DNA of 64,000 nt, from the NCBI RefSeq assembly GCF_011038965.1, contig NZ_JAAKEB010000009.1, forward strand, positions 1 through 64,000, given 5' to 3'. This DNA comes from Adlercreutzia sp. ZJ141. GTDB lineage: Bacteria; Actinomycetota; Coriobacteriia; Coriobacteriales; Eggerthellaceae. Below, piece after piece: positions 1-64,000 of this stretch. A program made the position numbers and the translations under genes. Position 1 is the first letter of the stretch. Each line of letters opens with the position of its first letter. The notes beneath the pieces are model-generated. The model did not search any database and had not been told where the DNA came from. It saw nothing but the letters and a program-made list of their open reading frames with translations.

Positions 1-96
1 CGGCTCGCGAGAGTCAAGGGCGGTACGACTTGAACGAAGTGAAAGGCAGCGCCTTTAGACGCCGCCGGTCGCCCTCGGCCTTATAGGCCTAGAGCA

Positions 97-119
97 AACC
101 ACCCCTTTGAGGGGTGGTT
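97..119 (+). terminator. Hairpin, probable terminator of an upstream gene
   Basis: Perfect 9-bp stem AACCACCCC / GGGGTGGTT with a 5-nt loop. No long T tract follows, so it may be an inefficient or bidirectional terminator. It lies between the left edge and ppaC. Confidence 0.55.
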
Positions 120-288
120 CATGATTGGGTGCGCCGAGCATGCCCGCCGGATGATCCGAACCAAACTGATTCTTCTCTATAAGCTGCCATACTCTTCTTC
201 ACAAGGAGCACTGACGCTTCTCCGCAAGCTGCCAAGCGCAGATGTAAGCATCGAGTGTGAACGAAATGAGCAGCGCTTGTGAAGCTCG

Positions 289-316
289 TTTGGCGCGTGG
301 GATGCTGTGTTAAACT
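289..316 (+). promoter_or_regulatory. Weak promoter candidate for ppaC
   Basis: TTTGGC and TAAACT separated by 16 bp. The -35 is poor. It is the best pair found between the 97-119 hairpin and ppaC. Confidence 0.3.
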
Positions 317-378
317 TGCGCCCGATATTTTGCCAGAACGCGCGGTTGCGGGAGTCTTCCGTGGTCGCGCTGCAGCAG

Positions 379-413
379 AAGGCGCCCGGTTCGAACTTCG
401 TTCCGGGCGCCTT
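379..413 (+). other. Leader hairpin upstream of ppaC
   Basis: Perfect 11-bp GC-rich stem AAGGCGCCCGG / CCGGGCGCCTT with a 13-nt loop, ending 24 nt before the ppaC start codon. No T tract follows, so a simple terminator is unlikely. It could stabilise the 5' end of the mRNA or affect translation. Confidence 0.5.
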
Positions 414-437
414 CGCGCAAAGTAAAAGGAGCAGACT

Positions 438-1814
438 ATGACGGCACCCGTCTTGGTAGTGGGGCACAAGAATCCCGATAACGACTCGATTAGTTCGGCG
501 GTGGGCTATGCCTATCTGAAAAACGAGCTTGCGAAGCGGGCATGCGCCGAAGGGGAGACGCCCGAGTTCGAGTACGTTCCCGTGCGCTTGGGGCCTCTGC
601 CGAAAGAAAGCGAGTGGGTGCTTGGTCAAGCGGGCATCACCGCGCCCGAGGCCATCGGTCATGTGCATGTGCGTGTTGGCGATGTAATGACGCAGAATCC
701 GTATTCCATCTCGCGCGATGCGACGCTGCTCGAGGCGGGTCGCATGCTGCGCCAGTGTAATGTGCGCTCGCTGGTTGCCACGAAGGAAGACGGCAGCTAC
801 CGCGGTCTTATTACCACGCGTATGATCGCCGAGCGCTACATAGCCGCCACCGACAAGATGAACGCCGACGGGTCGAACAGCATGGCAGTTGCTGGTGACT
901 TGATCTCGTCGCTTGGTCAGATCGTGTCCGATGTGCTTGAAGGCGAAGAAGACGTGCTGGTGTTCGATAAGGAATGCCTGTTGAAAGACGCAGTGGACGA
1001 TCTGATGGAAAGCTCGCTGCGCGAAGCGGTGGTGCTCGATGACGACAGTCATTGCATCGGTGTTATCACTCGTAGCGACGTGGCTCGCGGCTACCGTCGC
1101 AAGGTTATCTTGGTGGATCATAACGAGCGTCGTCAGGCGGCACCCGGCATTGACGAAGCCGAGGTGCTCGAGATCGTCGATCATCATCGCATCGCCGATG
1201 TTTCCACCGCCAACCCCATTCTGTTTTTGAACATGCCCGTCGGCTCCACGGCCACCATTGTGTCGCTGGAATACCAGCGCTACAGTGTGAGCATTCCTGC
1301 CGGCATCGCCAAGGTGCTGCTGTCGGCACTACTTACCGATACGGTCATTTTGAAGTCGCCTACTACGACCGACATCGATCGTGAGCAAGCAAACTTCTTG
1401 GCCGATGTTGCCGGAGTCGAGGTGGTACCGTTCGGTCTTGACCTGTTCCGTGCGCGCAATGGGGAAGAAAGCCTTACGGTTGAGCGCATTGTGGGGGCTG
1501 ATGCTAAGGAGTTCCAATTCGGCGACGCAACGGTGCTTATTGCTCAGCACGAAACGGTTGACCTCGCTTCGGTCATGGAGCGCGAAGACGAGATTCGCGA
1601 GCATATGCGTACGCTCAAAGACCAGCATGGCTACGAGTTCGTGCTGCTTATGGTTACCGATATCTTGGCGGAAGGCAGCCAGTTCATGTGCGAAGGCAAC
1701 CGCCGTGTAGTGAACCGCGTATTCGGTATCGACTGCAAGGGTCAGGGCGGCACGTGGATGCCGGGCATCTTATCGCGCAAGAAGCAGGTTGCGGCGAAGA
1801 TTCTCGGAGCGTAG
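438..1814 (+). CDS. ppaC: Manganese-dependent family II inorganic pyrophosphatase with CBS domains
   Basis: Hydrolyses pyrophosphate to phosphate in the cytoplasm, pulling biosynthetic reactions forward. The 458-residue protein begins with the DHH-family metal site GHKNPDNDS (H10, D14, D16), continues into a pair of CBS domains (about residues 70-210), then the DHH motif VDHHR and a C-terminal DHHA2 domain. Family II enzymes without CBS domains are about 310 residues, so the extra length is the CBS insert; in characterised relatives this insert binds adenine nucleotides and tunes activity. I see no DRTGG domain between the CBS repeats. The start ATG has a good AAAGGAG site a few bases upstream. 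It appears monocistronic, preceded by a GC-rich leader hairpin. Confidence 0.96.
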   Translation: MTAPVLVVGHKNPDNDSISSAVGYAYLKNELAKRACAEGETPEFEYVPVRLGPLPKESEWVLGQAGITAPEAIGHVHVRVGDVMTQNPYSISRDATLLEAGRMLRQCNVRSLVATKEDGSYRGLITTRMIAERYIAATDKMNADGSNSMAVAGDLISSLGQIVSDVLEGEEDVLVFDKECLLKDAVDDLMESSLREAVVLDDDSHCIGVITRSDVARGYRRKVILVDHNERRQAAPGIDEAEVLEIVDHHRIADVSTANPILFLNMPVGSTATIVSLEYQRYSVSIPAGIAKVLLSALLTDTVILKSPTTTDIDREQANFLADVAGVEVVPFGLDLFRARNGEESLTVERIVGADAKEFQFGDATVLIAQHETVDLASVMEREDEIREHMRTLKDQHGYEFVLLMVTDILAEGSQFMCEGNRRVVNRVFGIDCKGQGGTWMPGILSRKKQVAAKILGA

Positions 1815-1892
1815 GGGAGCACCGCGCCGTGCGGTGCCGCGTTTCGTTCCGCACTCGTTTTACGCCGTACGAAAAAAGAAAGGAAGCGTCTC

Positions 1893-3020
1893 ATGAAACC
1901 CGACCGTCTGCTCGACTTGTTCTGCGAGCTTGTGCGCATCGAAAGCCCATCGCGCCATGAAGGTGCTTTTGCGGCGCGCTGCAAGCGAGAGCTGGAAGAG
2001 TTGGGGTTTGTGGTGCGATTCGACGATTCCGCCCAAAAAACTGGCTCTGATGTGGGCAATCTCATCGCCGAGTTGCCGGGTACGGCTGCGGGCTCTATCG
2101 TGTTGTCGGCTCACATGGACACAGTGGTTCCCTGTGCTGGCATCGAGCCGCTGGTGGGTGACGATGGTGTTATCCGCTCTGCGGGCGACACCATTCTATC
2201 GGCCGATGACAAGTCGGGCGTTGCGGGCATTTTCGAGGCGCTGCGCAGTGTGCTCGAATCTGGCGTTCCTCGGCCACATATCATGGTACTGCTGTCAACA
2301 TGTGAAGAACTCAGCTTGCTCGGTTCAGGCGCGCTCGATGCTGACGTGCTGCCAAAGGGTGCTCCGGTGTACGTGCTCGATGCCGATGGTGCGCCGGGCA
2401 CTATTATCGCTGCGGCACCGAGCCATCATACGTTGCGTGCAACGTTTACGGGCAGGGCGGCCCATGCGGGCGTCGAACCCGAAGCCGGCGTGTCTGCCAT
2501 TCAGATGGCCGCAGCCGCCATTGCTGCTATGCCGCTTGGTCGCATTGACGAATGCACCACAGCCAACATGGGGCTTATTGAAGGCGGCCGCGAGGTGAAT
2601 ATCGTGGCCGACCAGTGCTGGCTGTCGGGTGAATGCCGCTCCTACTACGCCGATCGCGCGCTTCGCCTTCGCAATGACATCACCCAAGCGTGCAAGCACG
2701 CTGCGGCTTCGTTTGGTGGGCAGGTTGATGTGCAGTGGAAAGACGACTACGAGGCGGTGCTCTACAACGAGGATGATCCCTTGGTTCGTGACATAACAAA
2801 CGCCGCGCGCGCTGCGGGCCTCACTCCGCGCATCCATCGGTCGGGTGGCGGGGCCGATGCGAACAAGTACGCTTCATACGGTGCTCGTGCAATCACGCTC
2901 GGCACCGGTATGACGAACTTCCACACCACCGACGAGCACATTTCCGTTGCCGACCTGCAAGGCGTTGCCCTTCTCGTTGAGGCGCTCATCGCCGAGGCGG
3001 TGCAGGATAAGAAAGAATAG
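1893..3020 (+). CDS. M20 family peptidase, PepT-like
   Basis: Probable zinc aminopeptidase acting on small peptides in the cytoplasm. The 375-residue sequence has the M20 landmarks in order: SAHMDTVVP (metal ligand His and Asp) near residue 72, a GDTILSADDKSG segment with the bridging Asp, STCEELSLLGS with the catalytic Glu pair, a dimerisation domain in the middle, and a late TTDEHIS segment carrying the last metal-ligand His. It most resembles the PepT-like (tripeptidase T / YqjE) subgroup. The start ATG follows AAAGGAAG. Substrate specificity cannot be read from sequence; other M20 amidohydrolase roles remain possible. Confidence 0.87.
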   Translation: MKPDRLLDLFCELVRIESPSRHEGAFAARCKRELEELGFVVRFDDSAQKTGSDVGNLIAELPGTAAGSIVLSAHMDTVVPCAGIEPLVGDDGVIRSAGDTILSADDKSGVAGIFEALRSVLESGVPRPHIMVLLSTCEELSLLGSGALDADVLPKGAPVYVLDADGAPGTIIAAAPSHHTLRATFTGRAAHAGVEPEAGVSAIQMAAAAIAAMPLGRIDECTTANMGLIEGGREVNIVADQCWLSGECRSYYADRALRLRNDITQACKHAAASFGGQVDVQWKDDYEAVLYNEDDPLVRDITNAARAAGLTPRIHRSGGGADANKYASYGARAITLGTGMTNFHTTDEHISVADLQGVALLVEALIAEAVQDKKE

Positions 3021-3041
3021 GGAAGCACGGCCAGTTCGCTC

Positions 3042-3072
3042 GCTTATCTGGCGGCGCCTGCCAGCTCGGTTG
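3042..3072. repeat. 31-bp direct repeat, copy 1
   Basis: Exact match over 31 bp to 3094-3124, with a period of 52 bp. Each copy contains an imperfect palindrome CTGGC..GCCAG around GGCGCC, so each can form a small hairpin. A diverged relative lies at about 23483-23503 ahead of rplO. Confidence 0.85.
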
Positions 3073-3093
3073 CGTACTTCCAGACATCAGCCT

Positions 3094-3124
3094 GCTTATC
3101 TGGCGGCGCCTGCCAGCTCGGTTG
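3094..3124. repeat. 31-bp direct repeat, copy 2
   Basis: Second exact copy of the 3042-3072 repeat, located about 164 bp upstream of the rpsL promoter -35 hexamer. Function unknown. Confidence 0.85.
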
Positions 3125-3265
3125 TGGACTGTCAGTTCGCCAGCTTTTGCCTGCACAGCACCTGCACACCTGCTTTGGTGTCGATTTTGAAGAAATGGTG
3201 AACACGTGCGCGTCGCATTTATCCGGTTCATTCTCCACCTGCGAAAACGCATTCCTGTCGGCATA

Positions 3266-3284
3266 GATACGCCCGGATGCGTGG
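3266..3284 (+). promoter_or_regulatory. 19-bp motif shared by the rpsL and rplB upstream regions
   Basis: GATACGCCCGGATGCGTGG lies just 5' of the rpsL -35 hexamer. The same word with one difference occurs at 16181-16199, inside the rplB leader. It can form a short ACGC/GCGT hairpin here. Confidence 0.55.
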
Positions 3285-3287
3285 CGT

Positions 3288-3316
3288 TTGACAAGCCTGG
3301 TGGGGCAGAGTAAAGT
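3288..3316 (+). promoter_or_regulatory. Promoter of the rpsL-rpsG-fusA operon
   Basis: TTGACA (3288-3293), a 17-bp spacer and TAAAGT (3311-3316), close to the consensus for housekeeping sigma factors. Transcription would start near 3323, giving a leader of about 107 nt before rpsL. Confidence 0.78.
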
Positions 3317-3429
3317 ACCGCCTTGCGCCTTGAAGGAGGCGTGTGTTTTCGTGTGCGCAATGAAAAAGCTTACATGAAATGCGTTGGGAAACCAGCGAAA
3401 AGGTCGTCAGGTAGAAGAAGGAGTGAGTT

Positions 3430-3801
3430 TTGCCTACCATTAACCAGTTGGTCCGCAAGGGCCGCCAAAAGCAGGTTGATAAGAAGAAGACACCTGCTCT
3501 GAAGGGCAACCCGCAGAAGCGTGGCGTGTGCACCCGCGTGTACACCACCACCCCGAAAAAGCCGAACTCGGCTCTGCGTAAGGTTTGCCGTGTTCGTCTC
3601 GTGAACGGCATGGAGGTCACCGCCTATATCCCCGGTATCGGCCACAACCTGCAGGAGCACTCCATGGTGCTCATCCGCGGCGGCCGTGTGAAGGACCTCC
3701 CCGGCGTTCGCTACAAGGTTATTCGCGCCGCGCTCGACTGCGCTGCCGTGAACAACCGCAAGCAGGCTCGCAGCCGCTATGGCGCCAAGCGCCCCAAGTA
3801 A
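3430..3801 (+). CDS. rpsL: Small ribosomal subunit protein uS12
   Basis: Decoding-centre protein of the 30S subunit. The 123-residue sequence has the family hallmarks KKPNSALRK and [10 protein letters not shown], the two loops where streptomycin-resistance substitutions arise; both look wild type. The start is a TTG codon, chosen because AAGGAG lies 7 bp upstream and the protein then begins MPTINQL as in homologues. First gene of a str-type operon with rpsG and fusA; tuf is not in this operon but at 37.9 kb. Confidence 0.97.
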
Positions 3802-3821
3802 GTAAGCCGTTAAGCCGCGCG

Positions 3822-3866
3822 GGCTGCGGAAACGTTTGACCGGAAGGGCCGGATCAAGCGGCAGCC
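3822..3866 (+). other. Intercistronic hairpin between rpsL and rpsG
   Basis: GGCTGC (3822-3827) pairs with GCAGCC (3861-3866), and an inner TTGAcCGG pairs with CCGGaTCAA around a short loop. It sits in the rpsL-rpsG spacer, where S7 binds its own mRNA in E. coli. A regulatory role here is inference. Confidence 0.45.
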
Positions 3867-3915
3867 TAATGGATGGAAATACATCCCGAAGCGCGCAGGA
3901 ATGTAAGGAGAAAGC

Positions 3916-4386
3916 ATGCCGCGTCGTGCAGCAGCAGTCCGTCGCGAAACCCAGCCGGACGCAAAGTACAACAACCGTCTTGTCACTCAGCTGATCAATA
4001 AGATCCTGCTGGATGGCAAGAAATCCGTCGCCGAGAACATCGTCTACGGTGCCTTCGACATCGTTGCCGAGAAGACCGGTGAGGATCCCTTGGCCATGTT
4101 CAAGAAGGCCATGGACAATGTTCGTCCCACGCTTGAGGTCAAGCCCAAGCGCGTTGGCGGCGCAACCTATCAGGTGCCGATGGAGGTCAACTCTCGTCGC
4201 GCCACCACACTGGCCATCCGTTGGATCGTTGACTTCTCGCGCAAGCGCAAGGAGCACACCATGAAGCAGCGTCTTGCAGCCGAAATCATGGACGCCGCCA
4301 ACAACACCGGCGCTTCCGTGAAGCGTCGCGAAGACCTGTACAAGATGGCTGAGTCCAACCGCGCCTTCTCGCATTATCGCTTCTAG
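3916..4386 (+). CDS. rpsG: Small ribosomal subunit protein uS7
   Basis: Primary assembly protein for the 30S head, contacting 16S rRNA near the E and P sites. The 156-residue length is the normal bacterial size, and the protein begins [10 protein letters not shown] and ends [15 protein letters not shown] as in homologues. GTAAGGAG precedes the ATG. It lies 114 bp after rpsL, with an internal hairpin in the gap, and 10 bp before fusA, so the three are probably cotranscribed. Confidence 0.97.
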
Positions 4387-4396
4387 GGGGAACGGA

Positions 4397-6514
4397 ATGG
4401 CTAAAATTAACCTCCAGGACACGCGCAACATCGGCATCATGGCCCACATCGATGCGGGCAAGACGACCACGACCGAGCGCATCCTGTACTATACAGGCAA
4501 AACTCACAAGATTGGTGAAGTACACGACGGCGCTGCCACCATGGACTGGATGGTTCAGGAGCAAGAGCGCGGCGTGACCATCACCTCTGCTGCCACCACG
4601 TGCTTCTGGAAGTATCCCGGCGGTGCTAAGGATGGCAAGGAATACCGTTTCCAGATTATCGACACCCCCGGCCACGTAGACTTCACGGCCGAGGTTGAGC
4701 GTTCGCTGCGCGTGCTCGACGGCACCGTGGCTGTGTTCGATGCGGTGGCTGGCGTGCAGCCGCAGTCCGAAACCGTGTGGCGTCAGGCCGAGCGCTACGG
4801 CGTTCCGCGCATCGCCTTCATCAACAAGTACGACCGCGTCGGCGCCGACTTCTTCCATGCCATCCAAACCATGCGCGACCGCTTGGGCTCCAACGCCATT
4901 GCCGCGCAGATTCCCATGGGTGCAGAAGATCAGTTCTGGGGCATCATCGACCTGGTTACCATGACTGCATGGGACTTCAAGGCCGACGACAAGGGCATGA
5001 CTTACCCCGAGCCGATGGACGCTATCCCGGCCGAGTTCGCCGAGGATGCTGAACTCTATCACCAGGAACTGCTCGAGGCTGCCGCCGACTGCGACGACGA
5101 CCTCATGGAAAAAGTTCTCATGGAGGAAGAGGTCACGGTCGAGGAAATTAAGGCCGCGCTGCGCAAGGGCGTCATCGAGTGCAAGGTCAACCCTGTGTTC
5201 GTGGGTTCTGCCTACAAGAACAAGGGTGTGCAGGAGCTGCTCGACGCCGTTGTTGATTACCTGCCCAGCCCCCTCGACGTTCCTGCCATCAAGGGAACCA
5301 ACCCCGACACCGGAGAGGAAGAGGATCGTCCGGCCGATCCGAAGGCGCCGTTTGCGGCTTTGGCCTTCAAGATCATGACTGACCCCTACGTGGGTAAGCT
5401 CACCTACCTGCGCGTATACTCCGGTTCGCTTGATGCGGGCAGCTACGTTATTAACGCCTGCAAGGACAAGAAGGAACGTATCGGCCGTCTGCTGCAGATG
5501 CATTCCAACCAGCGTGTCGATATTGATACCTGCTCTGCGGGTGACATTGTTGCTGTTGTGGGCCTGAAGGACACGTCGACTGGTGACACGTTGTGTGCCG
5601 ATGGTGCTCCGGTTATCTTGGAGTCCATGGAGTTCGCCGATCCGGTTATCGACATCGCCGTCGAGCCGAAGACAAAGGCCGAGCAGGACAAGATGGCTGT
5701 CGCGTTGCAGAAGCTTGCCGAAGAGGACCCGACGTTCCGCGTGTCCACCAACCAAGAAACCGGCCAGACCATTATTGCCGGCATGGGCGAGCTGCATCTC
5801 GAAATCATCGTCGACCGTCTGCTGCGTGAGTTCAAGGTCGAAGCGAACGTGGGCAAACCGCAGGTTGCTTACCGCGAGCGTCCAGGTCACGAAGTACTCA
5901 GCGCCGAAGGCAAGTTTGTCCGCCAGTCCGGTGGTCGTGGTCAGTACGGCCATGCGGTTATCAACATGTATCCGCAGGAGCCGGGCAAGGGCTACGAGTT
6001 CGAGAACAAGATCGTCGGCGGCGTGGTTCCGAAGGAATATATCCCTTCCATCGACAAGGGTATCCAGGAAGCGCTGAACTCTGGCGTTTTGGCAGGATAT
6101 CCGGTCGAGGACGTTCGCGTCGAATTGATCGATGGCTCCTATCACGATGTCGACTCTTCCGAGGCGGCGTTCAAGGTGGCCGGCTCTATGGCCATCAAGG
6201 ACGCGCTGCGTAAGTCCGATCCGGTCATTCTCGAGCCGATGATGGCTGTCGAGATCGAGACACCAGAAGAGTACACGGGGTTTGTCATGGGAGACATTCC
6301 GTCTCGCCGTGGCCTGATTCAGGGTCAGGAGCAGCGAAGCAACACGGTTGTCATCAGCGCCAAGGTTCCGCTGGGCAACATGTTTGGCTACGCAACCGAC
6401 CTTCGCAGCGGTACGCAGGGCCGAGCCATGTACACCATGCAGTTCGATTCCTACGAGCCGGTACCCAAGAGCGTGATGGAAGAGATTATCAGCAAGGCTG
6501 GCGGCAAGGCCTAA
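4397..6514 (+). CDS. fusA: Elongation factor G
   Basis: GTPase that drives ribosomal translocation and, with ribosome recycling factor, subunit splitting. The 705-residue protein has the GTPase motifs [10 protein letters not shown] (G1, near residue 17), DTPGHVDF (G3) and [10 protein letters not shown] (G4), followed by the domain II-V regions ending near [15 protein letters not shown]. Length and motif order are those of canonical EF-G. The ATG follows GGGGGAACGGA closely after rpsG. A 36-bp gap then leads to rpsJ without tuf in between, unlike the enterobacterial str operon. Confidence 0.98.
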
Positions 6515-6549
6515 GGGCGCCGCAAAAAGCTTAATTGGAGGTAAGTTAA

Positions 6550-6858
6550 GTGGCTAATCAGAAGATTCGCATCCGCCTGAAGGGCTACGATCATGAAATC
6601 GTGGACCAGTCCACGAAACTCATCGTCGACACCGCTCAGAAGACGGGCGCAAAGGTTTCCGGCCCCATTCCGTTGCCGACCGAGCGCAACCTGTATTGCG
6701 TGGTCAGGGGCCCGCATGTGAACAAAGACTCGCGTGAGCAGTTCGAGATGCGCACCCATAAGCGTCTCATCGACATCCTGGAGCCGACGCCGAACACGGT
6801 TGACTCCCTGATGCGTCTCGACCTCCCCGCGGGCGTCGATATCGAGATCAAGCTGTAA
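6550..6858 (+). CDS. rpsJ: Small ribosomal subunit protein uS10
   Basis: 30S head protein and, as NusE in other bacteria, a partner of NusB in antitermination. 102 residues, beginning [16 protein letters not shown] and containing the [23 protein letters not shown] core. The start is GTG, supported by TTGGAGG 8 bp upstream. First gene of the S10 set, which here continues only to rplW before a terminator. Confidence 0.97.
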
Positions 6859-6875
6859 GGGAGGTGTGCACGCAT

Positions 6876-7496
6876 ATGATTAACGCCATCTATGGTAAGA
6901 AAATCGGCATGACCCAGTTGTTCAGCGAGGACGACCGCGTCATTCCCGTTACGGTTATCCAGGCTGAGCCGAATACGGTTTGCCAGGTCAAGACGACCGA
7001 AACCGATGGTTACGAAGCCGTGCAGCTGGGCTTTGGAGCCATTAAGCCGAAGAAGGTCAACAAGCCCATGGCGGGTCACTTCGCCAAGCAGGGCGTCGAG
7101 CCGAAGCGCTATCTACGCGAGGTTCGCACCGAAAACGCTGGCGAGTACAAGGTTGGCGACGAGCAGACGGTTGCTGCGTTTGCTGACTGCAAGAAGGTTG
7201 ACGTTACTGGTACGTCGAAGGGCAAAGGCTTTGCCGGCGTCATGAAGCGTTGGGGCTTCGGTGGCGGCCCGGGCGGACACGGTGCCCACTTCCACCGCGC
7301 TCCCGGTTCCATCGGCCAGTGCGCGAGTCCGTCCCGTGTTTTCAAGGGCGTCAAGCTCCCGGGTCAGATGGGCTGCGACACCGTTACCGTTCGCAACCTC
7401 GAACTCGTGCGCATTGACGAGGACCAGAACCTCATTCTGGTCAAGGGTGCGGTTCCCGGTGCCAAGAACGGCATCGTGCGCGTCCGCATGGCTTAG
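6876..7496 (+). CDS. rplC: Large ribosomal subunit protein uL3
   Basis: Early 50S assembly protein whose long loop reaches toward the peptidyl transferase centre. 206 residues from ATG 6876, which follows AAGGGAGGTG at a good distance; an in-frame GTG at 6864 would add four residues but overlaps that ribosome-binding site. Begins [16 protein letters not shown]; the conserved glycine-rich loop around [12 protein letters not shown] is present. 17 bp after rpsJ. Confidence 0.96.
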
Positions 7497-7525
7497 AGAA
7501 CTGACCTTATAAGGAGCTTATCAAC

Positions 7526-8149
7526 ATGACGACTATCGATATCAAAGACGTGAGCGGGAAGAAGGCCGGTCAGGCCGAGCTTGCCGACTCCGTGTTCGGC
7601 ATTGAGCCGAATGTGCCCGTCATGCACCGGGTTGTCCGCGCACAGCGCGCATCCTGGCGTCAGGGCACGCATGACACGCGTACGCGCGGCGAAGTGCGTG
7701 GCGGCGGCAAGAAGCCGTGGCGTCAGAAGGGCACCGGCCGTGCCCGTCAGGGTAGCATTCGTTCGCCCCAGTGGGTTGGCGGCGGCACCGTGTTCGGTCC
7801 TCATCCGCGTTCATACGAGATGAAGGTGAACCGCAAAGAGGTCAAGCTGGCCATGCGCAGCGCGCTTTCTGCCAAGCTGGCCGATGGTGAGTTGGTAGTG
7901 GTTGACGGCTTCAACTTCGAGAAGCCCCGCACCAAAGACGCCGTTGCCGCTTTGAACGCGCTCGGTCTCGAGCGTCGTATCACCATCGTGATTAGCGACG
8001 ACGATGTGAATACGTTTTTGTCGTTCCGCAACATTCCGACGGTGAACGTTCTGCCTGTTGGTGTAGCTAACACCTACGAACTCATCGACAACAAGGCGCT
8101 CGTGTTTACGGCCGACGCCCTGAAGCGCATCGAGGAGGTGCTGAGCTAA
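7526..8149 (+). CDS. rplD: Large ribosomal subunit protein uL4
   Basis: 50S protein lining the exit tunnel; in E. coli it also represses its own S10 operon. 207 residues, with the tunnel-loop signature KKPWRQKGTGRARQGS near residues 55-75. ATG follows AAGGAG. The stop codon overlaps the rplW start by one base, indicating translational coupling. The S10-type leader to which L4 would bind was not identified upstream of rpsJ. Confidence 0.97.
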   Translation: MTTIDIKDVSGKKAGQAELADSVFGIEPNVPVMHRVVRAQRASWRQGTHDTRTRGEVRGGGKKPWRQKGTGRARQGSIRSPQWVGGGTVFGPHPRSYEMKVNRKEVKLAMRSALSAKLADGELVVVDGFNFEKPRTKDAVAALNALGLERRITIVISDDDVNTFLSFRNIPTVNVLPVGVANTYELIDNKALVFTADALKRIEEVLS

Positions 8150-8430
8150 TGAAGGATCCCCGCGAGGTTATCATTCGCCCCATCATCACGGAGCATAGCT
8201 ACGACATGATGGAGAAGAACGTGTACACGTTCGAGGTGGCGAAGAATTCCAACAAGGTTGAGATTCGCCAGGCCATCGAGGCTATTTTCGACGTGACCGT
8301 CGTTAACGTGAACACCCTCAACGTGAAGTCCAAGCCGAAGCGCGTTCGCCAGCAGCCGGGTCGTACCCGTACCTGGAAGAAGGCTATGGTCACGCTGAAG
8401 GAAGGCGACACCATCGAGCTGTTCGCGTAA
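8149..8430 (+). CDS. rplW: Large ribosomal subunit protein uL23
   Basis: 50S protein at the polypeptide exit, docking site for trigger factor and SRP. 93 residues, beginning MKDPREVIIRPIITEHSYDMME. It overlaps rplD by one base. It is the last gene of this S10 segment: a terminator hairpin follows at 8490-8521, whereas rplB normally comes next and here lies 7.9 kb away. Confidence 0.96.
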   Translation: MKDPREVIIRPIITEHSYDMMEKNVYTFEVAKNSNKVEIRQAIEAIFDVTVVNVNTLNVKSKPKRVRQQPGRTRTWKKAMVTLKEGDTIELFA

Positions 8431-8489
8431 GCGATTCCAAACGGTTCGGCGCGCAAACTGCTAACAAGCAAGCTTTAAGCGCCGCATAA

Positions 8490-8521
8490 AGCCCTCCGGT
8501 GTCTTTGGGTGCCGGAGGGCT
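8490..8521 (+). terminator. Terminator after rplW
   Basis: Perfect 10-bp stem AGCCCTCCGG / CCGGAGGGCT with a 12-nt loop, followed by GATCTTT. The T tract is weak, but the hairpin closes the rpsJ-rplW transcript before an unrelated gene set. Confidence 0.75.
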
Positions 8522-8600
8522 GATCTTTGCAGTTCTTGTCAAGTTCGCCTCGTAATAGCGACGGCGGCGGGTCTTTTCTCGGAAAACGCTTAGTCATTGG

Positions 8601-8606
8601 TATGAT
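8601..8606 (+). promoter_or_regulatory. -10 candidate for the L,D-transpeptidase gene
   Basis: TATGAT 32 bp before the ATG at 8639; no good -35 hexamer is visible at 16-18 bp. Confidence 0.35.
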
Positions 8607-8638
8607 AGCTACGTATTTCGAATTGTGTGAGGGAGACT

Positions 8639-10219
8639 ATGCCATCGAAACCCGATAAAGCGAATCGCGGTCGTCATGCCGCCAAAGGAAACACACCACC
8701 TGCTAGGGCAGCAACCACGAAGATTCCAGCTATGCCGCCGCAGTCCACAACTGCAATGAGGTCTGTGAGTGGCGTGCGGCAGCAGCCGCGCATTCCGCAG
8801 TTGAAAAAGAAGCGTTTTGTCGCGAAGGTGGTTGCCATCACGCTAGCTGTTGTGGTTGCACTTGCGGCTGTTGTCTATTCTGGTGTAGCACTCTACTTCA
8901 GCAGCCATTTCATGCCCGATACTACGCTTGGGAACTTTGACATGTCGCTCATGTCGTCAAAGCAAGCCGAGGACTTTATTGCCGAGCAAGTTGCCGACTA
9001 TGAGCTTACGGTTACTGGCAAAGACTTTTCTGTCGCCTACACGTCAAGCGACATCGGATTGGCACTCAACGAGTCGGAAGTGGTTTCCACTGCGCTTCGC
9101 ATGACGAACCCGTGGGCATGGCCGCTTGAATTACGACGCGCGCACGATGTGTCTGAAGCGTTGGTTACGACGCACGATAGGTCGCAACTTAACGACAAGG
9201 TGACGGCGGCGGTTGAGACATACAACGTCGAAGCCGAGCAGCCGGTCGATGCTACGATCGCTTATGAAGAAGACCTCGATCGTTTCGTTATCTCATCTGA
9301 GAAGGTGGGCACTGCGCTCGATCCCAAGGCGGTACTGTCGGCTGTTGATCAGGCAATCGTGACGTTTAGTAACAAACTAGAGCTAACCGAGAGCGAGCTG
9401 CTGCAGCCTGCGGTGTTCTCCGACGACGAGGCGCTGGCCGCTGCCGAAGGCGCAGCGAATGCCATGGTTGCCACGAGTTTCGATGTGACAGCAGGTGGTG
9501 AGCTAGTATTCGAAAGCGATCCAGACATGGTGGCGACATGGATCAAGCTCGATGAGAATCTGCAGGTCAGCTTTGATGACGAGGCGCTTGCTGCATGGGC
9601 GGGCGAAATCTCATCCGGATTCAGCACTATTGGCAGCACGCGCACCTACACACGTCCCGATGGCAAACAATGCACCGTTACAGGCGGTATCTACGGATGG
9701 GATGTTGATGCCGGCAGCTTGGTCGAACAGGTGAAAGCCATCGTCACTAGCGGCGAGGGCGGCACGGTTAACCTACCATACAAGCAGACTGCCGATAAGT
9801 TTGCACCGCAGGGCGAGCAAGATTGGGGCGACCGCTACGTCGACGTCGATTTGGCCGAACAGCACGTACGCTTCTTCGACGGCGGCAATCTCATTTGGGA
9901 ATCCGACTGCGTGTCGGGAGCACCCGATGGCAAGAATGACACGCCCACTGGTGTGTATGTTCTCAATGCTAAGGAAAGCCCTTCGGTTTTGATTGGCTAC
10001 GAGAACGGCAAGAAAACCTACGAGTCAAAGGTGCAGTACTGGATGCCGTGGGTGGGCAACCTGGTTGGCTTTCATGATGCCGACTGGCAAGCGGCCTTTG
10101 GTGGCACGCGTTACGCAGATGGCTTCGGCAGTCATGGTTGTATCAACTTGCCGGTTGACAAAGCGGCAAACTTGTACGGACTCATTCAACCGGGGGACAC
10201 GGTCGTCTGTCATTGGTAG
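8639..10219 (+). CDS. L,D-transpeptidase with peptidoglycan-binding domain
   Basis: Cross-links peptidoglycan 3-3 or attaches proteins to it on the outer face of the membrane. The 526-residue protein has a basic, proline-rich cytoplasmic tail (about residues 1-58), one membrane segment (about 62-88), an extracytoplasmic region resembling the PG_binding_4 domain, and a C-terminal YkuD catalytic domain with FGSHGCINLP (His499, Cys501). The ATG at 8639 is preferred over an in-frame GTG at 8627 because GAGGGAG lies between them. It has its own weak promoter and is followed 82 bp later by an ABC exporter pair. It sits inside the split S10 operon. Confidence 0.92.
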   Translation: MPSKPDKANRGRHAAKGNTPPARAATTKIPAMPPQSTTAMRSVSGVRQQPRIPQLKKKRFVAKVVAITLAVVVALAAVVYSGVALYFSSHFMPDTTLGNFDMSLMSSKQAEDFIAEQVADYELTVTGKDFSVAYTSSDIGLALNESEVVSTALRMTNPWAWPLELRRAHDVSEALVTTHDRSQLNDKVTAAVETYNVEAEQPVDATIAYEEDLDRFVISSEKVGTALDPKAVLSAVDQAIVTFSNKLELTESELLQPAVFSDDEALAAAEGAANAMVATSFDVTAGGELVFESDPDMVATWIKLDENLQVSFDDEALAAWAGEISSGFSTIGSTRTYTRPDGKQCTVTGGIYGWDVDAGSLVEQVKAIVTSGEGGTVNLPYKQTADKFAPQGEQDWGDRYVDVDLAEQHVRFFDGGNLIWESDCVSGAPDGKNDTPTGVYVLNAKESPSVLIGYENGKKTYESKVQYWMPWVGNLVGFHDADWQAAFGGTRYADGFGSHGCINLPVDKAANLYGLIQPGDTVVCHW

Positions 10220-10237
10220 GGTGAAACTGCAACGCTT

Positions 10238-10267
10238 TTGCCAGTAATCTCGAACCTATGCTATGCT
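10238..10267 (+). promoter_or_regulatory. Promoter candidate for the ABC exporter pair
   Basis: TTGCCA (10238-10243), an 18-bp spacer and TATGCT (10262-10267), 34 bp before the ATG at 10302. Confidence 0.5.
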
Positions 10268-10301
10268 CATTTTTCAAGCAAACGGTAAGAGGGGTGGGTC
10301 T

Positions 10302-11003
10302 ATGGCGTTCGTTGAATTCCGCGATGTGCGGAAGATCTACCATATGGGCGAGGTGGACGTGGCCGCCGTTGATGGCATGTCCTTCGACATCGAGCAAGGT
10401 GAGCTCGTGGTTGTGGTCGGGCCTTCCGGCTCAGGCAAAACAACGCTTCTCAACATGCTTGGGGGAATGGATTCATGTACGTCGGGTTCTATCGTACTCG
10501 ATGGAAGAGAGATCGGTTCATTCTCGGAGAAGCAGCTTACTGAATATCGCCGCTACGACATCGGCTTCGTGTTTCAGTTCTACAACCTTGTGCAGAACCT
10601 GACGGCGCGGGAAAACGTAGAACTTGCCAGTCAAATCTGTGAGCATCCACTTTCTGCCGACGATGTGCTTGCGCAGGTGGGGCTGGCGCACCGTTTAGAT
10701 AACTTCCCCGCGCAGCTTTCGGGTGGCGAGCAGCAACGTGTTGCCATTGCCCGCGCGCTTGCGAAGAACCCGAAGCTTTTGCTTTGCGACGAACCAACGG
10801 GTGCGCTTGACTACAAAACCGGCAAGGCTATCTTAAAGCTGCTGCAAGACACTTCTCGCAACACGGGTCGCACCGTCGTGCTTATCACACACAACTCGGC
10901 GTTTACTGCTATTGCCGATCGAGTTATCCGCATTCGTGAGGGGCGGGTTGCCGAAGTTTTGCTCAACGACCGTCCCGCATCTGCTGACGAGTTGGAATGG
11001 TAG
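10302..11003 (+). CDS. ABC transporter ATPase, LolD/MacB type
   Basis: ATP-hydrolysing subunit of an FtsX-type exporter. 233 residues with Walker [10 protein letters not shown] (about residues 40-48), Q-loop near FVFQFYNL, signature [15 protein letters not shown], Walker [13 protein letters not shown] and switch His in VLITHN. The Q-loop and signature spacing are those of the MacB/LolD group of mechanotransmission transporters. The ATG at 10302 follows AAGAGGGGTGG. The permease begins within 7 bp of the stop, so the two form an operon. The transported substrate cannot be inferred. Confidence 0.93.
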
Positions 11004-11009
11004 GTGTGC

Positions 11010-14000
11010 ATGGCGAGCTCGTTTGACAAGGAGATCGTACGCTCGATTACCGGCACGCTTGGGCGTTTCGTAGCCATCGCGGCCATTGTAGCACTGGGCT
11101 GCGGCTTCTACGCGGGCTTGCGCATGACCGCACCCGATATGGATGCATCGGCCGATCGCTACTACGATGGCACGGCGCTCATGGACGTGCGTGTGGTATC
11201 AACCTTAGGGCTCACCGACGACGATGTTGAGGCGCTGCGCCAGGTAGAGGGCGTAGATGCTGTCATGCCCGCACGGGAAACTGACGTTATGGCGACAATC
11301 GACGGCGAGCAGTACGCCGTGCGAGTGCATTCGCTGCCAGATGCTGCCGAAAGCAGCGCACAGGAAAACAACGCCACAATTGCTTCTGATGATGCGAATT
11401 ATCTGAATCGTTTGACGCTCGTGGAGGGAAGCTGGCCTACGTCGGCAGGGGAGTGTGTCATTTCGTATGACCGCGTGATGAATGTGCCCACGAAGGTGGG
11501 CGACGTCGTTACTGTGACCGAAGGGGTAACAGACCTCGATGACACGCTGGTCACGCGCACGTATACCATTGTCGGCTATGTGCGTTCGCCATATTACGTG
11601 TGTTCTACGGCTATGGGAACCACGTCGCTCGGGTCGGGAACGGTGCAACAGTTCATGTACGTGCCAAACGACAGCTTTGTAGACAGCATGCCCTATACCG
11701 AAGCGTTCTGTACGGTTGAGGGTGCTGCCGACCTGAAGGATGGCAGTGCGGAATATGACGAACTCATTGGCGAGGTTATCGGCCGCATTGAGGTCATAGC
11801 GCCCGAGAGAGAACAAGCGCGACTCGACGGCTTGCGTGCTGAAGCCCAAGCCGAACTCGACAACGCGCGGGCTGACTTTGAGGCCGAGCGCGCTGACGCT
11901 ACCTCGCAGCTTGACGACGCCGCCAACGAGCTTGCTCGTGCGCGTGAGCAGTTGGATGCAGCGCAGCAGCAGCTCGCTGTGTCGGCTTTGCAAATCGAAC
12001 AAACCGAGCGGCAGCTTGCGCAGGGCCGTCTGCTCTACGAGCAGGGTGTGTCGCAGCTCGCTTCCCAAGAGGTGGCAGCAAAGCGCCAGCTTGCCGAAGC
12101 GGAAGATCAGCTTGGCCAGGCGCAGACAAGCTATGATGCTGCCATGGCGCAGCGCGCCAGCCTGCAGGGCGCCCTCGATCAGGTAAACGCAGCCATCGCC
12201 GCCATCGACAAGCAAATGGCCGACATGCATATGTCAAGTGTCGACGAAGCGCTCGACCAGGCGCTTGAGGCACTTGCCACGACACAGGGAATGCTTGAAG
12301 AAGCGCAGGCGGCGCTTGCTGCGGTCGATCCGGATGACCCTGGATACGCTGCTTTGAAAGCGCGAGTTGAAACGCTCCAGATTGAGGTTGACAAGCTTAC
12401 CCTCGCTGTTGCCGACTTGCAGGCGCTGCAAGTACAGCGCGCCGCGCTCGTGGAGCAGGCGGCGCAACTTGAGCAGAGCATTGCCGCCATTGATGAACGC
12501 ACTGCCGGTGTACCAGAGCAGCTCGCCGCTGCCCGCGCAAAGCTGTACGCCCAGCGCAATCAGGTAAACGTGCAGCTTGCTGCCGCTCAAGCGCAGCTGG
12601 CGGCTAGCAAGGTGCAGCTCGACAGTGGCACCTCTCAGCTCGAAGATGGCAAGCAACGCTACGAACAGGGTCGCTCCGACTACGAAAGCGGTCGTGCCGA
12701 CTACGAAAGCGGGCGAGCCGACTATGAGAATGCCCTCGCCGAAGCCGAGTCGAAATTCGCCGATGCTGAAGCCGAGCTTGCCAGCGCACAGCGTGCTATT
12801 GATGACCTCGAGGCTCCCACCTGGCTTGTCATGGACCGCTCGAAGAACTACGGCGCGGTCAGTTTTGCCTCCGATGCCGAGCGCGTTGACCATATTGCGC
12901 GGGTGTTTCCCTTCATCTTCTTCTTAGTTGCGGCATTGGTGTCGCTCACTACTATGACGCGCATGGTGGAAGAAGAGCGCGTGCTTATTGGCACGTACAA
13001 GGCGCTCGGTTACTCGCGGGCGCGCATCACTTCGAAATACGTCATCTACGCTGCCATTGCCGCCATTGTTGGTGCCGTTGTGGGTATCGTGGTACTCTCG
13101 CTCGTGCTGCCGGCGGTGATTATGGAAGCTTACGCCATTATCTATTCGGTACCGAAGGCGCCGCCTTGCGTCGATCTGCCCATTGCGCTGCTGTCGGCGG
13201 GGCTTGGTGTCGGCGTGACGCTGGGGGCTACCTGGGCTGCGGTTACCGCTACGCTGCGCGAGCAGCCGGCCCATCTCATGCTGCCGCGCGCGCCGAAGGC
13301 CGGCAAACGTATTTTGCTCGAGCGTGTAACACCGTTGTGGCGTCGGGTGTCGTTTAGTTGGAAAGTAACATTTCGTAACCTCTTCCGGTATAAGAAGCGC
13401 CTGTTCATGACGGTAATCGGCATTGCGGGCTGCACGGCGCTGCTGCTCACGGGGCTCGGGCTACAGAACTCGATTAACGATATCATTGATAAGCAGTATG
13501 GTGAACTGGTTAGCTACAATGCGGTGGTCGTTTTCGATGAGCAGCCGGATGATGCAGTGCGCAGCGAAACGGAAGATCTCGCGCAAAAGAGCGCTTGGGC
13601 GCAGGAGTTGTCCTACATTGCCCAAGGTCCGAATCGTTCTGACATAATGGTGTCGTTGGCGGTACCGCAAGACCCCGAAGCATTCCAGGAATTGTGGACC
13701 ATGCGTGAGCGTGCGGGGCACGAACCGGTGAACCTTGGCAGTGACGGAGTTGTTGTCACTGAAAAGCTTGCAAACGAACTCGGGCTGAAGCCTGGCGACG
13801 AGCTGAGGCTCGCAGAGCAAGACCAGATGGGCAACGCCACATCGCAGGTGTATGAGGCTACCATTACTGGCATCATGGAAAACTATGTGGACAACTGGGT
13901 GTTTATGGGTCCCGAAGTCTACAAGCGCACGTTCGGTGTAGCTCCCGAATATACGTCGTGTTTCGCGCACATCGATGACAGCGACGAAGCGCACGAGACC

Positions 14001-14492
14001 TTTGGCAGTCAGGCGTCGGCGCTTCCCGGCGTGCGTACGGTGTCGTTCAACGACGAGGTCATCGACTCGTACAAAACCATGCTGCGCAGCGTAAACATGG
14101 TTGTGGTGGTGCTGGTGGTTGCCGCTGCAGCGCTTGCGTTTATCGTGCTGTACAACCTTACGAACATCAACATTACCGAACGTGTGCGCGAGATCGCCAC
14201 GTTGAAAGTGCTTGGTTTTATGTCAGGCGAAGTGAACGCCTACATCTTCCGCGAAATTACCATTCTGTCTATTGTGGGTGCGGCCGTCGGATTGGTGCTC
14301 GGCGTGTTCCTTGAAGGGTTTGTCATCGTAACCGCCGAGGTCGATCAGGTCATGTTTGGCCGCGACATCCATGCGACAAGTTTTGTTCTCGCCTTTGCGC
14401 TCACCATGGTCTTTACGGTCATTGTCATGACGTTCATGCGTCGCAAGCTGGCGAAGGTAAGCATGGTGGAGAGCTTGAAATCCAACGAGTAG
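11010..14492 (+). CDS. FtsX-like ABC permease with long extracytoplasmic coiled coil
   Basis: Membrane subunit paired with the preceding ATPase. About 1160 residues: a first membrane helix near residues 12-35, a large extracytoplasmic part, then three helices around 630-760, a second block starting near 795, and FtsX-type helices at about 1020-1045, 1080-1110 and 1125-1145. Residues about 265-605 are a glutamine-, alanine- and glutamate-rich coiled coil with short repeats such as YESGRADYESGRADYE. This is the two-FtsX-domain topology of MacB-like exporters with an oversized periplasm-facing helical rod. An in-frame GTG at 11004 is an alternative start. The role is unknown; cell-wall enzyme control or export of lipids or peptides are both possible. 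Confidence 0.88.
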   Translation: MASSFDKEIVRSITGTLGRFVAIAAIVALGCGFYAGLRMTAPDMDASADRYYDGTALMDVRVVSTLGLTDDDVEALRQVEGVDAVMPARETDVMATIDGEQYAVRVHSLPDAAESSAQENNATIASDDANYLNRLTLVEGSWPTSAGECVISYDRVMNVPTKVGDVVTVTEGVTDLDDTLVTRTYTIVGYVRSPYYVCSTAMGTTSLGSGTVQQFMYVPNDSFVDSMPYTEAFCTVEGAADLKDGSAEYDELIGEVIGRIEVIAPEREQARLDGLRAEAQAELDNARADFEAERADATSQLDDAANELARAREQLDAAQQQLAVSALQIEQTERQLAQGRLLYEQGVSQLASQEVAAKRQLAEAEDQLGQAQTSYDAAMAQRASLQGALDQVNAAIAAIDKQMADMHMSSVDEALDQALEALATTQGMLEEAQAALAAVDPDDPGYAALKARVETLQIEVDKLTLAVADLQALQVQRAALVEQAAQLEQSIAAIDERTAGVPEQLAAARAKLYAQRNQVNVQLAAAQAQLAASKVQLDSGTSQLEDGKQRYEQGRSDYESGRADYESGRADYENALAEAESKFADAEAELASAQRAIDDLEAPTWLVMDRSKNYGAVSFASDAERVDHIARVFPFIFFLVAALVSLTTMTRMVEEERVLIGTYKALGYSRARITSKYVIYAAIAAIVGAVVGIVVLSLVLPAVIMEAYAIIYSVPKAPPCVDLPIALLSAGLGVGVTLGATWAAVTATLREQPAHLMLPRAPKAGKRILLERVTPLWRRVSFSWKVTFRNLFRYKKRLFMTVIGIAGCTALLLTGLGLQNSINDIIDKQYGELVSYNAVVVFDEQPDDAVRSETEDLAQKSAWAQELSYIAQGPNRSDIMVSLAVPQDPEAFQELWTMRERAGHEPVNLGSDGVVVTEKLANELGLKPGDELRLAEQDQMGNATSQVYEATITGIMENYVDNWVFMGPEVYKRTFGVAPEYTSCFAHIDDSDEAHETFGSQASALPGVRTVSFNDEVIDSYKTMLRSVNMVVVVLVVAAAALAFIVLYNLTNINITERVREIATLKVLGFMSGEVNAYIFREITILSIVGAAVGLVLGVFLEGFVIVTAEVDQVMFGRDIHATSFVLAFALTMVFTVIVMTFMRRKLAKVSMVESLKSNE

Positions 14493-14513
14493 AAGGTTTC
14501 GGCGGGTGGTGCG

Positions 14514-14541
14514 TTGCCGATCCTTCGCAGTGCGTTACAAT
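14514..14541 (+). promoter_or_regulatory. Promoter candidate for the trigger factor gene
   Basis: TTGCCG (14514-14519), a 16-bp spacer and TACAAT (14536-14541), 35 bp before the ATG. Confidence 0.5.
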
Positions 14542-14576
14542 GGCATCTTCGTTGGAACATGCAAGGAGAACTGCCC

Positions 14577-15956
14577 ATGAAGGTTACGGAACAAAAGCTT
14601 ACCGACGGCCGCATCCGGCTCGATGCCGTCGCTTCGCCCGCCGAGGTCAATCATGCATTTACGGTTGCACAGTACTTGTCATTACAAGATCTGGGCATTC
14701 GGGTGCCGCAAGGTAAGACGGCCCAGCAGGTTGCCGCAGATGAACTTCACATCAAAGATCTCGACGCTTTGGCTGCGCCGAAGGCCGCCCAGTACTTGGT
14801 GCCGTTTGCTATCGACAAGCGCAACCTTACGCCAGCGTTCATGCCTGCAGAGGTTCCTACGGGAACCATCAAGCGCGGCGAGCCGTTTGAGTTTTCGGTC
14901 ACCATTACGCCGAAACCCACCTACGAGCTTGATGATTATAGTCCGGTGTCTGTTACGGTGCCCCCGTCCGATATTCCCGAAAGCGAGATCGACAAGCAGC
15001 TAGTAAACCTCGCTGAAAGCTATGCGACGTTCGTGTCTGCTGACCCACACCCCATCGAAGAAACCGATTGCGCACTTATAGCCATGGATGCCGAACAAGA
15101 TGGCAAGCCGCTTCCTGCTTTACACACCGAAGGGCGCACCTACGCCATGGGAATGAACCTCATGCCTGAAGAATTCGAGCGCAACTTGCTCGGCATGCAG
15201 CCGGGTGAGACAAAAACGTTTACGGTTGCTATGCCGGGTGAGGGAGGAAAGCCGGGCGACGCAATCGAGTTCACCGTTACGGTAAAAGAGGTGCAGGACC
15301 GCAAGATTCCCGTCATCGATGATGCGTGGGTGAAAGAGAACTTTCCCATGCTGCCAGGCGTTGAAGGTGTACGCGAAAGCCTGCGCGCAACCATGAAGCA
15401 GCAGGTTGAGCAGCAGATCGATCAGATGAAGATGCAGGCCGCTGCCTCCGAAATCGCGCGGCGTTTCAAGGGCGGCATACCCGATGTGATTCACGACGCC
15501 ACGCAGCGCGCGCTTGTTGACGATCTGCGTCTGCGAACGAAGGCCCAGGGTATGACCTTTGAGCAGTATATGGAACAGATGGGTGGGCAGCAAAACTTTT
15601 CGCTCATGCTGGCGCTGCAGGCGCGCGAAACTCTCGCACAGGGCTACGCGCTCGATGCGGTGTTCCGCCACGAGCGCCTGAAGGTCACCGACGCCGACGT
15701 TGCTGCAACGTGCCGCGCTATGAATCCGCAGAACCCGCAAATCGTATGTCGCGACATGGAAGATAACGGCCGCGGCTTTGCGCTGCGCGAGGCGTGCGAG
15801 CGCTACGTTGCCAACAAATGGCTCGCCGACCACGCCACCGTCACTGTCATGCAGCCAGATGCTGCGCCGGTTGCGGCAGCAGCTGCGGCTCAGGGCGAAG
15901 GTGGCGAAGGTGAGTCTGCTGTCAAATCCGAAGAGGTACCGGCTCCTGAAGAATAA
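14577..15956 (+). CDS. tig: Divergent trigger factor-like chaperone
   Basis: Ribosome-associated chaperone and prolyl isomerase family. 459 residues. The FKBP-like middle (about residues 150-245) shows FERNLLGMQPGETKTFTVAMPG, followed by the trigger-factor segment KIPVIDDAWVKENFP and a helical C-terminal domain with a Glu/Ala-rich tail. The N-terminal ribosome-binding domain is diverged: the usual GFRxGKxP loop that touches L23 is not present in recognisable form (GIRVPQGKTAQQVA occupies the area). The ATG at 14577 follows AAGGAG. It may be a second, specialised copy; a canonical one could lie elsewhere. It is the last gene of the block that interrupts the S10 operon. Confidence 0.85.
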   Translation: MKVTEQKLTDGRIRLDAVASPAEVNHAFTVAQYLSLQDLGIRVPQGKTAQQVAADELHIKDLDALAAPKAAQYLVPFAIDKRNLTPAFMPAEVPTGTIKRGEPFEFSVTITPKPTYELDDYSPVSVTVPPSDIPESEIDKQLVNLAESYATFVSADPHPIEETDCALIAMDAEQDGKPLPALHTEGRTYAMGMNLMPEEFERNLLGMQPGETKTFTVAMPGEGGKPGDAIEFTVTVKEVQDRKIPVIDDAWVKENFPMLPGVEGVRESLRATMKQQVEQQIDQMKMQAAASEIARRFKGGIPDVIHDATQRALVDDLRLRTKAQGMTFEQYMEQMGGQQNFSLMLALQARETLAQGYALDAVFRHERLKVTDADVAATCRAMNPQNPQIVCRDMEDNGRGFALREACERYVANKWLADHATVTVMQPDAAPVAAAAAAQGEGGEGESAVKSEEVPAPEE

Positions 15957-15974
15957 CCACTCAGAAGTTTCTGA

Positions 15975-16010
15975 GGAAACGCAGGATTGGCGGAATGAAT
16001 CAGCGTTTCC
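15975..16010. repeat. Dispersed inverted-repeat element, copy A (short form)
   Basis: 36-bp element bounded by GGAAACGC and GCGTTTCC. Its right half (GCAGGATTGGCGGAATGAAT, then CAGCGTTTCC) matches the right halves of copies at 26052, 42944 and 59056. It looks like a family member with its left half deleted. Located just after the trigger factor stop. Confidence 0.75.
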
Positions 16011-16055
16011 TTAAAGCTCATTGCCGGGTAACCGATGTTGGTCAGTGTATTTCCA

Positions 16056-16092
16056 AGACCCCGGAAGAGCGCTCTTCGCTCTTCCGGGGTCT
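16056..16092 (+). terminator. Terminator after the trigger factor gene
   Basis: Perfect 15-bp stem AGACCCCGGAAGAGC / GCTCTTCCGGGGTCT with a 7-nt loop, followed by GGTTGTGTG. Very stable despite the poor T tract. Confidence 0.8.
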
Positions 16093-16126
16093 GGTTGTGT
16101 GCAGGTTATGGGCACAAAATACATTC

Positions 16127-16155
16127 TTGAAGTGCGCCTTCAAGCTGCGTATAAT
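16127..16155 (+). promoter_or_regulatory. Promoter of the rplB-spc operon
   Basis: TTGAAG (16127-16132), a 17-bp spacer and consensus TATAAT (16150-16155). It lies directly after the trigger factor terminator and drives the second half of the S10 operon from its own start near 16162. Confidence 0.87.
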
Positions 16156-16161
16156 GTTCGT

Positions 16162-16374
16162 TTGTGTCTGGTGTGTCATGGATACACCCGGATGCGTGGA
16201 CCTTCGGCGTCAGGGCGTTTGGCCTCAAACAGGCGCACGTGGCTATCGAAGCGTCCGCAAAGGCAAGGTGGGTCCTCGGGGTGCGGTTGAGGCGCGCGAG
16301 CGGGGGTCCAAGCGTAAAGGGTTTTTAGGGTTCGCTCCGTCAACGAACTCACAAGAACCCAGGAAAGGTTAGAA
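16162..16374 (+). other. Long structured leader of rplB
   Basis: About 213 nt from the predicted start to the rplB ATG. It contains the 19-bp word shared with rpsL (16181-16199), a small GTTTG/CAAAC hairpin (16217-16230), and a GGGTTC/GAACCC pairing (16328-16333 with 16355-16360) that ends directly against the ribosome-binding site AGGAAAGG. The last pairing could control access to the rplB start. No known ribosomal-protein leader family was recognised. Confidence 0.5.
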
Positions 16375-17205
16375 ATGGGAGTAAAGCAGTACAAGCCGAC
16401 AAGTCCCGGCCGTCGCTTCCAGTCGGTTTCGGATTTCGCCGAAATCACGTGTTCGACGCCGGAAAAGTCTCTGCTTGCGCCCCTGCCTAAGAAGGCGGGC
16501 CGCAACAACAATGGCCGCATCACCACCCGTCATCAGGGTGGCGGCAACAAGCGCCGGTATCGCATCATCGACTTCAAGCGCACGAAAGACGGCGTTCCCG
16601 CAAAGGTTGCCACGGTCGAGTACGATCCGAATCGCTCCGCTCGTATCGCTCTTCTGCATTACGCTGATGGCGAGAAGCGCTACATCCTTCACCCGAAGGG
16701 CCTGAAGGTGGGCGACGTGGTGGTCAGCGGTGTGGGTGCCGACATCAAGCCCGGCAACGCCATGCCCCTCTCTGAGATTCCCGTTGGTACGCTCATCCAT
16801 GCTGTTGAGCTGCAGCCTGGCAGGGGTGCGGCACTTGCTCGCTCTGCTGGCACCAGCATTCAGCTCATGGGTAAGGAAGGAAAGTACGCCATTCTGCGCA
16901 TGCCTTCTTCCGAGATGCGTCGCGTGTTGGTTACCTGCCGCGCAACGATCGGTGAGGTTGGCAACGCCGAGCACTCCAACATCCGCATTGGCAAGGCTGG
17001 CCGCAACCGCTGGAAGGGCATCCGCCCGACCGTTCGCGGTACGGTTATGAACCCGGTCGACCATCCGCACGGTGGTGGCGAGGGCAAGAACAAGTCCGCA
17101 GGTCGTCACCCGGTTACTCCGTGGGGCGTTCCCACGAAGGGTCACCGCACTCGCAATCCCAAGAAGGCTTCGAGCCGCTTGATCATCCGCCGTCGCAAGA
17201 AGTAG
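16375..17205 (+). CDS. rplB: Large ribosomal subunit protein uL2
   Basis: Core 50S protein needed for subunit joining and the peptidyl transferase centre. 276 residues beginning [15 protein letters not shown]; the conserved HPHGGGEG segment with its essential His is present near residue 230, and the basic tail ends [12 protein letters not shown] follows AGGAAAGG. It starts the second half of the split S10 operon behind its own promoter and long leader. Confidence 0.98.
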
Positions 17206-17227
17206 CGCAAAGCGTTAAGGAGTAATA

Positions 17228-17503
17228 GTGAGTAGAAGTTTGAAAAAAGGTCCTTTCGTTGAGCCGCGTCTTCTTGGTCGCATCGAGGCGATGAACGCTG
17301 CAGGCGAAAAGAACGTCATCAAAACCTGGTCACGTTCGAGCACCATCTTCCCGGAAATGGTGGGTCACACCATCGCCGTTCACGATGGCCGCAAGCACGT
17401 GCCGGTGTACGTTACCGAATCCATGGTCGGCCACAAGCTGGGCGAGTTCGCCCCGACCCGCACGTTCAAGGGTCACTCTGCCGACAAGGGCAAGAAGCGA
17501 TAA
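17228..17503 (+). CDS. rpsS: Small ribosomal subunit protein uS19
   Basis: 30S head protein near the A-site finger and bridge B1. 91 residues beginning [16 protein letters not shown]. The start is GTG, supported by AAGGAG upstream and by alignment of the [10 protein letters not shown] start with homologues. 22 bp after rplB. Confidence 0.97.
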
Positions 17504-17517
17504 GAAGGGGGTAAACG

Positions 17518-17859
17518 ATGGAAGCTAAAGCTATTGCACGTTTCGTGCGCGTTTCTCCCCGCAAGGCGCGCATTGTCGTCGACCTGATTCGCGGCAAGTC
17601 CGTTCCGGCAGCGCAGGATATACTCGCGTTCACGGACCGCGCCATTGCGGAAACCGTATTGAAGACGCTGAACTCTGCGGTTGCCAACGCTGAGAACCTG
17701 CATCACGTCCGTCCGGACTCGCTCATCGTGAAGACTGCCTTCGTTGACGAGGGTCCCACGATGAAGCGCATCCGCCCGCGTGCGAAGGGTTCCGCATCCC
17801 GTATCCGTAAGCGCACAAGCCACATTACTATTGTCGTTGGAACTCGAGAGGAGGCATAA
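17518..17859 (+). CDS. rplV: Large ribosomal subunit protein uL22
   Basis: 50S protein whose hairpin lines the exit tunnel opposite L4. 113 residues beginning [22 protein letters not shown]; the tunnel hairpin region around [17 protein letters not shown] is intact. ATG follows AAGGGGG; 14 bp after rpsS. Confidence 0.97.
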
Positions 17860-17863
17860 GCGC

Positions 17864-18574
17864 ATGGGTCAGAAGGTAAGCCCCACCGGGTTCCGTCTCG
17901 GCATCACTGAGGATTGGCGCAGCCGCTGGTACGCCGACAAGGATTACGCCAAGAACCTTGAGAACGATCTCGCCATCAGGAAGTTTTTGAACAAGCAACT
18001 CGAGCGCGCAGCCGTCTCGAAGGTTGAAATCGAGCGTGCCGGTGACAAGGTGAAAATTGTCATCACCACTGCTCGCCCGGGTGTGGTTATCGGCAAGAAG
18101 GGCGCCGAAATCGACGCGCTTCGCAAGAAGCTCGAAACCATTGCCGATGGCACGGTTTCGGTCGAGGTCGTTGAGATCAAGCGTCCCGAGCTCGACGCCG
18201 TACTCGTTGCGCAGTCTATCGCCGAGCAGCTTGAGGGACGCGTGGCCTTCCGCCGCGCGATGCGCAAGGCCGTGCAGTCTGCTCGCAAGAGTGGCGCGAA
18301 GGGTATCCGTATTCAGTGCTCCGGCCGTTTGGGTGGCGCTGAGATGAGCCGTCGCGAGTGGTACGGCGAGGGTCGTGTTCCGCGTCATACCCTGCGTGCC
18401 AAGATCGACTACGGCTTCGCCACGGCTCGCACCACGATGGGCGCTATTGGCGTTCAGGTGTGGGTGTACCATGGCGATGTTCTGCCGGGCCAGAAAGCTC
18501 CGCAGCCCGCGCTCGAAGGCGGTTCCCGCCCGAGTCGCCGTCGCAACGATCGTAACGAGAGGGGGCGCAAGTAA
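17864..18574 (+). CDS. rpsC: Small ribosomal subunit protein uS3
   Basis: 30S protein at the mRNA entry channel with helicase activity. 236 residues from ATG 17864, only 4 bp after rplV and following GAGAGGAGG; begins [13 protein letters not shown]. The KH domain motif [10 protein letters not shown] is present near residue 75. The C-terminal tail is basic and low-complexity. Confidence 0.97.
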
Positions 18575-18996
18575 TGCTCGTACCTAAGCGTGTAAAGCAC
18601 CGCAAGGTGCAGCGTGGCTCCATGAAGGGCAAGGCCAAGGGCGGCACCCGTCTGAACCATGGCTCTTATGGCATCCAGGCTCTGGAGGCCGCATGGATCA
18701 CCAACCGGCAAATCGAGGCAGCTCGTATCGCCATGACCCGTCACATGAAGCGTGGCGGCAAGGTGTGGATCACCATCTTCCCCGATAAGCCCATCACTAA
18801 GAAGCCGGCTGAAACCCGCATGGGTTCCGGCAAGGGCAACCCGGAGGCATGGGTGGCTGTGGTTAAGCCGGGCCGCATCATGTTCGAGATTGATGGCGTC
18901 GAAGACGAAGTCGCTCGTGAGGCTCTCCGTCTGGCTATCAACAAGCTGCCCATCAAGTGCAAGATTGTGACCCGTGAAACGGAGGGGCAGGAGTAA
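18574..18996 (+). CDS. rplP: Large ribosomal subunit protein uL16
   Basis: 50S protein near the A-site tRNA elbow. 140 residues beginning [19 protein letters not shown], with the [18 protein letters not shown] core. It overlaps the rpsC stop by one base, so the two are translationally coupled. Confidence 0.97.
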
Positions 18997-19191
18997 ATGA
19001 AACCAGCAGAGATTCGTGAGCTGTCTGCCGACGATTTGCAGGCCAAGCTCAAGGAGGCGCGTGCAGAGCTATTCAACCTGCGCTTCCAGATGGCAACGAG
19101 CCAGCTTGACAATACCGCCCGCGTAAAGCAGGTTAAGAAGGACATCGCGCGTATCCAGACCGAGATGCGTGCTCGTGAGCTGAGCGCTTAA
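18997..19191 (+). CDS. rpmC: Large ribosomal subunit protein uL29
   Basis: Small helical 50S protein near the tunnel exit. 64 residues beginning [18 protein letters not shown], with the [15 protein letters not shown] signature. Its ATG directly abuts the rplP stop. Confidence 0.96.
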
Positions 19192-19211
19192 GGCTTGGAA
19201 GGTTGGATACA

Positions 19212-19472
19212 ATGAGCGAAGAACGCAATAACCGAAAGGTACGTCAGGGTGTCGTAGTCAGTGCTGTCAACGACAAGACCATCGTCGTGCAGGTGAAGGA
19301 ACGTAAACCCCATCCCGTCTACAAGAAGATGATGACCTTCACGAAGAAGTTCCATGCCCATGATGAGAAGAACGAGGCCGGTGTAGGCGATACCGTTCGC
19401 ATCATGGAGACTCGCCCGCTGTCCAAGATGAAGCGCTGGCGTCTCATGGAGATTGTCGAGAAGGCAAAGTAA
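19212..19472 (+). CDS. rpsQ: Small ribosomal subunit protein uS17
   Basis: Early 30S body assembly protein with an OB fold. 86 residues from ATG 19212; an in-frame TTG at 19203 would add three residues but lies within the likely ribosome-binding region. Contains [18 protein letters not shown] and the KKFHAHDE segment. Confidence 0.96.
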
Positions 19473-19521
19473 TCGGGCTTCATGCCGTTACGATTACCGA
19501 TTCGAAAGTTAGGTTGAAGCA

Positions 19522-19890
19522 ATGATTCAGATGCAATCCATGCTCGCAGTTGCCGACAACTCCGGCGCGCGCAAGGTGCAGTGCATCAAGGTTCTGGGCG
19601 GCTCGAAGCGCCGTTACGCAGGCCTCGGCGATGTCATCATCTGCAGCGTTAAGGAAGCGATGCCGAACGGCAACGTGAAGAAGGGCGATGTCGTGCGCTG
19701 CGTCATCGTTCGCGTGAAGAAGGAAGTTCGCCGCACCGACGGCAGCTACATCAAGTTCGATCAGAACGCCGCAGTTCTCATCGACAACAATGGCGCTCCG
19801 CGCGGCACCCGCATCTTTGGGCCCGTTGCCCGTGAGCTGCGTGAGAAGAAGTATATGAAGATCGTGTCTCTGGCACCGGAAACGCTGTAG
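19522..19890 (+). CDS. rplN: Large ribosomal subunit protein uL14
   Basis: 50S interface protein forming bridge B8 and the docking site for RsfS. 122 residues beginning [19 protein letters not shown], the normal length. 49 bp after rpsQ, 12 bp before rplX. Confidence 0.98.
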
Positions 19891-19902
19891 AGGGGGTGCG
19901 CA

Positions 19903-20226
19903 ATGAATAGCATGCATGTCAAGAAGGGCGACACGGTACGGATCATCGCTGGCAAGGACAAGGGCAAGGAAGGCGAGGTCATCCGTGCCATTCCGCAGCG
20001 TCAGCGCGTTGTCGTCGAGAAGGCAAACATGGTCAAGAAGGCCATGCATCCCACTCAGCAGAACCCGCAGGGGGGCATCATTTCCATCGAGGCTCCGTTG
20101 CACGTGTCGAACGTGAAGCTTATTTGCCCCGAATGCAAGGAGGCCACTCGCGTCTCCAAGCGCATCAACGAGAACGGCAAGAAAGTTCGCGTTTGCAAGA
20201 AATGCGGGAAAGACATCGACAAATAG
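19903..20226 (+). CDS. rplX: Large ribosomal subunit protein uL24
   Basis: 50S assembly initiator protein. 107 residues with the KOW motif [23 protein letters not shown] 19903 follows GAGGGGG; a second in-frame ATG at 19912 is possible. The C-terminus has CPECKE...CKKCGKD, a CxxC pair typical of zinc-binding L24 variants. Confidence 0.96.
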
Positions 20227-20244
20227 TCGGAATCAAGATACAAT
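20216..20244 (+). promoter_or_regulatory. Internal promoter candidate upstream of rplE
   Basis: TCGACA (20216-20221), a 17-bp spacer and TACAAT (20239-20244), overlapping the end of rplX and directly preceding a multi-hairpin leader. Confidence 0.5.
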
Positions 20245-20248
20245 ATCG

Positions 20249-20327
20249 AGCCTGCGCGCCTTATCGGTGCGCAGGCTGATGTTATGACCCCGGTATGTTC
20301 GGGGACGCAGGGTCGGAAATCCTGCGT
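20249..20327 (+). other. Three-hairpin leader between rplX and rplE
   Basis: Consecutive hairpins: AGCCTGCGC/GCGCAGGCT (20249-20277), CCCCG/CGGGG (20288-20304) and ACGCAGG/CCTGCGT (20305-20327, then TTAATT). The 3' arm of the first and the arms of the third share CCTGCG/CGCAGG, so alternative pairings are possible, as in an attenuator. Confidence 0.55.
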
Positions 20328-20354
20328 TTAATTCATCGAAAGGTAGGAAATAAC

Positions 20355-20903
20355 ATGGCTATGCCTCGTCTCAAGGAGAAGTACAGAAACGAGCTGGTTG
20401 CCAAGCTGAAAGACGAGCTTGGCATCGCAAATGTGAACGACGTTCCGCGTCTTGAGAAGATCGTGGTGAACATGGGCGTCGGTGCTGCTGCGTCCGACCA
20501 CAAGCTGCTCGATGCCGCTATGAACGATATGCGCATCATCACTGGCCAGCAGCCCATGATCACCCGTGCTCGCAAGTCTATTGCTGGCTTCCATGTACGC
20601 GAGGGTATGGCAATTGGTTGCAAGGTTACGCTGCGTGGCGATCGCATGTGGGAGTTCCTCGATCGCCTGCTGGCAACCGCTTTGCCCCGCGTTCGCGACT
20701 TCCGTGGCATTTCTCCGACCAGCTTCGACGGTCGCGGCAACTACACGCTCGGCATTACCGAGCAGCTGATCTTCCCTGAGATCGACTACGACAAGGTTGA
20801 TCGCACCCGCGGTATGGACATCACGTTTGTTACCACCGCGAAGAACAACGACGACGCATTCGCGTTGCTGTCTGCGCTCGGCTTCCCGTTCAAGGCGAAG
20901 TAA
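20355..20903 (+). CDS. rplE: Large ribosomal subunit protein uL5
   Basis: 50S central protuberance protein that binds 5S rRNA. 182 residues from ATG 20355 behind AAAGGTAGG; an upstream in-frame ATG at 20295 lies in the structured leader and lacks homology to the family start. Contains KIVVNMGVG and [18 protein letters not shown]. Confidence 0.96.
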
Positions 20904-20927
20904 CCACCACCGTCTTTTCGGGGTGTG

Positions 20928-20990
20928 GGGGAAAGTGATCTTCCCCTTTAGTAAATCTGCATTCGAGCCCGCTTCATAGGGAAGCGGGCT
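20928..20990 (+). other. Two hairpins between rplE and rpsZ
   Basis: GGGGAA/TTCCCC (20928-20946, followed by TTTA) and a perfect 10-bp stem AGCCCGCTTC/GAAGCGGGCT (20966-20990) just upstream of the rpsZ ribosome-binding site. They may be mRNA processing or partial-termination sites within the operon. Confidence 0.5.
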
Positions 20991-21013
20991 GGATATGAGA
21001 AAGAAGGAAATGC

Positions 21014-21199
21014 ATGGCTAAGAAATCGATGGTCGCCAAGGCCAAGCGTGAGCCGAAGTTCTCCACGCGTCAGCATAATCGCTGCACGCGTTGCGGACGT
21101 CCTCGCGCGTACTACCGCAAGTTCGGTCTGTGCCGCATCTGCTTGCGCGAGTTGGCTAACAAAGGCGAACTGCCCGGCGTGACCAAGGCTTCGTGGTAA
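21014..21199 (+). CDS. rpsZ: Small ribosomal subunit protein uS14, zinc-binding type Z
   Basis: 30S head protein. At 61 residues it is the short, zinc-binding form, with CTRCGR and CRICLREL supplying the four cysteines; zinc-free forms are about 90-100 residues. ATG follows AGAAGGAAATGC. Its position between rplE and rpsH is the normal spc order. Confidence 0.97.
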
Positions 21200-21305
21200 G
21201 CGAAAACAAGGCAACGTACGGGTGGGCCGCGGTTAAGGCGGAGGCGCTATGGGTGCCGACGAACCGATTCGCGTAGCCCATCACGAACCAAAGGAGAAAA
21301 CAACA

Positions 21306-21704
21306 ATGACCATGACCGACCCCATTGCAGATATGCTTACGCGCGTGCGTAACGCAAACTCTGCCGGCAAGCAGACGGTAGCAATGCCGTCCAGCAAGAA
21401 GCTTGTCGAAATCGCCCGCATCATGCAGGAAGAGGGCTACATTCAAGGCTATGACGTCATCCCTGGCGAGCCGCGTGCTACGCTTGAGATCACGTTGAAG
21501 TACGGTGCCAAGAAAACCAAGACCATTCGCGGTATTAAGCGCATCTCTAAGCCGGGCCTGCGTATTTATGCCGGCAAGGACGAGCTGCCCCGCGTACTCG
21601 GCGGCCTGGGCACCGCAATTGTATCCACGTCCAAAGGCGTGATGGCTGACCGTGATGCTCGCAAGCTGGGCATCGGCGGTGAGGTCATCGCCTATATCTG
21701 GTAG
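21306..21704 (+). CDS. rpsH: Small ribosomal subunit protein uS8
   Basis: Primary 16S-binding protein of the 30S body; in E. coli it represses the spc operon. 132 residues from ATG 21306 (AAGGAG upstream), beginning [18 protein letters not shown]; ends [20 protein letters not shown] plus six more residues. An upstream in-frame ATG at 21249 is not supported. Confidence 0.97.
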
Positions 21705-21720
21705 GAAGGGGAGGATAGAT

Positions 21721-22266
21721 ATGTCTCGTATCGGCAAACAGCCTATCGCCATTCCTGCCGGCGTTGACGTGACCATCGAGGGCGCGACTGTTTCGGTCAA
21801 GGGCCCGAAAGGCGAGCTTTCCCGCACGCTTCCCGGAATCATGATCATCGAGCGCGAAGGTGACGAGATCATCGTTAAGCGCCCGGATGACACCCGTGAA
21901 GCTCGCAGTTTTCACGGTCTGACCCGTACGCTGATCGCCAACATGATCGAGGGCGTTACCAACGGTTATACCAAGAAGCTTCAGATGGTCGGCGTTGGCT
22001 ACCGTGCCGCTCTGAAAGGTGCCGACCTTGAGATGCAGCTCGGTTTTTCCCATCCTGTTCACGTCGAGTGCCCCGAAGGCATCACCTTCACGGTGCCCAG
22101 CCCCACGGAGATCATCGTGAGCGGCCCCTCGAAAGAGCAGGTCGGCCAAGTTGCAGCAAACATCCGCAAGTGGCGCAAGCCGGAGCCTTACAAGGGCAAG
22201 GGTATTCGTTACGAGGGCGAGCATGTCCGTCGCAAGGTGGGCAAGTCCGGCAAGGGCGACAAGTAG
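21721..22266 (+). CDS. rplF: Large ribosomal subunit protein uL6
   Basis: 50S protein near the sarcin-ricin loop, made of two similar halves. 181 residues from ATG 21721 behind GGGGAGG, beginning [15 protein letters not shown]; the C-terminal [15 protein letters not shown] motif is present. 16 bp after rpsH. Confidence 0.97.
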
Positions 22267-22299
22267 TAGCCACGTGCGTTTGATAGTGAAGGGATAATC

Positions 22300-22668
22300 A
22301 TGAACAAGCTTCAGAAAAAGCAAGCTGCGCTGGCCCGTCGCCATCGTCGTGTTCGCGGCAGGATTTCTGGCACCGTGGCGCGTCCGCGTCTGTGTGTGAC
22401 CCGCAGCAATTCCAATATGTACGTCCAGCTGATTGATGACAAAGCTGGTAATACGATCTACGGCGTGTCTACGCTCGGCCCCGAGTTCAAGGCAACGGGC
22501 AAGAACGGTGCGACCGTTGAAGGCGCTGCCGCTCTGGGCAGCATCGTTGGCAAGAACGCTTTGGACAAAGGCATTACTGAGGTCGTGTTCGACCGTGGTG
22601 GCCACCTGTATCACGGTCGTGTCAAGGCTCTGGCCGAGGCAGCCCGCGAAGCAGGCTTGAAATTCTAG
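22300..22668 (+). CDS. rplR: Large ribosomal subunit protein uL18
   Basis: 5S rRNA-binding 50S protein. 122 residues beginning [20 protein letters not shown] and ending [20 protein letters not shown] then LKF, the family C-terminal pattern. Confidence 0.97.
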
Positions 22669-22683
22669 AAGGGGTTTAGGTCT

Positions 22684-23214
22684 ATGGCTCGTAACAAGCA
22701 AGACAATAACGCCGCAGTTCCCGAGCTCGAGGAACGCGTCGTCTACATCAATCGCGTCTCCAAGACCGTCAAGGGTGGTCGTCGCATGGCGTTGACCGCG
22801 CTGGTGGTTGTCGGCGATCGCAATGGTCGCGTGGGTGTTGGCATGGGTAAATCCGCCGAAGTGCCTATCGCCATCCGTAAGGGCACTGAAGATGCCAAGA
22901 AGAACATGTTCACCGTTCCGCTCACCGAAGCCAAGACGCTTCCCCATGACATCCTGGGCGAGTTCGGTGCGGGCCGCGTGCTCATCAAGCCGGCTACTCC
23001 TGGTACCGGTGTTATCGCTGGTAGCGCCGCTCGTGCCGTCATGGAGCTGGCGGGCGTGGAGAACGTGTTCGCCAAGTCGCTGGGCACCGACAACGTGCTG
23101 AACGTCGTGAAGGCCGCTGCTGAGGGCTTGAAGAACATGCAGAGCCCGCAGCAGGTTGCCGAGCGCCGTGGCATCTCCGTCGCCCAGATCTATGGCTGGA
23201 AGGAGACGAAGTAA
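22684..23214 (+). CDS. rpsE: Small ribosomal subunit protein uS5
   Basis: 30S protein at the mRNA entry channel, important for accuracy. 176 residues, with the [20 protein letters not shown] loop where spectinomycin-resistance changes occur. Its stop overlaps the rpmD ATG by one base. Confidence 0.97.
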
Positions 23215-23405
23215 TGGCAGAGGAAAAGAGGACCCTGCGTGTCACGCAGGTAAAGAGCGCCATCGGTCGCCCCGCTGACCAGGGCCAGACCCTGCGTGCG
23301 CTTGGTTTGGGTAAGATCGGCCGCACGGTTGATCAGGTTGACAACGAGAGCGTTCGCGGTATGATCTTTAAGGTTAAGCACCTCGTGGAGGTCGAAGAGC
23401 TGTAA
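23214..23405 (+). CDS. rpmD: Large ribosomal subunit protein uL30
   Basis: Small 50S protein. 63 residues with [20 protein letters not shown] and [16 protein letters not shown]. One-base overlap with rpsE. Confidence 0.96.
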
Positions 23406-23425
23406 GCTCTTCAGAGTATGTAGTG

Positions 23426-23464
23426 CACATTCGGCGCGCCTTCAGCGAAGGTGCGCCGAATGTG
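23426..23464 (+). other. Long hairpin between rpmD and rplO
   Basis: CACATTCGGCGC pairs with GCGCCGAATGTG over 12 bp, then after one mismatch CCTTC pairs with GAAGG around a 3-nt loop; TAGTTTT follows. This resembles a terminator or processing site inside the operon. At 23483-23503 a smaller CTGGC..GCCAG hairpin resembles the 31-bp repeat upstream of rpsL. Confidence 0.6.
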
Positions 23465-23540
23465 TAGTTTTGGAAGTTTGCTGGCGGCGAGCTGCCAGCA
23501 CGGATCTTTAAGATTCGAAGCGAACAGAGGAGATGTATTC

Positions 23541-23990
23541 ATGGAAATCAAGGATCTGAAACCTGCTGAGGGCTCTCGTAAGAACCGCAAGCGCGTTGGC
23601 CGTGGCCCTGCTTCTGGTTATGGCAAAACGTCCGGCCGTGGTATGAATGGCCAGAAATCCCGTGCTGGCGGTGGCAAGGGTGCTGGCTTTGAGGGTGGTC
23701 AGACTCCGCTTGCGCGTCGTCTGCCGAAGCTCCCTGGTTTTAATAACATCAATCGCGTTGAGTATCTACCGGTTAACGTGAAGCGTCTCGAGGAAAAGTT
23801 CGAGGCCGGCGATGTGGTTGATGGTGCCAGCCTGAAGGCGAAGGGTATTATCAAGCATGAGGATGCATTGGTGAAGGTTCTGGGCGACGGTGAAATCACC
23901 AAGGCCCTCACCGTAAAAGTCGACAAGGTGTCCGCTTCCGCCAAGGCAAAGATCGAGGCGGCTGGAGGAAAGGTCGAAGAGCCTTGCTAA
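23541..23990 (+). CDS. rplO: Large ribosomal subunit protein uL15
   Basis: Late 50S assembly protein. 149 residues from ATG 23541 (GAGGAG upstream), beginning [20 protein letters not shown] with the [20 protein letters not shown] core. An upstream in-frame ATG at 23451 falls in the intercistronic hairpin and is rejected. The end overlaps secY. Confidence 0.96.
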
Positions 23991-25264
23991 GCTCTATTAT
24001 CGATGCGTTCAAGGTGCCTGAGCTGAGGAAGAAAATCCTCTTTACGCTCAGCATCCTTGCGCTGTACCGTTTGGGGTCCTATATTCCAGTACCGGGCGTG
24101 CCCTTTAAGGCGTTTGCTGCGGCATTCCAGGATTCCGGCGTGTCAATGACCATGCTCGACTTATTCTCGGGTGGTGCGCTGTCGAACTTCTCGGTGTTTT
24201 CACTGGGTATCATGCCCTACATCACCGCGTCGATCATCATGCAGCTCATGCAAGGGGTCATTCCTGCCGTGGGTCGCTGGGCACGCGAAGGCGAGACGGG
24301 TCGCAGGAAGATCACCCAGATCACGCGTTATCTGACGCTGGTTCTTGGCCTGATCAATGCGATTGGCTACTTGCTGCTGTTTAAGTCGTCTGCGTACGGC
24401 GTCGTGTTCACCGATCAGATTCCCGAAATTGTAACCGATATCATTGTTGTGTTTACGTTGGTTGCGGGTACGGCTTTCATCATGTGGATGGGCGAGCTTA
24501 TCACGCAGCGCGGCATCGGTAACGGCATGTCGCTCATCATTTTCGTGAGTATTGTGAGCCGTGTGCCTTCCGCGATCTTCCAGTCGATAAACCTCACGGC
24601 TGACAAAGGTATGGGCGTTGCGATCACGCTGCTCATCATTGCGGTGGTATTGGTGTGCGTACCGCTGATCATCTTTGTTGAGCGTGCTCAGCGCCGCATT
24701 CCGGTGAACTACGCGAAGCGCGTGCAGGGACGCAAGATGATGGGCGGTCAGTCAACGTACATTCCGCTGAAGGTGAATGCTGCAGGCGTTATCCCCATCA
24801 TTTTCGCGAGCTGCCTGATTTACTTCCCGGCTCAGTTGGCGGCGTTGTTTAACGTGAGTTGGCTGACGTCATTCGCAAACGCTGTGTCGACTGGTTGGGT
24901 GAACTGGATCCTGACCGTGCTGCTCATCGTGTTCTTTGCGTACTTCTACACCTCAATGGTGTTCAATCCGGAAGAAACGGCTGACAACATTCGCAAGCAG
25001 GGCGGCTTTATTCCGGGCATCCGTCCGGGTTCTGCGACGGTCACCTACATCAAGAACGTGTTGCGTTATGTAACGCTGCCGGGTGGCTTGTTCATTGCGG
25101 CTATTGCCGTGCTGCCGACCATTATCTTCTACTTTACCGGCAATCAGCTGATTCAGTCGTTTGGCGGCACGTCGATTCTCATCATGATCGGCGTTGCGCT
25201 CGACACCATGAACAAGGTGGAAAGCCAGCTGAAGATGCATAACTACGACGGCTTCTTCAAGTAG
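23984..25264 (+). CDS. secY: Protein translocase channel subunit SecY
   Basis: Central pore of the Sec translocon in the cytoplasmic membrane, working with SecE (39.5 kb). 426 residues with ten predicted membrane helices; [12 protein letters not shown] is the conserved start of helix 1 and the plug region, and FARVPSA-like and [20 protein letters not shown] cytoplasmic loops are present. The start is TTG at 23984, overlapping the rplO stop by 7 bp, which gives the usual N-terminus [17 protein letters not shown]. Confidence 0.97.
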
Positions 25265-25283
25265 GGGAGAAAGGAAACCGCTC

Positions 25284-25910
25284 ATGAACATCGTTTTGCT
25301 GGGAGCACCGGGCGCTGGCAAGGGAACGCAAGCTGCGAAGTTGGTAGAGGACTGCGGATTGTGCCACATTTCCACGGGCGACATTCTGCGTGCTGCCGTG
25401 AAGAACCAGACTGAGCTGGGCATAAAAGCGAAAGGCTACATGGACGCCGGCGAATTGGTGCCCGATGACCTGATTATCGATCTCATGAAGGAGCGCATCC
25501 AGCAGCCTGATGCGGCTAAAGGAGCGATCCTCGACGGTTTTCCGCGCACCACGACCCAGGCGGTTGCACTCGACACGATGCTTGCTGAGCTTGAACGTCC
25601 ACTGGGTGCGGCATTGCTCATTGATGTCGATGCTGAGGTAATCGTCGGCCGTCTTACGTCTCGCCGTATGTGCAAAGCGTGCGGGTTCATTGGCTCGAAA
25701 GCCGATGCGGTATGTCCGAAGTGCGGTGGTGAAATGTACCAACGCGATGACGATAACGAAACCACCGTTCGTAACCGCTTGGATGTGTACGAGAAGTCTA
25801 CATCTCCGCTTGTTGACTACTATCGGGGATGTGATCTGCTTGTGTCCATTGATGGCGATCGCGATCCCAATGAAGTGTACGCCGACGTAAAGAAGGCGTT
25901 GAATCTGTAA
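25284..25910 (+). CDS. adk: Adenylate kinase
   Basis: Interconverts ATP, AMP and ADP. 208 residues with the P-loop GAPGAGKGTQ, the AMP-binding GDILRAAV and DGFPRT motifs, and a LID domain with four cysteines (CKACG...CPKCGG), the zinc-binding form usual in Gram-positives. It ends the operon: the usual map-infA-rpmJ-rpsM continuation is absent, and a strong terminator follows. Confidence 0.97.
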   Translation: MNIVLLGAPGAGKGTQAAKLVEDCGLCHISTGDILRAAVKNQTELGIKAKGYMDAGELVPDDLIIDLMKERIQQPDAAKGAILDGFPRTTTQAVALDTMLAELERPLGAALLIDVDAEVIVGRLTSRRMCKACGFIGSKADAVCPKCGGEMYQRDDDNETTVRNRLDVYEKSTSPLVDYYRGCDLLVSIDGDRDPNEVYADVKKALNL

Positions 25911-26008
25911 TCTGTAGATTGCACGTGTCGTACGAACGTGTACGTTGCATGACGCGCGACAAGCTATTACTTCACGCTACAGGTTGTGCTGCCACAAAAT
26001 CATACGCC

Positions 26009-26049
26009 AACAAAGAAACCGGGTGCTCAGGCAGTCCGGTTTCTTTGTT
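26009..26049 (+). terminator. Terminator after adk
   Basis: Perfect 14-bp stem AACAAAGAAACCGG / CCGGTTTCTTTGTT with a 13-nt loop; the A-rich and T-rich ends would let it work in both directions. It closes the rplB-adk transcript. Confidence 0.88.
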
Positions 26050-26051
26050 GT

Positions 26052-26115
26052 GGAAACACTGATTATTTCCGTCAATTCTACGAACGCAGGGCTGACGGAG
26101 TTAATCAGTGTTTCC
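26052..26115. repeat. Dispersed inverted-repeat element, copy B
   Basis: 64 bp with perfect 14-bp terminal inverted repeats GGAAACACTGATTA / TAATCAGTGTTTCC; the inner arms continue to match imperfectly (TCCGTCA / TGACGGA), so the whole unit can fold as one hairpin. It begins 2 bp after the adk terminator. Best-preserved member of the family. Confidence 0.88.
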
Positions 26116-26147
26116 CTCAATATCGGCAGCGGGGATGCTAGGTTCGC

Positions 26148-26153
26148 TATAAT
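26148..26153 (+). promoter_or_regulatory. -10 hexamer of a probable leaderless transcript
   Basis: Consensus TATAAT ends 9 bp before the ATG at 26163, so transcription would begin at or within about three bases of the start codon. No clear -35 and no ribosome-binding site are present. Confidence 0.55.
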
Positions 26154-26162
26154 GCACCAACA

Positions 26163-28340
26163 ATGCCAACCGTAAGACAGAACATATCGTATTATGCTGA
26201 AGAGTACGCCGACCGCTATGGGGCTGGCACGTCACGCGTGCTGAAGCATCTCGCTATCGTAGTGCTTGCGGCTCTTTTGCTTGAGGTGTTCGTCTTTAAT
26301 ATGAACTACTTCATTTCCGCACAGTACAACACGATATCCTTACATGATCGCATTTCACTCGATACAGCAAGTGACGGAACCTTCAAGCTGACCGAAGCAG
26401 ACAACGTTATGGAGTTCTCTGGTCTGAATACCGAGGTTCACAACGTTAAAGTCGATTTCTATGCGCCGCAGTCCGCTAAAGTGGTGAACTTGAAAATCCA
26501 GTTCACTGATGAAGCACACAAGACGTACTTCGATTCAACGGAGTATACGGTAGGCATTCCTATTGCGCAGGTTTCCACGAAATCGGACGAAAGTGAATAC
26601 ATCAACATCCAGGCAAGCGGGTTGGTTGATTCCTTACGCATCGAAGTGGTTGGCGAGGATGTGAGCTATCCTATCAAGGTTGAGGATGTGTCCATCAACG
26701 CACATTGTCCGTTCCGCTTCAACGTGCTGCGATTCTTCGCGGCCGCAGGTATATTGCTTTTAGCGGGGTTGTTCAGGCCTCGAGGTGCGATCTACCGTAT
26801 CGGTATCGTTGAACATGCGCGGCTCTCGAAGGCGGTCATAACTGCGGTGGCGGCAGTGGAGATCGTGCTCGGCGCGGCGTTTTTGCTGTTTGGCTCGAAC
26901 TTGGTTGGTGTGGCAACCTCGTCGTATAACTACGGGTCGTGGGATGGCGTAAGTATTGTTAACACGTTTGAGGTGGGGGGCGATAACGCGCAGCAGTACG
27001 CTGAGCTAGCGAAATCATTCGCTAATGGAAAGCTCTATCTCGAAGAAGAACCGCCACAGTGGCTGCAAGACATGGACGAGCCGTACGATCGCGGTGCACG
27101 TGCTGAATTGGAAAAGCAAACCGGCGAGCAGTACCTATTCGACGTTGCGTACTACGAGGGCAAGTACTACGTGTATTTCGGCGTGGTGCCGGTTTTACTG
27201 TTCTACTTGCCGTTCTACCTTCTGACAGGTGCGAACTTCCCTACGGCTATCGGCGTGTTGATAACGTTCATCGCGTTCGTGCTGGGGTGCACAGCGCTGC
27301 TCGATCGGTTTGCGCGGTACCATTTCAAGCACGTGAGCTTAGGGTTGTATTTACTGCTTCAAATCCCGCTCGTTGCCTGTTGCGGTTTTTTGTACCTGCT
27401 GAAGTTCCCTACGTTTTATTCGCTGCCCATCGCGGTGGGCTTGGCGTTTTCTGTGTGGGGTCTGTATTGCTGGATGCGCGGGCGTGCTCATGAGTGCCCA
27501 GGTGGGTGGTACTTTGCGGGCAGCTTGTGTATGGCGCTTGTCGCGGGATGCCGCCCGCAATTGCTCGTGTTGTCGTTTCTGGCGTTTCCGCTGTTCTGGC
27601 GACGCTACATTACCAAAGGGCGGTTGTTCACGCGTCGCGGCTTCTTCGAGTTCATGTGTCTCATAGCGCCTTATTTTATCGTTGGCGTTGGCATCATGTG
27701 GTACAACTGGGCACGCTTCGGCTCGGTAACTGACTTCGGGGCGAATTACAACCTCACAGTAAACGACATGACGAAGCGCGGATGGAACATGGGTAGGTTT
27801 CTGCCGGCGGCGTTCGCGTATTTCCTGCAACCTCCCTGTGCAACGGGTGTGTTTCCCTTCTTGCAGCCAGTGGTGTTTGAAACCACGTATATGGGGCAGA
27901 CCATCAAGGAAGTAACATTCGGTGGCATCTTTGCGTGCTTGCCTATTCTGTGGGTATTGCTGTTCTCGCGCAGCATCCTGCGTATGCGCTTCGCGCAGCG
28001 CGCCACACGCACCGTCGCTGGCGTCATCATAGCGCTTATTGTGGGCGGTGTGGTGGTGGCGCTCGCTGATGCCCAGATGGCAGGCATTCTGCAGCGTTAT
28101 TACGCCGATTTCAGCTTCATGTTCCTTGCTGCTGCAGTTCTACTCGTCTTTGTTGCGAACGAGGGCATGAAACCGGGCTCGCAGTTGCATAATCAACTGA
28201 TGAAGGGCTTGTTGTTACTGGTGGCATTGTCGGTTACCTACGTGATACTCATGTGCTTCGTTGCAGAAACGGGATGGTATTCAAGTGTGTATGCGTGGGC
28301 GTACCAGGATATTCTGGAAGCCATCATGTTCTGGACGTAA
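26163..28340 (+). CDS. Large multi-pass membrane protein, GT-C glycosyltransferase-like
   Basis: Not assigned to a named family with certainty. 725 residues: a short cytoplasmic start, a first membrane helix (about 28-50), an extracytoplasmic beta-rich domain (about 50-190), then roughly ten further helices. The segment around residues 275-360 (GDNAQQYAELAKSFANGKLY, then YEGKYYVYFGVVPVLLFYLP) resembles polyprenol-phosphate-sugar-using GT-C enzymes, with acidic residues in the first large outer loop. A role in glycosylating wall polymers or lipids is inference. There is no ribosome-binding site and the -10 hexamer nearly touches the ATG, so translation may be leaderless. Flanked by a dispersed repeat and nifJ. 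Confidence 0.75.
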   Translation: MPTVRQNISYYAEEYADRYGAGTSRVLKHLAIVVLAALLLEVFVFNMNYFISAQYNTISLHDRISLDTASDGTFKLTEADNVMEFSGLNTEVHNVKVDFYAPQSAKVVNLKIQFTDEAHKTYFDSTEYTVGIPIAQVSTKSDESEYINIQASGLVDSLRIEVVGEDVSYPIKVEDVSINAHCPFRFNVLRFFAAAGILLLAGLFRPRGAIYRIGIVEHARLSKAVITAVAAVEIVLGAAFLLFGSNLVGVATSSYNYGSWDGVSIVNTFEVGGDNAQQYAELAKSFANGKLYLEEEPPQWLQDMDEPYDRGARAELEKQTGEQYLFDVAYYEGKYYVYFGVVPVLLFYLPFYLLTGANFPTAIGVLITFIAFVLGCTALLDRFARYHFKHVSLGLYLLLQIPLVACCGFLYLLKFPTFYSLPIAVGLAFSVWGLYCWMRGRAHECPGGWYFAGSLCMALVAGCRPQLLVLSFLAFPLFWRRYITKGRLFTRRGFFEFMCLIAPYFIVGVGIMWYNWARFGSVTDFGANYNLTVNDMTKRGWNMGRFLPAAFAYFLQPPCATGVFPFLQPVVFETTYMGQTIKEVTFGGIFACLPILWVLLFSRSILRMRFAQRATRTVAGVIIALIVGGVVVALADAQMAGILQRYYADFSFMFLAAAVLLVFVANEGMKPGSQLHNQLMKGLLLLVALSVTYVILMCFVAETGWYSSVYAWAYQDILEAIMFWT

Positions 28341-28510
28341 CGGCAAGCTATGGCAAGCTCGATCGAATAGCCAAGCTCGTTTCTCGAGCGTTTTCGGTCC
28401 CAAGACACAGCCCATTTACCGAGTCGAGCGATCGTTTTTCACGGTGTGCTCGCGCACGTTTCGCCTGCGCGTTACCATAGGTCGGCAACCCCTTTTGCAA
28501 AGGAGAGACA
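28341..28510. other. nifJ upstream region
   Basis: 170 bp without a gene. It carries the 15-bp motif at 28409-28423 shared with the porGDAB upstream region and a TACCAT -10-like hexamer at 28473-28478, 64 bp from the motif start. No good -35 is seen. Confidence 0.45.
28409..28423 (+). promoter_or_regulatory. Shared upstream motif of nifJ
   Basis: AGCCCATTTACCGAG, identical to 32216-32230 ahead of porGDAB. Possible binding site of an activator controlling both 2-oxoacid:ferredoxin oxidoreductases. Confidence 0.55.
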
Positions 28511-31500
28511 ATGACGAGGGAATTTAAGTCGATGGATGGAAACAACGCAGCAGCGTATGTTTCCTACGCCTTTACGGAAGTGGCGGGAATCTATCCCATC
28601 ACGCCTTCGAGCCCTATGGCTGACTACGTTGACCAGTGGTCGGCGCAGGGAAAGAAGAACATCTTCGGCACCACCGTGAAAGTGTGCGAAATGCAATCTG
28701 AGGGCGGCGCTGCGGGTGCTGTGCACGGATCACTTGCCGCTGGCGCGCTGACCACCACGTATACGGCGTCTCAGGGTCTGCTGCTCATGATTCCGAACAT
28801 GTACAAGATTGCGGCCGAGCAGCTGCCGAGCGTCTTCCATGTGAGTGCCCGCACCGTTGCCACGCACGCGCTGAACATCTTCGGCGATCATTCCGATGTT
28901 ATGGCGTGTCGTCAGACCGGTTTTGCGATGCTCGCCGAAAGCAACGTACAGGAGGTCATGGACCTCGCTGCCGTCGCGCACCTGTCGGCCATCAAGGGCC
29001 GGGTGCCGTTCATCAACTTCTTCGATGGTTTCCGCACTTCTCATGAGATTCAGAAGATCTCCGTGTGGGATTACGACGATCTTGCAGATATGTGCGATAT
29101 GGACGCCGTCGCCGCATTCCGTAAGCATTCGCTGAACCCCGAACGTCCTGCCATGCGTGGTAGCCATGAGAACGACGACATCTTCTTCCAGCATCGTGAG
29201 GCGTGCAACAGCGCCTACGATCAGTTGCCCGCCGTGGTGGAAGCGTGCATGGCTCAGGTGAACGCAAAGATCGGTACGAACTATCAGCTGTTCAACTACT
29301 ATGGTGCTGACGATGCCGACCGCGTAATCGTTGCTATGGGCTCGTTCTGCGATGTTGCCGAAGAGGTTATCGACTACCTGAACGCTCATGGCGAAAAGGT
29401 GGGCTTGGTGAAGGTTCGCCTGTACCGCCCGTTTGTCACCGAGAAGTTCGTGGCTGCGCTGCCGTCTACGGTGAAGAAGATTGCCGTCATGGACCGCACC
29501 AAAGAGCCTGGCTCCATTGGCGAGCCGCTGTACATGGACGTTGTGAGCGCACTTGCCGAGCATGGTGTGACTGGCATCACTGTGTGCGGTGGCCGTTATG
29601 GTCTTGGTTCCAAAGATACCCCGCCGTCGAGCGTATTTGCTATCTACACAGAGCTTGCGAAGGATGCGCCGCGCCGCGAGTTCACCGTGGGTATCGTTGA
29701 CGATGTGACCAATTTATCGCTGCCTGAAGATCGCAACTGCCCGAACACGGCTGCGGAAGGCACCATCGAGTGCATGTTCTGGGGCCTTGGCGGTGACGGT
29801 ACGGTTGGTGCAAACAAGAACTCCATCAAGATCATCGGCGACCACACCGATAAATACGTGCAGGCTTATTTCCAGTACGACTCGAAGAAGACCGGCGGCG
29901 TGACCATCAGCCACCTGCGCTTCGGCGGATCTCCCATCCGCAGCCCGTATTACGTGAATAAAGCCGACTTTGTTGCCTGTCACAACCCGTCGTATCTGAT
30001 GCGTGGCATTAAAATCGTGAAGGACGTGAAGCCTGGCGGCATCTTCCTCGTTAATTGCCAGTGGACGCCTGAAGAGCTCGACACGCATCTTGATGCCGAA
30101 ACGAAGCGCTACATCGCTCAAAACAACGTGCAGCTCTACATCATCGACGCTATTGACCTGGCTATCGAGATCGGCATGGGTAAGCGCACCAACACGATTC
30201 TGCAGTCGGCATTCTTCGCGTTGACGGGTGTTATGCCGCAGAAAGATGCCATCCAGTACATGAAAGACGCTGCCACGAAGTCTTACCTGAAGAAAGGCCA
30301 GGACATCGTGGACATGAATCACAAGGCTATCGACGCTGGTGCCACTGCGTATCGCAAGGTGGAAGTTCCCGCCGAATGGGCCAATGCAACCGACGATCGC
30401 AAGCAGGCCGAACTTGAGGGACGTCCCGAGCTGACGCAGATGGTGTCGGGTATCATGCAGCCGGTTGGCTTGATGGCGGGCAATTCCCTGCCGGTTTCCG
30501 CGTTCGCTCATCACATTGATGGTCAGTTCGAACAAGGTGCCGCTGCCTTCGAGAAGCGTGGCGTTGCCGTGAATGTTCCGCTGTGGGACGAGCAGAAGTG
30601 CATCCAGTGTAACAGCTGTTCGTTCGTATGCCCCCATGCCACCATCCGTCCCTATGTGCTTACCGCCGAAGAGGTGGCTGCGGCTCCGCAGGCTATGGTG
30701 GTTATTCCCGGCAAGGGAGGTAAAGCGAAGGGTTACGAGTATACGCTGGCTATTTCTCCGCTCGACTGCATGGGCTGCGGTGTGTGCATTGGCGCGTGCC
30801 CCATGGGCGCGCTATCCATGGTTCCGCAGGAAAGCGAGATGGATCAGCAAGAGGTGTTCGACTATTGCGTTGCCCACGTAAGCGAGAAGTCCGAAGTGTT
30901 CAGCCCCACCGTGAAGGGTAGTCAGTTTAAGCAGCCGTTGCTCGAGTTCTCCGGAGCGTGCGCTGGTTGTGCCGAAACGTCGTACGCGCGTCTGGTTACG
31001 CAGCTATTCGGCGAGCGTATGTACATTGCCAACGCCACGGGCTGCTCGTCAATCTGGGGTGGTCCTGCTGCCACATCGCCGTACACGGTGAACAAGGAAG
31101 GACACGGCCCTGCGTGGAGCAACTCGCTGTTTGAGGATAACGCCGAGCACGGTTTGGGTATGCTGCTTGGCCACGAAGCGGTGCGTAATCGCCTGATTGG
31201 CAAGCTGGAAAGCATGGCGGCCAACGAAAAAACCCCTGCTGACACCCGCTCACTCATTGAGACGTATCTGTCAACGACAGCCGACGGCAATGCGAACGCC
31301 GCGGCGGCTCGTGCGCTTGTTCCGGCACTCGAAGATGCCGCTTCGAGCGGTTGCCCGGTGGCAGCCGAAGTGCTGGCCGACAAGGAATACCTGACCAAGA
31401 AGTCCATCTGGATCTTCGGTGGCGACGGTTGGGCATATGACATCGGCTACGGCGGCCTCGATCACGTACTAGCGTCGGGTGAGGACGTGAACGTGTTCGT

Positions 31501-32053
31501 GTTTGACACCGAGGTATACTCCAACACCGGTGGCCAGGCATCCAAGGCATCCAATATCGGCCAGGTTGCGCAGTTTGCCGCAGCTGGCAAGGAAGTCAAG
31601 AAGAAGAGCCTTGCCGAAATCGCCATGGCGTACGGTTATGTGTACGTGGCACAGGTTGCCATGGGCGCAAACGAGCAGCAAACGGTGAAGGCTATCGCCG
31701 AAGCCGAGGCGTATCCGGGTCCGTCGCTGATCATCGGCTACTCTCCCTGTGAGATGCACTCCATCAAGGGAGGCATGATGAACTGCCAGCAGGAGATGAA
31801 AAAGGCTGTTGAATGCGGTTACTGGAACCTGTTCCGTTTCAACCCCAATGGTGCGCCGGGCAAGAAGTTCGTGCTCGATTCGAAGGAGCCTGCGGGCGGT
31901 TACCGTGACTTCCTTATGAACGAGGCGCGCTATAGCCGCTTAACGCGCGAGTTCCCCGACCGCGCACAAGAGCTGTTCGAGCGCAACGAGAAAGCTGCCA
32001 TCGATCGTTACGATCACTTGGTGAAGCTGAAGGAGATGTACGCCGAAGCGTAA
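28511..32053 (+). CDS. nifJ: Pyruvate:ferredoxin (flavodoxin) oxidoreductase, single-chain
   Basis: Oxidises pyruvate with CoA to acetyl-CoA and CO2 while reducing ferredoxin or flavodoxin; cytoplasmic and oxygen sensitive. 1180 residues in the usual homodimeric PFOR order: pyrimidine-binding domain with YPITPSSPMAD (residues about 27-37), CoA domain, gamma domain with GGVTISHLRFG, two 4Fe-4S motifs CIQCNSCSFVCPHA and CMGCGVCIGACPMGA, then the TPP domain with the CAGC cysteines and GGDGWAYDIGYGGLDHVL. ATG follows AAAGGAGAG. It has its own terminator and sits just before a four-subunit paralogous complex. Confidence 0.97.
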   Translation: MTREFKSMDGNNAAAYVSYAFTEVAGIYPITPSSPMADYVDQWSAQGKKNIFGTTVKVCEMQSEGGAAGAVHGSLAAGALTTTYTASQGLLLMIPNMYKIAAEQLPSVFHVSARTVATHALNIFGDHSDVMACRQTGFAMLAESNVQEVMDLAAVAHLSAIKGRVPFINFFDGFRTSHEIQKISVWDYDDLADMCDMDAVAAFRKHSLNPERPAMRGSHENDDIFFQHREACNSAYDQLPAVVEACMAQVNAKIGTNYQLFNYYGADDADRVIVAMGSFCDVAEEVIDYLNAHGEKVGLVKVRLYRPFVTEKFVAALPSTVKKIAVMDRTKEPGSIGEPLYMDVVSALAEHGVTGITVCGGRYGLGSKDTPPSSVFAIYTELAKDAPRREFTVGIVDDVTNLSLPEDRNCPNTAAEGTIECMFWGLGGDGTVGANKNSIKIIGDHTDKYVQAYFQYDSKKTGGVTISHLRFGGSPIRSPYYVNKADFVACHNPSYLMRGIKIVKDVKPGGIFLVNCQWTPEELDTHLDAETKRYIAQNNVQLYIIDAIDLAIEIGMGKRTNTILQSAFFALTGVMPQKDAIQYMKDAATKSYLKKGQDIVDMNHKAIDAGATAYRKVEVPAEWANATDDRKQAELEGRPELTQMVSGIMQPVGLMAGNSLPVSAFAHHIDGQFEQGAAAFEKRGVAVNVPLWDEQKCIQCNSCSFVCPHATIRPYVLTAEEVAAAPQAMVVIPGKGGKAKGYEYTLAISPLDCMGCGVCIGACPMGALSMVPQESEMDQQEVFDYCVAHVSEKSEVFSPTVKGSQFKQPLLEFSGACAGCAETSYARLVTQLFGERMYIANATGCSSIWGGPAATSPYTVNKEGHGPAWSNSLFEDNAEHGLGMLLGHEAVRNRLIGKLESMAANEKTPADTRSLIETYLSTTADGNANAAAARALVPALEDAASSGCPVAAEVLADKEYLTKKSIWIFGGDGWAYDIGYGGLDHVLASGEDVNVFVFDTEVYSNTGGQASKASNIGQVAQFAAAGKEVKKKSLAEIAMAYGYVYVAQVAMGANEQQTVKAIAEAEAYPGPSLIIGYSPCEMHSIKGGMMNCQQEMKKAVECGYWNLFRFNPNGAPGKKFVLDSKEPAGGYRDFLMNEARYSRLTREFPDRAQELFERNEKAAIDRYDHLVKLKEMYAEA

Positions 32054-32099
32054 GCGCTCGTAGAGAGCAGCATCAGCGTGCTTGGTTTCGCTGTAACAA

Positions 32100-32131
32100 A
32101 AGCCTCCCTTGAGTAAGAGTAAGGGAGGCTT
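32100..32131 (+). terminator. Terminator after nifJ
   Basis: Perfect 11-bp stem AAGCCTCCCTT / AAGGGAGGCTT with a 10-nt loop, followed by TCTTCTTTG. Confidence 0.85.
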
Positions 32132-32398
32132 CTTCTTTGTGTCGGCGCTCGATGCGGTACACATACACAACCCCCCTCTTCCTCAGTGCTTTCATACGGA
32201 TTCATGAGTGTGTAAAGCCCATTTACCGAGCAGGGGCGTCCGTGTGTACCCGATGGCCGTACGCTCACTCGCTTCACTGCTATCATCAATTCTTTCACGA
32301 CGATGCGAACGCGCACCGCGATGCTTCGATGCATTGCTGTTTGGTGTGCCTGCGCAGGTGAAGACGAGAACATGCCGCAGAGGAAAGAGAGGAGAGCC
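32132..32398. other. porGDAB upstream region
   Basis: 267 bp without a convincing gene; open frames here lack homology and ribosome-binding sites. It contains the 15-bp motif at 32216-32230 and TATCAT at 32281-32286, 65 bp from the motif start, mirroring the nifJ upstream layout. Confidence 0.45.
32216..32230 (+). promoter_or_regulatory. Shared upstream motif of porGDAB
   Basis: AGCCCATTTACCGAG, the second exact copy of the motif at 28409-28423. A -10-like TATCAT lies at nearly the same distance as in the nifJ region. Confidence 0.55.
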
Positions 32399-32974
32399 AT
32401 GTCCCAGTTGACTGAGATCCGCTGGCATGCGCGTGCGGGACAGGGCGCCGTTACGGCGGCGAAGCTTGTAGCCGACACTGCGCTCATGCAGGGCGCTTAT
32501 ATTCAGGCGATGCCCGAGTATGGACCGGAGCGCAACGGCGCCCCGCTGAAGGCGTACACGCGAGTGTGCAGTGAACCTATCGAGGTTCACAATACCATTA
32601 CGAATCCGGCCATCGTTATCGTGCTCGATGAGACGCTGCTCGACACCGTCGATGTGACTGAAGGTCTCCTACCGGGCGGTACCGTCATTCTTAATTCCGA
32701 AATGTCGCTTGCCTGTGCGCGCGAGCGCTTAGGTGTTGCCAACGACGTCACCGTCGCGGTGGTTGACGCATCGAAGATTGCTCTGGAAACCATCGGGCGC
32801 AACGTTCCCAACACACCCATTGTTGGCGCACTTTCCAAGGTGACGGGCTTGGTTCCTGTTGATGCGGTGAAGCAACGTCTGACCATCATGTTTGGCAAAA
32901 AATTCTCACAGGAGATGATTGACGCTAACCTGGCAAGCGTCGATCGCGCGTACAAGGAGGTGGAGCTCGCATGA
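32399..32974 (+). CDS. porG: 2-oxoacid:ferredoxin oxidoreductase, gamma subunit
   Basis: Gamma subunit of a four-subunit pyruvate- or 2-oxoacid:ferredoxin oxidoreductase. 191 residues with the family start EIRWHARAGQGAVTAAKLVA and the YGPERNGAPLKAYTRV segment. The ATG at 32399 follows GAGAGGAGAG; longer upstream frames are not supported. First gene of gamma-delta-alpha-beta; its stop overlaps the delta start. Confidence 0.94.
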   Translation: MSQLTEIRWHARAGQGAVTAAKLVADTALMQGAYIQAMPEYGPERNGAPLKAYTRVCSEPIEVHNTITNPAIVIVLDETLLDTVDVTEGLLPGGTVILNSEMSLACARERLGVANDVTVAVVDASKIALETIGRNVPNTPIVGALSKVTGLVPVDAVKQRLTIMFGKKFSQEMIDANLASVDRAYKEVELA

Positions 32975-33300
32975 AGCTGATCACGCCCAACATCGAGGAC
33001 TTCAACAGCTGGACGGTCGATCAGATGCCCACTGGCTTTGTCATGCCCGGCGGGTTGTCCGAGCACTACATCACGGGCGGGTGGCGCTCGATGCGTCCCG
33101 TGTGGAATGCCGAAGCATGCACGAACTGCATGCTCTGTTGGATATCGTGCCCCGACTCATCCATCATCGTCCAGGATGGAAAGATGGTCGGCATCGACTA
33201 CGATCACTGCAAGGGATGCGGCGTATGCGTGCACGAATGCCGCTTCGGATGCTTGGAACTCATTCGTGAGGATCAAGCCGACGCTGCGAAGGAGGCGTAA
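32971..33300 (+). CDS. porD: 2-oxoacid:ferredoxin oxidoreductase, delta (ferredoxin) subunit
   Basis: Small electron-transfer subunit with two 4Fe-4S clusters: CTNCMLCWISCPDSS and CKGCGVCVHECRFG. 109 residues, the normal size. It overlaps the gamma gene by 4 bp. Electrons from the catalytic beta subunit would pass through it to free ferredoxin. Confidence 0.95.
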   Translation: MKLITPNIEDFNSWTVDQMPTGFVMPGGLSEHYITGGWRSMRPVWNAEACTNCMLCWISCPDSSIIVQDGKMVGIDYDHCKGCGVCVHECRFGCLELIREDQADAAKEA

Positions 33301-33307
33301 AGCTACT

Positions 33308-34495
33308 ATGAGCACCGAGATCAAAGCCTTTTCCGCAACGGGAAATCAGATGGTGGCCGAGGCGATGCGCCAGGCTGAGCCCGACGTCATGGCTGCGTAC
33401 CCCATTACGCCTCAAACTACGATTGTCGAAAGCTTCGCGAAGTTCGTGGCCGACGGCCGCGTGCATACCGAATATGTAACGGTGGAGTCCGAGCATTCGG
33501 CGCTGTCCGCCTGTGTAGGAGCATCTGCTGCCGGCGCGCGTGTGGCCACAGCCACGGCATCGCAGGGTTTGGCGCTCATGTGGGAGGAACTGCACATCAC
33601 TGCCGGTATGCGTCTGCCCATCGTCATGGCAAACGCCAACCGCGCGCTCGCAGCTCCTATCAACATCCACTGCGACCACTCCGACATCATGGGTGCGCGC
33701 GACACCGGTTGGATCATCATGTTTGCCGAAACCGCGCAGGAAGCCTATGACAACACGGTGGTATCGTTCAAGGTTGCCGAAGATGCACGTGTTCAGCTTC
33801 CTGTGCTTACCACACTCGACGGTTTCACCACCAGTCACGCCATGGAGCGCTGCGAAATGGAAGATGACGACACAGTTCGCGCATTCGTGGGCGACTACGT
33901 TGCAGCGCATCCACTGCTCGACACCGACAATCCGGTGGGGTGTGGTTCGTATGCGCTCGGCGATTGCTACATGAAGACGCATCTGGCGTGTCGTCGTGCG
34001 AATACCGGGGCGCTTTCCGTCATTGAAGAGTACGGCAAGGCATGGGAAGCCATCTGTGGCCGACCATTTAACGTGGTTGATACATGGGGAACCGAAGACG
34101 CCGACTACGTGGTGGTCGTGCTGGGTTCGGCGGCCGGCAACGCGCGCCATATTGCGCGCGAGCTGTGCGCACAGGGAAGGCGCGTGGGTGTCGTTCGTCC
34201 GAAGGTGTTCCGCCCGTTCCCGGCTGCTGCGGTTGCTGCGGCGTGCAAGACAGCAAAGGCCGTGGCTGTTATGGATCGTTCCGACTCCATCGGTGCTGCG
34301 CATGGACCGTTAGGTGCCGAGGTTATATCCGCCCTGCATGAGGCGGGTCTTACCATGCCAGTTAAAAACTACATCTTCGGCTTAGGTGGGCAGGATCTCA
34401 CCAATGAGCTGATGACCAGCATATTCGATACGCTCGAGGACGTGGCTGCGGGCACGGCATCGCCGGCACTCAGCTACCTCGGGTTCGAGGAATAA
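33308..34495 (+). CDS. porA: 2-oxoacid:ferredoxin oxidoreductase, alpha subunit
   Basis: Alpha subunit supplying the pyrimidine-binding and transketolase C-like domains. 395 residues from ATG 33308, starting MSTEIKAFSATGNQMVAEAM, with AAYPITPQTTIVE near residue 30, as in PorA/VorA. A longer frame starting within porD is an artefact. Whether the complex prefers pyruvate, branched-chain 2-oxoacids or 2-oxoglutarate is not decided by sequence alone. Confidence 0.93.
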   Translation: MSTEIKAFSATGNQMVAEAMRQAEPDVMAAYPITPQTTIVESFAKFVADGRVHTEYVTVESEHSALSACVGASAAGARVATATASQGLALMWEELHITAGMRLPIVMANANRALAAPINIHCDHSDIMGARDTGWIIMFAETAQEAYDNTVVSFKVAEDARVQLPVLTTLDGFTTSHAMERCEMEDDDTVRAFVGDYVAAHPLLDTDNPVGCGSYALGDCYMKTHLACRRANTGALSVIEEYGKAWEAICGRPFNVVDTWGTEDADYVVVVLGSAAGNARHIARELCAQGRRVGVVRPKVFRPFPAAAVAAACKTAKAVAVMDRSDSIGAAHGPLGAEVISALHEAGLTMPVKNYIFGLGGQDLTNELMTSIFDTLEDVAAGTASPALSYLGFEE

Positions 34496-34513
34496 CAAGG
34501 GAGGTAAGCATCT

Positions 34514-35461
34514 ATGGCAAACATCAAAGAGCTTTCCCGCCGTCCCGAGTGTCTGGCTGCCGGTCATCGCCTGTGCGGTGGCTGCGGTGCTTCCATCTGC
34601 GTCCGTCAAGTGCTGATGGGCGTGCCCGACGACGTTTATCCTATCGTAGGCAGTGCAACCGGCTGCTTAGAGGTGTCCACCACTATTGCGCCGTATAACT
34701 CGTGGAAGGTTCCCTTCATCCATAACGCATTCGAGAATGCGGCAGCAACCATGTCCGGCGTTGAAGCTGCGTTTAAGGGTTTGCGTCGCGCGGGCAAAAT
34801 ACCCGCCGACAAGAAGATGAAGTTCATCGCATTCGGCGGCGATGGTGGCACGTACGATATCGGCTTGCAGTCGCTCTCCGGCGCCATGGAGCGCGGCCAC
34901 GACATCGTGTACGTGTGCTACGACAATGGCGCTTACATGAACACGGGCATTCAGCGCTCATCGGCAACGCCAAAGGGTGCGTGGGCTACTACGTCGGAAG
35001 TTGGCGTGGCTCAGCAGGGCAAACCGCAGGTTCGCAAAGACCTCGCTTCCATCATTGCGGCGCATGGTGTGCCCTATGTTGCCCAGTCGACGGTTGGTCA
35101 CTGGAAAGATCTTGTGGCTAAGGCTGAGAAAGCTATTGCCGTCGATGGTCCGGCATTCATCAACGTTATGGCGCCCTGCCCGCGTGGTTGGCGTATCGGC
35201 AGCGATGAGACCCTCGACATCTGCCGTCTGGCGGTCAACACCAAGTTCTGGCCGTTGTTCGAGGTGGAAAACGGCGTATGGAAGCTCACGCCCGTGAAGG
35301 AGAAGAACCTGCGTCCGCTCGAGGACTTCCTTCGTCCTCAGGGTCGTTTCAAGCACTTGTTCCGTTCGGGAAATGAGGCGCTTCTCGACGAGATGAAGGC
35401 CGATGTTGCGGCGTACTGGGCTTATCTCGAAGGCCGCGTTGAGGGATCGAAGGGTCTCTAG
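34514..35461 (+). CDS. porB: 2-oxoacid:ferredoxin oxidoreductase, beta (TPP) subunit
   Basis: Thiamine-diphosphate and 4Fe-4S catalytic subunit. 315 residues with CLAAGHRLCGGCGASICVRQ (cluster cysteines) and the TPP motif GGDGGTYDIGLQSLSGAMER followed by YDNGAYMNTGIQRS. ATG follows GGGAGG. Last gene of the operon, closed by a strong hairpin at 35485-35522. Confidence 0.95.
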   Translation: MANIKELSRRPECLAAGHRLCGGCGASICVRQVLMGVPDDVYPIVGSATGCLEVSTTIAPYNSWKVPFIHNAFENAAATMSGVEAAFKGLRRAGKIPADKKMKFIAFGGDGGTYDIGLQSLSGAMERGHDIVYVCYDNGAYMNTGIQRSSATPKGAWATTSEVGVAQQGKPQVRKDLASIIAAHGVPYVAQSTVGHWKDLVAKAEKAIAVDGPAFINVMAPCPRGWRIGSDETLDICRLAVNTKFWPLFEVENGVWKLTPVKEKNLRPLEDFLRPQGRFKHLFRSGNEALLDEMKADVAAYWAYLEGRVEGSKGL

Positions 35462-35484
35462 ACGGTATCTACTTTGCATATTCG

Positions 35485-35522
35485 AAAACGGCTGCCTGCG
35501 GTACAATGCAGACAGCCGTTTT
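35485..35522 (+). terminator. Terminator after porB
   Basis: AAAACGGCTG pairs with CAGCCGTTTT, and after one mismatch CTGC pairs with GCAG, loop of 8 nt, followed by further T. The flanking A and T runs make it potentially bidirectional. Confidence 0.85.
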
Positions 35523-35556
35523 TCACATTAACGTTCATGTAACGATAGGAGATCGC

Positions 35557-35745
35557 ATGGCTGACGAGCAAGGGGGCATCGAAAGCGTACCGCCTTTGAC
35601 CGCATACGAAATCGCGCGCGCAAAGAAGGAGGCGGAACTTAAACGGGCTCAAAAGCAAAAGAGGAAGCTTATCATTTACTCCACGTTGGCGTGCATCGCC
35701 GTCATCGTCGGCTTGGCGGTTGTTTTAGGGTATTCGTACTCGTAG
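35557..35745 (+). CDS. Small single-pass membrane protein, unknown function
   Basis: Not recognised. 62 residues from ATG 35557 with GATAGGAGATCGC upstream. The first 45 residues are hydrophilic and lysine-rich (KKEAELKRAQKQKRKL), followed by one hydrophobic helix (about residues 40-60) ending near the C-terminus, so a tail-anchored cytoplasmic domain is likely. It lies between the porB terminator and a convergent aminotransferase gene. The upstream in-frame ATG at 35506 lies inside the terminator stem and is rejected. Confidence 0.65.
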   Translation: MADEQGGIESVPPLTAYEIARAKKEAELKRAQKQKRKLIIYSTLACIAVIVGLAVVLGYSYS

Positions 35746-35813
35746 GAACCGATAAACCTGTCGGCTCAAGGTCCGGCACAGCACTACTCAAGGCTGCTTG
35801 GTGTCGGCTCATG

Positions 35814-37103
35814 CTAAACGCCCAGCAGCCTTTCTGCGTATGCGAGCTTCACGCAGCAGCAGAACACGTCCATAGCCTCTTTCAGCTCGTCAAGGGGCGG
35901 CAGCGACGGGGCGATGCGAATGTTCGAGTCGGCGGGATCGTTGCCATACGGCCAAGTTGCTCCGGCTCCGGTTAGGCACACGCCTGCCTGTCGCGCAAGC
36001 TCCACCGTGCGTTTTGCGCAACCGTGCGGTGCATTAAACGAAACGAAATAGCCGCCGCGGGGACGCTCCCAGAAGCACTCACCAATGCTTTCAAGCTCGC
36101 GATCAAGCGCTTGCAGCACTAACTCGAATTTTGGCCGCATGATAGCTGCGTGCTTACTCATGTGCAGCGCAATTCCAGAAGCATCGCGCAAGAAGCGCAC
36201 ATGTCGTAGCTGATTGAGCTTATCGTGGCCGATCATTTGCACACTTATGTGCTGCTTGATATCGGCGATATTTGCGGGGCTTGCTGCCATCGCCGCAACC
36301 CCTGCTCCAGGAAACGTCACCTTCGACGTCGATGCGAACTTGAAGGCACGGTCGGCATGTCCTGCCTCTTTACAAGTGCGGCCGATGTCGAGCAGATGAT
36401 CCTGCTCGTTTGCTTCGTCGTAAAGATGATGCACGCAGTACGCATTGTCCCAGAAGATGCGGAAGTCATCGGCGGCGCATTCCATGAAGGCCAACCGGCG
36501 CACCGTATCGTCGGAATAGGTAATGCCGCTTGGGTTCGAATACTTCGGCACGCACCACATTCCCTTTACGCGTTCGTCGCTTGCTGCGATGCGTTCTACC
36601 TCGTCCATATCTGGCCCGGTTGCGGTCAGACGAACTGGTATCATCTGTGCGCCGAACGCTTCGGTGATAGCGAAATGACGGTCGTATCCAGGAACGGGAC
36701 AGATCCATTTCACAACGTCATAGTCGTTCCAAGGGCGTGATCCGCAGGTGCCAAACTGAAAGCAGCGTGCCATGGTGTCATACATAATAGTAAGGCTTGC
36801 GTTGCCGAATACGATAACGTTGTCCGCATTGTCATCAAGCATTGTGGCCATGAGTCGTTTAGCTTCAGGCAGACCATCGAGCACACCATAGTTGCGACAG
36901 TCGGTGCCATCTTCGGCAATGGCACGTACATCAGCACGCAGTTCGTCAAGCATCGGCATGCTTAGGTCGAGTTGCGCTGCGGAGGGCTTTCCGCGTGCCA
37001 TATTCAGCGAAAGCCCCTTTGCTTGGAACGTCGCATGTTCGGCGCGTAAGCGGGTGAGTTCTTCTTCGAGTTGCTGAGTCGACATCGTGGCATAGGCGGT
37101 CAT
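35814..37103 (-). CDS. Aspartate aminotransferase, class I subgroup 1c
   Basis: PLP enzyme exchanging the amino group between aspartate and 2-oxoglutarate. 429 residues from the ATG at 37103, chosen because AAAGAGG lies upstream and MTAYATMSTQQLEEEL leads into the family core. Signature segments include LNMARGKPSAAQLDLS, TDCRNYGVLDGLPEAK, CPVPGYDRHF, WCVPKYSNPSGITYSDD and the PLP-lysine region STSKVTFPGAG, matching the actinobacterial and Gram-positive subgroup of about 430 residues. In-frame ATGs further upstream would add an unlikely basic tail. It is the only long minus-strand gene in the window. Confidence 0.9.
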   Translation of the reverse strand: MTAYATMSTQQLEEELTRLRAEHATFQAKGLSLNMARGKPSAAQLDLSMPMLDELRADVRAIAEDGTDCRNYGVLDGLPEAKRLMATMLDDNADNVIVFGNASLTIMYDTMARCFQFGTCGSRPWNDYDVVKWICPVPGYDRHFAITEAFGAQMIPVRLTATGPDMDEVERIAASDERVKGMWCVPKYSNPSGITYSDDTVRRLAFMECAADDFRIFWDNAYCVHHLYDEANEQDHLLDIGRTCKEAGHADRAFKFASTSKVTFPGAGVAAMAASPANIADIKQHISVQMIGHDKLNQLRHVRFLRDASGIALHMSKHAAIMRPKFELVLQALDRELESIGECFWERPRGGYFVSFNAPHGCAKRTVELARQAGVCLTGAGATWPYGNDPADSNIRIAPSLPPLDELKEAMDVFCCCVKLAYAERLLGV

Positions 37104-37421
37104 GGTGAGAAGCCTCTTTCGAGATAGCTTTTGCTTTGTCATTGTTGTGGGAGCCATTACGTCGCAAAGCTCACGTATTCCCGGTGAAGGTTTCAGGCAA
37201 GCTGTGCTTTGTAGATGCTGGCATGCACGCATTCTAGTATAGTTGCTTCGAGCCAGACGACGTGTGAAAGTAGTTCGATTTTCCGGCGTATTGCAGGCGC
37301 TGAAAGCGAGTTTCCGCAGGTACTTTCGAAAAAGGACCAGCGGAGTGCCCGCGCTTGTCATTGGTCCGGCGCTCGCTCTGGTGTGGGAATGATGGAGACA
37401 CTCCCGGGGGCGTGTTGATAG
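37104..37421. other. Divergent intergenic region between the aminotransferase and the tRNA cluster
   Basis: About 320 bp with no gene. On the minus strand TATACT at 37236-37241 is a plausible -10 for the aminotransferase. On the plus strand the tRNA promoter follows at 37422. Nothing else is recognised. Confidence 0.45.
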
Positions 37422-37450
37422 TTGACAGCTCGGAAAACCGAGTGTATTAT
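37422..37450 (+). promoter_or_regulatory. Promoter of the tRNA-Tyr-Thr-Met cluster
   Basis: Consensus TTGACA (37422-37427), a 17-bp spacer and TATTAT (37445-37450), 78 bp before tRNA-Tyr. It may also feed tuf. Confidence 0.87.
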
Positions 37451-37527
37451 TCTCCTGCTCGCGCGTTCGGAGGTGTGAAAGTGCGAGTGGCAGCTTGAAA
37501 AGTACACATGAATTGAGCGACGAACAG

Positions 37528-37612
37528 GGGCGTGTGCCCGAGTGGTTAAAGGGGACGGGCTGTAAACCCGTTAGCTATGCTTACCTAGGTTCGAATCCTA
37601 GCGCGCCCACCA
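37528..37612 (+). tRNA. tRNA-Tyr(GTA)
   Basis: 85 nt including encoded CCA. Acceptor GGGCGTG/CGCGCCC, anticodon loop CTGTAAA reading GTA, long variable arm typical of bacterial tRNA-Tyr, and T arm TAGGTTCGAATCCTA. Confidence 0.97.
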
Positions 37613-37616
37613 TCTT

Positions 37617-37692
37617 GCCTGTGTAGCTCAGTCGGTAGAGCACTTCGTTGGTAACGAAGAGGTCACCGGTTCAAGTCCGGTCGCAGGCTCCA
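37617..37692 (+). tRNA. tRNA-Thr(GGT)
   Basis: 76 nt including CCA. Acceptor GCCTGTG/CGCAGGC, anticodon stem CTTCG..CGAAG with loop TTGGTAA, T arm CCGGTTCAAGTCCGG. Four bases after tRNA-Tyr. Confidence 0.97.
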
Positions 37693-37696
37693 TTAC

Positions 37697-37773
37697 GGCG
37701 GTGTAGCTCAGTTGGTCAGAGCACACGGTTCATACCCGTGGCGTCACTGGTTCAAATCCAGTCACCGCTACCA
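37697..37773 (+). tRNA. tRNA-Met(CAT), elongator
   Basis: 77 nt including CCA. Anticodon loop TTCATAC in stem CACGG/CCGTG. It lacks the three G:C pairs next to the anticodon that mark initiators, so it is an elongator tRNA-Met; an isoleucine tRNA with modified CAT anticodon is less likely. Confidence 0.93.
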
Positions 37774-37783
37774 TTGTATATTC

Positions 37784-37805
37784 CGCGTCCGCATTGTCGG
37801 ACGCG
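37784..37805 (+). terminator. Hairpin between tRNA-Met and tuf
   Basis: Perfect 8-bp stem CGCGTCCG / CGGACGCG, loop of 6 nt, followed by TCGTTTTATT. It may terminate part of the tRNA transcript or mark a processing site ahead of tuf. Confidence 0.65.
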
Positions 37806-37861
37806 TCGTTTTATTCAGGTTTCGTTTTCGCATAAAGCGAATTCAAAAAGGAGGATGACTC

Positions 37862-39058
<1,197 letters not shown>

Positions 39059-39079
39059 TAATTCTCAAAGATACGTCGA

Positions 39080-39110
39080 TGCAGAGCCCGTTGAAAAGAC
39101 GGGCTCTGCA
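39080..39110 (+). terminator. Terminator after tuf
   Basis: Perfect 11-bp stem TGCAGAGCCCG / CGGGCTCTGCA with a 9-nt loop, followed by TTCTTCG. Confidence 0.8.
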
Positions 39111-39127
39111 TTCTTCGAGTTCATGTG

Positions 39128-39156
39128 TAGACATTCAAGCTTGTTTGGAATACAGT
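39128..39156 (+). promoter_or_regulatory. Promoter of rpmG
   Basis: TAGACA (39128-39133), a 17-bp spacer and TACAGT (39151-39156), located between the tuf terminator and rpmG. Confidence 0.68.
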
Positions 39157-39169
39157 AAAAGGAGAGTTC

Positions 39170-39319
39170 ATGCGTACATTGGTCACTTTGGCATGCACTG
39201 AGTGCAAGCGCCGTAACTATACGACCAAGAAGAACAAGCAGAATAATCCTGACCGTATCGAGTTCAAGAAATACTGCAAGTGGTGTGGTCATCATACCCT
39301 GCATAAGGAAACCCGATAG
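39170..39319 (+). CDS. rpmG: Large ribosomal subunit protein bL33, zinc-binding form
   Basis: 50S protein near the E site. 49 residues beginning [17 protein letters not shown] and ending [13 protein letters not shown] and CKWC form the four-cysteine zinc site of the C+ form. AAAGGAGAG lies 4-12 bp before the ATG. Followed by tRNA-Trp and secE as in many genomes. Confidence 0.95.
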
Positions 39320-39343
39320 CAGATCAGTGATTTTAGCGAGCAT

Positions 39344-39420
39344 AGGCCAGTAGCTCCAATTGGTAGAGCGGCGGTCTCCAAAACCGCATGTTGGGGGTTC
39401 GAGTCCCTCCTGGCCTGCCA
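39344..39420 (+). tRNA. tRNA-Trp(CCA)
   Basis: 77 nt including the encoded 3' CCA. Acceptor AGGCCAG/CTGGCCT, anticodon stem GCGGT/ACCGC with loop CTCCAAA reading CCA, T arm GGGGGTTCGAGTCCCTC. Between rpmG and secE. Confidence 0.97.
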
Positions 39421-39528
39421 GCTCGACTGCATGAGCAGCTTGCATTCAGGTTGCTTGGAAGGAGCAGCTTGGAGTCAGGCTGCTTGTTTGGCGTTTAGAA
39501 GGAAATCAATTTCCGCTTAAGGACACAG

Positions 39529-39963
39529 ATGGCTAAGAAATCAAAGACACAGCGAGCAAAAGCTTCTGCGGCGCGCGCCAAGCGAAAGGCGGAGGCGAAG
39601 CGTGCCGAGGAGTTGGGCCTGGAGGTAAAGCAGGAAGAACCTGCCGCTAAGCCGGAGGCCCCTAAGAAAGGCTTGTTCAAGAAGTCCGAGACCGCCGGAT
39701 CGTCCTCGAACAGCGGCAAGCAGGCGGATGCCAATAAAGTTGTCAAGAAGGAGAAGAAGCCCGGTCGCATCCGGACGTTCTTCAAGGGTGTGCGTTCCGA
39801 GATGCGCAGGGTTACATGGCCCACGCGTCAGGACGTTCTTCGTTGGAGTGGCGTCGTTGTGGCTGCGTTGGTGTTCTTCGGTGTATTCGTCGCCGTGCTG
39901 GACAACGTTATCGTTACGCCGTTGCTGGTTGCGATATCCAGCTTGTCCGGGCTTGTTGCGTAA
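39529..39963 (+). CDS. secE: Preprotein translocase subunit SecE
   Basis: Clamps the SecY channel in the membrane. 144 residues; the first 80 are a lysine- and alanine-rich cytoplasmic extension, followed by the conserved amphipathic helix GVRSEMRRVTWPTRQD and one membrane helix. Minimal SecE proteins are about 60-65 residues, so the extension is the unusual part. ATG follows TTAAGGACACAG. 12 bp before nusG. Confidence 0.94.
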   Translation: MAKKSKTQRAKASAARAKRKAEAKRAEELGLEVKQEEPAAKPEAPKKGLFKKSETAGSSSNSGKQADANKVVKKEKKPGRIRTFFKGVRSEMRRVTWPTRQDVLRWSGVVVAALVFFGVFVAVLDNVIVTPLLVAISSLSGLVA

Positions 39964-39975
39964 GGAGCAAGGTAC

Positions 39976-40506
39976 ATGGCGAAAAAATGGTATGTTCTGC
40001 ATACGTACTCTGGTTACGAGAACAAAGTGAAAGCGAGCCTTCAGACCCGTGTTGAGACAATGGGGCTGGAAGACAACGTTTTTGCTATTGAGATACCCAC
40101 GGAAACGGTTACCGAGATCAAAGACGGCGGTCGTCGTGTGGAGAGCGAAAAAAAAGTGTTTCCCGGCTACGTGCTCGTTCGTATGGAGCTCGATGATCGC
40201 AGTTGGGCAGCCGTTCGCAACACTCCAGGCGTTACGGGTTTCGTAGGGGCCGACAACAAACCCGCTCCGCTTACGCGTGCTGAGTACAACAAGATTATGA
40301 AGCGTACAAGCCCCGAGACTCCGAAGAAAACATCTTCGAGTTTGGAAGTTGGCCAGTCCGTGAAGGTTGTGTCTGGCCCGCTCGCCGAGTTCGATGGCAT
40401 TGTTTCAGAGGTTGCTCCCGAGGCTGGCAAGGTGAAGGTTATGGTCTCCATCTTTGGTCGCGAGACACCGGTGGAGCTTTCCTTCGATCAGGTGGCGAAA
40501 ATATAA
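39976..40506 (+). CDS. nusG: Transcription termination/antitermination factor NusG
   Basis: Binds RNA polymerase and couples transcription to translation or Rho. 176 residues: NGN domain beginning [20 protein letters not shown] with FPGYVLVRM, and a KOW domain [23 protein letters not shown] follows AAGGAGCAAGG. Standard secE-nusG-rplK order. Confidence 0.97.
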
Positions 40507-40620
40507 CTGGTAAGCAAACAAGCTGCTGCGCATGCCCGAGTGGACCGGGGCTTCTCATGTAAGGCGCTTAGTTGATAGCAAAACGAAACGAATGTTGTTC
40601 AGCTGAAAGGAACGTTCACA

Positions 40621-41112
40621 ATGGCTGAAAAAAAGAAAACCGGCTTTGTTAAGCTGCAGATTCCGGCAGGCGCTGCAAATCCTGCCCCTCCGGTCGGTCC
40701 GGCGTTGGGTGCTCAGGGTGTTAACATCATGCAGTTCTGCCAGGCGTTCAACGCCCAGACGCAGGATCAGTCCGGTACCATCATCCCTGTTGAGATTACC
40801 GTTTACGAAGACAAGAGCTTCACGTTTGTCTGCAAAACCCCGCCTGCTGCGGTGCTCATTAAGGAGAAGCTGGGCATTAAGAGTGGTTCGGGCATTCCTC
40901 AGATCAAGGTTGCTGGTACGTTGACCGAAGATCAGCTTCGTGAGATTGCCGAGATCAAACTGCCCGATCTGAATGCCAACGATATCGATGCTGCCATGAA
41001 TATCATTGCAGGCACCGCTCGTAGCATGGGTGTGCGCATTGAGGGTCGTCCCATGAAGAAGAAGTATGTACCCTCCCGTAAGGTTGCGGCCATCCTCAGG
41101 GGTGAAGCGTAA
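40621..41112 (+). CDS. rplK: Large ribosomal subunit protein uL11
   Basis: 50S stalk-base protein contacting translation GTPases. 163 residues, about 20 longer than usual because of a basic tail ([19 protein letters not shown]) after the conserved [12 protein letters not shown] end. N-terminus has [21 protein letters not shown] follows AAAGGAACG. Confidence 0.96.
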
Positions 41113-41244
41113 GCTTTAAGCAATGCACTGCTGCATGCGCATAGAGCAGTGTATGAAGTTAGGTCGATGGTACACAGGTGCCATTACCATAGATAAGTGG
41201 AAGGGCGCTTAAGGCGCTCGCCATTACCACGAAAGGAAGCAAGT

Positions 41245-41955
41245 ATGAAGTTATCCAAGAATTATCGCGCCGCGCAGGAGAAGATCACTGAGTCGGCGTA
41301 CGCGCCGATCGATGCCATGGCGCTGCTGAAGGAGATCGCGACTGCAAAGTTCGACGAGACGGTTGAAGTCCACTTCCGTCTTGGCATCGATACTCGTCAG
41401 GCCGATCAGCAGCTCCGTGGTACGGTGAGCCTGCCCAACGGCTCTGGTAAGACGGTTCGCGTGGCGGTGTTCGCTGAAGGCGAAGCTGCTCGCGCTGCTG
41501 AAGAGGCTGGTGCCGACATTGTTGGTACCGACGAGTTGGTCGCTCAGATTCAGGCTGGCGAATTTAACTTCGATGCTGCTGTCGCCACGCCCGATCAGAT
41601 GGGTAAAGTTGGTCGCTTAGGTAAGATTCTCGGCCCCCGTGGCCTGATGCCGAATCCGAAGCTCGGTACCGTGACCACCGACGTAGCCAAGGCTATCAAG
41701 GAGCTCAAGGGTGGTCGTGTGGAGTACCGTGCCGACCGTTACGGCAATGCTCACGTTATCCTGGGTAAGGTTTCCTTCACTCCCGAGCAGCTCGCCCAGA
41801 ACTACGGTGCTGTGTACGACGAAATCCTTCGCATGAAGCCCGCTGCAGCCAAGGGCCGTTACGTGAAGTCTATCACCGTTGCGTCCACTATGAGCCCCGG
41901 TGTGCCGGTTGACTCGTCTGTGACGCGTGCTTACACGGAGAAGGTTGCCGAGTAA
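41245..41955 (+). CDS. rplA: Large ribosomal subunit protein uL1
   Basis: 50S L1-stalk protein that moves deacylated tRNA; it represses rplKA translation in E. coli. 236 residues from ATG 41245 (AAAGGAAGC upstream); the upstream in-frame ATG at 41197 is not supported. Contains [15 protein letters not shown]-type motif ([15 protein letters not shown]). A strong terminator follows, so rplJ and rplL are not cotranscribed and lie outside this window. Confidence 0.96.
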
Positions 41956-41983
41956 GCAGCAAACCAAAACACATTCGTTTTTG

Positions 41984-42007
41984 GGCCCCGCATACCGGGG
42001 CCTTTTT
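41984..42007 (+). terminator. Terminator after rplA
   Basis: 7-bp stem GGCCCCG / CGGGGCC with a 5-nt loop followed by TTTTTG: a textbook intrinsic terminator. Confidence 0.92.
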
Positions 42008-42016
42008 GCTGTTCAG

Positions 42017-42133
42017 AATGCGCCACTGGCGCATTTTGCCCTCTCGGGGTTCGATCCATGTCAGGTTACCAAAAAAGGCCGCTGACCTGGGCCAACGACC
42101 TTTCTAGATATTGGTGGAGCATAGGGGGATCGA
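42017..42133. repeat. 117-bp direct repeat, copy 1, with tRNA-Ala 3' remnant
   Basis: Matches 42189-42305 with a single difference over 117 bp; period 172 bp. It contains a palindrome ATGCGCC..GGCGCAT, a T-rich region, and at its right end (about 42112-42133) the 3' 20 or so bases of tRNA-Ala on the minus strand. The tRNA remnant stops inside the T arm. Confidence 0.9.
42112..42133 (-). pseudogene. Truncated tRNA-Ala 3' end
   Basis: Carries the CCA, the acceptor 3' arm and part of the T arm of the adjacent tRNA-Ala(CGC) but nothing upstream of it. It cannot be a functional tRNA. Confidence 0.8.
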
Positions 42134-42188
42134 CACGTATTCGCTTCGCGAATCCGTGAATTCCTCAAGCCTTCGGCTTTCGGACCAA

Positions 42189-42305
42189 AATGCGCCACTG
42201 GCGCATTTTGCCCTCTCGGGGTTCGATCCATGTCAGGTTACCAAAAAAGGCCGCTGACCTGGGCCAACGACCTTTCTAAATATTGGTGGAGCATAGGGGG
42301 ATCGA
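42189..42305. repeat. 117-bp direct repeat, copy 2, overlapping the intact tRNA-Ala
   Basis: Second copy of the 42017-42133 repeat; its right end runs into the intact tRNA-Ala gene. In this copy the palindrome extends to AAAATGCGCC..GGCGCATTTT, which could act as a bidirectional terminator for the tRNA. Confidence 0.9.
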
Positions 42306-42359
42306 ACCCCTGACCTCGGCATTGCGAACGCCGCGCTCTCCCAGCTGAGCTAATGCCCC
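42284..42359 (-). tRNA. tRNA-Ala(CGC)
   Basis: 76 nt including CCA on the minus strand. Acceptor GGGGCAT/ATGCTCC, anticodon loop TTCGCAA reading CGC in stem CGGCG/TGCCG, T arm AGGGGTTCGATCCCCCT. A consensus minus-strand promoter lies upstream at 42431-42459. Confidence 0.95.
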
Positions 42360-42430
42360 GAAATTTCGCCATGCGCAAACCGTGCGATTCCGTCCGTTGT
42401 TTGCGTCCTGGCTCATTCACGCAAGTTGAC

Positions 42431-42459
42431 ATTGTGGCAGTGCGAATGGGCTTTGTCAA
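42431..42459 (-). promoter_or_regulatory. Promoter of tRNA-Ala
   Basis: Read on the minus strand: TTGACA (42459-42454), a 17-bp spacer and CACAAT (42436-42431), about 72 bp upstream of the tRNA 5' end. Confidence 0.8.
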
Positions 42460-42565
42460 TCGTGGATGAGCGAAGTTGCAAAACTTCTTCTTTCTTTTTT
42501 TGTTCAAACAGTTCAGAATGAATATAGGGGATGATTTGCGATGTGCAATGTAGGAGGGGCCACGT

Positions 42566-42958
42566 ATGAGAGACGTCATTAAACTTGCAGGTGCGATTAC
42601 GGCAATGCTGGTCTTGCTGATGTTGTGCGGATGCGCGACGCTACATGACGGCGATACGTTTGTGGGTTCGTGGGAGCTCGTTGAAACGTCGGGCGACGAA
42701 AGTGCCTTATCGCCCGATTACGTGAGAGAGATGCGAGATCTTGGGATGATCATCCAGCTTACGCTTGAAGAAGATGGCACGTTAATTATCGATCAGTACG
42801 GTGAGATATCAACAGGAACATGGCAAGCTACATCAACCGATGAGGGGTTGGCTACACTCGACAACAACGTGGCATTGATGCGCCTTGATGGTGATCGGTT
42901 GATCATGGGAGACGAAGCGTCGTCGATGGCGTTTAAACGCCAGGGAAACACTGATTAA
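42566..42958 (+). CDS. Small lipoprotein, lipocalin-like
   Basis: Predicted surface lipoprotein of unknown role. 130 residues with a signal peptide and lipobox LCGC near residues 20-23; the mature part (FVGSWELVETSG, LTLEEDGTLII, TGTWQA, MRLDGDRLIM) resembles small lipocalin-like domains that begin with a GxW motif. ATG follows TAGGAGGGG. The last residues and the stop codon are encoded by a dispersed inverted-repeat element (copy C), so the original C-terminus may have been replaced. Confidence 0.8.
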   Translation: MRDVIKLAGAITAMLVLLMLCGCATLHDGDTFVGSWELVETSGDESALSPDYVREMRDLGMIIQLTLEEDGTLIIDQYGEISTGTWQATSTDEGLATLDNNVALMRLDGDRLIMGDEASSMAFKRQGNTD

Positions 42959-43095
42959 GGTTGTCTTGTCCTGCGTTTGCAGGGTGGATGGCTGGGAGCC
43001 GAAAACCAAATGCGTGTGTACGTGCGTAAATGAGATTTGAGATCTCCAGGCACCGCACTACAAATGTAGGACTGGCGGAAGTAATCAGTGTTTCT
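42944..43095. repeat. Dispersed inverted-repeat element, copy C (long form)
   Basis: 152 bp bounded by GGAAACACTGATTA and TAATCAGTGTTTCT. The left 35 bp match copy D read in reverse and the right 30 bp match copies A, B and E; about 90 bp of unique sequence lies between, so it is a longer derivative. It overlaps the end of the lipoprotein gene. Confidence 0.83.
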
Positions 43096-43303
43096 CTGGG
43101 CCAGTTAGCACATCTGTATTGTGTGCAGCTAAAGAGTATCTTCGAAAACTGCGTCAATTGGAAAATCCCCCAAAACGGGTGAATACTGAACTGATTATTT
43201 TGCGCTATTATGCACGGGCATTAAAGTTTGCGCTACACTTCTGCGGGTAAACGCGCATGGAAGGTATGCGCCTGATGAAAACCTGAAAGGAGGTTGAAGA
43301 GGA

Positions 43304-44047
43304 ATGAGTGAAGAGGTAACCAAAGCGGAAGCCGCCGCCGAGGCAACCGTAGTCGAGGACTCTCCAACCAAGGAGGCTGCGCCAAAGAAGGGAAAGAAGA
43401 AACTCCCCATCATCCTTGGCGTAGTTGCGGTTGTCGTGATTGCAGCCGGTGCCGGCTTCTGGGTTTGGCATGAGCAGCCAAGCTTCTGCAACGCCATTTG
43501 CCACACGCCGATGGATCCCTATCTGCCGACCTATGAGGCAGAGGTTGGTGCTGCGGCCACCGACAAGTGGGGCAATGAAGTTGCGAACTCCAGCTCGATG
43601 CTCGCGTGCGTGCACCGTGACTGGGGCGAGAAGATGAACGACGAGATCACCTGCATGGGCTGCCATGTTCCGACGCTGAGCGAACAGATCGGCGAGGGCA
43701 TGAAGTGGGTATCTGGTAGCTACGAAGTGGTTGACAACTCCGCGTTCGGTGTGGTTCTTCCCGAGAAGAGCCTGGAGGATCTGGTTGCGGCTCGTGGGTT
43801 GACGCCTGATGAGTTCTGCCTGAACGAGGGTTGCCATAACCTGACGCGCGACCAACTTGCGTCTGCTACCGACGACATGAAGCGCAATCCGCATTCTGCG
43901 CAGCATGGTGAGGTTGCATGCAGCGAGTGCCACAAGGCTCATCGTGCATCCGTTGTGCAGTGCTCGCAGTGCCACAGCGATGCCGAGATTCCTGAAGGCT
44001 GGCTGAGCGCCTCTGACGCCAAGGCACTGGCGAACACCGCCGCCTAA
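43304..44047 (+). CDS. Membrane-anchored multiheme c-type cytochrome
   Basis: Electron carrier on the outer face of the membrane. 247 residues: a charged, lysine-rich cytoplasmic start, one membrane anchor (about 34-56), and five heme-binding motifs: C62NAICH, C117MGCH, C172LNEGCH, C206SECH and C220SQCH. Two are atypical (CX3CH and CX4CH). It resembles NrfH/cytochrome c3-family proteins of Eggerthellaceae, which pass electrons from menaquinone to outer-surface reductases; the partner is not in this window. AAAGGAGG precedes the ATG. A very strong terminator separates it from ccmEFABCD. Confidence 0.88.
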   Translation: MSEEVTKAEAAAEATVVEDSPTKEAAPKKGKKKLPIILGVVAVVVIAAGAGFWVWHEQPSFCNAICHTPMDPYLPTYEAEVGAAATDKWGNEVANSSSMLACVHRDWGEKMNDEITCMGCHVPTLSEQIGEGMKWVSGSYEVVDNSAFGVVLPEKSLEDLVAARGLTPDEFCLNEGCHNLTRDQLASATDDMKRNPHSAQHGEVACSECHKAHRASVVQCSQCHSDAEIPEGWLSASDAKALANTAA

Positions 44048-44091
44048 GCGTCGCAACGTCCGACGGTAGATCGGGCAAACAAGCAAGAGAG

Positions 44092-44133
44092 AGGGCTTGT
44101 CGTGAGCACACGTGCTCACGACAAGCCCTTTTC
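44092..44133 (+). terminator. Terminator after the cytochrome gene
   Basis: Perfect 18-bp stem (44092-44109 with 44112-44129; outer bases AGGGCTTGTC / GACAAGCCCT) followed by TTTTCTG. The strongest terminator in the window. Confidence 0.93.
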
Positions 44134-44313
44134 TGTCTCATGATCAAGAATCGCAGCACACGTACGGGTGAAAGGCAAGAGATGTGCCCTCATGGTGAAT
44201 TTTTAGTTTCACGGGCGGTGCGATTCGGGCTCATAGTGAAGTGCGGGAAAATTATTCGGTTATAACGCATGCATAAGCGCCGCATGAATACGGCGCGATA
44301 AAAAGGGAGACGC

Positions 44314-44973
44314 ATGAATAAGAAGATGAAGCGGCGCATGGTGGTCGTCACTGGTGTGATTGTCATTGTTTTGATTATCGTGCTCGCGGTGGTTGGCGGA
44401 TCGAGTTCGGCGAAATCGGTAACGGTTGCTGACGTGGTAAGCGGAGCGTATCAGGATCAGAAGGTGCAGGTTACCGGCACGGTTGTCGACAATTCCTTCG
44501 AAACAAAGGATGGCGTGCTCACATTTAGAATCTATGATCCCGAGGGCGATCCTTCCCAAGAGCTTGATGTTCGCTTCGACGGAGGTGTGTCGGCGACGTT
44601 CGGTAACGGTGTTGTTGCTATTTGTACGGGCAAGATGGGCGCTGACGGTGTGTTGTCGTGTACTGAGCTGGTGACGAAGTGTCCGTCGAAATACGAGAAC
44701 GCCACTGATGCTTTGACGGTTGAGCAGCTGCTCGATTACGGCGATAGCGTCATTGGTAAACCGGTGAAAGTTGCCGGTGTTGCGAAATCGGTGGCGGCGG
44801 TCGGAGAGGGCGATCGCATTGTTCTCACGTCGGAAGACGGTTCGGTCGAGCTTGGTGTTGCCTATGATGGAGCTATTCCCGATGGCGTTGCCGAGGGTAG
44901 TGCGCTTGTGGTTACAGGTTCGCTGAGTGAGGACGGCACGTTTGCGGCAACTGATGTGGCACTGAAGGCGTAA
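44314..44973 (+). CDS. ccmE: Cytochrome c maturation protein CcmE, CxxxY type, with second OB-like domain
   Basis: Heme chaperone that carries heme from CcmC to CcmF. 219 residues: one membrane helix (about 9-28), a first OB-fold domain (about 35-130) ending in the heme-binding motif C123PSKY127, where well-studied proteobacterial CcmE has HxxxY, and a second OB-like domain (about 135-219; GKPVKVAGVAKS, VELGVAYDGAIP). Normal CcmE proteins are about 130-160 residues. ATG follows AAAAGGGAG. First gene of ccmEFABCD. Confidence 0.88.
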   Translation: MNKKMKRRMVVVTGVIVIVLIIVLAVVGGSSSAKSVTVADVVSGAYQDQKVQVTGTVVDNSFETKDGVLTFRIYDPEGDPSQELDVRFDGGVSATFGNGVVAICTGKMGADGVLSCTELVTKCPSKYENATDALTVEQLLDYGDSVIGKPVKVAGVAKSVAAVGEGDRIVLTSEDGSVELGVAYDGAIPDGVAEGSALVVTGSLSEDGTFAATDVALKA

Positions 44974-45006
44974 AGCCCGGTTGCCACTGAAAGGGATGAT
45001 GAAGGT

Positions 45007-47316
45007 ATGTCAATAGTTGGTTTGCTCGGTTTGCTTGTTGCATTCGCGGGCATTGGCGTGACGGTGGTATGCCTGATCACCGGTTCTCTTCTGCAGAAAA
45101 AGCGAACGGGCGGCACCGGCGAAACGCTCACCTGGGCGGGGCATCTGGGCGTGCTTATCACGTTCATCGCGCTCACGGTGTGTTGTGGTGTGTTGGTGTA
45201 CTGCTTTATGGTGGGCGATTACTCGATTGAGTACGTACTCATGCAGCACAGCGACTCTTCGAGCAGCATTGCTTGGTTCTACAAGCTCTCGGGGCTTTGG
45301 GCAGGCCGCGAAGGGTCGCTCTTGTTCTGGGCGTGGCTTATTGCAGCATTTGCTTCGCTTATGGCTGTCCGAAATATGAAAGGTTTGGCGAAGCTCGACA
45401 GTATGGCTCTGCTCGTGCTGACCATCGTGCTTGCGGCGTTTGTGGGTGTGTTGTTGTTCTCGGAAAGCAATATGCCATTCACAGTGACGCCTGAGAATCT
45501 GTACGGTGCGGACGGTACGCTGACCGCTGCAGCGTCAATGTACGGTATGAATGCGCTGCTCGAGCACTGGGCCATGGCGATTCATCCGCCCACGCTGTTT
45601 GTGGGTTACGCTGGCCTGACGGTGCCGTTTGCATACGCCATTGCGGCGTTGATTGTGAACGACCCGTCGCGCGAATGGGTGATCCGTTCGCAGCGTTACA
45701 CCCTGTTCTCGTGGCTGTTTTTAGGAATAGGCATTGGTTTAGGTGCTGTGTGGGCGTACGTGGTGCTCGGTTGGGGCGGTTACTGGGGCTGGGATCCGGT
45801 CGAGAACGCCAGCTTGTTGTCGTGGTTAGTGGGTGTGGCGCTCATCCATAGCTTCACGGTGTACCACCAGCGTGGCGCATTCAAACGTTGGAGTGTCATG
45901 TGTGCATGTCTGACGTTTGCGTTTGTGATCGTGGGTACGTTCATTTCTCGCTCCGGACTGGTGCAATCAGTACACGCATTCGAGGGTGATCCGGTGTCGT
46001 TGGCGCTGTTCGGTGCGCTGATTGTGGTGTCGGTGCTCGCTGGTGTTGTGGGTCTTGTTGTTCGCTGGAAGAGTTTTGGGCCGTCGTCTGATGGCACTGA
46101 CGATGTGGAAAACATGTTGTCCAAGGATGCCGCCTACTATTTCAACAACGTGATCATGGTGGTGTTCGCGTTCTTGCTCGCGTATCTGACCATTTCGTCA
46201 GCGCTACCGTCGTTTCTGCCATTCGGTGGCCAGAGCGTTTCTGCGGGAACCTACAACGCCATCGCTCGTCCGCTCGGTGTGGTGTATTTGGCCATTCTTG
46301 CGGTGTGTCCGCTGTTGTCGTGGGGTAAGACCGATGGCGCACGTTTTTGGAAGCGTGCGAAGGTGCCGGGATTGTGCGCATTGGCGTTGTTTGTCGTGCT
46401 CATGGTGTATTTCGCCACGTACCTGTTCCCTGGCTACAACGACGTGATTGCCGCTGGGGGCGCCGAGGCGGCGGGATTGCAGGAGGAAGGCCCCTGGTGG
46501 TACTACAACGGGCTTGCCGTGGTTGGTTTTGCGGTTGCGAGCGTATTGTTCTTCAACTCGCTGTTCATGCTGGGGCGCGCGGTGCGCGGTTATGCGAAGG
46601 GTCACGGCTGCGGCACGCTTGTGGCACTTGGCGGCATGCTCACGCATCGTGCCTCCTCGTTTGGCGGTTTTGTTGCCCACTTTGGCATGGCAGTTATTCT
46701 AGTGGGGCTTATCGGCTCATCGATGTACGTAACGAACGTGGTAGGATACGTGCCCTACGATTCTGAAACTGACACCGTGGCCGAGGATTTCACTATCAAG
46801 GATTACACGCTCACGTACACGGGCAATAGTATCGAACAGCAGAAAAACGGTGATGACATCCTGTACACGCTATATTACGACGTGTACAAAAACGGCGAGT
46901 TTGTTGGTTCGGTTGATCCGACGGTGCAGCTGGTTCAATCCACTCAGCAGCAAAAACTCATCGCAAGCGTTATATCGTTTCCGACCGAAGACTTGTTCGT
47001 GGTGTACCGCGGTGTGAACGAAGACGGCGACTTTGCTATGGATGTGCGCGTAAACCCGTTGATCTCTGTGGTGTGGGTAGGGTTTGTGTTGCTGATGGTA
47101 GGCGTGGTAATAGCCACGTGCGGCGGGCGCGGCGCGAAACGGGGATCGCGCGCCGAAGGGGAAGATGTGCTGCTCGCTGCTGAGACGGAAGGCACTGGCT
47201 TGGCCGATGTGGCTCCTGAAGCTGCAAACGACGACCATGACTCCGCCAAGGCCACCAACAGCGATACTGCCAGTGTTGCCAAGGTGGCGGTAGACGCCGA
47301 TACAGACAAGGACTAG
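45007..47316 (+). CDS. ccmF: Cytochrome c heme lyase subunit CcmF
   Basis: Large membrane protein that attaches heme from holo-CcmE to apocytochrome c. 769 residues with many membrane helices; the tryptophan-rich WWD segment GWGGYWGWDPVENASLLSW is at about residues 256-274. The C-terminal 50 residues are an alanine- and aspartate-rich cytoplasmic tail. 33 bp after ccmE. With no ccmH or ccmI nearby, CcmF probably works with few partners. Confidence 0.94.
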   Translation: MSIVGLLGLLVAFAGIGVTVVCLITGSLLQKKRTGGTGETLTWAGHLGVLITFIALTVCCGVLVYCFMVGDYSIEYVLMQHSDSSSSIAWFYKLSGLWAGREGSLLFWAWLIAAFASLMAVRNMKGLAKLDSMALLVLTIVLAAFVGVLLFSESNMPFTVTPENLYGADGTLTAAASMYGMNALLEHWAMAIHPPTLFVGYAGLTVPFAYAIAALIVNDPSREWVIRSQRYTLFSWLFLGIGIGLGAVWAYVVLGWGGYWGWDPVENASLLSWLVGVALIHSFTVYHQRGAFKRWSVMCACLTFAFVIVGTFISRSGLVQSVHAFEGDPVSLALFGALIVVSVLAGVVGLVVRWKSFGPSSDGTDDVENMLSKDAAYYFNNVIMVVFAFLLAYLTISSALPSFLPFGGQSVSAGTYNAIARPLGVVYLAILAVCPLLSWGKTDGARFWKRAKVPGLCALALFVVLMVYFATYLFPGYNDVIAAGGAEAAGLQEEGPWWYYNGLAVVGFAVASVLFFNSLFMLGRAVRGYAKGHGCGTLVALGGMLTHRASSFGGFVAHFGMAVILVGLIGSSMYVTNVVGYVPYDSETDTVAEDFTIKDYTLTYTGNSIEQQKNGDDILYTLYYDVYKNGEFVGSVDPTVQLVQSTQQQKLIASVISFPTEDLFVVYRGVNEDGDFAMDVRVNPLISVVWVGFVLLMVGVVIATCGGRGAKRGSRAEGEDVLLAAETEGTGLADVAPEAANDDHDSAKATNSDTASVAKVAVDADTDKD

Positions 47317-47322
47317 CCGGTC

Positions 47323-48036
47323 ATGGAAGCTGCGATAAGGGCACAGAAGCTGACGAAGGCGTTTGGCACGCGCAAAGCGGTTGATAGGGTAACCTTTGAA
47401 GTGCCCTGCGGCGCGTTTCTGTCGATATTCGGCCCGAACGGTGCGGGTAAGACCACGTTGCTCAGGATGCTTTCCACACTTGTTCGTCCAACCAAGGGTG
47501 AGGCGTGGCTTATGGGAATCGACATGAGAGAAGAGCCCGACTGCGCGCGCGAGCACATTGGGCTTATCTCGCACAACTCCATGTTGTATCCCGATTTGAC
47601 TGCCGAAGAGAACCTAATGGTGTACGCGCGTTTGTATGGCGTGCATAACCCCGAACAACGTGTGCTCGACATGCTTGAGGCGGTCGAGCTTAAGCACCGT
47701 CGTCACGATGTGGTGCGCACGTTCTCCCGTGGCATGACACAGCGGCTCTCTATTGCTCGTGCGCTCATCCACAATCCCGACGTAGTATTTCTTGATGAGC
47801 CGTATTCTGGTCTCGACCCGCATGCGGTTGAGATATTCGACGAGCTCATTGACGCGCAGCGTGCCGGGCGAACGTTTGTCATGGTCAGCCATGATCTGCG
47901 AAAAGGTTTCGACATGTGCACGCATGCGCTCGTGATGGCGAAAGGTCACATTGTGACGTTTGATGAGAAGGGAAACCTCGATTTCGGGGAGTTTGCGGAC
48001 TTATACCGCGCAACGGTTGGCATGGGGGTGTCGTAA
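47323..48036 (+). CDS. ccmA: Ccm ABC transporter ATPase CcmA
   Basis: ATPase that drives release of holo-CcmE from CcmC. 237 residues with Walker A GPNGAGKTT near residue 45, signature FSRGMTQRLSIARAL and Walker B VVFLDEPYSGLD. 6 bp after ccmF and directly abutting ccmB, so assignment as CcmA rests on context as well as sequence. Confidence 0.92.
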   Translation: MEAAIRAQKLTKAFGTRKAVDRVTFEVPCGAFLSIFGPNGAGKTTLLRMLSTLVRPTKGEAWLMGIDMREEPDCAREHIGLISHNSMLYPDLTAEENLMVYARLYGVHNPEQRVLDMLEAVELKHRRHDVVRTFSRGMTQRLSIARALIHNPDVVFLDEPYSGLDPHAVEIFDELIDAQRAGRTFVMVSHDLRKGFDMCTHALVMAKGHIVTFDEKGNLDFGEFADLYRATVGMGVS

Positions 48037-48786
48037 ATGGCAGAACGCATGCAGACCGCGCGGGCGCAGCGTACGGTCGAAGTGAGCCGACCGTCGACGT
48101 TTTCCCAGTACAAGGCATTGCTCCGAAAAGACCTCGAGCAGGAATTTCGTACAAAGGAAATGCTCACATCTATGGGCATCTATGCGCTGTTGGTGCTCGT
48201 TGTGTACGGAGCGGCACTTGGTCAAACGTCGAAGGACCTCGACATCCTTCAAATGTGCGGCGGCTTGTTGTGGGCGCTCATCGTGTTTACGTCGCTGCTG
48301 GGCTTGAACCGTTCCTTCTCGCACGAAAAGGAACAAGGTTGTCTCGAGGGTATTCTGCTTGTCCCACTCGACCGTTCTGTGGTTTTTCTGGCGAAGGCAA
48401 CGTCAAACTTGTTGTTTCTGTTGGCGGTTGAGGTTGTGGCTGTGCCCTTGTTCTTCTTTTTCTTTTTGCAGGGGACAAGCGTGGCTTCGTCATTTTGGCT
48501 GATGGTTGTGCCGTTGCTTGTGGGAACGGTGGGCGTTGCTGGCATTGGTACGTTGCTTTCGACTATCACCATTAACACGCGCGGCAAAGATGTGATGCTA
48601 GCGGTGCTGTTTATTCCGCTGGTGTTCCCGTTGCTGTACGCATGTGTGTCGTCGACTACGGCGGTGATCGTTGGTGCTGAAGGGTTCATGGATGTGTTTG
48701 TTCCTGCCATTGCGCTGGCTGCTGGCTACGACGTAGTTATGGTGCTGGTCAGCTGGGTTCTGTACGATTACGTCGTGTCCGCGTAG
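48037..48786 (+). CDS. ccmB: Ccm ABC transporter membrane subunit CcmB
   Basis: Membrane partner of CcmA. 249 residues with six predicted helices; the N-terminal segment ALLRKDLEQEFRTKEML and the later GTVGVAGIGTLLSTITINTRGKD-like loop (positions 48527-48595) are CcmB hallmarks. Its ATG abuts the ccmA stop, and the ribosome-binding region lies within ccmA. Confidence 0.91.
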   Translation: MAERMQTARAQRTVEVSRPSTFSQYKALLRKDLEQEFRTKEMLTSMGIYALLVLVVYGAALGQTSKDLDILQMCGGLLWALIVFTSLLGLNRSFSHEKEQGCLEGILLVPLDRSVVFLAKATSNLLFLLAVEVVAVPLFFFFFLQGTSVASSFWLMVVPLLVGTVGVAGIGTLLSTITINTRGKDVMLAVLFIPLVFPLLYACVSSTTAVIVGAEGFMDVFVPAIALAAGYDVVMVLVSWVLYDYVVSA

Positions 48787-48957
48787 TGCGCGCAGGTGGT
48801 ACTGCTGAAGTGTTACGACGTTGCAGCGCCGCGGTGCCGCTTGTACGGTAGTTGCCTGCGTGAGTGAGCCGCCTGTGCACATGCGTTTTGTGCCACCATG
48901 AAAGCAGGTCGCGCGAGCCGCTGGGTGGCGGCGCGGTGCGGGTGGCAGCGGTTCGGC

Positions 48958-48963
48958 TATAAT
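48958..48963 (+). promoter_or_regulatory. -10 candidate upstream of ccmC
   Basis: TATAAT within CGGCTATAATG in the 209-bp gap between ccmB and ccmC, without a good -35. The same CGGCTATAATG word occurs before dnaX. Confidence 0.42.
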
Positions 48964-48995
48964 GCAGTAAGACCGCATTTGAGAGAAAGGTCGTT

Positions 48996-49760
48996 ATGGC
49001 TGGGGAAAAAACCAGTAAACTTCCCGAGGCGGGACAATGGCCCGACCGTCTGGCGGCGGTGCTGCTGCCGTTAGGTGCTGTGGTGTCTGTCATCGGGTTT
49101 CTCATGGCGTTTCTGTACGCCGCGCCGGTGAATGGCGCAAGCGTCGAAGGCGTTGAGCTCATTGGTGGGCAGATGATCAACACGAAGCTGCTCATTTCTC
49201 AGAAAATCTTCTACTTCCATATGCCGGTTGCGCTGGTGTCGTTTATTGCTTTGGCGTTCGGTGCGTACTATGGCGCACGCTTTCTGGCAACGAAGCAGCA
49301 GCGTTTCGACACGTGTTCCAAGATAGCGATGGAAATTGCACTTGTGTTCGTGGTGGCTACGATGGCAACCGGCGAAATGTGGACGCGCTTTGAGTGGGGC
49401 GTGTGGTGGTATTGGGAACCTCGGTTGACTACGTACTTGGTGCTTATGTTGATTGTCATCGCGTATTTTATCTTGCGCAACGCGATTGACGACTTCGAGC
49501 GGCGCGGCGTATATGCGGCCGTTATCTCCATTGTCTCGCTTGTCGATGTGCCCATCTGCTTTATGGTTACGCGCATGATTCCGTCGAGTGTGCATCCGGT
49601 GGTATTGCGTGCAGGGGGTATGTCGGGCGACATGGGCATGACCGTTGCTGTGTGCATGGTGGGGCTGCTCATGGTGGCGTTTGGCTTGTACCGTGCGCGC
49701 TTCCGTCAAGTTCGTATGGCTGAGCGCGTTGAAGCATTAAAAGAGCTACTAGACGAATAG
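48996..49760 (+). CDS. ccmC: Heme transporter/CcmE-loading protein CcmC
   Basis: Loads heme onto CcmE. 254 residues with six predicted helices. The tryptophan-rich motif reads WWYWEPRLTTYLVL, where proteobacterial CcmC has WGTWW-DARLT-like sequence, so the usual Asp is a Glu-Pro here. Conserved His residues flank this motif (FYFHMP upstream, SSVHPV downstream). ATG follows GAGAAAGG. Confidence 0.9.
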   Translation: MAGEKTSKLPEAGQWPDRLAAVLLPLGAVVSVIGFLMAFLYAAPVNGASVEGVELIGGQMINTKLLISQKIFYFHMPVALVSFIALAFGAYYGARFLATKQQRFDTCSKIAMEIALVFVVATMATGEMWTRFEWGVWWYWEPRLTTYLVLMLIVIAYFILRNAIDDFERRGVYAAVISIVSLVDVPICFMVTRMIPSSVHPVVLRAGGMSGDMGMTVAVCMVGLLMVAFGLYRARFRQVRMAERVEALKELLDE

Positions 49761-49864
49761 TCCTCGGCTGCTGCGTTTGTGGTTGAGGTTTCAGCTTCCG
49801 CTCACTGAAGGGGCTGCGGCGCATTCGCATTGAGCATCTGCGCAAAGAAAGGAAAGGTTGTATC

Positions 49865-50062
49865 ATGAACCCTGTTCTCATAGAGATATACAGCACCATT
49901 CTGCCGTCCGCTCCGTATGTGATTGCGGCGTACGCGTTGATTTGGCTCATACTGCTGGTGTATGTGGCTATTGTGGTATCCGGCATGAAGAAGACCGAGA
50001 AGCAGATCGCCGTGCTGGAAGAGGCGTTGCGTGATGCTGCTGTGTCGTCGAAGGGGGAGTGA
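49865..50062 (+). CDS. ccmD: CcmD-like small membrane protein
   Basis: 65 residues: a short outer segment, one membrane helix (about residues 18-40) and a charged cytoplasmic tail KKTEKQIAVLEEALRD, the size and topology of CcmD, which holds CcmC and holo-CcmE with CcmAB. ATG follows GAAAGGAAAGG. The call rests on size, topology and position after ccmC. Confidence 0.75.
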   Translation: MNPVLIEIYSTILPSAPYVIAAYALIWLILLVYVAIVVSGMKKTEKQIAVLEEALRDAAVSSKGE

Positions 50063-50213
50063 GGTCGTCGCGTATTGCGAACGCCACAGGTACTGCGGCT
50101 TTCGTAGGTGCGAAACGTATCGCTGCCTGAAATGAGCTTGGTGCGTTGCCGAGTAAGGCACTTTGCGAAGGGCCGTGCTCGCTGTTGATGTCCGTTTGCG
50201 AAAGGAAAGACGA

Positions 50214-51029
50214 ATGAAGGCTTTGATTCCCGCTGCTGGCTTAGGCTCCCGTTTTTTGCCCGCCACGAAGGCACAGCCGAAGGAGATGTTACTCGTTGTC
50301 GATCGGCCTGCCATTCAGTACGTTGTGGAGGAAGGCTTGGCCTCGGCGGCCGACGAGGTGGTTATCATCAACAGTCGCGAGAAGAAATCTATTGAGGAAC
50401 ATTTCTCGCCAGCACCCGAGCTGGTCGCCATGTTGCGCGAGCGCGGTAAGGACAAATACGCCGACGCGGTGGAACATGCCGGAAGCTTGAACGTAAGCTA
50501 CGTGTACCAAGATGAGCCTCTGGGGTTGGGGCATGCCATCTACTGCGCGCATGAGAAAACGGCGGACGAGCCGTTCTATGTGCTGTTGGGAGACGTACTT
50601 GTTCCCGATAACAAGATGCTGCCGCGCATGCAGGATGTGTCGGATGCTCATGGAGGTGCGAGCGTCATCGCTGTTATGCCGGTGCCTGCCGATCAGGTGA
50701 GCCGTTTTGGTGTCATTGCTGGGGAAGCGGTAGCTGACGACGTGTGGAAGGTGTCATCGCTCGTTGAGAAGCCAGCGGTTGATGAGGCTCCGTCGAACCT
50801 GGCTGTGTTTGGCCGCTACCTGCTGTCTGCGCGCGTGATGGAGCTGCTTGCCGAGGGGAAGCCCACGGTTGGTGGCGAGATTCAGCTGACTGACGCACTC
50901 GATGCTGTGCTGCGCGAGGAAGAGATGTATGCGTTGGTGATTGATCCTGCGGATGGCTTTGATACGGGCACCGTGGAAAGTTGGCTTGAAACGAACAACG
51001 TACTGTTCCAGCGAGCGGCGCAGCAGTAA
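50214..51029 (+). CDS. galU: UTP-glucose-1-phosphate uridylyltransferase
   Basis: Makes UDP-glucose for cell-surface polymers. 271 residues from ATG 50214 (GAAAGGAAAG upstream), with the nucleotide-binding start IPAAGLGSRFLPATKAQPKEML, the FYVLLGDVL metal site, VEKP near residue 185 and GGEIQLTDAL. Slightly short for the family (about 290) but complete in motifs. Monocistronic. Confidence 0.92.
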   Translation: MKALIPAAGLGSRFLPATKAQPKEMLLVVDRPAIQYVVEEGLASAADEVVIINSREKKSIEEHFSPAPELVAMLRERGKDKYADAVEHAGSLNVSYVYQDEPLGLGHAIYCAHEKTADEPFYVLLGDVLVPDNKMLPRMQDVSDAHGGASVIAVMPVPADQVSRFGVIAGEAVADDVWKVSSLVEKPAVDEAPSNLAVFGRYLLSARVMELLAEGKPTVGGEIQLTDALDAVLREEEMYALVIDPADGFDTGTVESWLETNNVLFQRAAQQ

Positions 51030-51103
51030 GGATAGGAACGCTTGTGTCGTGCCGCTTGCCGGCAAAAGCGCTGCGAGGCGGCGGCACGAAAAGCGTGTAT
51101 CAG

Positions 51104-51140
51104 GGAAACGCATGCCAAGACGACCTTAGTCAGCGTTTCC
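51104..51140. repeat. Dispersed inverted-repeat element, copy D (reverse orientation, short)
   Basis: 37 bp bounded by GGAAACGC and GCGTTTCC. Read on the minus strand, the interior TGACTAAGGTCGTCTTG matches the left halves of copies C and E, so it keeps the left half of the family and lies inverted. Confidence 0.75.
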
Positions 51141-51155
51141 TTGGGGAAAATGATC

Positions 51156-51182
51156 GGCCCGGCGGAGGGGAACCGCCGGGCC
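51156..51182 (+). terminator. Hairpin downstream of galU
   Basis: Perfect 10-bp GC-rich stem GGCCCGGCGG / CCGCCGGGCC with a 7-nt loop; no T tract. Together with copy D it fills the galU-to-51343 gap, which otherwise shows only a TATTAT -10 candidate at 51275-51280. Confidence 0.6.
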
Positions 51183-51342
51183 ACAAGGAGGGGATGATCG
51201 GCGCTTTATGCGCCGTTCTGCTTTCTTATGAAGCAGAGACAAGGAAAGGAGGGGAGCCTCTCGCTTGCTGATGCTATTATAGAAAGCAGAATTGAAGAAC
51301 GTTTGCACGGCCAGTGCGCGTTTTGTGAAGGGGAGGTTTCAT

Positions 51343-52251
51343 ATGCCTGACATTCAACTTCGCTTCCATAAGGACATGCTCGTCTTGTCGGCTCCGATTG
51401 CACCCGTGTTGGAGCGTCAAGGGTTCGACCCTGATCAGAGCCTAGAATTTGCTGGATTGGTTGAACCGGAGGCTGTTCGTGATGCACTGCGGCTCAATAA
51501 GGTTGCCGGTGCTCAGTGTTTGGTTACCAACACCGAATCGGCGCTGCCGGCGAGGTTGGCTCATGTGGGGCTGGAAGACCGTGTGCAGGACGTCATCGAC
51601 CAGGGTATTGCCACCGCGGTATCGCTTACTCCGCAGCATCTGCTGGTTCATGTGGGCCCGAGTGGGTTGCCGCTCGATCCGTCCAGTAAAGCGTCATTGA
51701 ACGAGAGCCGCAGCCAATATGCTCGCGTTGCCCGCATGATGAGCGCCAAGGCGTTCGATGCGGTACTACTCGGAGGATTTGCCGATGCGGTCGATCTGAA
51801 ATGCGCGCTCATGGGCATGCGGCAAGTGCTCGACTGCCCGGTGTTCGCAAGCGTTGATGTTCGTGCCGATGGAATGCTTGCAAACGGCCGTCACACGTTG
51901 GAAGACGCATGCGCCGTTATGGACGAGTTTGGGGCGTCAGTTGCCGGCATTCGTTCGGAGCTGAGTATCGAAGGGGTACTTGCACTGGTTGGGCGTCTTC
52001 GTGCTGCAACGTCGCTTCCGGCAATGGTGTCGCTTACGGTAGCACGCAATGATCCCAAACAGGGCCAGGCAACTGCTGAGAACCCGTACTTCTGTCCGGA
52101 CACTATGATCGAGGTTGCCACACGCCTACGCGGCGGTGGGGTGCAATTTTTGCGCGCCGACGGCGCAGCAACGCCGGCATACACGGGCGCTTTAGTCGCC
52201 GCATCTGAAGGGTTTGACGTTATGCGCCCCGACGTGCAGGAGAACGAGTGA
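51343..52251 (+). CDS. Homocysteine S-methyltransferase-like protein lacking zinc cysteines
   Basis: Resembles the barrel domain of homocysteine methyltransferases: TNTESALPARLAHVGLEDRV, HVGPSGLPLD and the LLGGFADAVDLKCAL region follow the family order. The zinc-ligand cysteines are missing: the GINC position reads AGIRSE and the GGCCGTTP position reads FLRADGAATP. It is therefore unlikely to activate homocysteine in the normal way and may be a regulatory or repurposed pseudoenzyme. 302 residues from ATG 51343 (AAGGGGAGG upstream). Overlaps the next gene by ATGA, implying coupled translation. Confidence 0.72.
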   Translation: MPDIQLRFHKDMLVLSAPIAPVLERQGFDPDQSLEFAGLVEPEAVRDALRLNKVAGAQCLVTNTESALPARLAHVGLEDRVQDVIDQGIATAVSLTPQHLLVHVGPSGLPLDPSSKASLNESRSQYARVARMMSAKAFDAVLLGGFADAVDLKCALMGMRQVLDCPVFASVDVRADGMLANGRHTLEDACAVMDEFGASVAGIRSELSIEGVLALVGRLRAATSLPAMVSLTVARNDPKQGQATAENPYFCPDTMIEVATRLRGGGVQFLRADGAATPAYTGALVAASEGFDVMRPDVQENE

Positions 52252-52745
52252 TGACCAACCACAATTCTGGATCTGATCGTCGCCCGTTTGCTGTTATTCC
52301 CCCGTGCGTATACGAACAAGCGGCTCGTCGTATGCCAGCGGATGACGTCACTGAGCGTGCCTTGGGCGACGTGTGCGAAAAGCGTGCGGATGATATGTGT
52401 GATGCCTTTAATGATGCGACGTTCGACGAGCAGCTCGCGTACGTGCAGCGGGTTTTGCTGCAGGAGCGCGCCGCACGTCCGTTCCCACGCCGGGCGCAGG
52501 AACGAAGCCCGTTTTACGGCGTGTTGCAGGATTTCGTCGACTCGCTCTTTGAAGGCGATTGTGACGCGGTGCTCCGTCGGCTCGATGTGGTAGTGGCGGC
52601 CGAGTCAGCCGAGTTGCCTGCCGACTTGCTGGAAGTGGTCGAGCTGCTTCCGCCGGGAAGCTACACACGGCAGCGGTTGTGCGGTCAGCTGAACTCCGCC
52701 ATCGGTGCTCACGCGTGGTCGAGAACGTATGGGACGGTCAGTTGA
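52251..52745 (+). CDS. Hypothetical protein coupled to the methyltransferase-like gene
   Basis: Not recognised. 164 residues from ATG 52251 (AGGAG 10 bp upstream); a GTG at 52248 is an alternative. Predicted soluble, mostly helical and acidic, with no signal peptide or cofactor motif; two cysteines sit near residues 18 and 42. Translational coupling suggests it works with the preceding protein. Ends before a terminator at 52846-52870. Confidence 0.65.
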   Translation: MTNHNSGSDRRPFAVIPPCVYEQAARRMPADDVTERALGDVCEKRADDMCDAFNDATFDEQLAYVQRVLLQERAARPFPRRAQERSPFYGVLQDFVDSLFEGDCDAVLRRLDVVVAAESAELPADLLEVVELLPPGSYTRQRLCGQLNSAIGAHAWSRTYGTVS

Positions 52746-52845
52746 CGGAGTGTTTGTGTGCCCGAAAGGCGCTGTGCTGCGCTTGCTGGGAAGCAGGGCC
52801 GGCGATCGGTAGGTGTGTGCCGGGCTTGTGAATATACTATGAACG

Positions 52846-52870
52846 GGAGCGCTCGCGAAGCGCTCCTTTT
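52846..52870 (+). terminator. Terminator after the 52251 gene
   Basis: Perfect 8-bp stem GGAGCGCT / AGCGCTCC with a 5-nt loop followed by TTTTCTG. Confidence 0.88.
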
Positions 52871-52914
52871 CTGTGTGGAGCCTGCATTTTCGAATAACGG
52901 TTCAATGTCAAGCC

Positions 52915-52943
52915 TTGCGTGCCTGCATTCCTCAAAGTACTAT
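52915..52943 (+). promoter_or_regulatory. Promoter of nrdDG
   Basis: TTGCGT (52915-52920), a 17-bp spacer and TACTAT (52938-52943). The -10 lies inside the first NrdR-like box, as expected for repression. Confidence 0.75.
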
Positions 52944-52984
52944 ATGTTTGCTTTAAATCCAGCCAATACCACAATATGTTGTGG
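52937..52984 (+). promoter_or_regulatory. Tandem NrdR boxes upstream of nrdDG
   Basis: Box 2, CCACAATATGTTGTGG (52969-52984), is a near-perfect palindrome matching the NrdR-box pattern. Box 1 (52937-52952, core ACTATATGTT) is weaker. They are 32 bp apart, about three helical turns, the usual spacing for NrdR pairs. NrdR is the dATP/ATP-sensing repressor of ribonucleotide reductase genes. Confidence 0.78.
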
Positions 52985-53078
52985 AAAACTATGCGAATTT
53001 TCAGTGGAAAACTTGTGCATAGCAGCGCGAGTGAGCAGATGAGCGAGCGATGCAAGCGAAAGAGAAAGGGCTTCTGGC

Positions 53079-55424
53079 ATGGTCGGAACCATCATTAAAC
53101 GAGACGGGCGCACAGCTGAATTCAATAAAGACAAAATCACCGACGCGGTCGAAAAAGCCTTCCAGGCATGCGCTGCCATGCAAGATCGCTCCGTCGCCGA
53201 GGAAATAGCGGACAAGGTTGTTGAGAAGCTGGAAAACGGCGCCATCGAGGGCACTCCTACGGTTGAGGGCGTGCAGGACTTGGTGGAGGAAACCCTTATT
53301 GAGTCGGGTTTTGTTCAAACGTCGAAGTCCTACATTCTGTACCGCGCCGAACGTAGCCGCGCACGCGATGTGAACAGCCGTCTCATTCAAACACTGAAGG
53401 ACATCACGTTCTCCAAGGCGTCTGAGTCCGATATGAAGCGCGAGAACGCCAATATCGACGCCGACACCGCCATGGGCACTATGCTGAAGTATGGGTCGGA
53501 GTCGGCCAAGCAGTTCTACGAGATGTGCGTCATCGACCCGAAATTCGCGCGCGCTCATCGCGAAGGCGACATTCATATTCACGACATGGACTTCTACACG
53601 CTCACCACCACGTGCTGCCAGATTGAGTTGAAAAAGCTCTTCAAGGGCGGCTTCTCCACTGGTCACGGTGTGCTGCGTGAGCCCAACGACATTTCCAGCT
53701 ACGCAGCGCTGGCCTGCATTGCCATTCAGTCGAACCAAAATGACCAGCATGGTGGTCAGAGTGTATGTGACTTCGATTACGGCTTGGCTGAAGGCGTGCG
53801 TAAAACCTACCGTCGCCTATTCAAGAAGCACTTGGCTGAAGCGGTCGACCTGCTTACCGACATCGAGGATGACCGTGCCTTCGCCGAAGGCGCGCTGGCG
53901 CGCGTTGAAGAAGTGACCGGCGTTGTGGCGAGCATTGATATCGACGAAGGGTTCCGCGCCGCCGTGCTCGCCGAGCTTGATGCTGCAGGCGTTGATGCTC
54001 GTACCGCTGGGCGCGTAGTTGCCTACGCCGAAAAGAATGCTGAGCGCGATACCGACCGCTCAACGTTCCAGGCTATGGAAGCACTTGTGCACAACCTGAA
54101 CACTATGCATTCTCGCGCGGGTGCGCAGACGCCGTTCTCTTCAGTGAACTACGGCATGGACACCAGCCCCGAAGGGCGCATGGTTATTAAGAACATGTTG
54201 CTGGCCACCGAAGAGGGCTTAGGGTCTGGCGAGACACCTATCTTCCCCGTGCAGATTTTCCGCGTGAAGGAAGGTGTGAACTACAACCCCGAAGATCCGA
54301 ACTACGATCTGTTCAAGCTGGCCATGCATTGCTCGGCCAAGCGGCTGTTTCCGAACTTTAGCTTCCTTGATGCGCCGTTTAATGCGCAGTACTACAAGGG
54401 CACGCCAGAAACCGAGATTGCCTACATGGGCTGCCGCACGCGAGTCATAGGCAATAGGTATGACCCCAACCGCGAGGTCACGCCTGGCCGTGGCAACCTG
54501 TCGTTTACGTCCATCAATCTGCCGCGTCTGGCTATTCGCGCTCGTGGCGATATCGATTTGTTCTTCGATTTGTTGGATGCGAAACTGGCGCTGGTCATCG
54601 GACAGCTCGATGAGCGCTTCGAGATTCAGGCGCGCAAGCACGTGTACAATGCGCCATTCCTTATGGGGCAGGGCGTGTGGATCGATTCCGAGAATCTGAA
54701 AGCCACTGACACACAGCGCGAAGTGCTCAAGCATGGCACGCTGACCACAGGCTTTATCGGCTTGGCTGAATGCCTGGTGGCGCTTACGGGCCACCATCAC
54801 GGCGAGAGCCCCGAGGCACAGCGTCTGGGCTTGGAGATCGTAGGCCATATGCGCAGCTACGTCGATCGTATCTCCCGCGAGCGGAACATGAATTACACGC
54901 TCATCGCTACGCCTGCCGAGGGGCTGTCGGGCCGTTTTGTGCGCATGGACCGCGCCCGCTACGGCAGCATTCCCGGCGTCACCGACCGCGACTACTACAC
55001 CAATGGCTTCCATGTGCCGGTGTACTACGACATCAGCGCGTTCGATAAGATCGCCATCGAGGCACCCTATCACGCGCTTACCAACGGCGGGCATATCAGC
55101 TACATCGAGCTCGACGGTGACCCCACCGAAAACTTGGAGGCCTTTGAGAGTGTTATCCGCTACATGAAGGAATGCGGTATGGGGTATGGCAGTGTGAACC
55201 ATCCGGTCGATCGCGACCCAGTGTGCGGCTACAACGGCATCATTGAAGACGTGTGTCCTAAGTGCGGCAGGCGCGAGGAAGAGCACGGCGTGCAGTTCGA
55301 GCGCATTCGTCGTATCACGGGGTATCTGGTGGGTACGCTCGATCGCTTCAATGACGCAAAGCGTGCCGAAGAGCATGACCGTGTGAAGCACGTTGTTCCG
55401 GTGGAGCACGCAGAACAGGCGTAA
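53079..55424 (+). CDS. nrdD: Anaerobic ribonucleoside-triphosphate reductase (class III)
   Basis: Oxygen-sensitive glycyl-radical enzyme making deoxyribonucleotides. 781 residues: an N-terminal ATP-cone (IIKRDGRTAEFNKDKI, about 4-95), the barrel with HDMDFYTLTTTCCQ and MHSRAGAQTPFSSVNYG, the C-terminal zinc region DPVCGYNG..CPKCGR and the glycyl-radical loop RITGYLVGTLDRFN. Activated by NrdG, encoded 22 bp downstream. Likely repressed by NrdR through the boxes at 52937-52984. Confidence 0.96.
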   Translation: MVGTIIKRDGRTAEFNKDKITDAVEKAFQACAAMQDRSVAEEIADKVVEKLENGAIEGTPTVEGVQDLVEETLIESGFVQTSKSYILYRAERSRARDVNSRLIQTLKDITFSKASESDMKRENANIDADTAMGTMLKYGSESAKQFYEMCVIDPKFARAHREGDIHIHDMDFYTLTTTCCQIELKKLFKGGFSTGHGVLREPNDISSYAALACIAIQSNQNDQHGGQSVCDFDYGLAEGVRKTYRRLFKKHLAEAVDLLTDIEDDRAFAEGALARVEEVTGVVASIDIDEGFRAAVLAELDAAGVDARTAGRVVAYAEKNAERDTDRSTFQAMEALVHNLNTMHSRAGAQTPFSSVNYGMDTSPEGRMVIKNMLLATEEGLGSGETPIFPVQIFRVKEGVNYNPEDPNYDLFKLAMHCSAKRLFPNFSFLDAPFNAQYYKGTPETEIAYMGCRTRVIGNRYDPNREVTPGRGNLSFTSINLPRLAIRARGDIDLFFDLLDAKLALVIGQLDERFEIQARKHVYNAPFLMGQGVWIDSENLKATDTQREVLKHGTLTTGFIGLAECLVALTGHHHGESPEAQRLGLEIVGHMRSYVDRISRERNMNYTLIATPAEGLSGRFVRMDRARYGSIPGVTDRDYYTNGFHVPVYYDISAFDKIAIEAPYHALTNGGHISYIELDGDPTENLEAFESVIRYMKECGMGYGSVNHPVDRDPVCGYNGIIEDVCPKCGRREEEHGVQFERIRRITGYLVGTLDRFNDAKRAEEHDRVKHVVPVEHAEQA

Positions 55425-55446
55425 GAGGAACAGGCGGAATAAGGGC

Positions 55447-55983
55447 ATGAATGTCAACCTGTATGGCGCAGTTCCCGACTCCATTGTTGATGGGCCGGGG
55501 CTGCGCTATGCCGTGTTTGTGCAGGGTTGTAGCCATGGGTGCCCCGGGTGTCACAATCCCGAAAGCCAGCCCGCCCATGCCGGTATGCTTACCACCACCG
55601 ATGCGGTGCTTGCCGACATCCGCGCGAATGGGCTCGTACACGACGTCACGTTTTCGGGCGGCGAGCCGTTTGAGCAGGCGGCAGCGTGCGCGCACATGGC
55701 GCGCCAGCTGAAGGAGTACGGCTACGGCGTGTGGACTTACACGGGCTATCTGTATGAAGACTTGTTGCGTCGTGCCGAAGAAGACGAACCCACGCGCGAG
55801 CTACTTAACAACACTGACGTGCTGGTAGATGGGCCGTTCATTGAGTCGCTCAAGTCGCTCGGACTCAGCTGGCGCGGCTCATCGAACCAGCGGCTTATCG
55901 ACCTTCCCGCCACGCGCGCAGCGGGGTGCATTGTTGAATGGCGTGCACCCAGCTTCGTTTTGCACAAGCCGGCATCGTGGTAG
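55447..55983 (+). CDS. nrdG: Anaerobic ribonucleotide reductase activating protein
   Basis: Radical SAM enzyme that installs the glycyl radical on NrdD. 178 residues with the cluster motif CSHGCPGC and the FSGGEPFEQA motif. ATG 55447 begins MNVNLYGAVPDSIVDGPGLR, the family start. Cotranscribed with nrdD. Confidence 0.95.
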   Translation: MNVNLYGAVPDSIVDGPGLRYAVFVQGCSHGCPGCHNPESQPAHAGMLTTTDAVLADIRANGLVHDVTFSGGEPFEQAAACAHMARQLKEYGYGVWTYTGYLYEDLLRRAEEDEPTRELLNNTDVLVDGPFIESLKSLGLSWRGSSNQRLIDLPATRAAGCIVEWRAPSFVLHKPASW

Positions 55984-56021
55984 TGCTCGGTGCGGGTGAT
56001 TGAAATCGAGGTAGGTGTTTC

Positions 56022-56810
56022 GTGAATCCTGAAGAACAAACAGATGGCTTACAATCTTTCTTCCAGAACATCCTTCATGTGGAATGGTTGAGCACAGCAC
56101 TTACGGTTATTGTTGTACTTGCGCTTACGGCGCTGCTGGTGCGTGTGTTTACGAAATTGTTACGGCGCGTACTCAGCCACGACAGCTCGCCTTTGCCTTC
56201 GTCAAGTATTTTCGTCAATATCGGGCGCGTGGCGGTGTGGGCCATTGGTATAAGTATAGTGCTGTCAAGTTGCTTTAATGTTGACGTGAGTGCTGCGGTG
56301 GCGGCGCTCGGTATTGGTGGTATTGCCATCTCGCTGGGTTTTCAGGACACACTTGCCAACCTGATCGGTGGGCTACAAGTGAGCATTACCGGATTGGTTG
56401 AGCCGGGTGATAACATCGAAGTGGGCGGACAACGTGGTGTGGTGCGCGACGTCACCTGGCGCCATACGACCATCGTGAATGCCGTGGGCGAGCAGGTGGT
56501 GGTGCCGAACTCCGTTATCAACACCTCGTCGCTTACGAAGCTGCGCCCGCTAAAGGTGGTGTCCATTCCGGTGGTGGTTACGGCGGCAGGCGATGCGCTG
56601 TCGAGCACAGCCTGCGCCATGGAGCAGGCTGCAAATGAGGCGGTTGGTGCGGTGTGCGGAGTCGAGGTTCCCGCCGTGGCGTTGTTCTCAGAGGTAACCG
56701 ACTATGGCTACCGAGGTTCACTAACACTTACGATAACTGATGGGTCAAAAGTTGCGGCTGCGCGCGATGCTGCCCTGCGCTCCATCGCGCCGTTTGTTCA
56801 CGCGGAGTAA
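56022..56810 (+). CDS. MscS-family mechanosensitive channel
   Basis: Tension-gated channel that releases solutes on osmotic downshock. 262 residues with three membrane helices; the third, pore-lining helix region reads AAVAALGIGGIAISLGFQDTLANLIGG, split here as AAVAALGIGGIAISL and GFQDTLANL, with the conserved glycine-alanine packing, followed by the beta domain VEPGDNIEVGG and VVVPNSVI. GTG start with GAGGTAG upstream. 38 bp after nrdG. Confidence 0.92.
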   Translation: MNPEEQTDGLQSFFQNILHVEWLSTALTVIVVLALTALLVRVFTKLLRRVLSHDSSPLPSSSIFVNIGRVAVWAIGISIVLSSCFNVDVSAAVAALGIGGIAISLGFQDTLANLIGGLQVSITGLVEPGDNIEVGGQRGVVRDVTWRHTTIVNAVGEQVVVPNSVINTSSLTKLRPLKVVSIPVVVTAAGDALSSTACAMEQAANEAVGAVCGVEVPAVALFSEVTDYGYRGSLTLTITDGSKVAAARDAALRSIAPFVHAE

Positions 56811-57034
56811 GTGCCAGAACAGCTTTTCGGCAGCTTTTGCGACCGCTTCATGCGGGATTTGCGGTTCTCGCGGTTCTCGGACTAATGCTCAGGCGATTCT
56901 CCCCATGGGAGTTTGGTGTTTGCGGCCGCATGGGCGTACGGCTGTCGTAAAATGATCAGGTTTGAGATACGTTTCCGCCAACGTTTATCGTTGACGGGGT
57001 GAACAGGAAAAAACGCAAGGAGAATCGGATCGTC

Positions 57035-58813
57035 ATGACAGACTTCAAGAATGAATACTGCATGCATACCGCCACCTGCGGCGAGCTGCGCAGAAGCGAC
57101 GTGGGCCGCGAAGTCGTGCTCACGGGTTGGGCGTGGCACAATCGCGACCATGGCGGACTTATTTTCTGTGACCTTCGCGATCGCGACGGCTATACCCAGG
57201 TGGTTGTCGACCCCGATTGTGTGAGCGCCGCCGATTTCAAGACAGCCGAACACTTAGGCCGCGAATACGTGCTGAAAGTTGCCGGCACGGTGCGCGAACG
57301 CGGTGCCGACGCCGTGAATCCGAACATGGCAACCGGTGAGATCGAAGTGCTCGCTTCCGCAGTCGAGGTGCTGAACACTTCTGTCACGCCGCCGTTTTCT
57401 ATCGAAGACGGCATCGAGACTGACGAAACCATGCGTATGAAATGGCGTTACATGGACATCCGTCGTCCCGAAATGTACGCCGCGTTAAAGCTGCGCCACA
57501 CGGTTGCCCAGGCTATGCGCGCGGCGCTGAATGCCCGTGGCTTCTTGGAAATCGAAACGCCTATTCTGGCGAACTCCACACCTGAGGGTGCGCGCGACTA
57601 CATTGTTCCCAGCCGTCCGAATCCCGGCAAGTTTTACGCGCTGCCGCAAAGCCCCCAGCAATTCAAGCAGATGCTCATGTGTGCGGGTGTGGAGCGCTAT
57701 TACCAAATTGCCCGGTGCTTCCGCGACGAAGACCTTCGCGCCGATCGTCAGCCCGAGTTCACGCAGGTGGACATCGAGATGTCGTTCGTCGAGGGTTACG
57801 ACGTGGTGGACATGATGGAAGGAGTGATGGCCGAGGTGCTCACGGCTGCTGGTGTTGAACAGCAATTCCCGCTGTTGCGCATGCCGTATGCCGAGGCTAT
57901 GGATCGCTTCGGGTGCGATCGCCCCGACATCCGCTTTGGCATGGAGCTGGTAAACATTACCGACATTGTGAAGAACACCGGCTTTAAAGTGTTTGCGAGT
58001 GTGGCGCAGTCCGGCGGCGTGGTGAAGGCGATCAATGCCAAGGGTGCGGGCGACTGGAGCCGCGGTGACGTTGAGAAGCTGGCCAGCATTGCCGAGGAAA
58101 ATGGCGCGAAGGGCATGGCGTGGGTCGCGTTTACTACCGATGGTCAGGAGAAGAGCCCCATCAAGAAGTTCTTCACCGACGAGGAATGGGCGGCGCTCAA
58201 GGCTGCCATGGCTGTTGAGCCGGGCGATTTGCTGCTGTTCGCTGCTGACAAGCCCGCTGTGGCCAATGCTGTTCTATCGGCGCTGCGCCTGACCATGGCT
58301 GATCGTCTGAATATTCCGCGTGAGGGCCATGCGTTACTATGGGTTGTTGACTTCCCTATGTTCAAGTACGACGAGGAAGAGAAGAAGTACGCCGCCGAGC
58401 ACCATCCGTTCACTCATATGTACGAACGCGACCTTGACAAGATCGAAAATGCTCCGCTTGAGTGCCTAAGCTATGCCTACGACCTGGTTATGGACGGGTT
58501 TGAGGTTGGTGGCGGCTCGATCCGTATCCATGATGCTGCCGAGCAGCGCCGTGTGTTGCGTCGCTGTGGTGTGTCCGATGAGGAAATCGACGTGAAGTTT
58601 GCTCATCTGCTGCACGCGCTTGAACTGGGTGCACCGCCGCATGGCGGCATCGCGCTGGGGCTCGACCGTTTGGTCATGCTGCTTGCGGGTAAGCAGTCCA
58701 TCCGCGACGTTATAGCCTTCCCGAAGACCAGTAGCGCGAGCGACCCCATGACGGGCGCTCCCAACCAGGTGACTGCACGTCAGCTGAAGGAAGTGTCACT
58801 GCGTACGCTGTAG
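57035..58813 (+). CDS. aspS: Aspartyl-tRNA synthetase
   Basis: Charges tRNA-Asp. 592 residues: N-terminal OB anticodon-binding domain (VVLTGWAWHNRDHGGLIF), class II motif 2 region YYQIARCFRDEDLRADRQPEF, a GAD insert (about 290-420, characteristic of bacterial AspRS) and motif 3 GIALGLDRLVMLL. ATG 57035 is preferred; AAGGAG lies 12 bp upstream, a little far. Whether it is discriminating or also charges tRNA-Asn depends on gatCAB elsewhere. Confidence 0.96.
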   Translation: MTDFKNEYCMHTATCGELRRSDVGREVVLTGWAWHNRDHGGLIFCDLRDRDGYTQVVVDPDCVSAADFKTAEHLGREYVLKVAGTVRERGADAVNPNMATGEIEVLASAVEVLNTSVTPPFSIEDGIETDETMRMKWRYMDIRRPEMYAALKLRHTVAQAMRAALNARGFLEIETPILANSTPEGARDYIVPSRPNPGKFYALPQSPQQFKQMLMCAGVERYYQIARCFRDEDLRADRQPEFTQVDIEMSFVEGYDVVDMMEGVMAEVLTAAGVEQQFPLLRMPYAEAMDRFGCDRPDIRFGMELVNITDIVKNTGFKVFASVAQSGGVVKAINAKGAGDWSRGDVEKLASIAEENGAKGMAWVAFTTDGQEKSPIKKFFTDEEWAALKAAMAVEPGDLLLFAADKPAVANAVLSALRLTMADRLNIPREGHALLWVVDFPMFKYDEEEKKYAAEHHPFTHMYERDLDKIENAPLECLSYAYDLVMDGFEVGGGSIRIHDAAEQRRVLRRCGVSDEEIDVKFAHLLHALELGAPPHGGIALGLDRLVMLLAGKQSIRDVIAFPKTSSASDPMTGAPNQVTARQLKEVSLRTL

Positions 58814-58853
58814 GCGCTGTTGGCGCACGCGGCAGCGCGCATGGAGTTTTGGA

Positions 58854-58877
58854 GAACCTGCCGATTTCGGCAGGTTC
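58854..58877 (+). terminator. Terminator after aspS
   Basis: Perfect 11-bp stem GAACCTGCCGA / TCGGCAGGTTC around a tight loop, followed by ACTTTACG. Confidence 0.78.
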
Positions 58878-58916
58878 ACTTTACGTTCGCCTATACTGAT
58901 TTGAAGTAGAGAGCGA

Positions 58917-59021
58917 GTGTGTCGAACGGGCTTGGGCGGCGCCATGTTTCGAACCTGGTCAGGTCCGGGAGGAAGCAGCCATAAGGGACCGCTGACGAGC
59001 GCCCATGCCTGTTCGGCACAC
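58917..59021 (+). ncRNA. ffs: Signal recognition particle RNA, small bacterial type
   Basis: About 105 nt folding as one long hairpin: the ends GTGTCGAACGGG and CCTGTTCGGCACAC pair, and the apical domain carries the conserved Ffh-binding sequence GGTCAGGTCCGGGAGGAAGC. Binds Ffh to target membrane proteins to SecYEG. A TATACT -10 candidate lies at 58892-58897. The ends are approximate. Confidence 0.93.
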
Positions 59022-59055
59022 TCTACATTTCGTGAACGCGCTATGCCAGCCTAAG

Positions 59056-59115
59056 GGAAGCACAGATTAAAGCCGTCTTGCAAATGCAGGGCTGGTGGAA
59101 TTGATCAGTATTTCC
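59056..59115. repeat. Dispersed inverted-repeat element, copy E
   Basis: 60 bp bounded by GGAAGCACAGATTA and TGATCAGTATTTCC, imperfect inverted repeats of the family. Its left half (GATTAAAGCCGTCTTG) matches C and D; its right half (ATGCAGGGCTGGTGGAATT) matches A, B and C, so it defines the full-length 60-bp form. Between ffs and the DedA gene. Confidence 0.83.
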
Positions 59116-59148
59116 TCAAAGGTTGGCATTATCGTATAAGGGGGTTTT

Positions 59149-59817
59149 GTGGGGATCGTCGACTTTTTCGTCAACTTACTGAAAGATCCGCGTGCTGCCA
59201 TTGCGGGGTGGATCATTGCGCTTGGGCCGCTCTGGGTATATACGCCGCTGTTTTTGATTGTGTTCGTTGAAACAGGTTTGGTGTTTTTTCCCTTCCTTCC
59301 TGGCGATTCGCTGCTGTTTGCCGCAGGCGTGTTTTCGGCGCCAGGTGGCGGACTTCATCTGTTGCCGACGCTACTCGTGTTCTACGCTGCCGCTATTCTG
59401 GGCAACACGTCGAACTACTGGATTGCTCGCTTCTTCGGTTCCCGCATCATCGATTCTGGCAAGGTGAAAGCGCTCACGCCTGAGCGTATGGCAAAACTCG
59501 ACGACTTCTTCGCGAAATACGGTGGTCTAACCATTATCATTACGCGCTTTATGCCATTCTTCCGCACGTTTGCTCCTTTCATTGCAGGTACGGGGCATAT
59601 GAACTTTGGTAAGTTCACCTTTTTCAACGTGATCGGCGGCGTGTCGTGGGTGAGCCTGTTCGTGCTGGTAGGGTACTTCTTCGGGGGTGTACCGTTTGTT
59701 CAGGAGCACTTCGAAGTCATCGTGTTGGGCATCGTTGCTGTGTCGGTGGCACCGGCGTTTGTGGGGGCGGTAAAAGGTGCGCTTGCTGCGCGCAAGAAGA
59801 AGGCACGCCAAGAATAG
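59149..59817 (+). CDS. DedA-family membrane protein
   Basis: Polytopic membrane protein of the SNARE-associated/DedA family, linked in other bacteria to recycling (flipping) of lipid carriers such as undecaprenyl phosphate. 222 residues with FLPGDSLLFAAG near residue 48 and RFMPFFRTFAPFIAGTGHM near residue 130, the two hallmark segments. GTG start at 59149 with AAGGGGG upstream. Monocistronic. Confidence 0.92.
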   Translation: MGIVDFFVNLLKDPRAAIAGWIIALGPLWVYTPLFLIVFVETGLVFFPFLPGDSLLFAAGVFSAPGGGLHLLPTLLVFYAAAILGNTSNYWIARFFGSRIIDSGKVKALTPERMAKLDDFFAKYGGLTIIITRFMPFFRTFAPFIAGTGHMNFGKFTFFNVIGGVSWVSLFVLVGYFFGGVPFVQEHFEVIVLGIVAVSVAPAFVGAVKGALAARKKKARQE

Positions 59818-59825
59818 AGTTCGCG

Positions 59826-59844
59826 GGAAGCTGTCAGCATTTCC
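59826..59844. repeat. Possible fragment of the dispersed element (F)
   Basis: GGAAGCTGTCAGCATTTCC resembles the two element ends brought together. Too short to be certain. Confidence 0.4.
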
Positions 59845-59978
59845 CAAGTAACTTGTCGCGCTGCATAGTTTCGTGAGGCTCGGCGTACGCGAACATGCCA
59901 GCTCTCGTTTTGTACATTTGGAGAATATCCGCTCTTTAGGCAATCACGGCTAGGAAGCTACTCGTTTTGATAGACGAT

Positions 59979-60003
59979 GTGGCACAATATCATATTATGT
60001 CAC
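59979..60003. promoter_or_regulatory. Palindromic operator of the TetR-family gene
   Basis: 25-bp near-perfect inverted repeat; left half GTGGCACAATAT, centre C, right half ATATTATGTCAC, two mismatched pairs out of twelve. It overlaps TATCAT and TATTAT -10 candidates and ends 13 bp before the first possible start codon, so it probably mediates autorepression. Confidence 0.7.
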
Positions 60004-60067
60004 CCCCCCCTCTTTTATGATTATGAAATTGAGGACGGCCGTAGAGAAGCGAGAGATGGTGGAATAT

Positions 60068-60724
60068 ATGGGCGACAAAGGTGCTAAGAGTTCTATGGAG
60101 CGTGTTGATCGGCGGGTACTGCGCACAAGACGGGCTATCAGGGAGGCGTTGCTGCGCCTGCTGGCCGAACGTGATTATCGAAAGATAACAGTCACGGATC
60201 TGACGCGCGAAGCCGGTATTGACCGCAAGACGTTCTATCTGCATTACCGTACGATTGACGATGTAATCAGTGAGGCACTTGAGGAAGAGACGAGTCATAT
60301 CGTAGCGGAGTTGCATGAAGAGCTGAAGCGAGGAGGAAGCCCATCAGACGTCGCACGGTTGTTCATGCGCATGGAGCGCGCGTTTGTGCCCGATGTTGAG
60401 CAGCAGCGTCGTGTCTTGGCAAATGTGTCACCCGATGGATTTTTGACGTATCTGGAAACTCCGCTTCGCAACGCGCTCGTTGATCTGGATTTTCTTGGTC
60501 TAACGGGTATTGATGAGACGCATCGTGACTACTGTGCGACATTTTTCGCAGCGGGTTTGACAGCGATGTATCGTCGATGGTTATTGGATGATTCTGATCT
60601 TCCCATAGAAGACCTCGCCGAATTGGCGTCGCGTGCGATGATGGGAGGAATCGGCTCGCTGGTGCACAGCGGTGGCAGTTACCGGTACGACGGACGCGAC
60701 GGCGGAACTGGCAGCGATGCATAA
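60068..60724 (+). CDS. TetR-family transcriptional regulator
   Basis: Ligand-responsive repressor. 218 residues from ATG 60068; other in-frame starts are 60017, 60023 and 60056. 60068 has GGTGGA at a suitable distance, the first has only a C tract before it. The helix-turn-helix spans KITVTDLTREAGIDRKTFYLHY; the C-terminal ligand domain is unassigned but resembles the TetR C-terminal type with a MYRRWL segment. No target gene is adjacent apart from itself; dnaX downstream has its own promoter. Confidence 0.87.
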   Translation: MGDKGAKSSMERVDRRVLRTRRAIREALLRLLAERDYRKITVTDLTREAGIDRKTFYLHYRTIDDVISEALEEETSHIVAELHEELKRGGSPSDVARLFMRMERAFVPDVEQQRRVLANVSPDGFLTYLETPLRNALVDLDFLGLTGIDETHRDYCATFFAAGLTAMYRRWLLDDSDLPIEDLAELASRAMMGGIGSLVHSGGSYRYDGRDGGTGSDA

Positions 60725-60833
60725 CAGCAGGTAGGCGGTTGCTGCCCACTGGCTGACCTGTGTACAGCAACGGTAGGCGACGGGGGTAACGTGCTTTCGG
60801 TCGCCGGCCGTTCGTTTCGCGGTTGGTGACGGC

Positions 60834-60839
60834 TATAAT
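60834..60839 (+). promoter_or_regulatory. -10 hexamer upstream of dnaX
   Basis: TATAAT within CGGCTATAATG, 46 bp before the dnaX ATG; the -35 is weak. Confidence 0.5.
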
Positions 60840-60885
60840 GATGTGCGGTTGTGATTCGTAAGAGCAACGGAGGCAAGCGCGATCT

Positions 60886-63300
60886 ATGGCAGAAGCACTG
60901 TATAGAAAATACCGTCCGCAAGTGTTCGGTGACGTGGTAGGTCAAGAGCATATCGAAACCACGCTCAAGAACGCCATCGAGCAGAACAAGGTGAGCCATG
61001 CCTACCTCTTCTGCGGGCCGCGTGGTACGGGCAAAACCACTATGGCGCGCTTGCTGGCAAAGGCACTTCTGTGCTCGAAAGGGCAAGATGGCCCCACGCC
61101 TGATCCCGACGGCACGTGTGATGACTGCCAAATGATTGCCGCAGGTGAGCATCCGGACGTGTATGAGCTCGATGCCGCAAGCCGCACGGGTGTAGAAAAT
61201 GTGCGTGAGGAAATTATCGGGCGCGTTCAATTTGCGCCAACGCGCGGGCGCTGCAAGGTATACATCATCGACGAGGTTCACATGCTGTCGTCGGCTGCGT
61301 TTAATGCGTTGCTGAAAACCTTGGAGGAACCGCCCGATCACGTGGTGTTTATTCTAGCTACCACCGATCCGCAGAAAGTGCCGGAAACCATTCATTCGCG
61401 TTGCCAGCGCTTCGACTTCCATCGCGTCGGAACCGATGGCATGGTGGCACGCTTGGGGGCAGTGTGTACGGCCGAGGGCGTGGAATTCGAAGGTGAAGCA
61501 CTCGAACTAATTGCACATCGCGCTGAAGGTGGTATGCGCAACGCGCTGACGGCACTCGAGCAGCTGATCGCGTACGGCGGCGGAAAGGTGACGCTTGATG
61601 TTGCCGAGCGCATGCTGGGGGGAATCAGTTCGAGTGACTTGGCGAATATCATGCGCGCGATTGGCGAACATGATGCGGCAGCATGCTTTCGTTGGGTTGC
61701 CGCTTACGTGGAAACCGGGGCCGATTTGGCTCAGTTTGCTCGCGACATGGCAGCGCACGTGCGCGATCTCTACGTGATGTCGCTCGCTGGCGCCGATGTT
61801 GCCCTTGAAGTGGGGGCAACCGAGCGCGCACAGCTTGTTTCTGAGCTGCCGTTATTTGGCTCCGATCGTCTGTCCCGTTTGCTGTGCGTGTTAGGTGATG
61901 TGCTCGCCGAGTTGAAGACCTCAACGAATCCGCGGCTGTCATTCGAGATCGCGCTCACGCGCATGGTTCGGCCTGACTCCGACCTCACGCTCGCCTCGCT
62001 TGCCGAGCGAATCGAAGCACTCGAGCTTTCTGGTTCTGTCCGTTCGCTCGCGCGGCCGGAACTTCCCGATTCCGTCCGTTCTGACGAATGGCCGGAACGT
62101 GCCGACGCTGCGGCCGCGCAACGCACGCCATCTTGCGGCTCTTTTGGTTCCGTCCGTTCTGACGAATGGCCGGAACGTGCCGACGCTGCGGCCGCGCAAC
62201 GCACGCCATCTTACGCCTGCGAGCCCTCGTCTTTTGGTTCCGTCCGTTCTGACGAACGGCCGGAACGTGTCGACGCTGCGGCCGCCCAGCGCACGCCATC
62301 TTGCGCCTGCGAGCCCTCGTCGCGGCCCGAAGGCCGCTTCCTCGGGCTCTCACCGCAATCTGGCGCACCCTGCGCACCCTCGCTGACCGATGTGGACCAG
62401 GGATATGTCGCTCAACCTGCTGGTGCTGCTCAACCTGTGGGTGCAACTCGGGCGGTGCCGTCTGAGTTGGCGGAAAGCTATCGAAATCCTGCGGCCTTAC
62501 AGCGCATGTGGCAGGCGGCGCTGACGGCGCTCAAGCGTAACAAAGCAGCGTACGGCGTGCTGTTCCTCAACACGAAAGCCGTATTCAATCAGGAAAACGC
62601 AACGTTGAATATCGAGTTTCCTGCCGAAAACACCTTCGCGTTCAAAGCGTCCCAAAAGCCCGAAGTGCAAGCAGCCGTTGCTGCCGCGCTGCAGCAGGCG
62701 ACAGGTGTCGCGCTGCCGTTTTCCTACACGCAGCGCGGATCGGGTCAAGGGTTGGGTAAAGACACCTTTGCACCCGCAGCGCCCGTGGCGTCAACAACGT
62801 CTTCTCGTTCGACAGCACCTGCAGCTTTCACATCGCACACCAGCATCGAAGCTCCCGAGCCTGAGGTCGTCCCGCTCGATGCGTACGACTCGGCACCGTA
62901 TGAAGAACCTGTTCCTACTGGCGATGCAGGTGTTGATCCGCTGCGTTCTCGAGAGCTCGAAGAGCCGCTCTCGCCAGCAGCATCTGCGCCGACACGTTCC
63001 GTATCGGCAATACCTGCACCAGCGCCTGTGCCTTCCGCACCTGCACCAGCACCGGCACCTTCCGCACCTGCACCAGCACCGGCACCTTCCGCACCGGCAT
63101 CTCCCGCACTCGCAGTACCTGCACCAGCACCGGCACCTTCCGCCTTACAGTCGCCCGCCAAGGTTGACCTGCCCGCCGAGCCGCCGGTTGATGCTCGCTC
63201 GTCGGCGTCCATTGACGCGAGCGGCCCGACCATCCTCGAGCAAAAAGATGCCCTTATGTCCGTGTTTGGTGATGGAGTTGTTTTCGACACGGTGGATTAA
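60886..63300 (+). CDS. dnaX: DNA polymerase III tau/gamma subunit
   Basis: Clamp-loader ATPase. 804 residues: AAA+ domain with GPRGTGKTT (44-52), IIDEVHML Walker B and SRC motif HSRCQRFDF. The zinc site has Cys63, Cys78 and Cys81, but the position equal to the second E. coli cysteine is an Asp (PDPDGTCDDC). After the collar domain, residues about 396-475 form a three-fold repeat of a SVRSDEWPERADAAAAQRTP unit, then a domain at about 530-620 and a proline/alanine repeat (PSAPAPAPA units, about 709-755). No obvious slippery sequence for a shorter gamma form was seen. Upstream of ybaB and recR, the classic order. Confidence 0.95.
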   Translation: MAEALYRKYRPQVFGDVVGQEHIETTLKNAIEQNKVSHAYLFCGPRGTGKTTMARLLAKALLCSKGQDGPTPDPDGTCDDCQMIAAGEHPDVYELDAASRTGVENVREEIIGRVQFAPTRGRCKVYIIDEVHMLSSAAFNALLKTLEEPPDHVVFILATTDPQKVPETIHSRCQRFDFHRVGTDGMVARLGAVCTAEGVEFEGEALELIAHRAEGGMRNALTALEQLIAYGGGKVTLDVAERMLGGISSSDLANIMRAIGEHDAAACFRWVAAYVETGADLAQFARDMAAHVRDLYVMSLAGADVALEVGATERAQLVSELPLFGSDRLSRLLCVLGDVLAELKTSTNPRLSFEIALTRMVRPDSDLTLASLAERIEALELSGSVRSLARPELPDSVRSDEWPERADAAAAQRTPSCGSFGSVRSDEWPERADAAAAQRTPSYACEPSSFGSVRSDERPERVDAAAAQRTPSCACEPSSRPEGRFLGLSPQSGAPCAPSLTDVDQGYVAQPAGAAQPVGATRAVPSELAESYRNPAALQRMWQAALTALKRNKAAYGVLFLNTKAVFNQENATLNIEFPAENTFAFKASQKPEVQAAVAAALQQATGVALPFSYTQRGSGQGLGKDTFAPAAPVASTTSSRSTAPAAFTSHTSIEAPEPEVVPLDAYDSAPYEEPVPTGDAGVDPLRSRELEEPLSPAASAPTRSVSAIPAPAPVPSAPAPAPAPSAPAPAPAPSAPASPALAVPAPAPAPSALQSPAKVDLPAEPPVDARSSASIDASGPTILEQKDALMSVFGDGVVFDTVD
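62070..62321 (+). repeat. Tandem coding repeats in the dnaX linker
   Basis: Three units starting at 62070, 62148 and 62238 (offsets 78 and 90 bp), nearly identical over about 65 bp, encoding a 26-30 residue repeat. All lengths are multiples of three, so the frame is kept; unit number probably varies between strains. Confidence 0.9.
63031..63145 (+). repeat. 27-bp tandem repeat encoding Pro/Ala linker in dnaX
   Basis: Units starting at 63031, 63058 and 63085, each encoding PSAPAPAPA, with a partial copy near 63130. A flexible linker. Confidence 0.85.
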
Positions 63301-63429
63301 CTGCGCATCGGCGGTAAAATAGCACGACTGACAAAACCCGCCCGCATAAGGCGTGGGCGTTGCTTTCCTCGTATTGCGGTTTAAGCGGGGAAGCGCACGA
63401 TAAGCGAACACAAGCGCAAGGAGGACCAT

Positions 63430-63777
63430 ATGGCACGACGTGGAGGATTCCCAGGTGGCGGTGGTATGGGTAACATGAACGCCATCATGAAGCAAGCGCA
63501 GAAGATGCAGGCCGAAATGGCCAAGGCGCAAGAAGAAATCAAGGACATGACGTTTGAGGCAACAGCGGGCGGCGGCATGGTGAAGGCGGTTGCGCTGGGT
63601 AACGCCACCATTGAAAGCATCACTATTGACCCCGATGCGGTTGATCCCGAGGACGTCGAAATGCTGCAAGATATGGTAACCGCTGCGGTGAACGAGGCGC
63701 TTCGTGGCGTGTCTGAGCTAGGCGCGCAGCGCATGAATGCCGCTACGGGTGGCATGAACATTCCGGGCCTCATGTAG
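63430..63777 (+). CDS. YbaB/EbfC-family nucleoid-associated protein
   Basis: Small dimeric DNA-binding protein commonly encoded between dnaX and recR. 115 residues with MNAIMKQAQKMQAEMAKAQE and VEMLQDMVTAAVNEAL. ATG follows AAGGAGGACCAT. Its role with RecR or the clamp loader is inferred only from conserved gene order. Confidence 0.95.
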   Translation: MARRGGFPGGGGMGNMNAIMKQAQKMQAEMAKAQEEIKDMTFEATAGGGMVKAVALGNATIESITIDPDAVDPEDVEMLQDMVTAAVNEALRGVSELGAQRMNAATGGMNIPGLM

Positions 63778-63790
63778 GTTTGCGCATCGA

Positions 63791-64000
63791 ATGAACGCGG
63801 CACCGGCAATACAGAAGCTGCTCGATGAGCTGGAACGTCTTCCGGGCATTGGCCCGAAGTCGGCCCAGCGCATCGCTTATTGGATCCTTAACACCGATGC
63901 AGCAACAGCGCTGCGACTGGCGGAAGCTATTGTCGAAGTGAAGGAAACCGTACATTTCTGCAGCCGGTGCTTTAACTACGCGCAGGACGATGTGTGTGAA
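63791..64000 (+). CDS. recR: Recombination protein RecR, 5' part
   Basis: First 70 residues of RecR, which acts with RecO and RecF to load RecA on gaps. Shows the N-terminal helix-hairpin-helix LLDELERLPGIGPKSAQRIA and the start of the four-cysteine zinc finger FCSRCFNYAQDDVC. The gene runs off the right edge of the window. ATG 63791 lies 13 bp after the ybaB-type gene. Confidence 0.95.
   Translation, partial: MNAAPAIQKLLDELERLPGIGPKSAQRIAYWILNTDAATALRLAEAIVEVKETVHFCSRCFNYAQDDVCE

Follow-up and report, generated by a model that had tools for sequence, protein, structure and literature searches.

What does a methyltransferase barrel do once the residues of its catalytic metal site have been replaced? 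This question is raised by two overlapping genes in a 64,000-nucleotide stretch of the genome of Adlercreutzia sp. ZJ141 (hereafter the window). An earlier note had read the first gene as a homocysteine S-methyltransferase-like barrel with both of its zinc-cysteine sites replaced, translationally coupled to a fixed partner of 164 residues, and had suggested a new role for it, perhaps in sensing or linked to corrinoids. Upstream of the barrel ORF start (ATG, 51343) lies AGGGGAGG, and the pair comprises the following features.

51343 to 52251, plus strand: predicted zinc-less S-methyl_trans (beta/alpha)8 barrel protein, 302 amino acids, ATG start, stop codon included.
52251 to 52745, plus strand: partner protein, 164 amino acids, ATG start, overlapping the barrel stop codon (TGATG).
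52251 to 52505, plus strand: N-terminal extension of the partner, specific to the window and coding-like in composition, with no homologues found.
52506 to 52742, plus strand: conserved helical core of the partner, about 80 amino acids, ending in YGTV plus one residue and found across the Coriobacteriia.
52845 to 52875, plus strand: terminator-like hairpin with a T run, placed after the partner and ahead of nrdD, a consensus match only.

The two ORFs lie on the same strand, and the barrel stop (52249-52251) does overlap the partner start (52251-52253); the overlap, however, reads TGATG and not ATGA. The terminator-like hairpin 3' of the partner and before nrdD suggests a two-gene transcription unit.

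Membership of the barrel in the homocysteine S-methyltransferase superfamily was borne out by score and by predicted fold. The Pfam profile PF02574 (S-methyl_trans) matched it with an E-value of 3.8e-11 and 43.8 bits, against a curated cut-off of 22, and a profile search found this to be the sole PF02574 match in the window's genome. There was also a match to PRK08645, lying in the N-terminal part of that model and scoring far under its cut-off. AlphaFold2, given a 19-sequence alignment, predicted a confident (beta/alpha)8 barrel (pLDDT 89.5, pTM 0.88). The PDB structures nearest to this model were the homocysteine domains of MetH, with the Thermotoga enzyme (3bol_B) at Z 36.7 and 2.0 A over 280 residues; BHMT and MmuM followed at Z of about 30-31, and unrelated barrels reached at most 17.7.

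Alignment of the barrel to zinc-intact relatives placed the replaced motifs as follows.

51388 to 51396, plus strand: SAP at beta1, where MetH has DGA; the Asp is lost.
51772 to 51780, plus strand: GGF at beta4 (most relatives: NGF), where MetH has ETF; the Glu is lost.
51946 to 51957, plus strand: GIRS for G(L/M)NC, without the first zinc Cys.
52150 to 52173, plus strand: LRADGAAT (relatives: LRAxGxAT) for the GSCCGST stretch, without its two zinc Cys.

Against the zinc-intact relatives from its own class, the window protein thus has SAPIA for DGAMG, LGG for LET, GIRS for GLNC and RADG for GSCC, so that none of the five motif residues of the original site is left. At the three zinc Cys of the NC and CC motifs it has S205, D273 and G274. 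The Asp of DGAMG (beta1) and the Glu of ET (beta4), which contact homocysteine in BHMT, have given way to S16 and G144, the latter position being Asn in most relatives. The Cys triad was found in none of about 70 Eggerthellaceae orthologues or loci, where the usual motifs are LVLS(A/S)P, LNGF, GFxT and QFLRAxGxATPAY, and was intact in seven of seven MetH-type relatives from the class and in the free-standing barrel of genome G337. The earlier reading of a lost metal and a retained fold therefore holds, by model and alignment, for the whole family. Most family members carry Cys or His at positions 9, 59, 74, 99, 107, 154 and 251; since C59, H99 and C154 are shared with zinc-intact relatives, the window has Ser at 107 and position 251 varies, there is no sign of a substitute metal site, nor did the alignment of the family barrels reveal a conserved Cys or His where the old ligands stood. 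By predicted fold and alignment, then, neither of the results that the note had named as refuting its reading (lack of a barrel fold, or other Cys or His in the metal site) was obtained. That the zinc site has been lost across the family is well supported by these alignments, and the barrel has probably ceased to methylate homocysteine. That it still does so, with another metal site or with none, would agree with its fold and PF02574 membership; we consider this very improbable in view of the loss of the three Cys, the Asp and the Glu together, the Cys/His pattern just described, and the retention of the barrel in genomes that have a canonical MetH-type gene.

Such retention was examined in the 45 family genomes that are at least 95% complete. 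In 29 of them a strong canonical PF02574 match accompanied the barrel (E 1e-64 to 1e-78, for the most part in ORFs of MetH length, 800-1100 amino acids); the other 16 had none, and the barrel was kept with and without it (the exception, G029, is a contig edge), so that its retention does not track methionine synthase. The window's genome, assembled into 57 contigs at 98.6% completeness, contains no match to MetE (PF01717) or to the B12-binding domain (PF02310), although a missing gene could in principle reflect an assembly gap. For want of these matches, MetE was rejected as an alternative methionine synthase and the corrinoid link proposed for the barrel was given up; the window protein itself is a 302-residue single domain and not of the MetH class. 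Taken together with retention independent of MetH, this gene content makes it unlikely that the barrel belongs to a methionine synthase or corrinoid enzyme in this genome. As a separate observation, a genome with no MetE, no B12-binding domain and no second PF02574 match points to methionine auxotrophy or to an unrecognised synthase.

The barrel profile was found in 131 of 138 genomes of the Eggerthellaceae, the family to which the names of its relatives assign the window, including 91 of the 92 good ones. Its absence from G029 is explained by the end of the contig, where the partner lies at the edge and is followed by nrdD, nrdG and mscS. Loss of catalytic residues, and the stop codons or split matches seen in some family copies, might suggest a decaying pseudogene or an annotation artefact. 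This we discount almost entirely, as the ORF is intact family-wide, has many invariant residues and evolves with pairwise dN/dS of 0.04-0.24, which indicates purifying selection.

All sampled barrels fall into a single clade (support 100/100) with a long stem. The nearest relatives of the profile outside the family are mostly ORFs of about 800-900 amino acids from other Coriobacteriia families, and the N-terminal domain of the MetH relatives of about 820 amino acids has the same MPDI start with all catalytic motifs kept. These results support the descent of the barrel from the N-terminal homocysteine-binding domain of a methionine synthase and its maintenance across the Eggerthellaceae. Family f6, from the same order, also has free-standing barrels (loci L113 and L114), with Cys intact in G337 and lacking in G357. 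Since these two form no supported joint clade and that of G357 sits on a long branch, an order of events in which the other domains were lost first and the zinc afterwards is plausible only. The metal site of the G357 barrel was possibly lost independently; that barrel adjoins argC/argJ-like genes.

Conserved residues might also mean that the barrel is still an enzyme, with a different, metal-free chemistry and with the small protein as an incidental neighbour or an activator. The strong purifying selection fits this reading, as do near-invariant, clade-specific polar residues near strand ends (S16, D112 and R271) among the positions conserved in this lineage only, which include S16, P18, P110, D112, S115, R123, Q125, G158, Q268, F269, R271 and G274. 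On the other hand, position 273 is variable, and conservation in the catalytic-face loops does not exceed that elsewhere in the barrel (permutation p 0.91), a negative test that gives no evidence of a conserved ligand site. Furthermore, no substrate is hinted at by the neighbouring genes, whose linkage varies (galU, nrdDG and mscS), or by riboswitches, an Rfam search near the barrel gene at 20 loci having returned tRNA matches only. We regard a metal-free enzyme as unlikely, while giving it some weight.

The 164-residue partner ORF is present as described earlier, but only its last 80 or so residues (from about 82 on) are conserved. The first 82 or so have no consistent match in relatives and no homologues there or elsewhere in their own genome, and their codon usage is coding-like. 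The core occurs in 246 of 296 Coriobacteriia genomes, nearly always as a single copy; among 246 genomes of the phylum, a single match (E 8.6e-5) fell outside the class. A distant phylum match of the partner profile, an 86-amino-acid ORF of G545, has no Pfam match. Invariant residues include Q93, L126, L133, P134, R140, Q146, N148, S149, W156 and Y160-V163, and YGTV plus one residue forms the C-terminal end of 77 of 78 extracted sequences, the exception being cut at a contig end. Some Eggerthellaceae (loci L058, L060, L061 and L085) have very long low-complexity inserts between helix 1 and the RRLD segment of the partner. AlphaFold2 predicted the core to be a compact helical domain (pLDDT about 93-98), for which searches of the PDB by sequence and by fold gave nothing convincing, the best match being the N-terminal domain of ScpA (Z 6.3). 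DUF2795 (PF11387) matched 13 of 42 partner members weakly, with a best E-value of 0.0011, and did not match the window protein up to E 1; this is too little similarity to assign the partner to DUF2795. Compared with that domain, the partner core has an extra N-terminal helix and the invariant C-terminal W...YGTV tail. The literature mentions of DUF2795 that we found were in two proteomics papers only, and our search found no paper on the barrel or on the pair.

At 49 of 63 named loci the partner core is adjacent to the barrel (downstream, on the same strand and within 700 nt), and in 40 of these 49 the stop-start gap is 20 nt or less. Eight loci with enough downstream sequence have no partner, all of them Adlercreutzia-type, one being labelled Enterorhabdus; in Adlercreutzia genomes the partner lies elsewhere. 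It is also found in most of the Coriobacteriia without the zinc-less barrel, and outside the Eggerthellaceae this class-specific, YGTV-ending core of about 80 amino acids is not linked to the barrel. The pairing is conserved, then, but not fixed as first supposed, and the data support an older class-specific small protein that is usually coupled with the barrel. Because the genes are unlinked in Adlercreutzia and the partner occurs class-wide without the barrel, a physical complex of the two is putative. The two proteins may not interact at all, sharing only a transcript and having separate roles, which would fit both views of the barrel. The class-wide distribution of the partner, its position near tatA/tatC/STAS genes in other Coriobacteriales families and the separated genes of Adlercreutzia favour such a division, whereas in most Eggerthellaceae genera the two genes stay tightly adjacent while their other neighbours change, which speaks against it; we judge it a substantial possibility that nevertheless falls short of even.

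In relatives, galU, nrdD, nrdG and mscS are frequent but inconstant neighbours of the pair. Outside the Eggerthellaceae, no theme unites the genes near the partner, which, named from reading their sequences, include a topoisomerase, tatA/tatC, STAS, an aminotransferase and an NhaA-like antiporter. A function inferred from neighbours was rejected, since linkage varies and themes differ, and a defence-system reading was rejected after PADLOC returned no match. In the window, positions 53079-55983 hold a class III ribonucleotide reductase nrdD (with ATP-cone), its activase nrdG and then an MscS-type channel. Positions 45007-49760, upstream of galU, hold a cytochrome c maturation-type cluster of CcmF-, CcmA-, CcmB- and CcmC-like ORFs by reading, of which the CcmC-type ORF was confirmed by Pfam; the order of this cluster is kept in several relatives.

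The reading that we favour, by a modest preference, is that the barrel is a neofunctionalised, zinc-free descendant of a MetH domain, a ligand-binding or scaffold barrel that forms a regulatory or adaptor pair together with the small protein. Its ancestor would be the homocysteine-binding domain of an MPDI-type methionine synthase native to the class, a domain that became a stand-alone barrel and lost its zinc ligands, the beta1 Asp and the beta4 Glu; the remodelled barrel may then bind a different small ligand or serve as a protein scaffold, and it and the small helical protein may work together in regulation or as an adaptor. A new role of this kind, in ligand binding or as an adaptor, is probable for the barrel, and the small protein probably shares in it. 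The negative result for the catalytic-face loops, the unlinked genes of Adlercreutzia and the partner's occurrence without the barrel weigh against this reading. The more specific proposal of a family-wide sensing module, in which the barrel would be a zinc-free metabolite receptor signalling through the Coriobacteriia-specific YGTV-tailed protein, seems to us rather improbable. The barrel is a clear case of an enzyme domain that lost its catalytic metal site and was then fixed across a gut-bacterial family, the Eggerthellaceae. Annotations and metabolic models that score the barrel as a homocysteine methyltransferase by homology are probably wrong for these bacteria, and both proteins are encoded by core genes in culturable strains.

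Among known systems, the N-terminal homocysteine-binding domain of Thermotoga maritima MetH (1q7m/3bol) shares PF02574 and the (beta/alpha)8 barrel with the window protein, and the Coriobacteriia MetH of about 820 amino acids shares with it an N-terminal MPDI..R....LV start. Unlike cobalamin-dependent MetH, the window barrel stands alone, without folate or B12 domains; it differs further in the replaced Cys triad, beta1 Asp and beta4 Glu and in a 7-residue insertion at the beta7 loop. MmuM and BHMT are stand-alone single barrels of the same fold, but keep the NC/CC zinc ligands that the window barrel lacks, and the single barrels of family f3, from the same order, likewise keep their Cys and form a clade separate from that of the window barrel.
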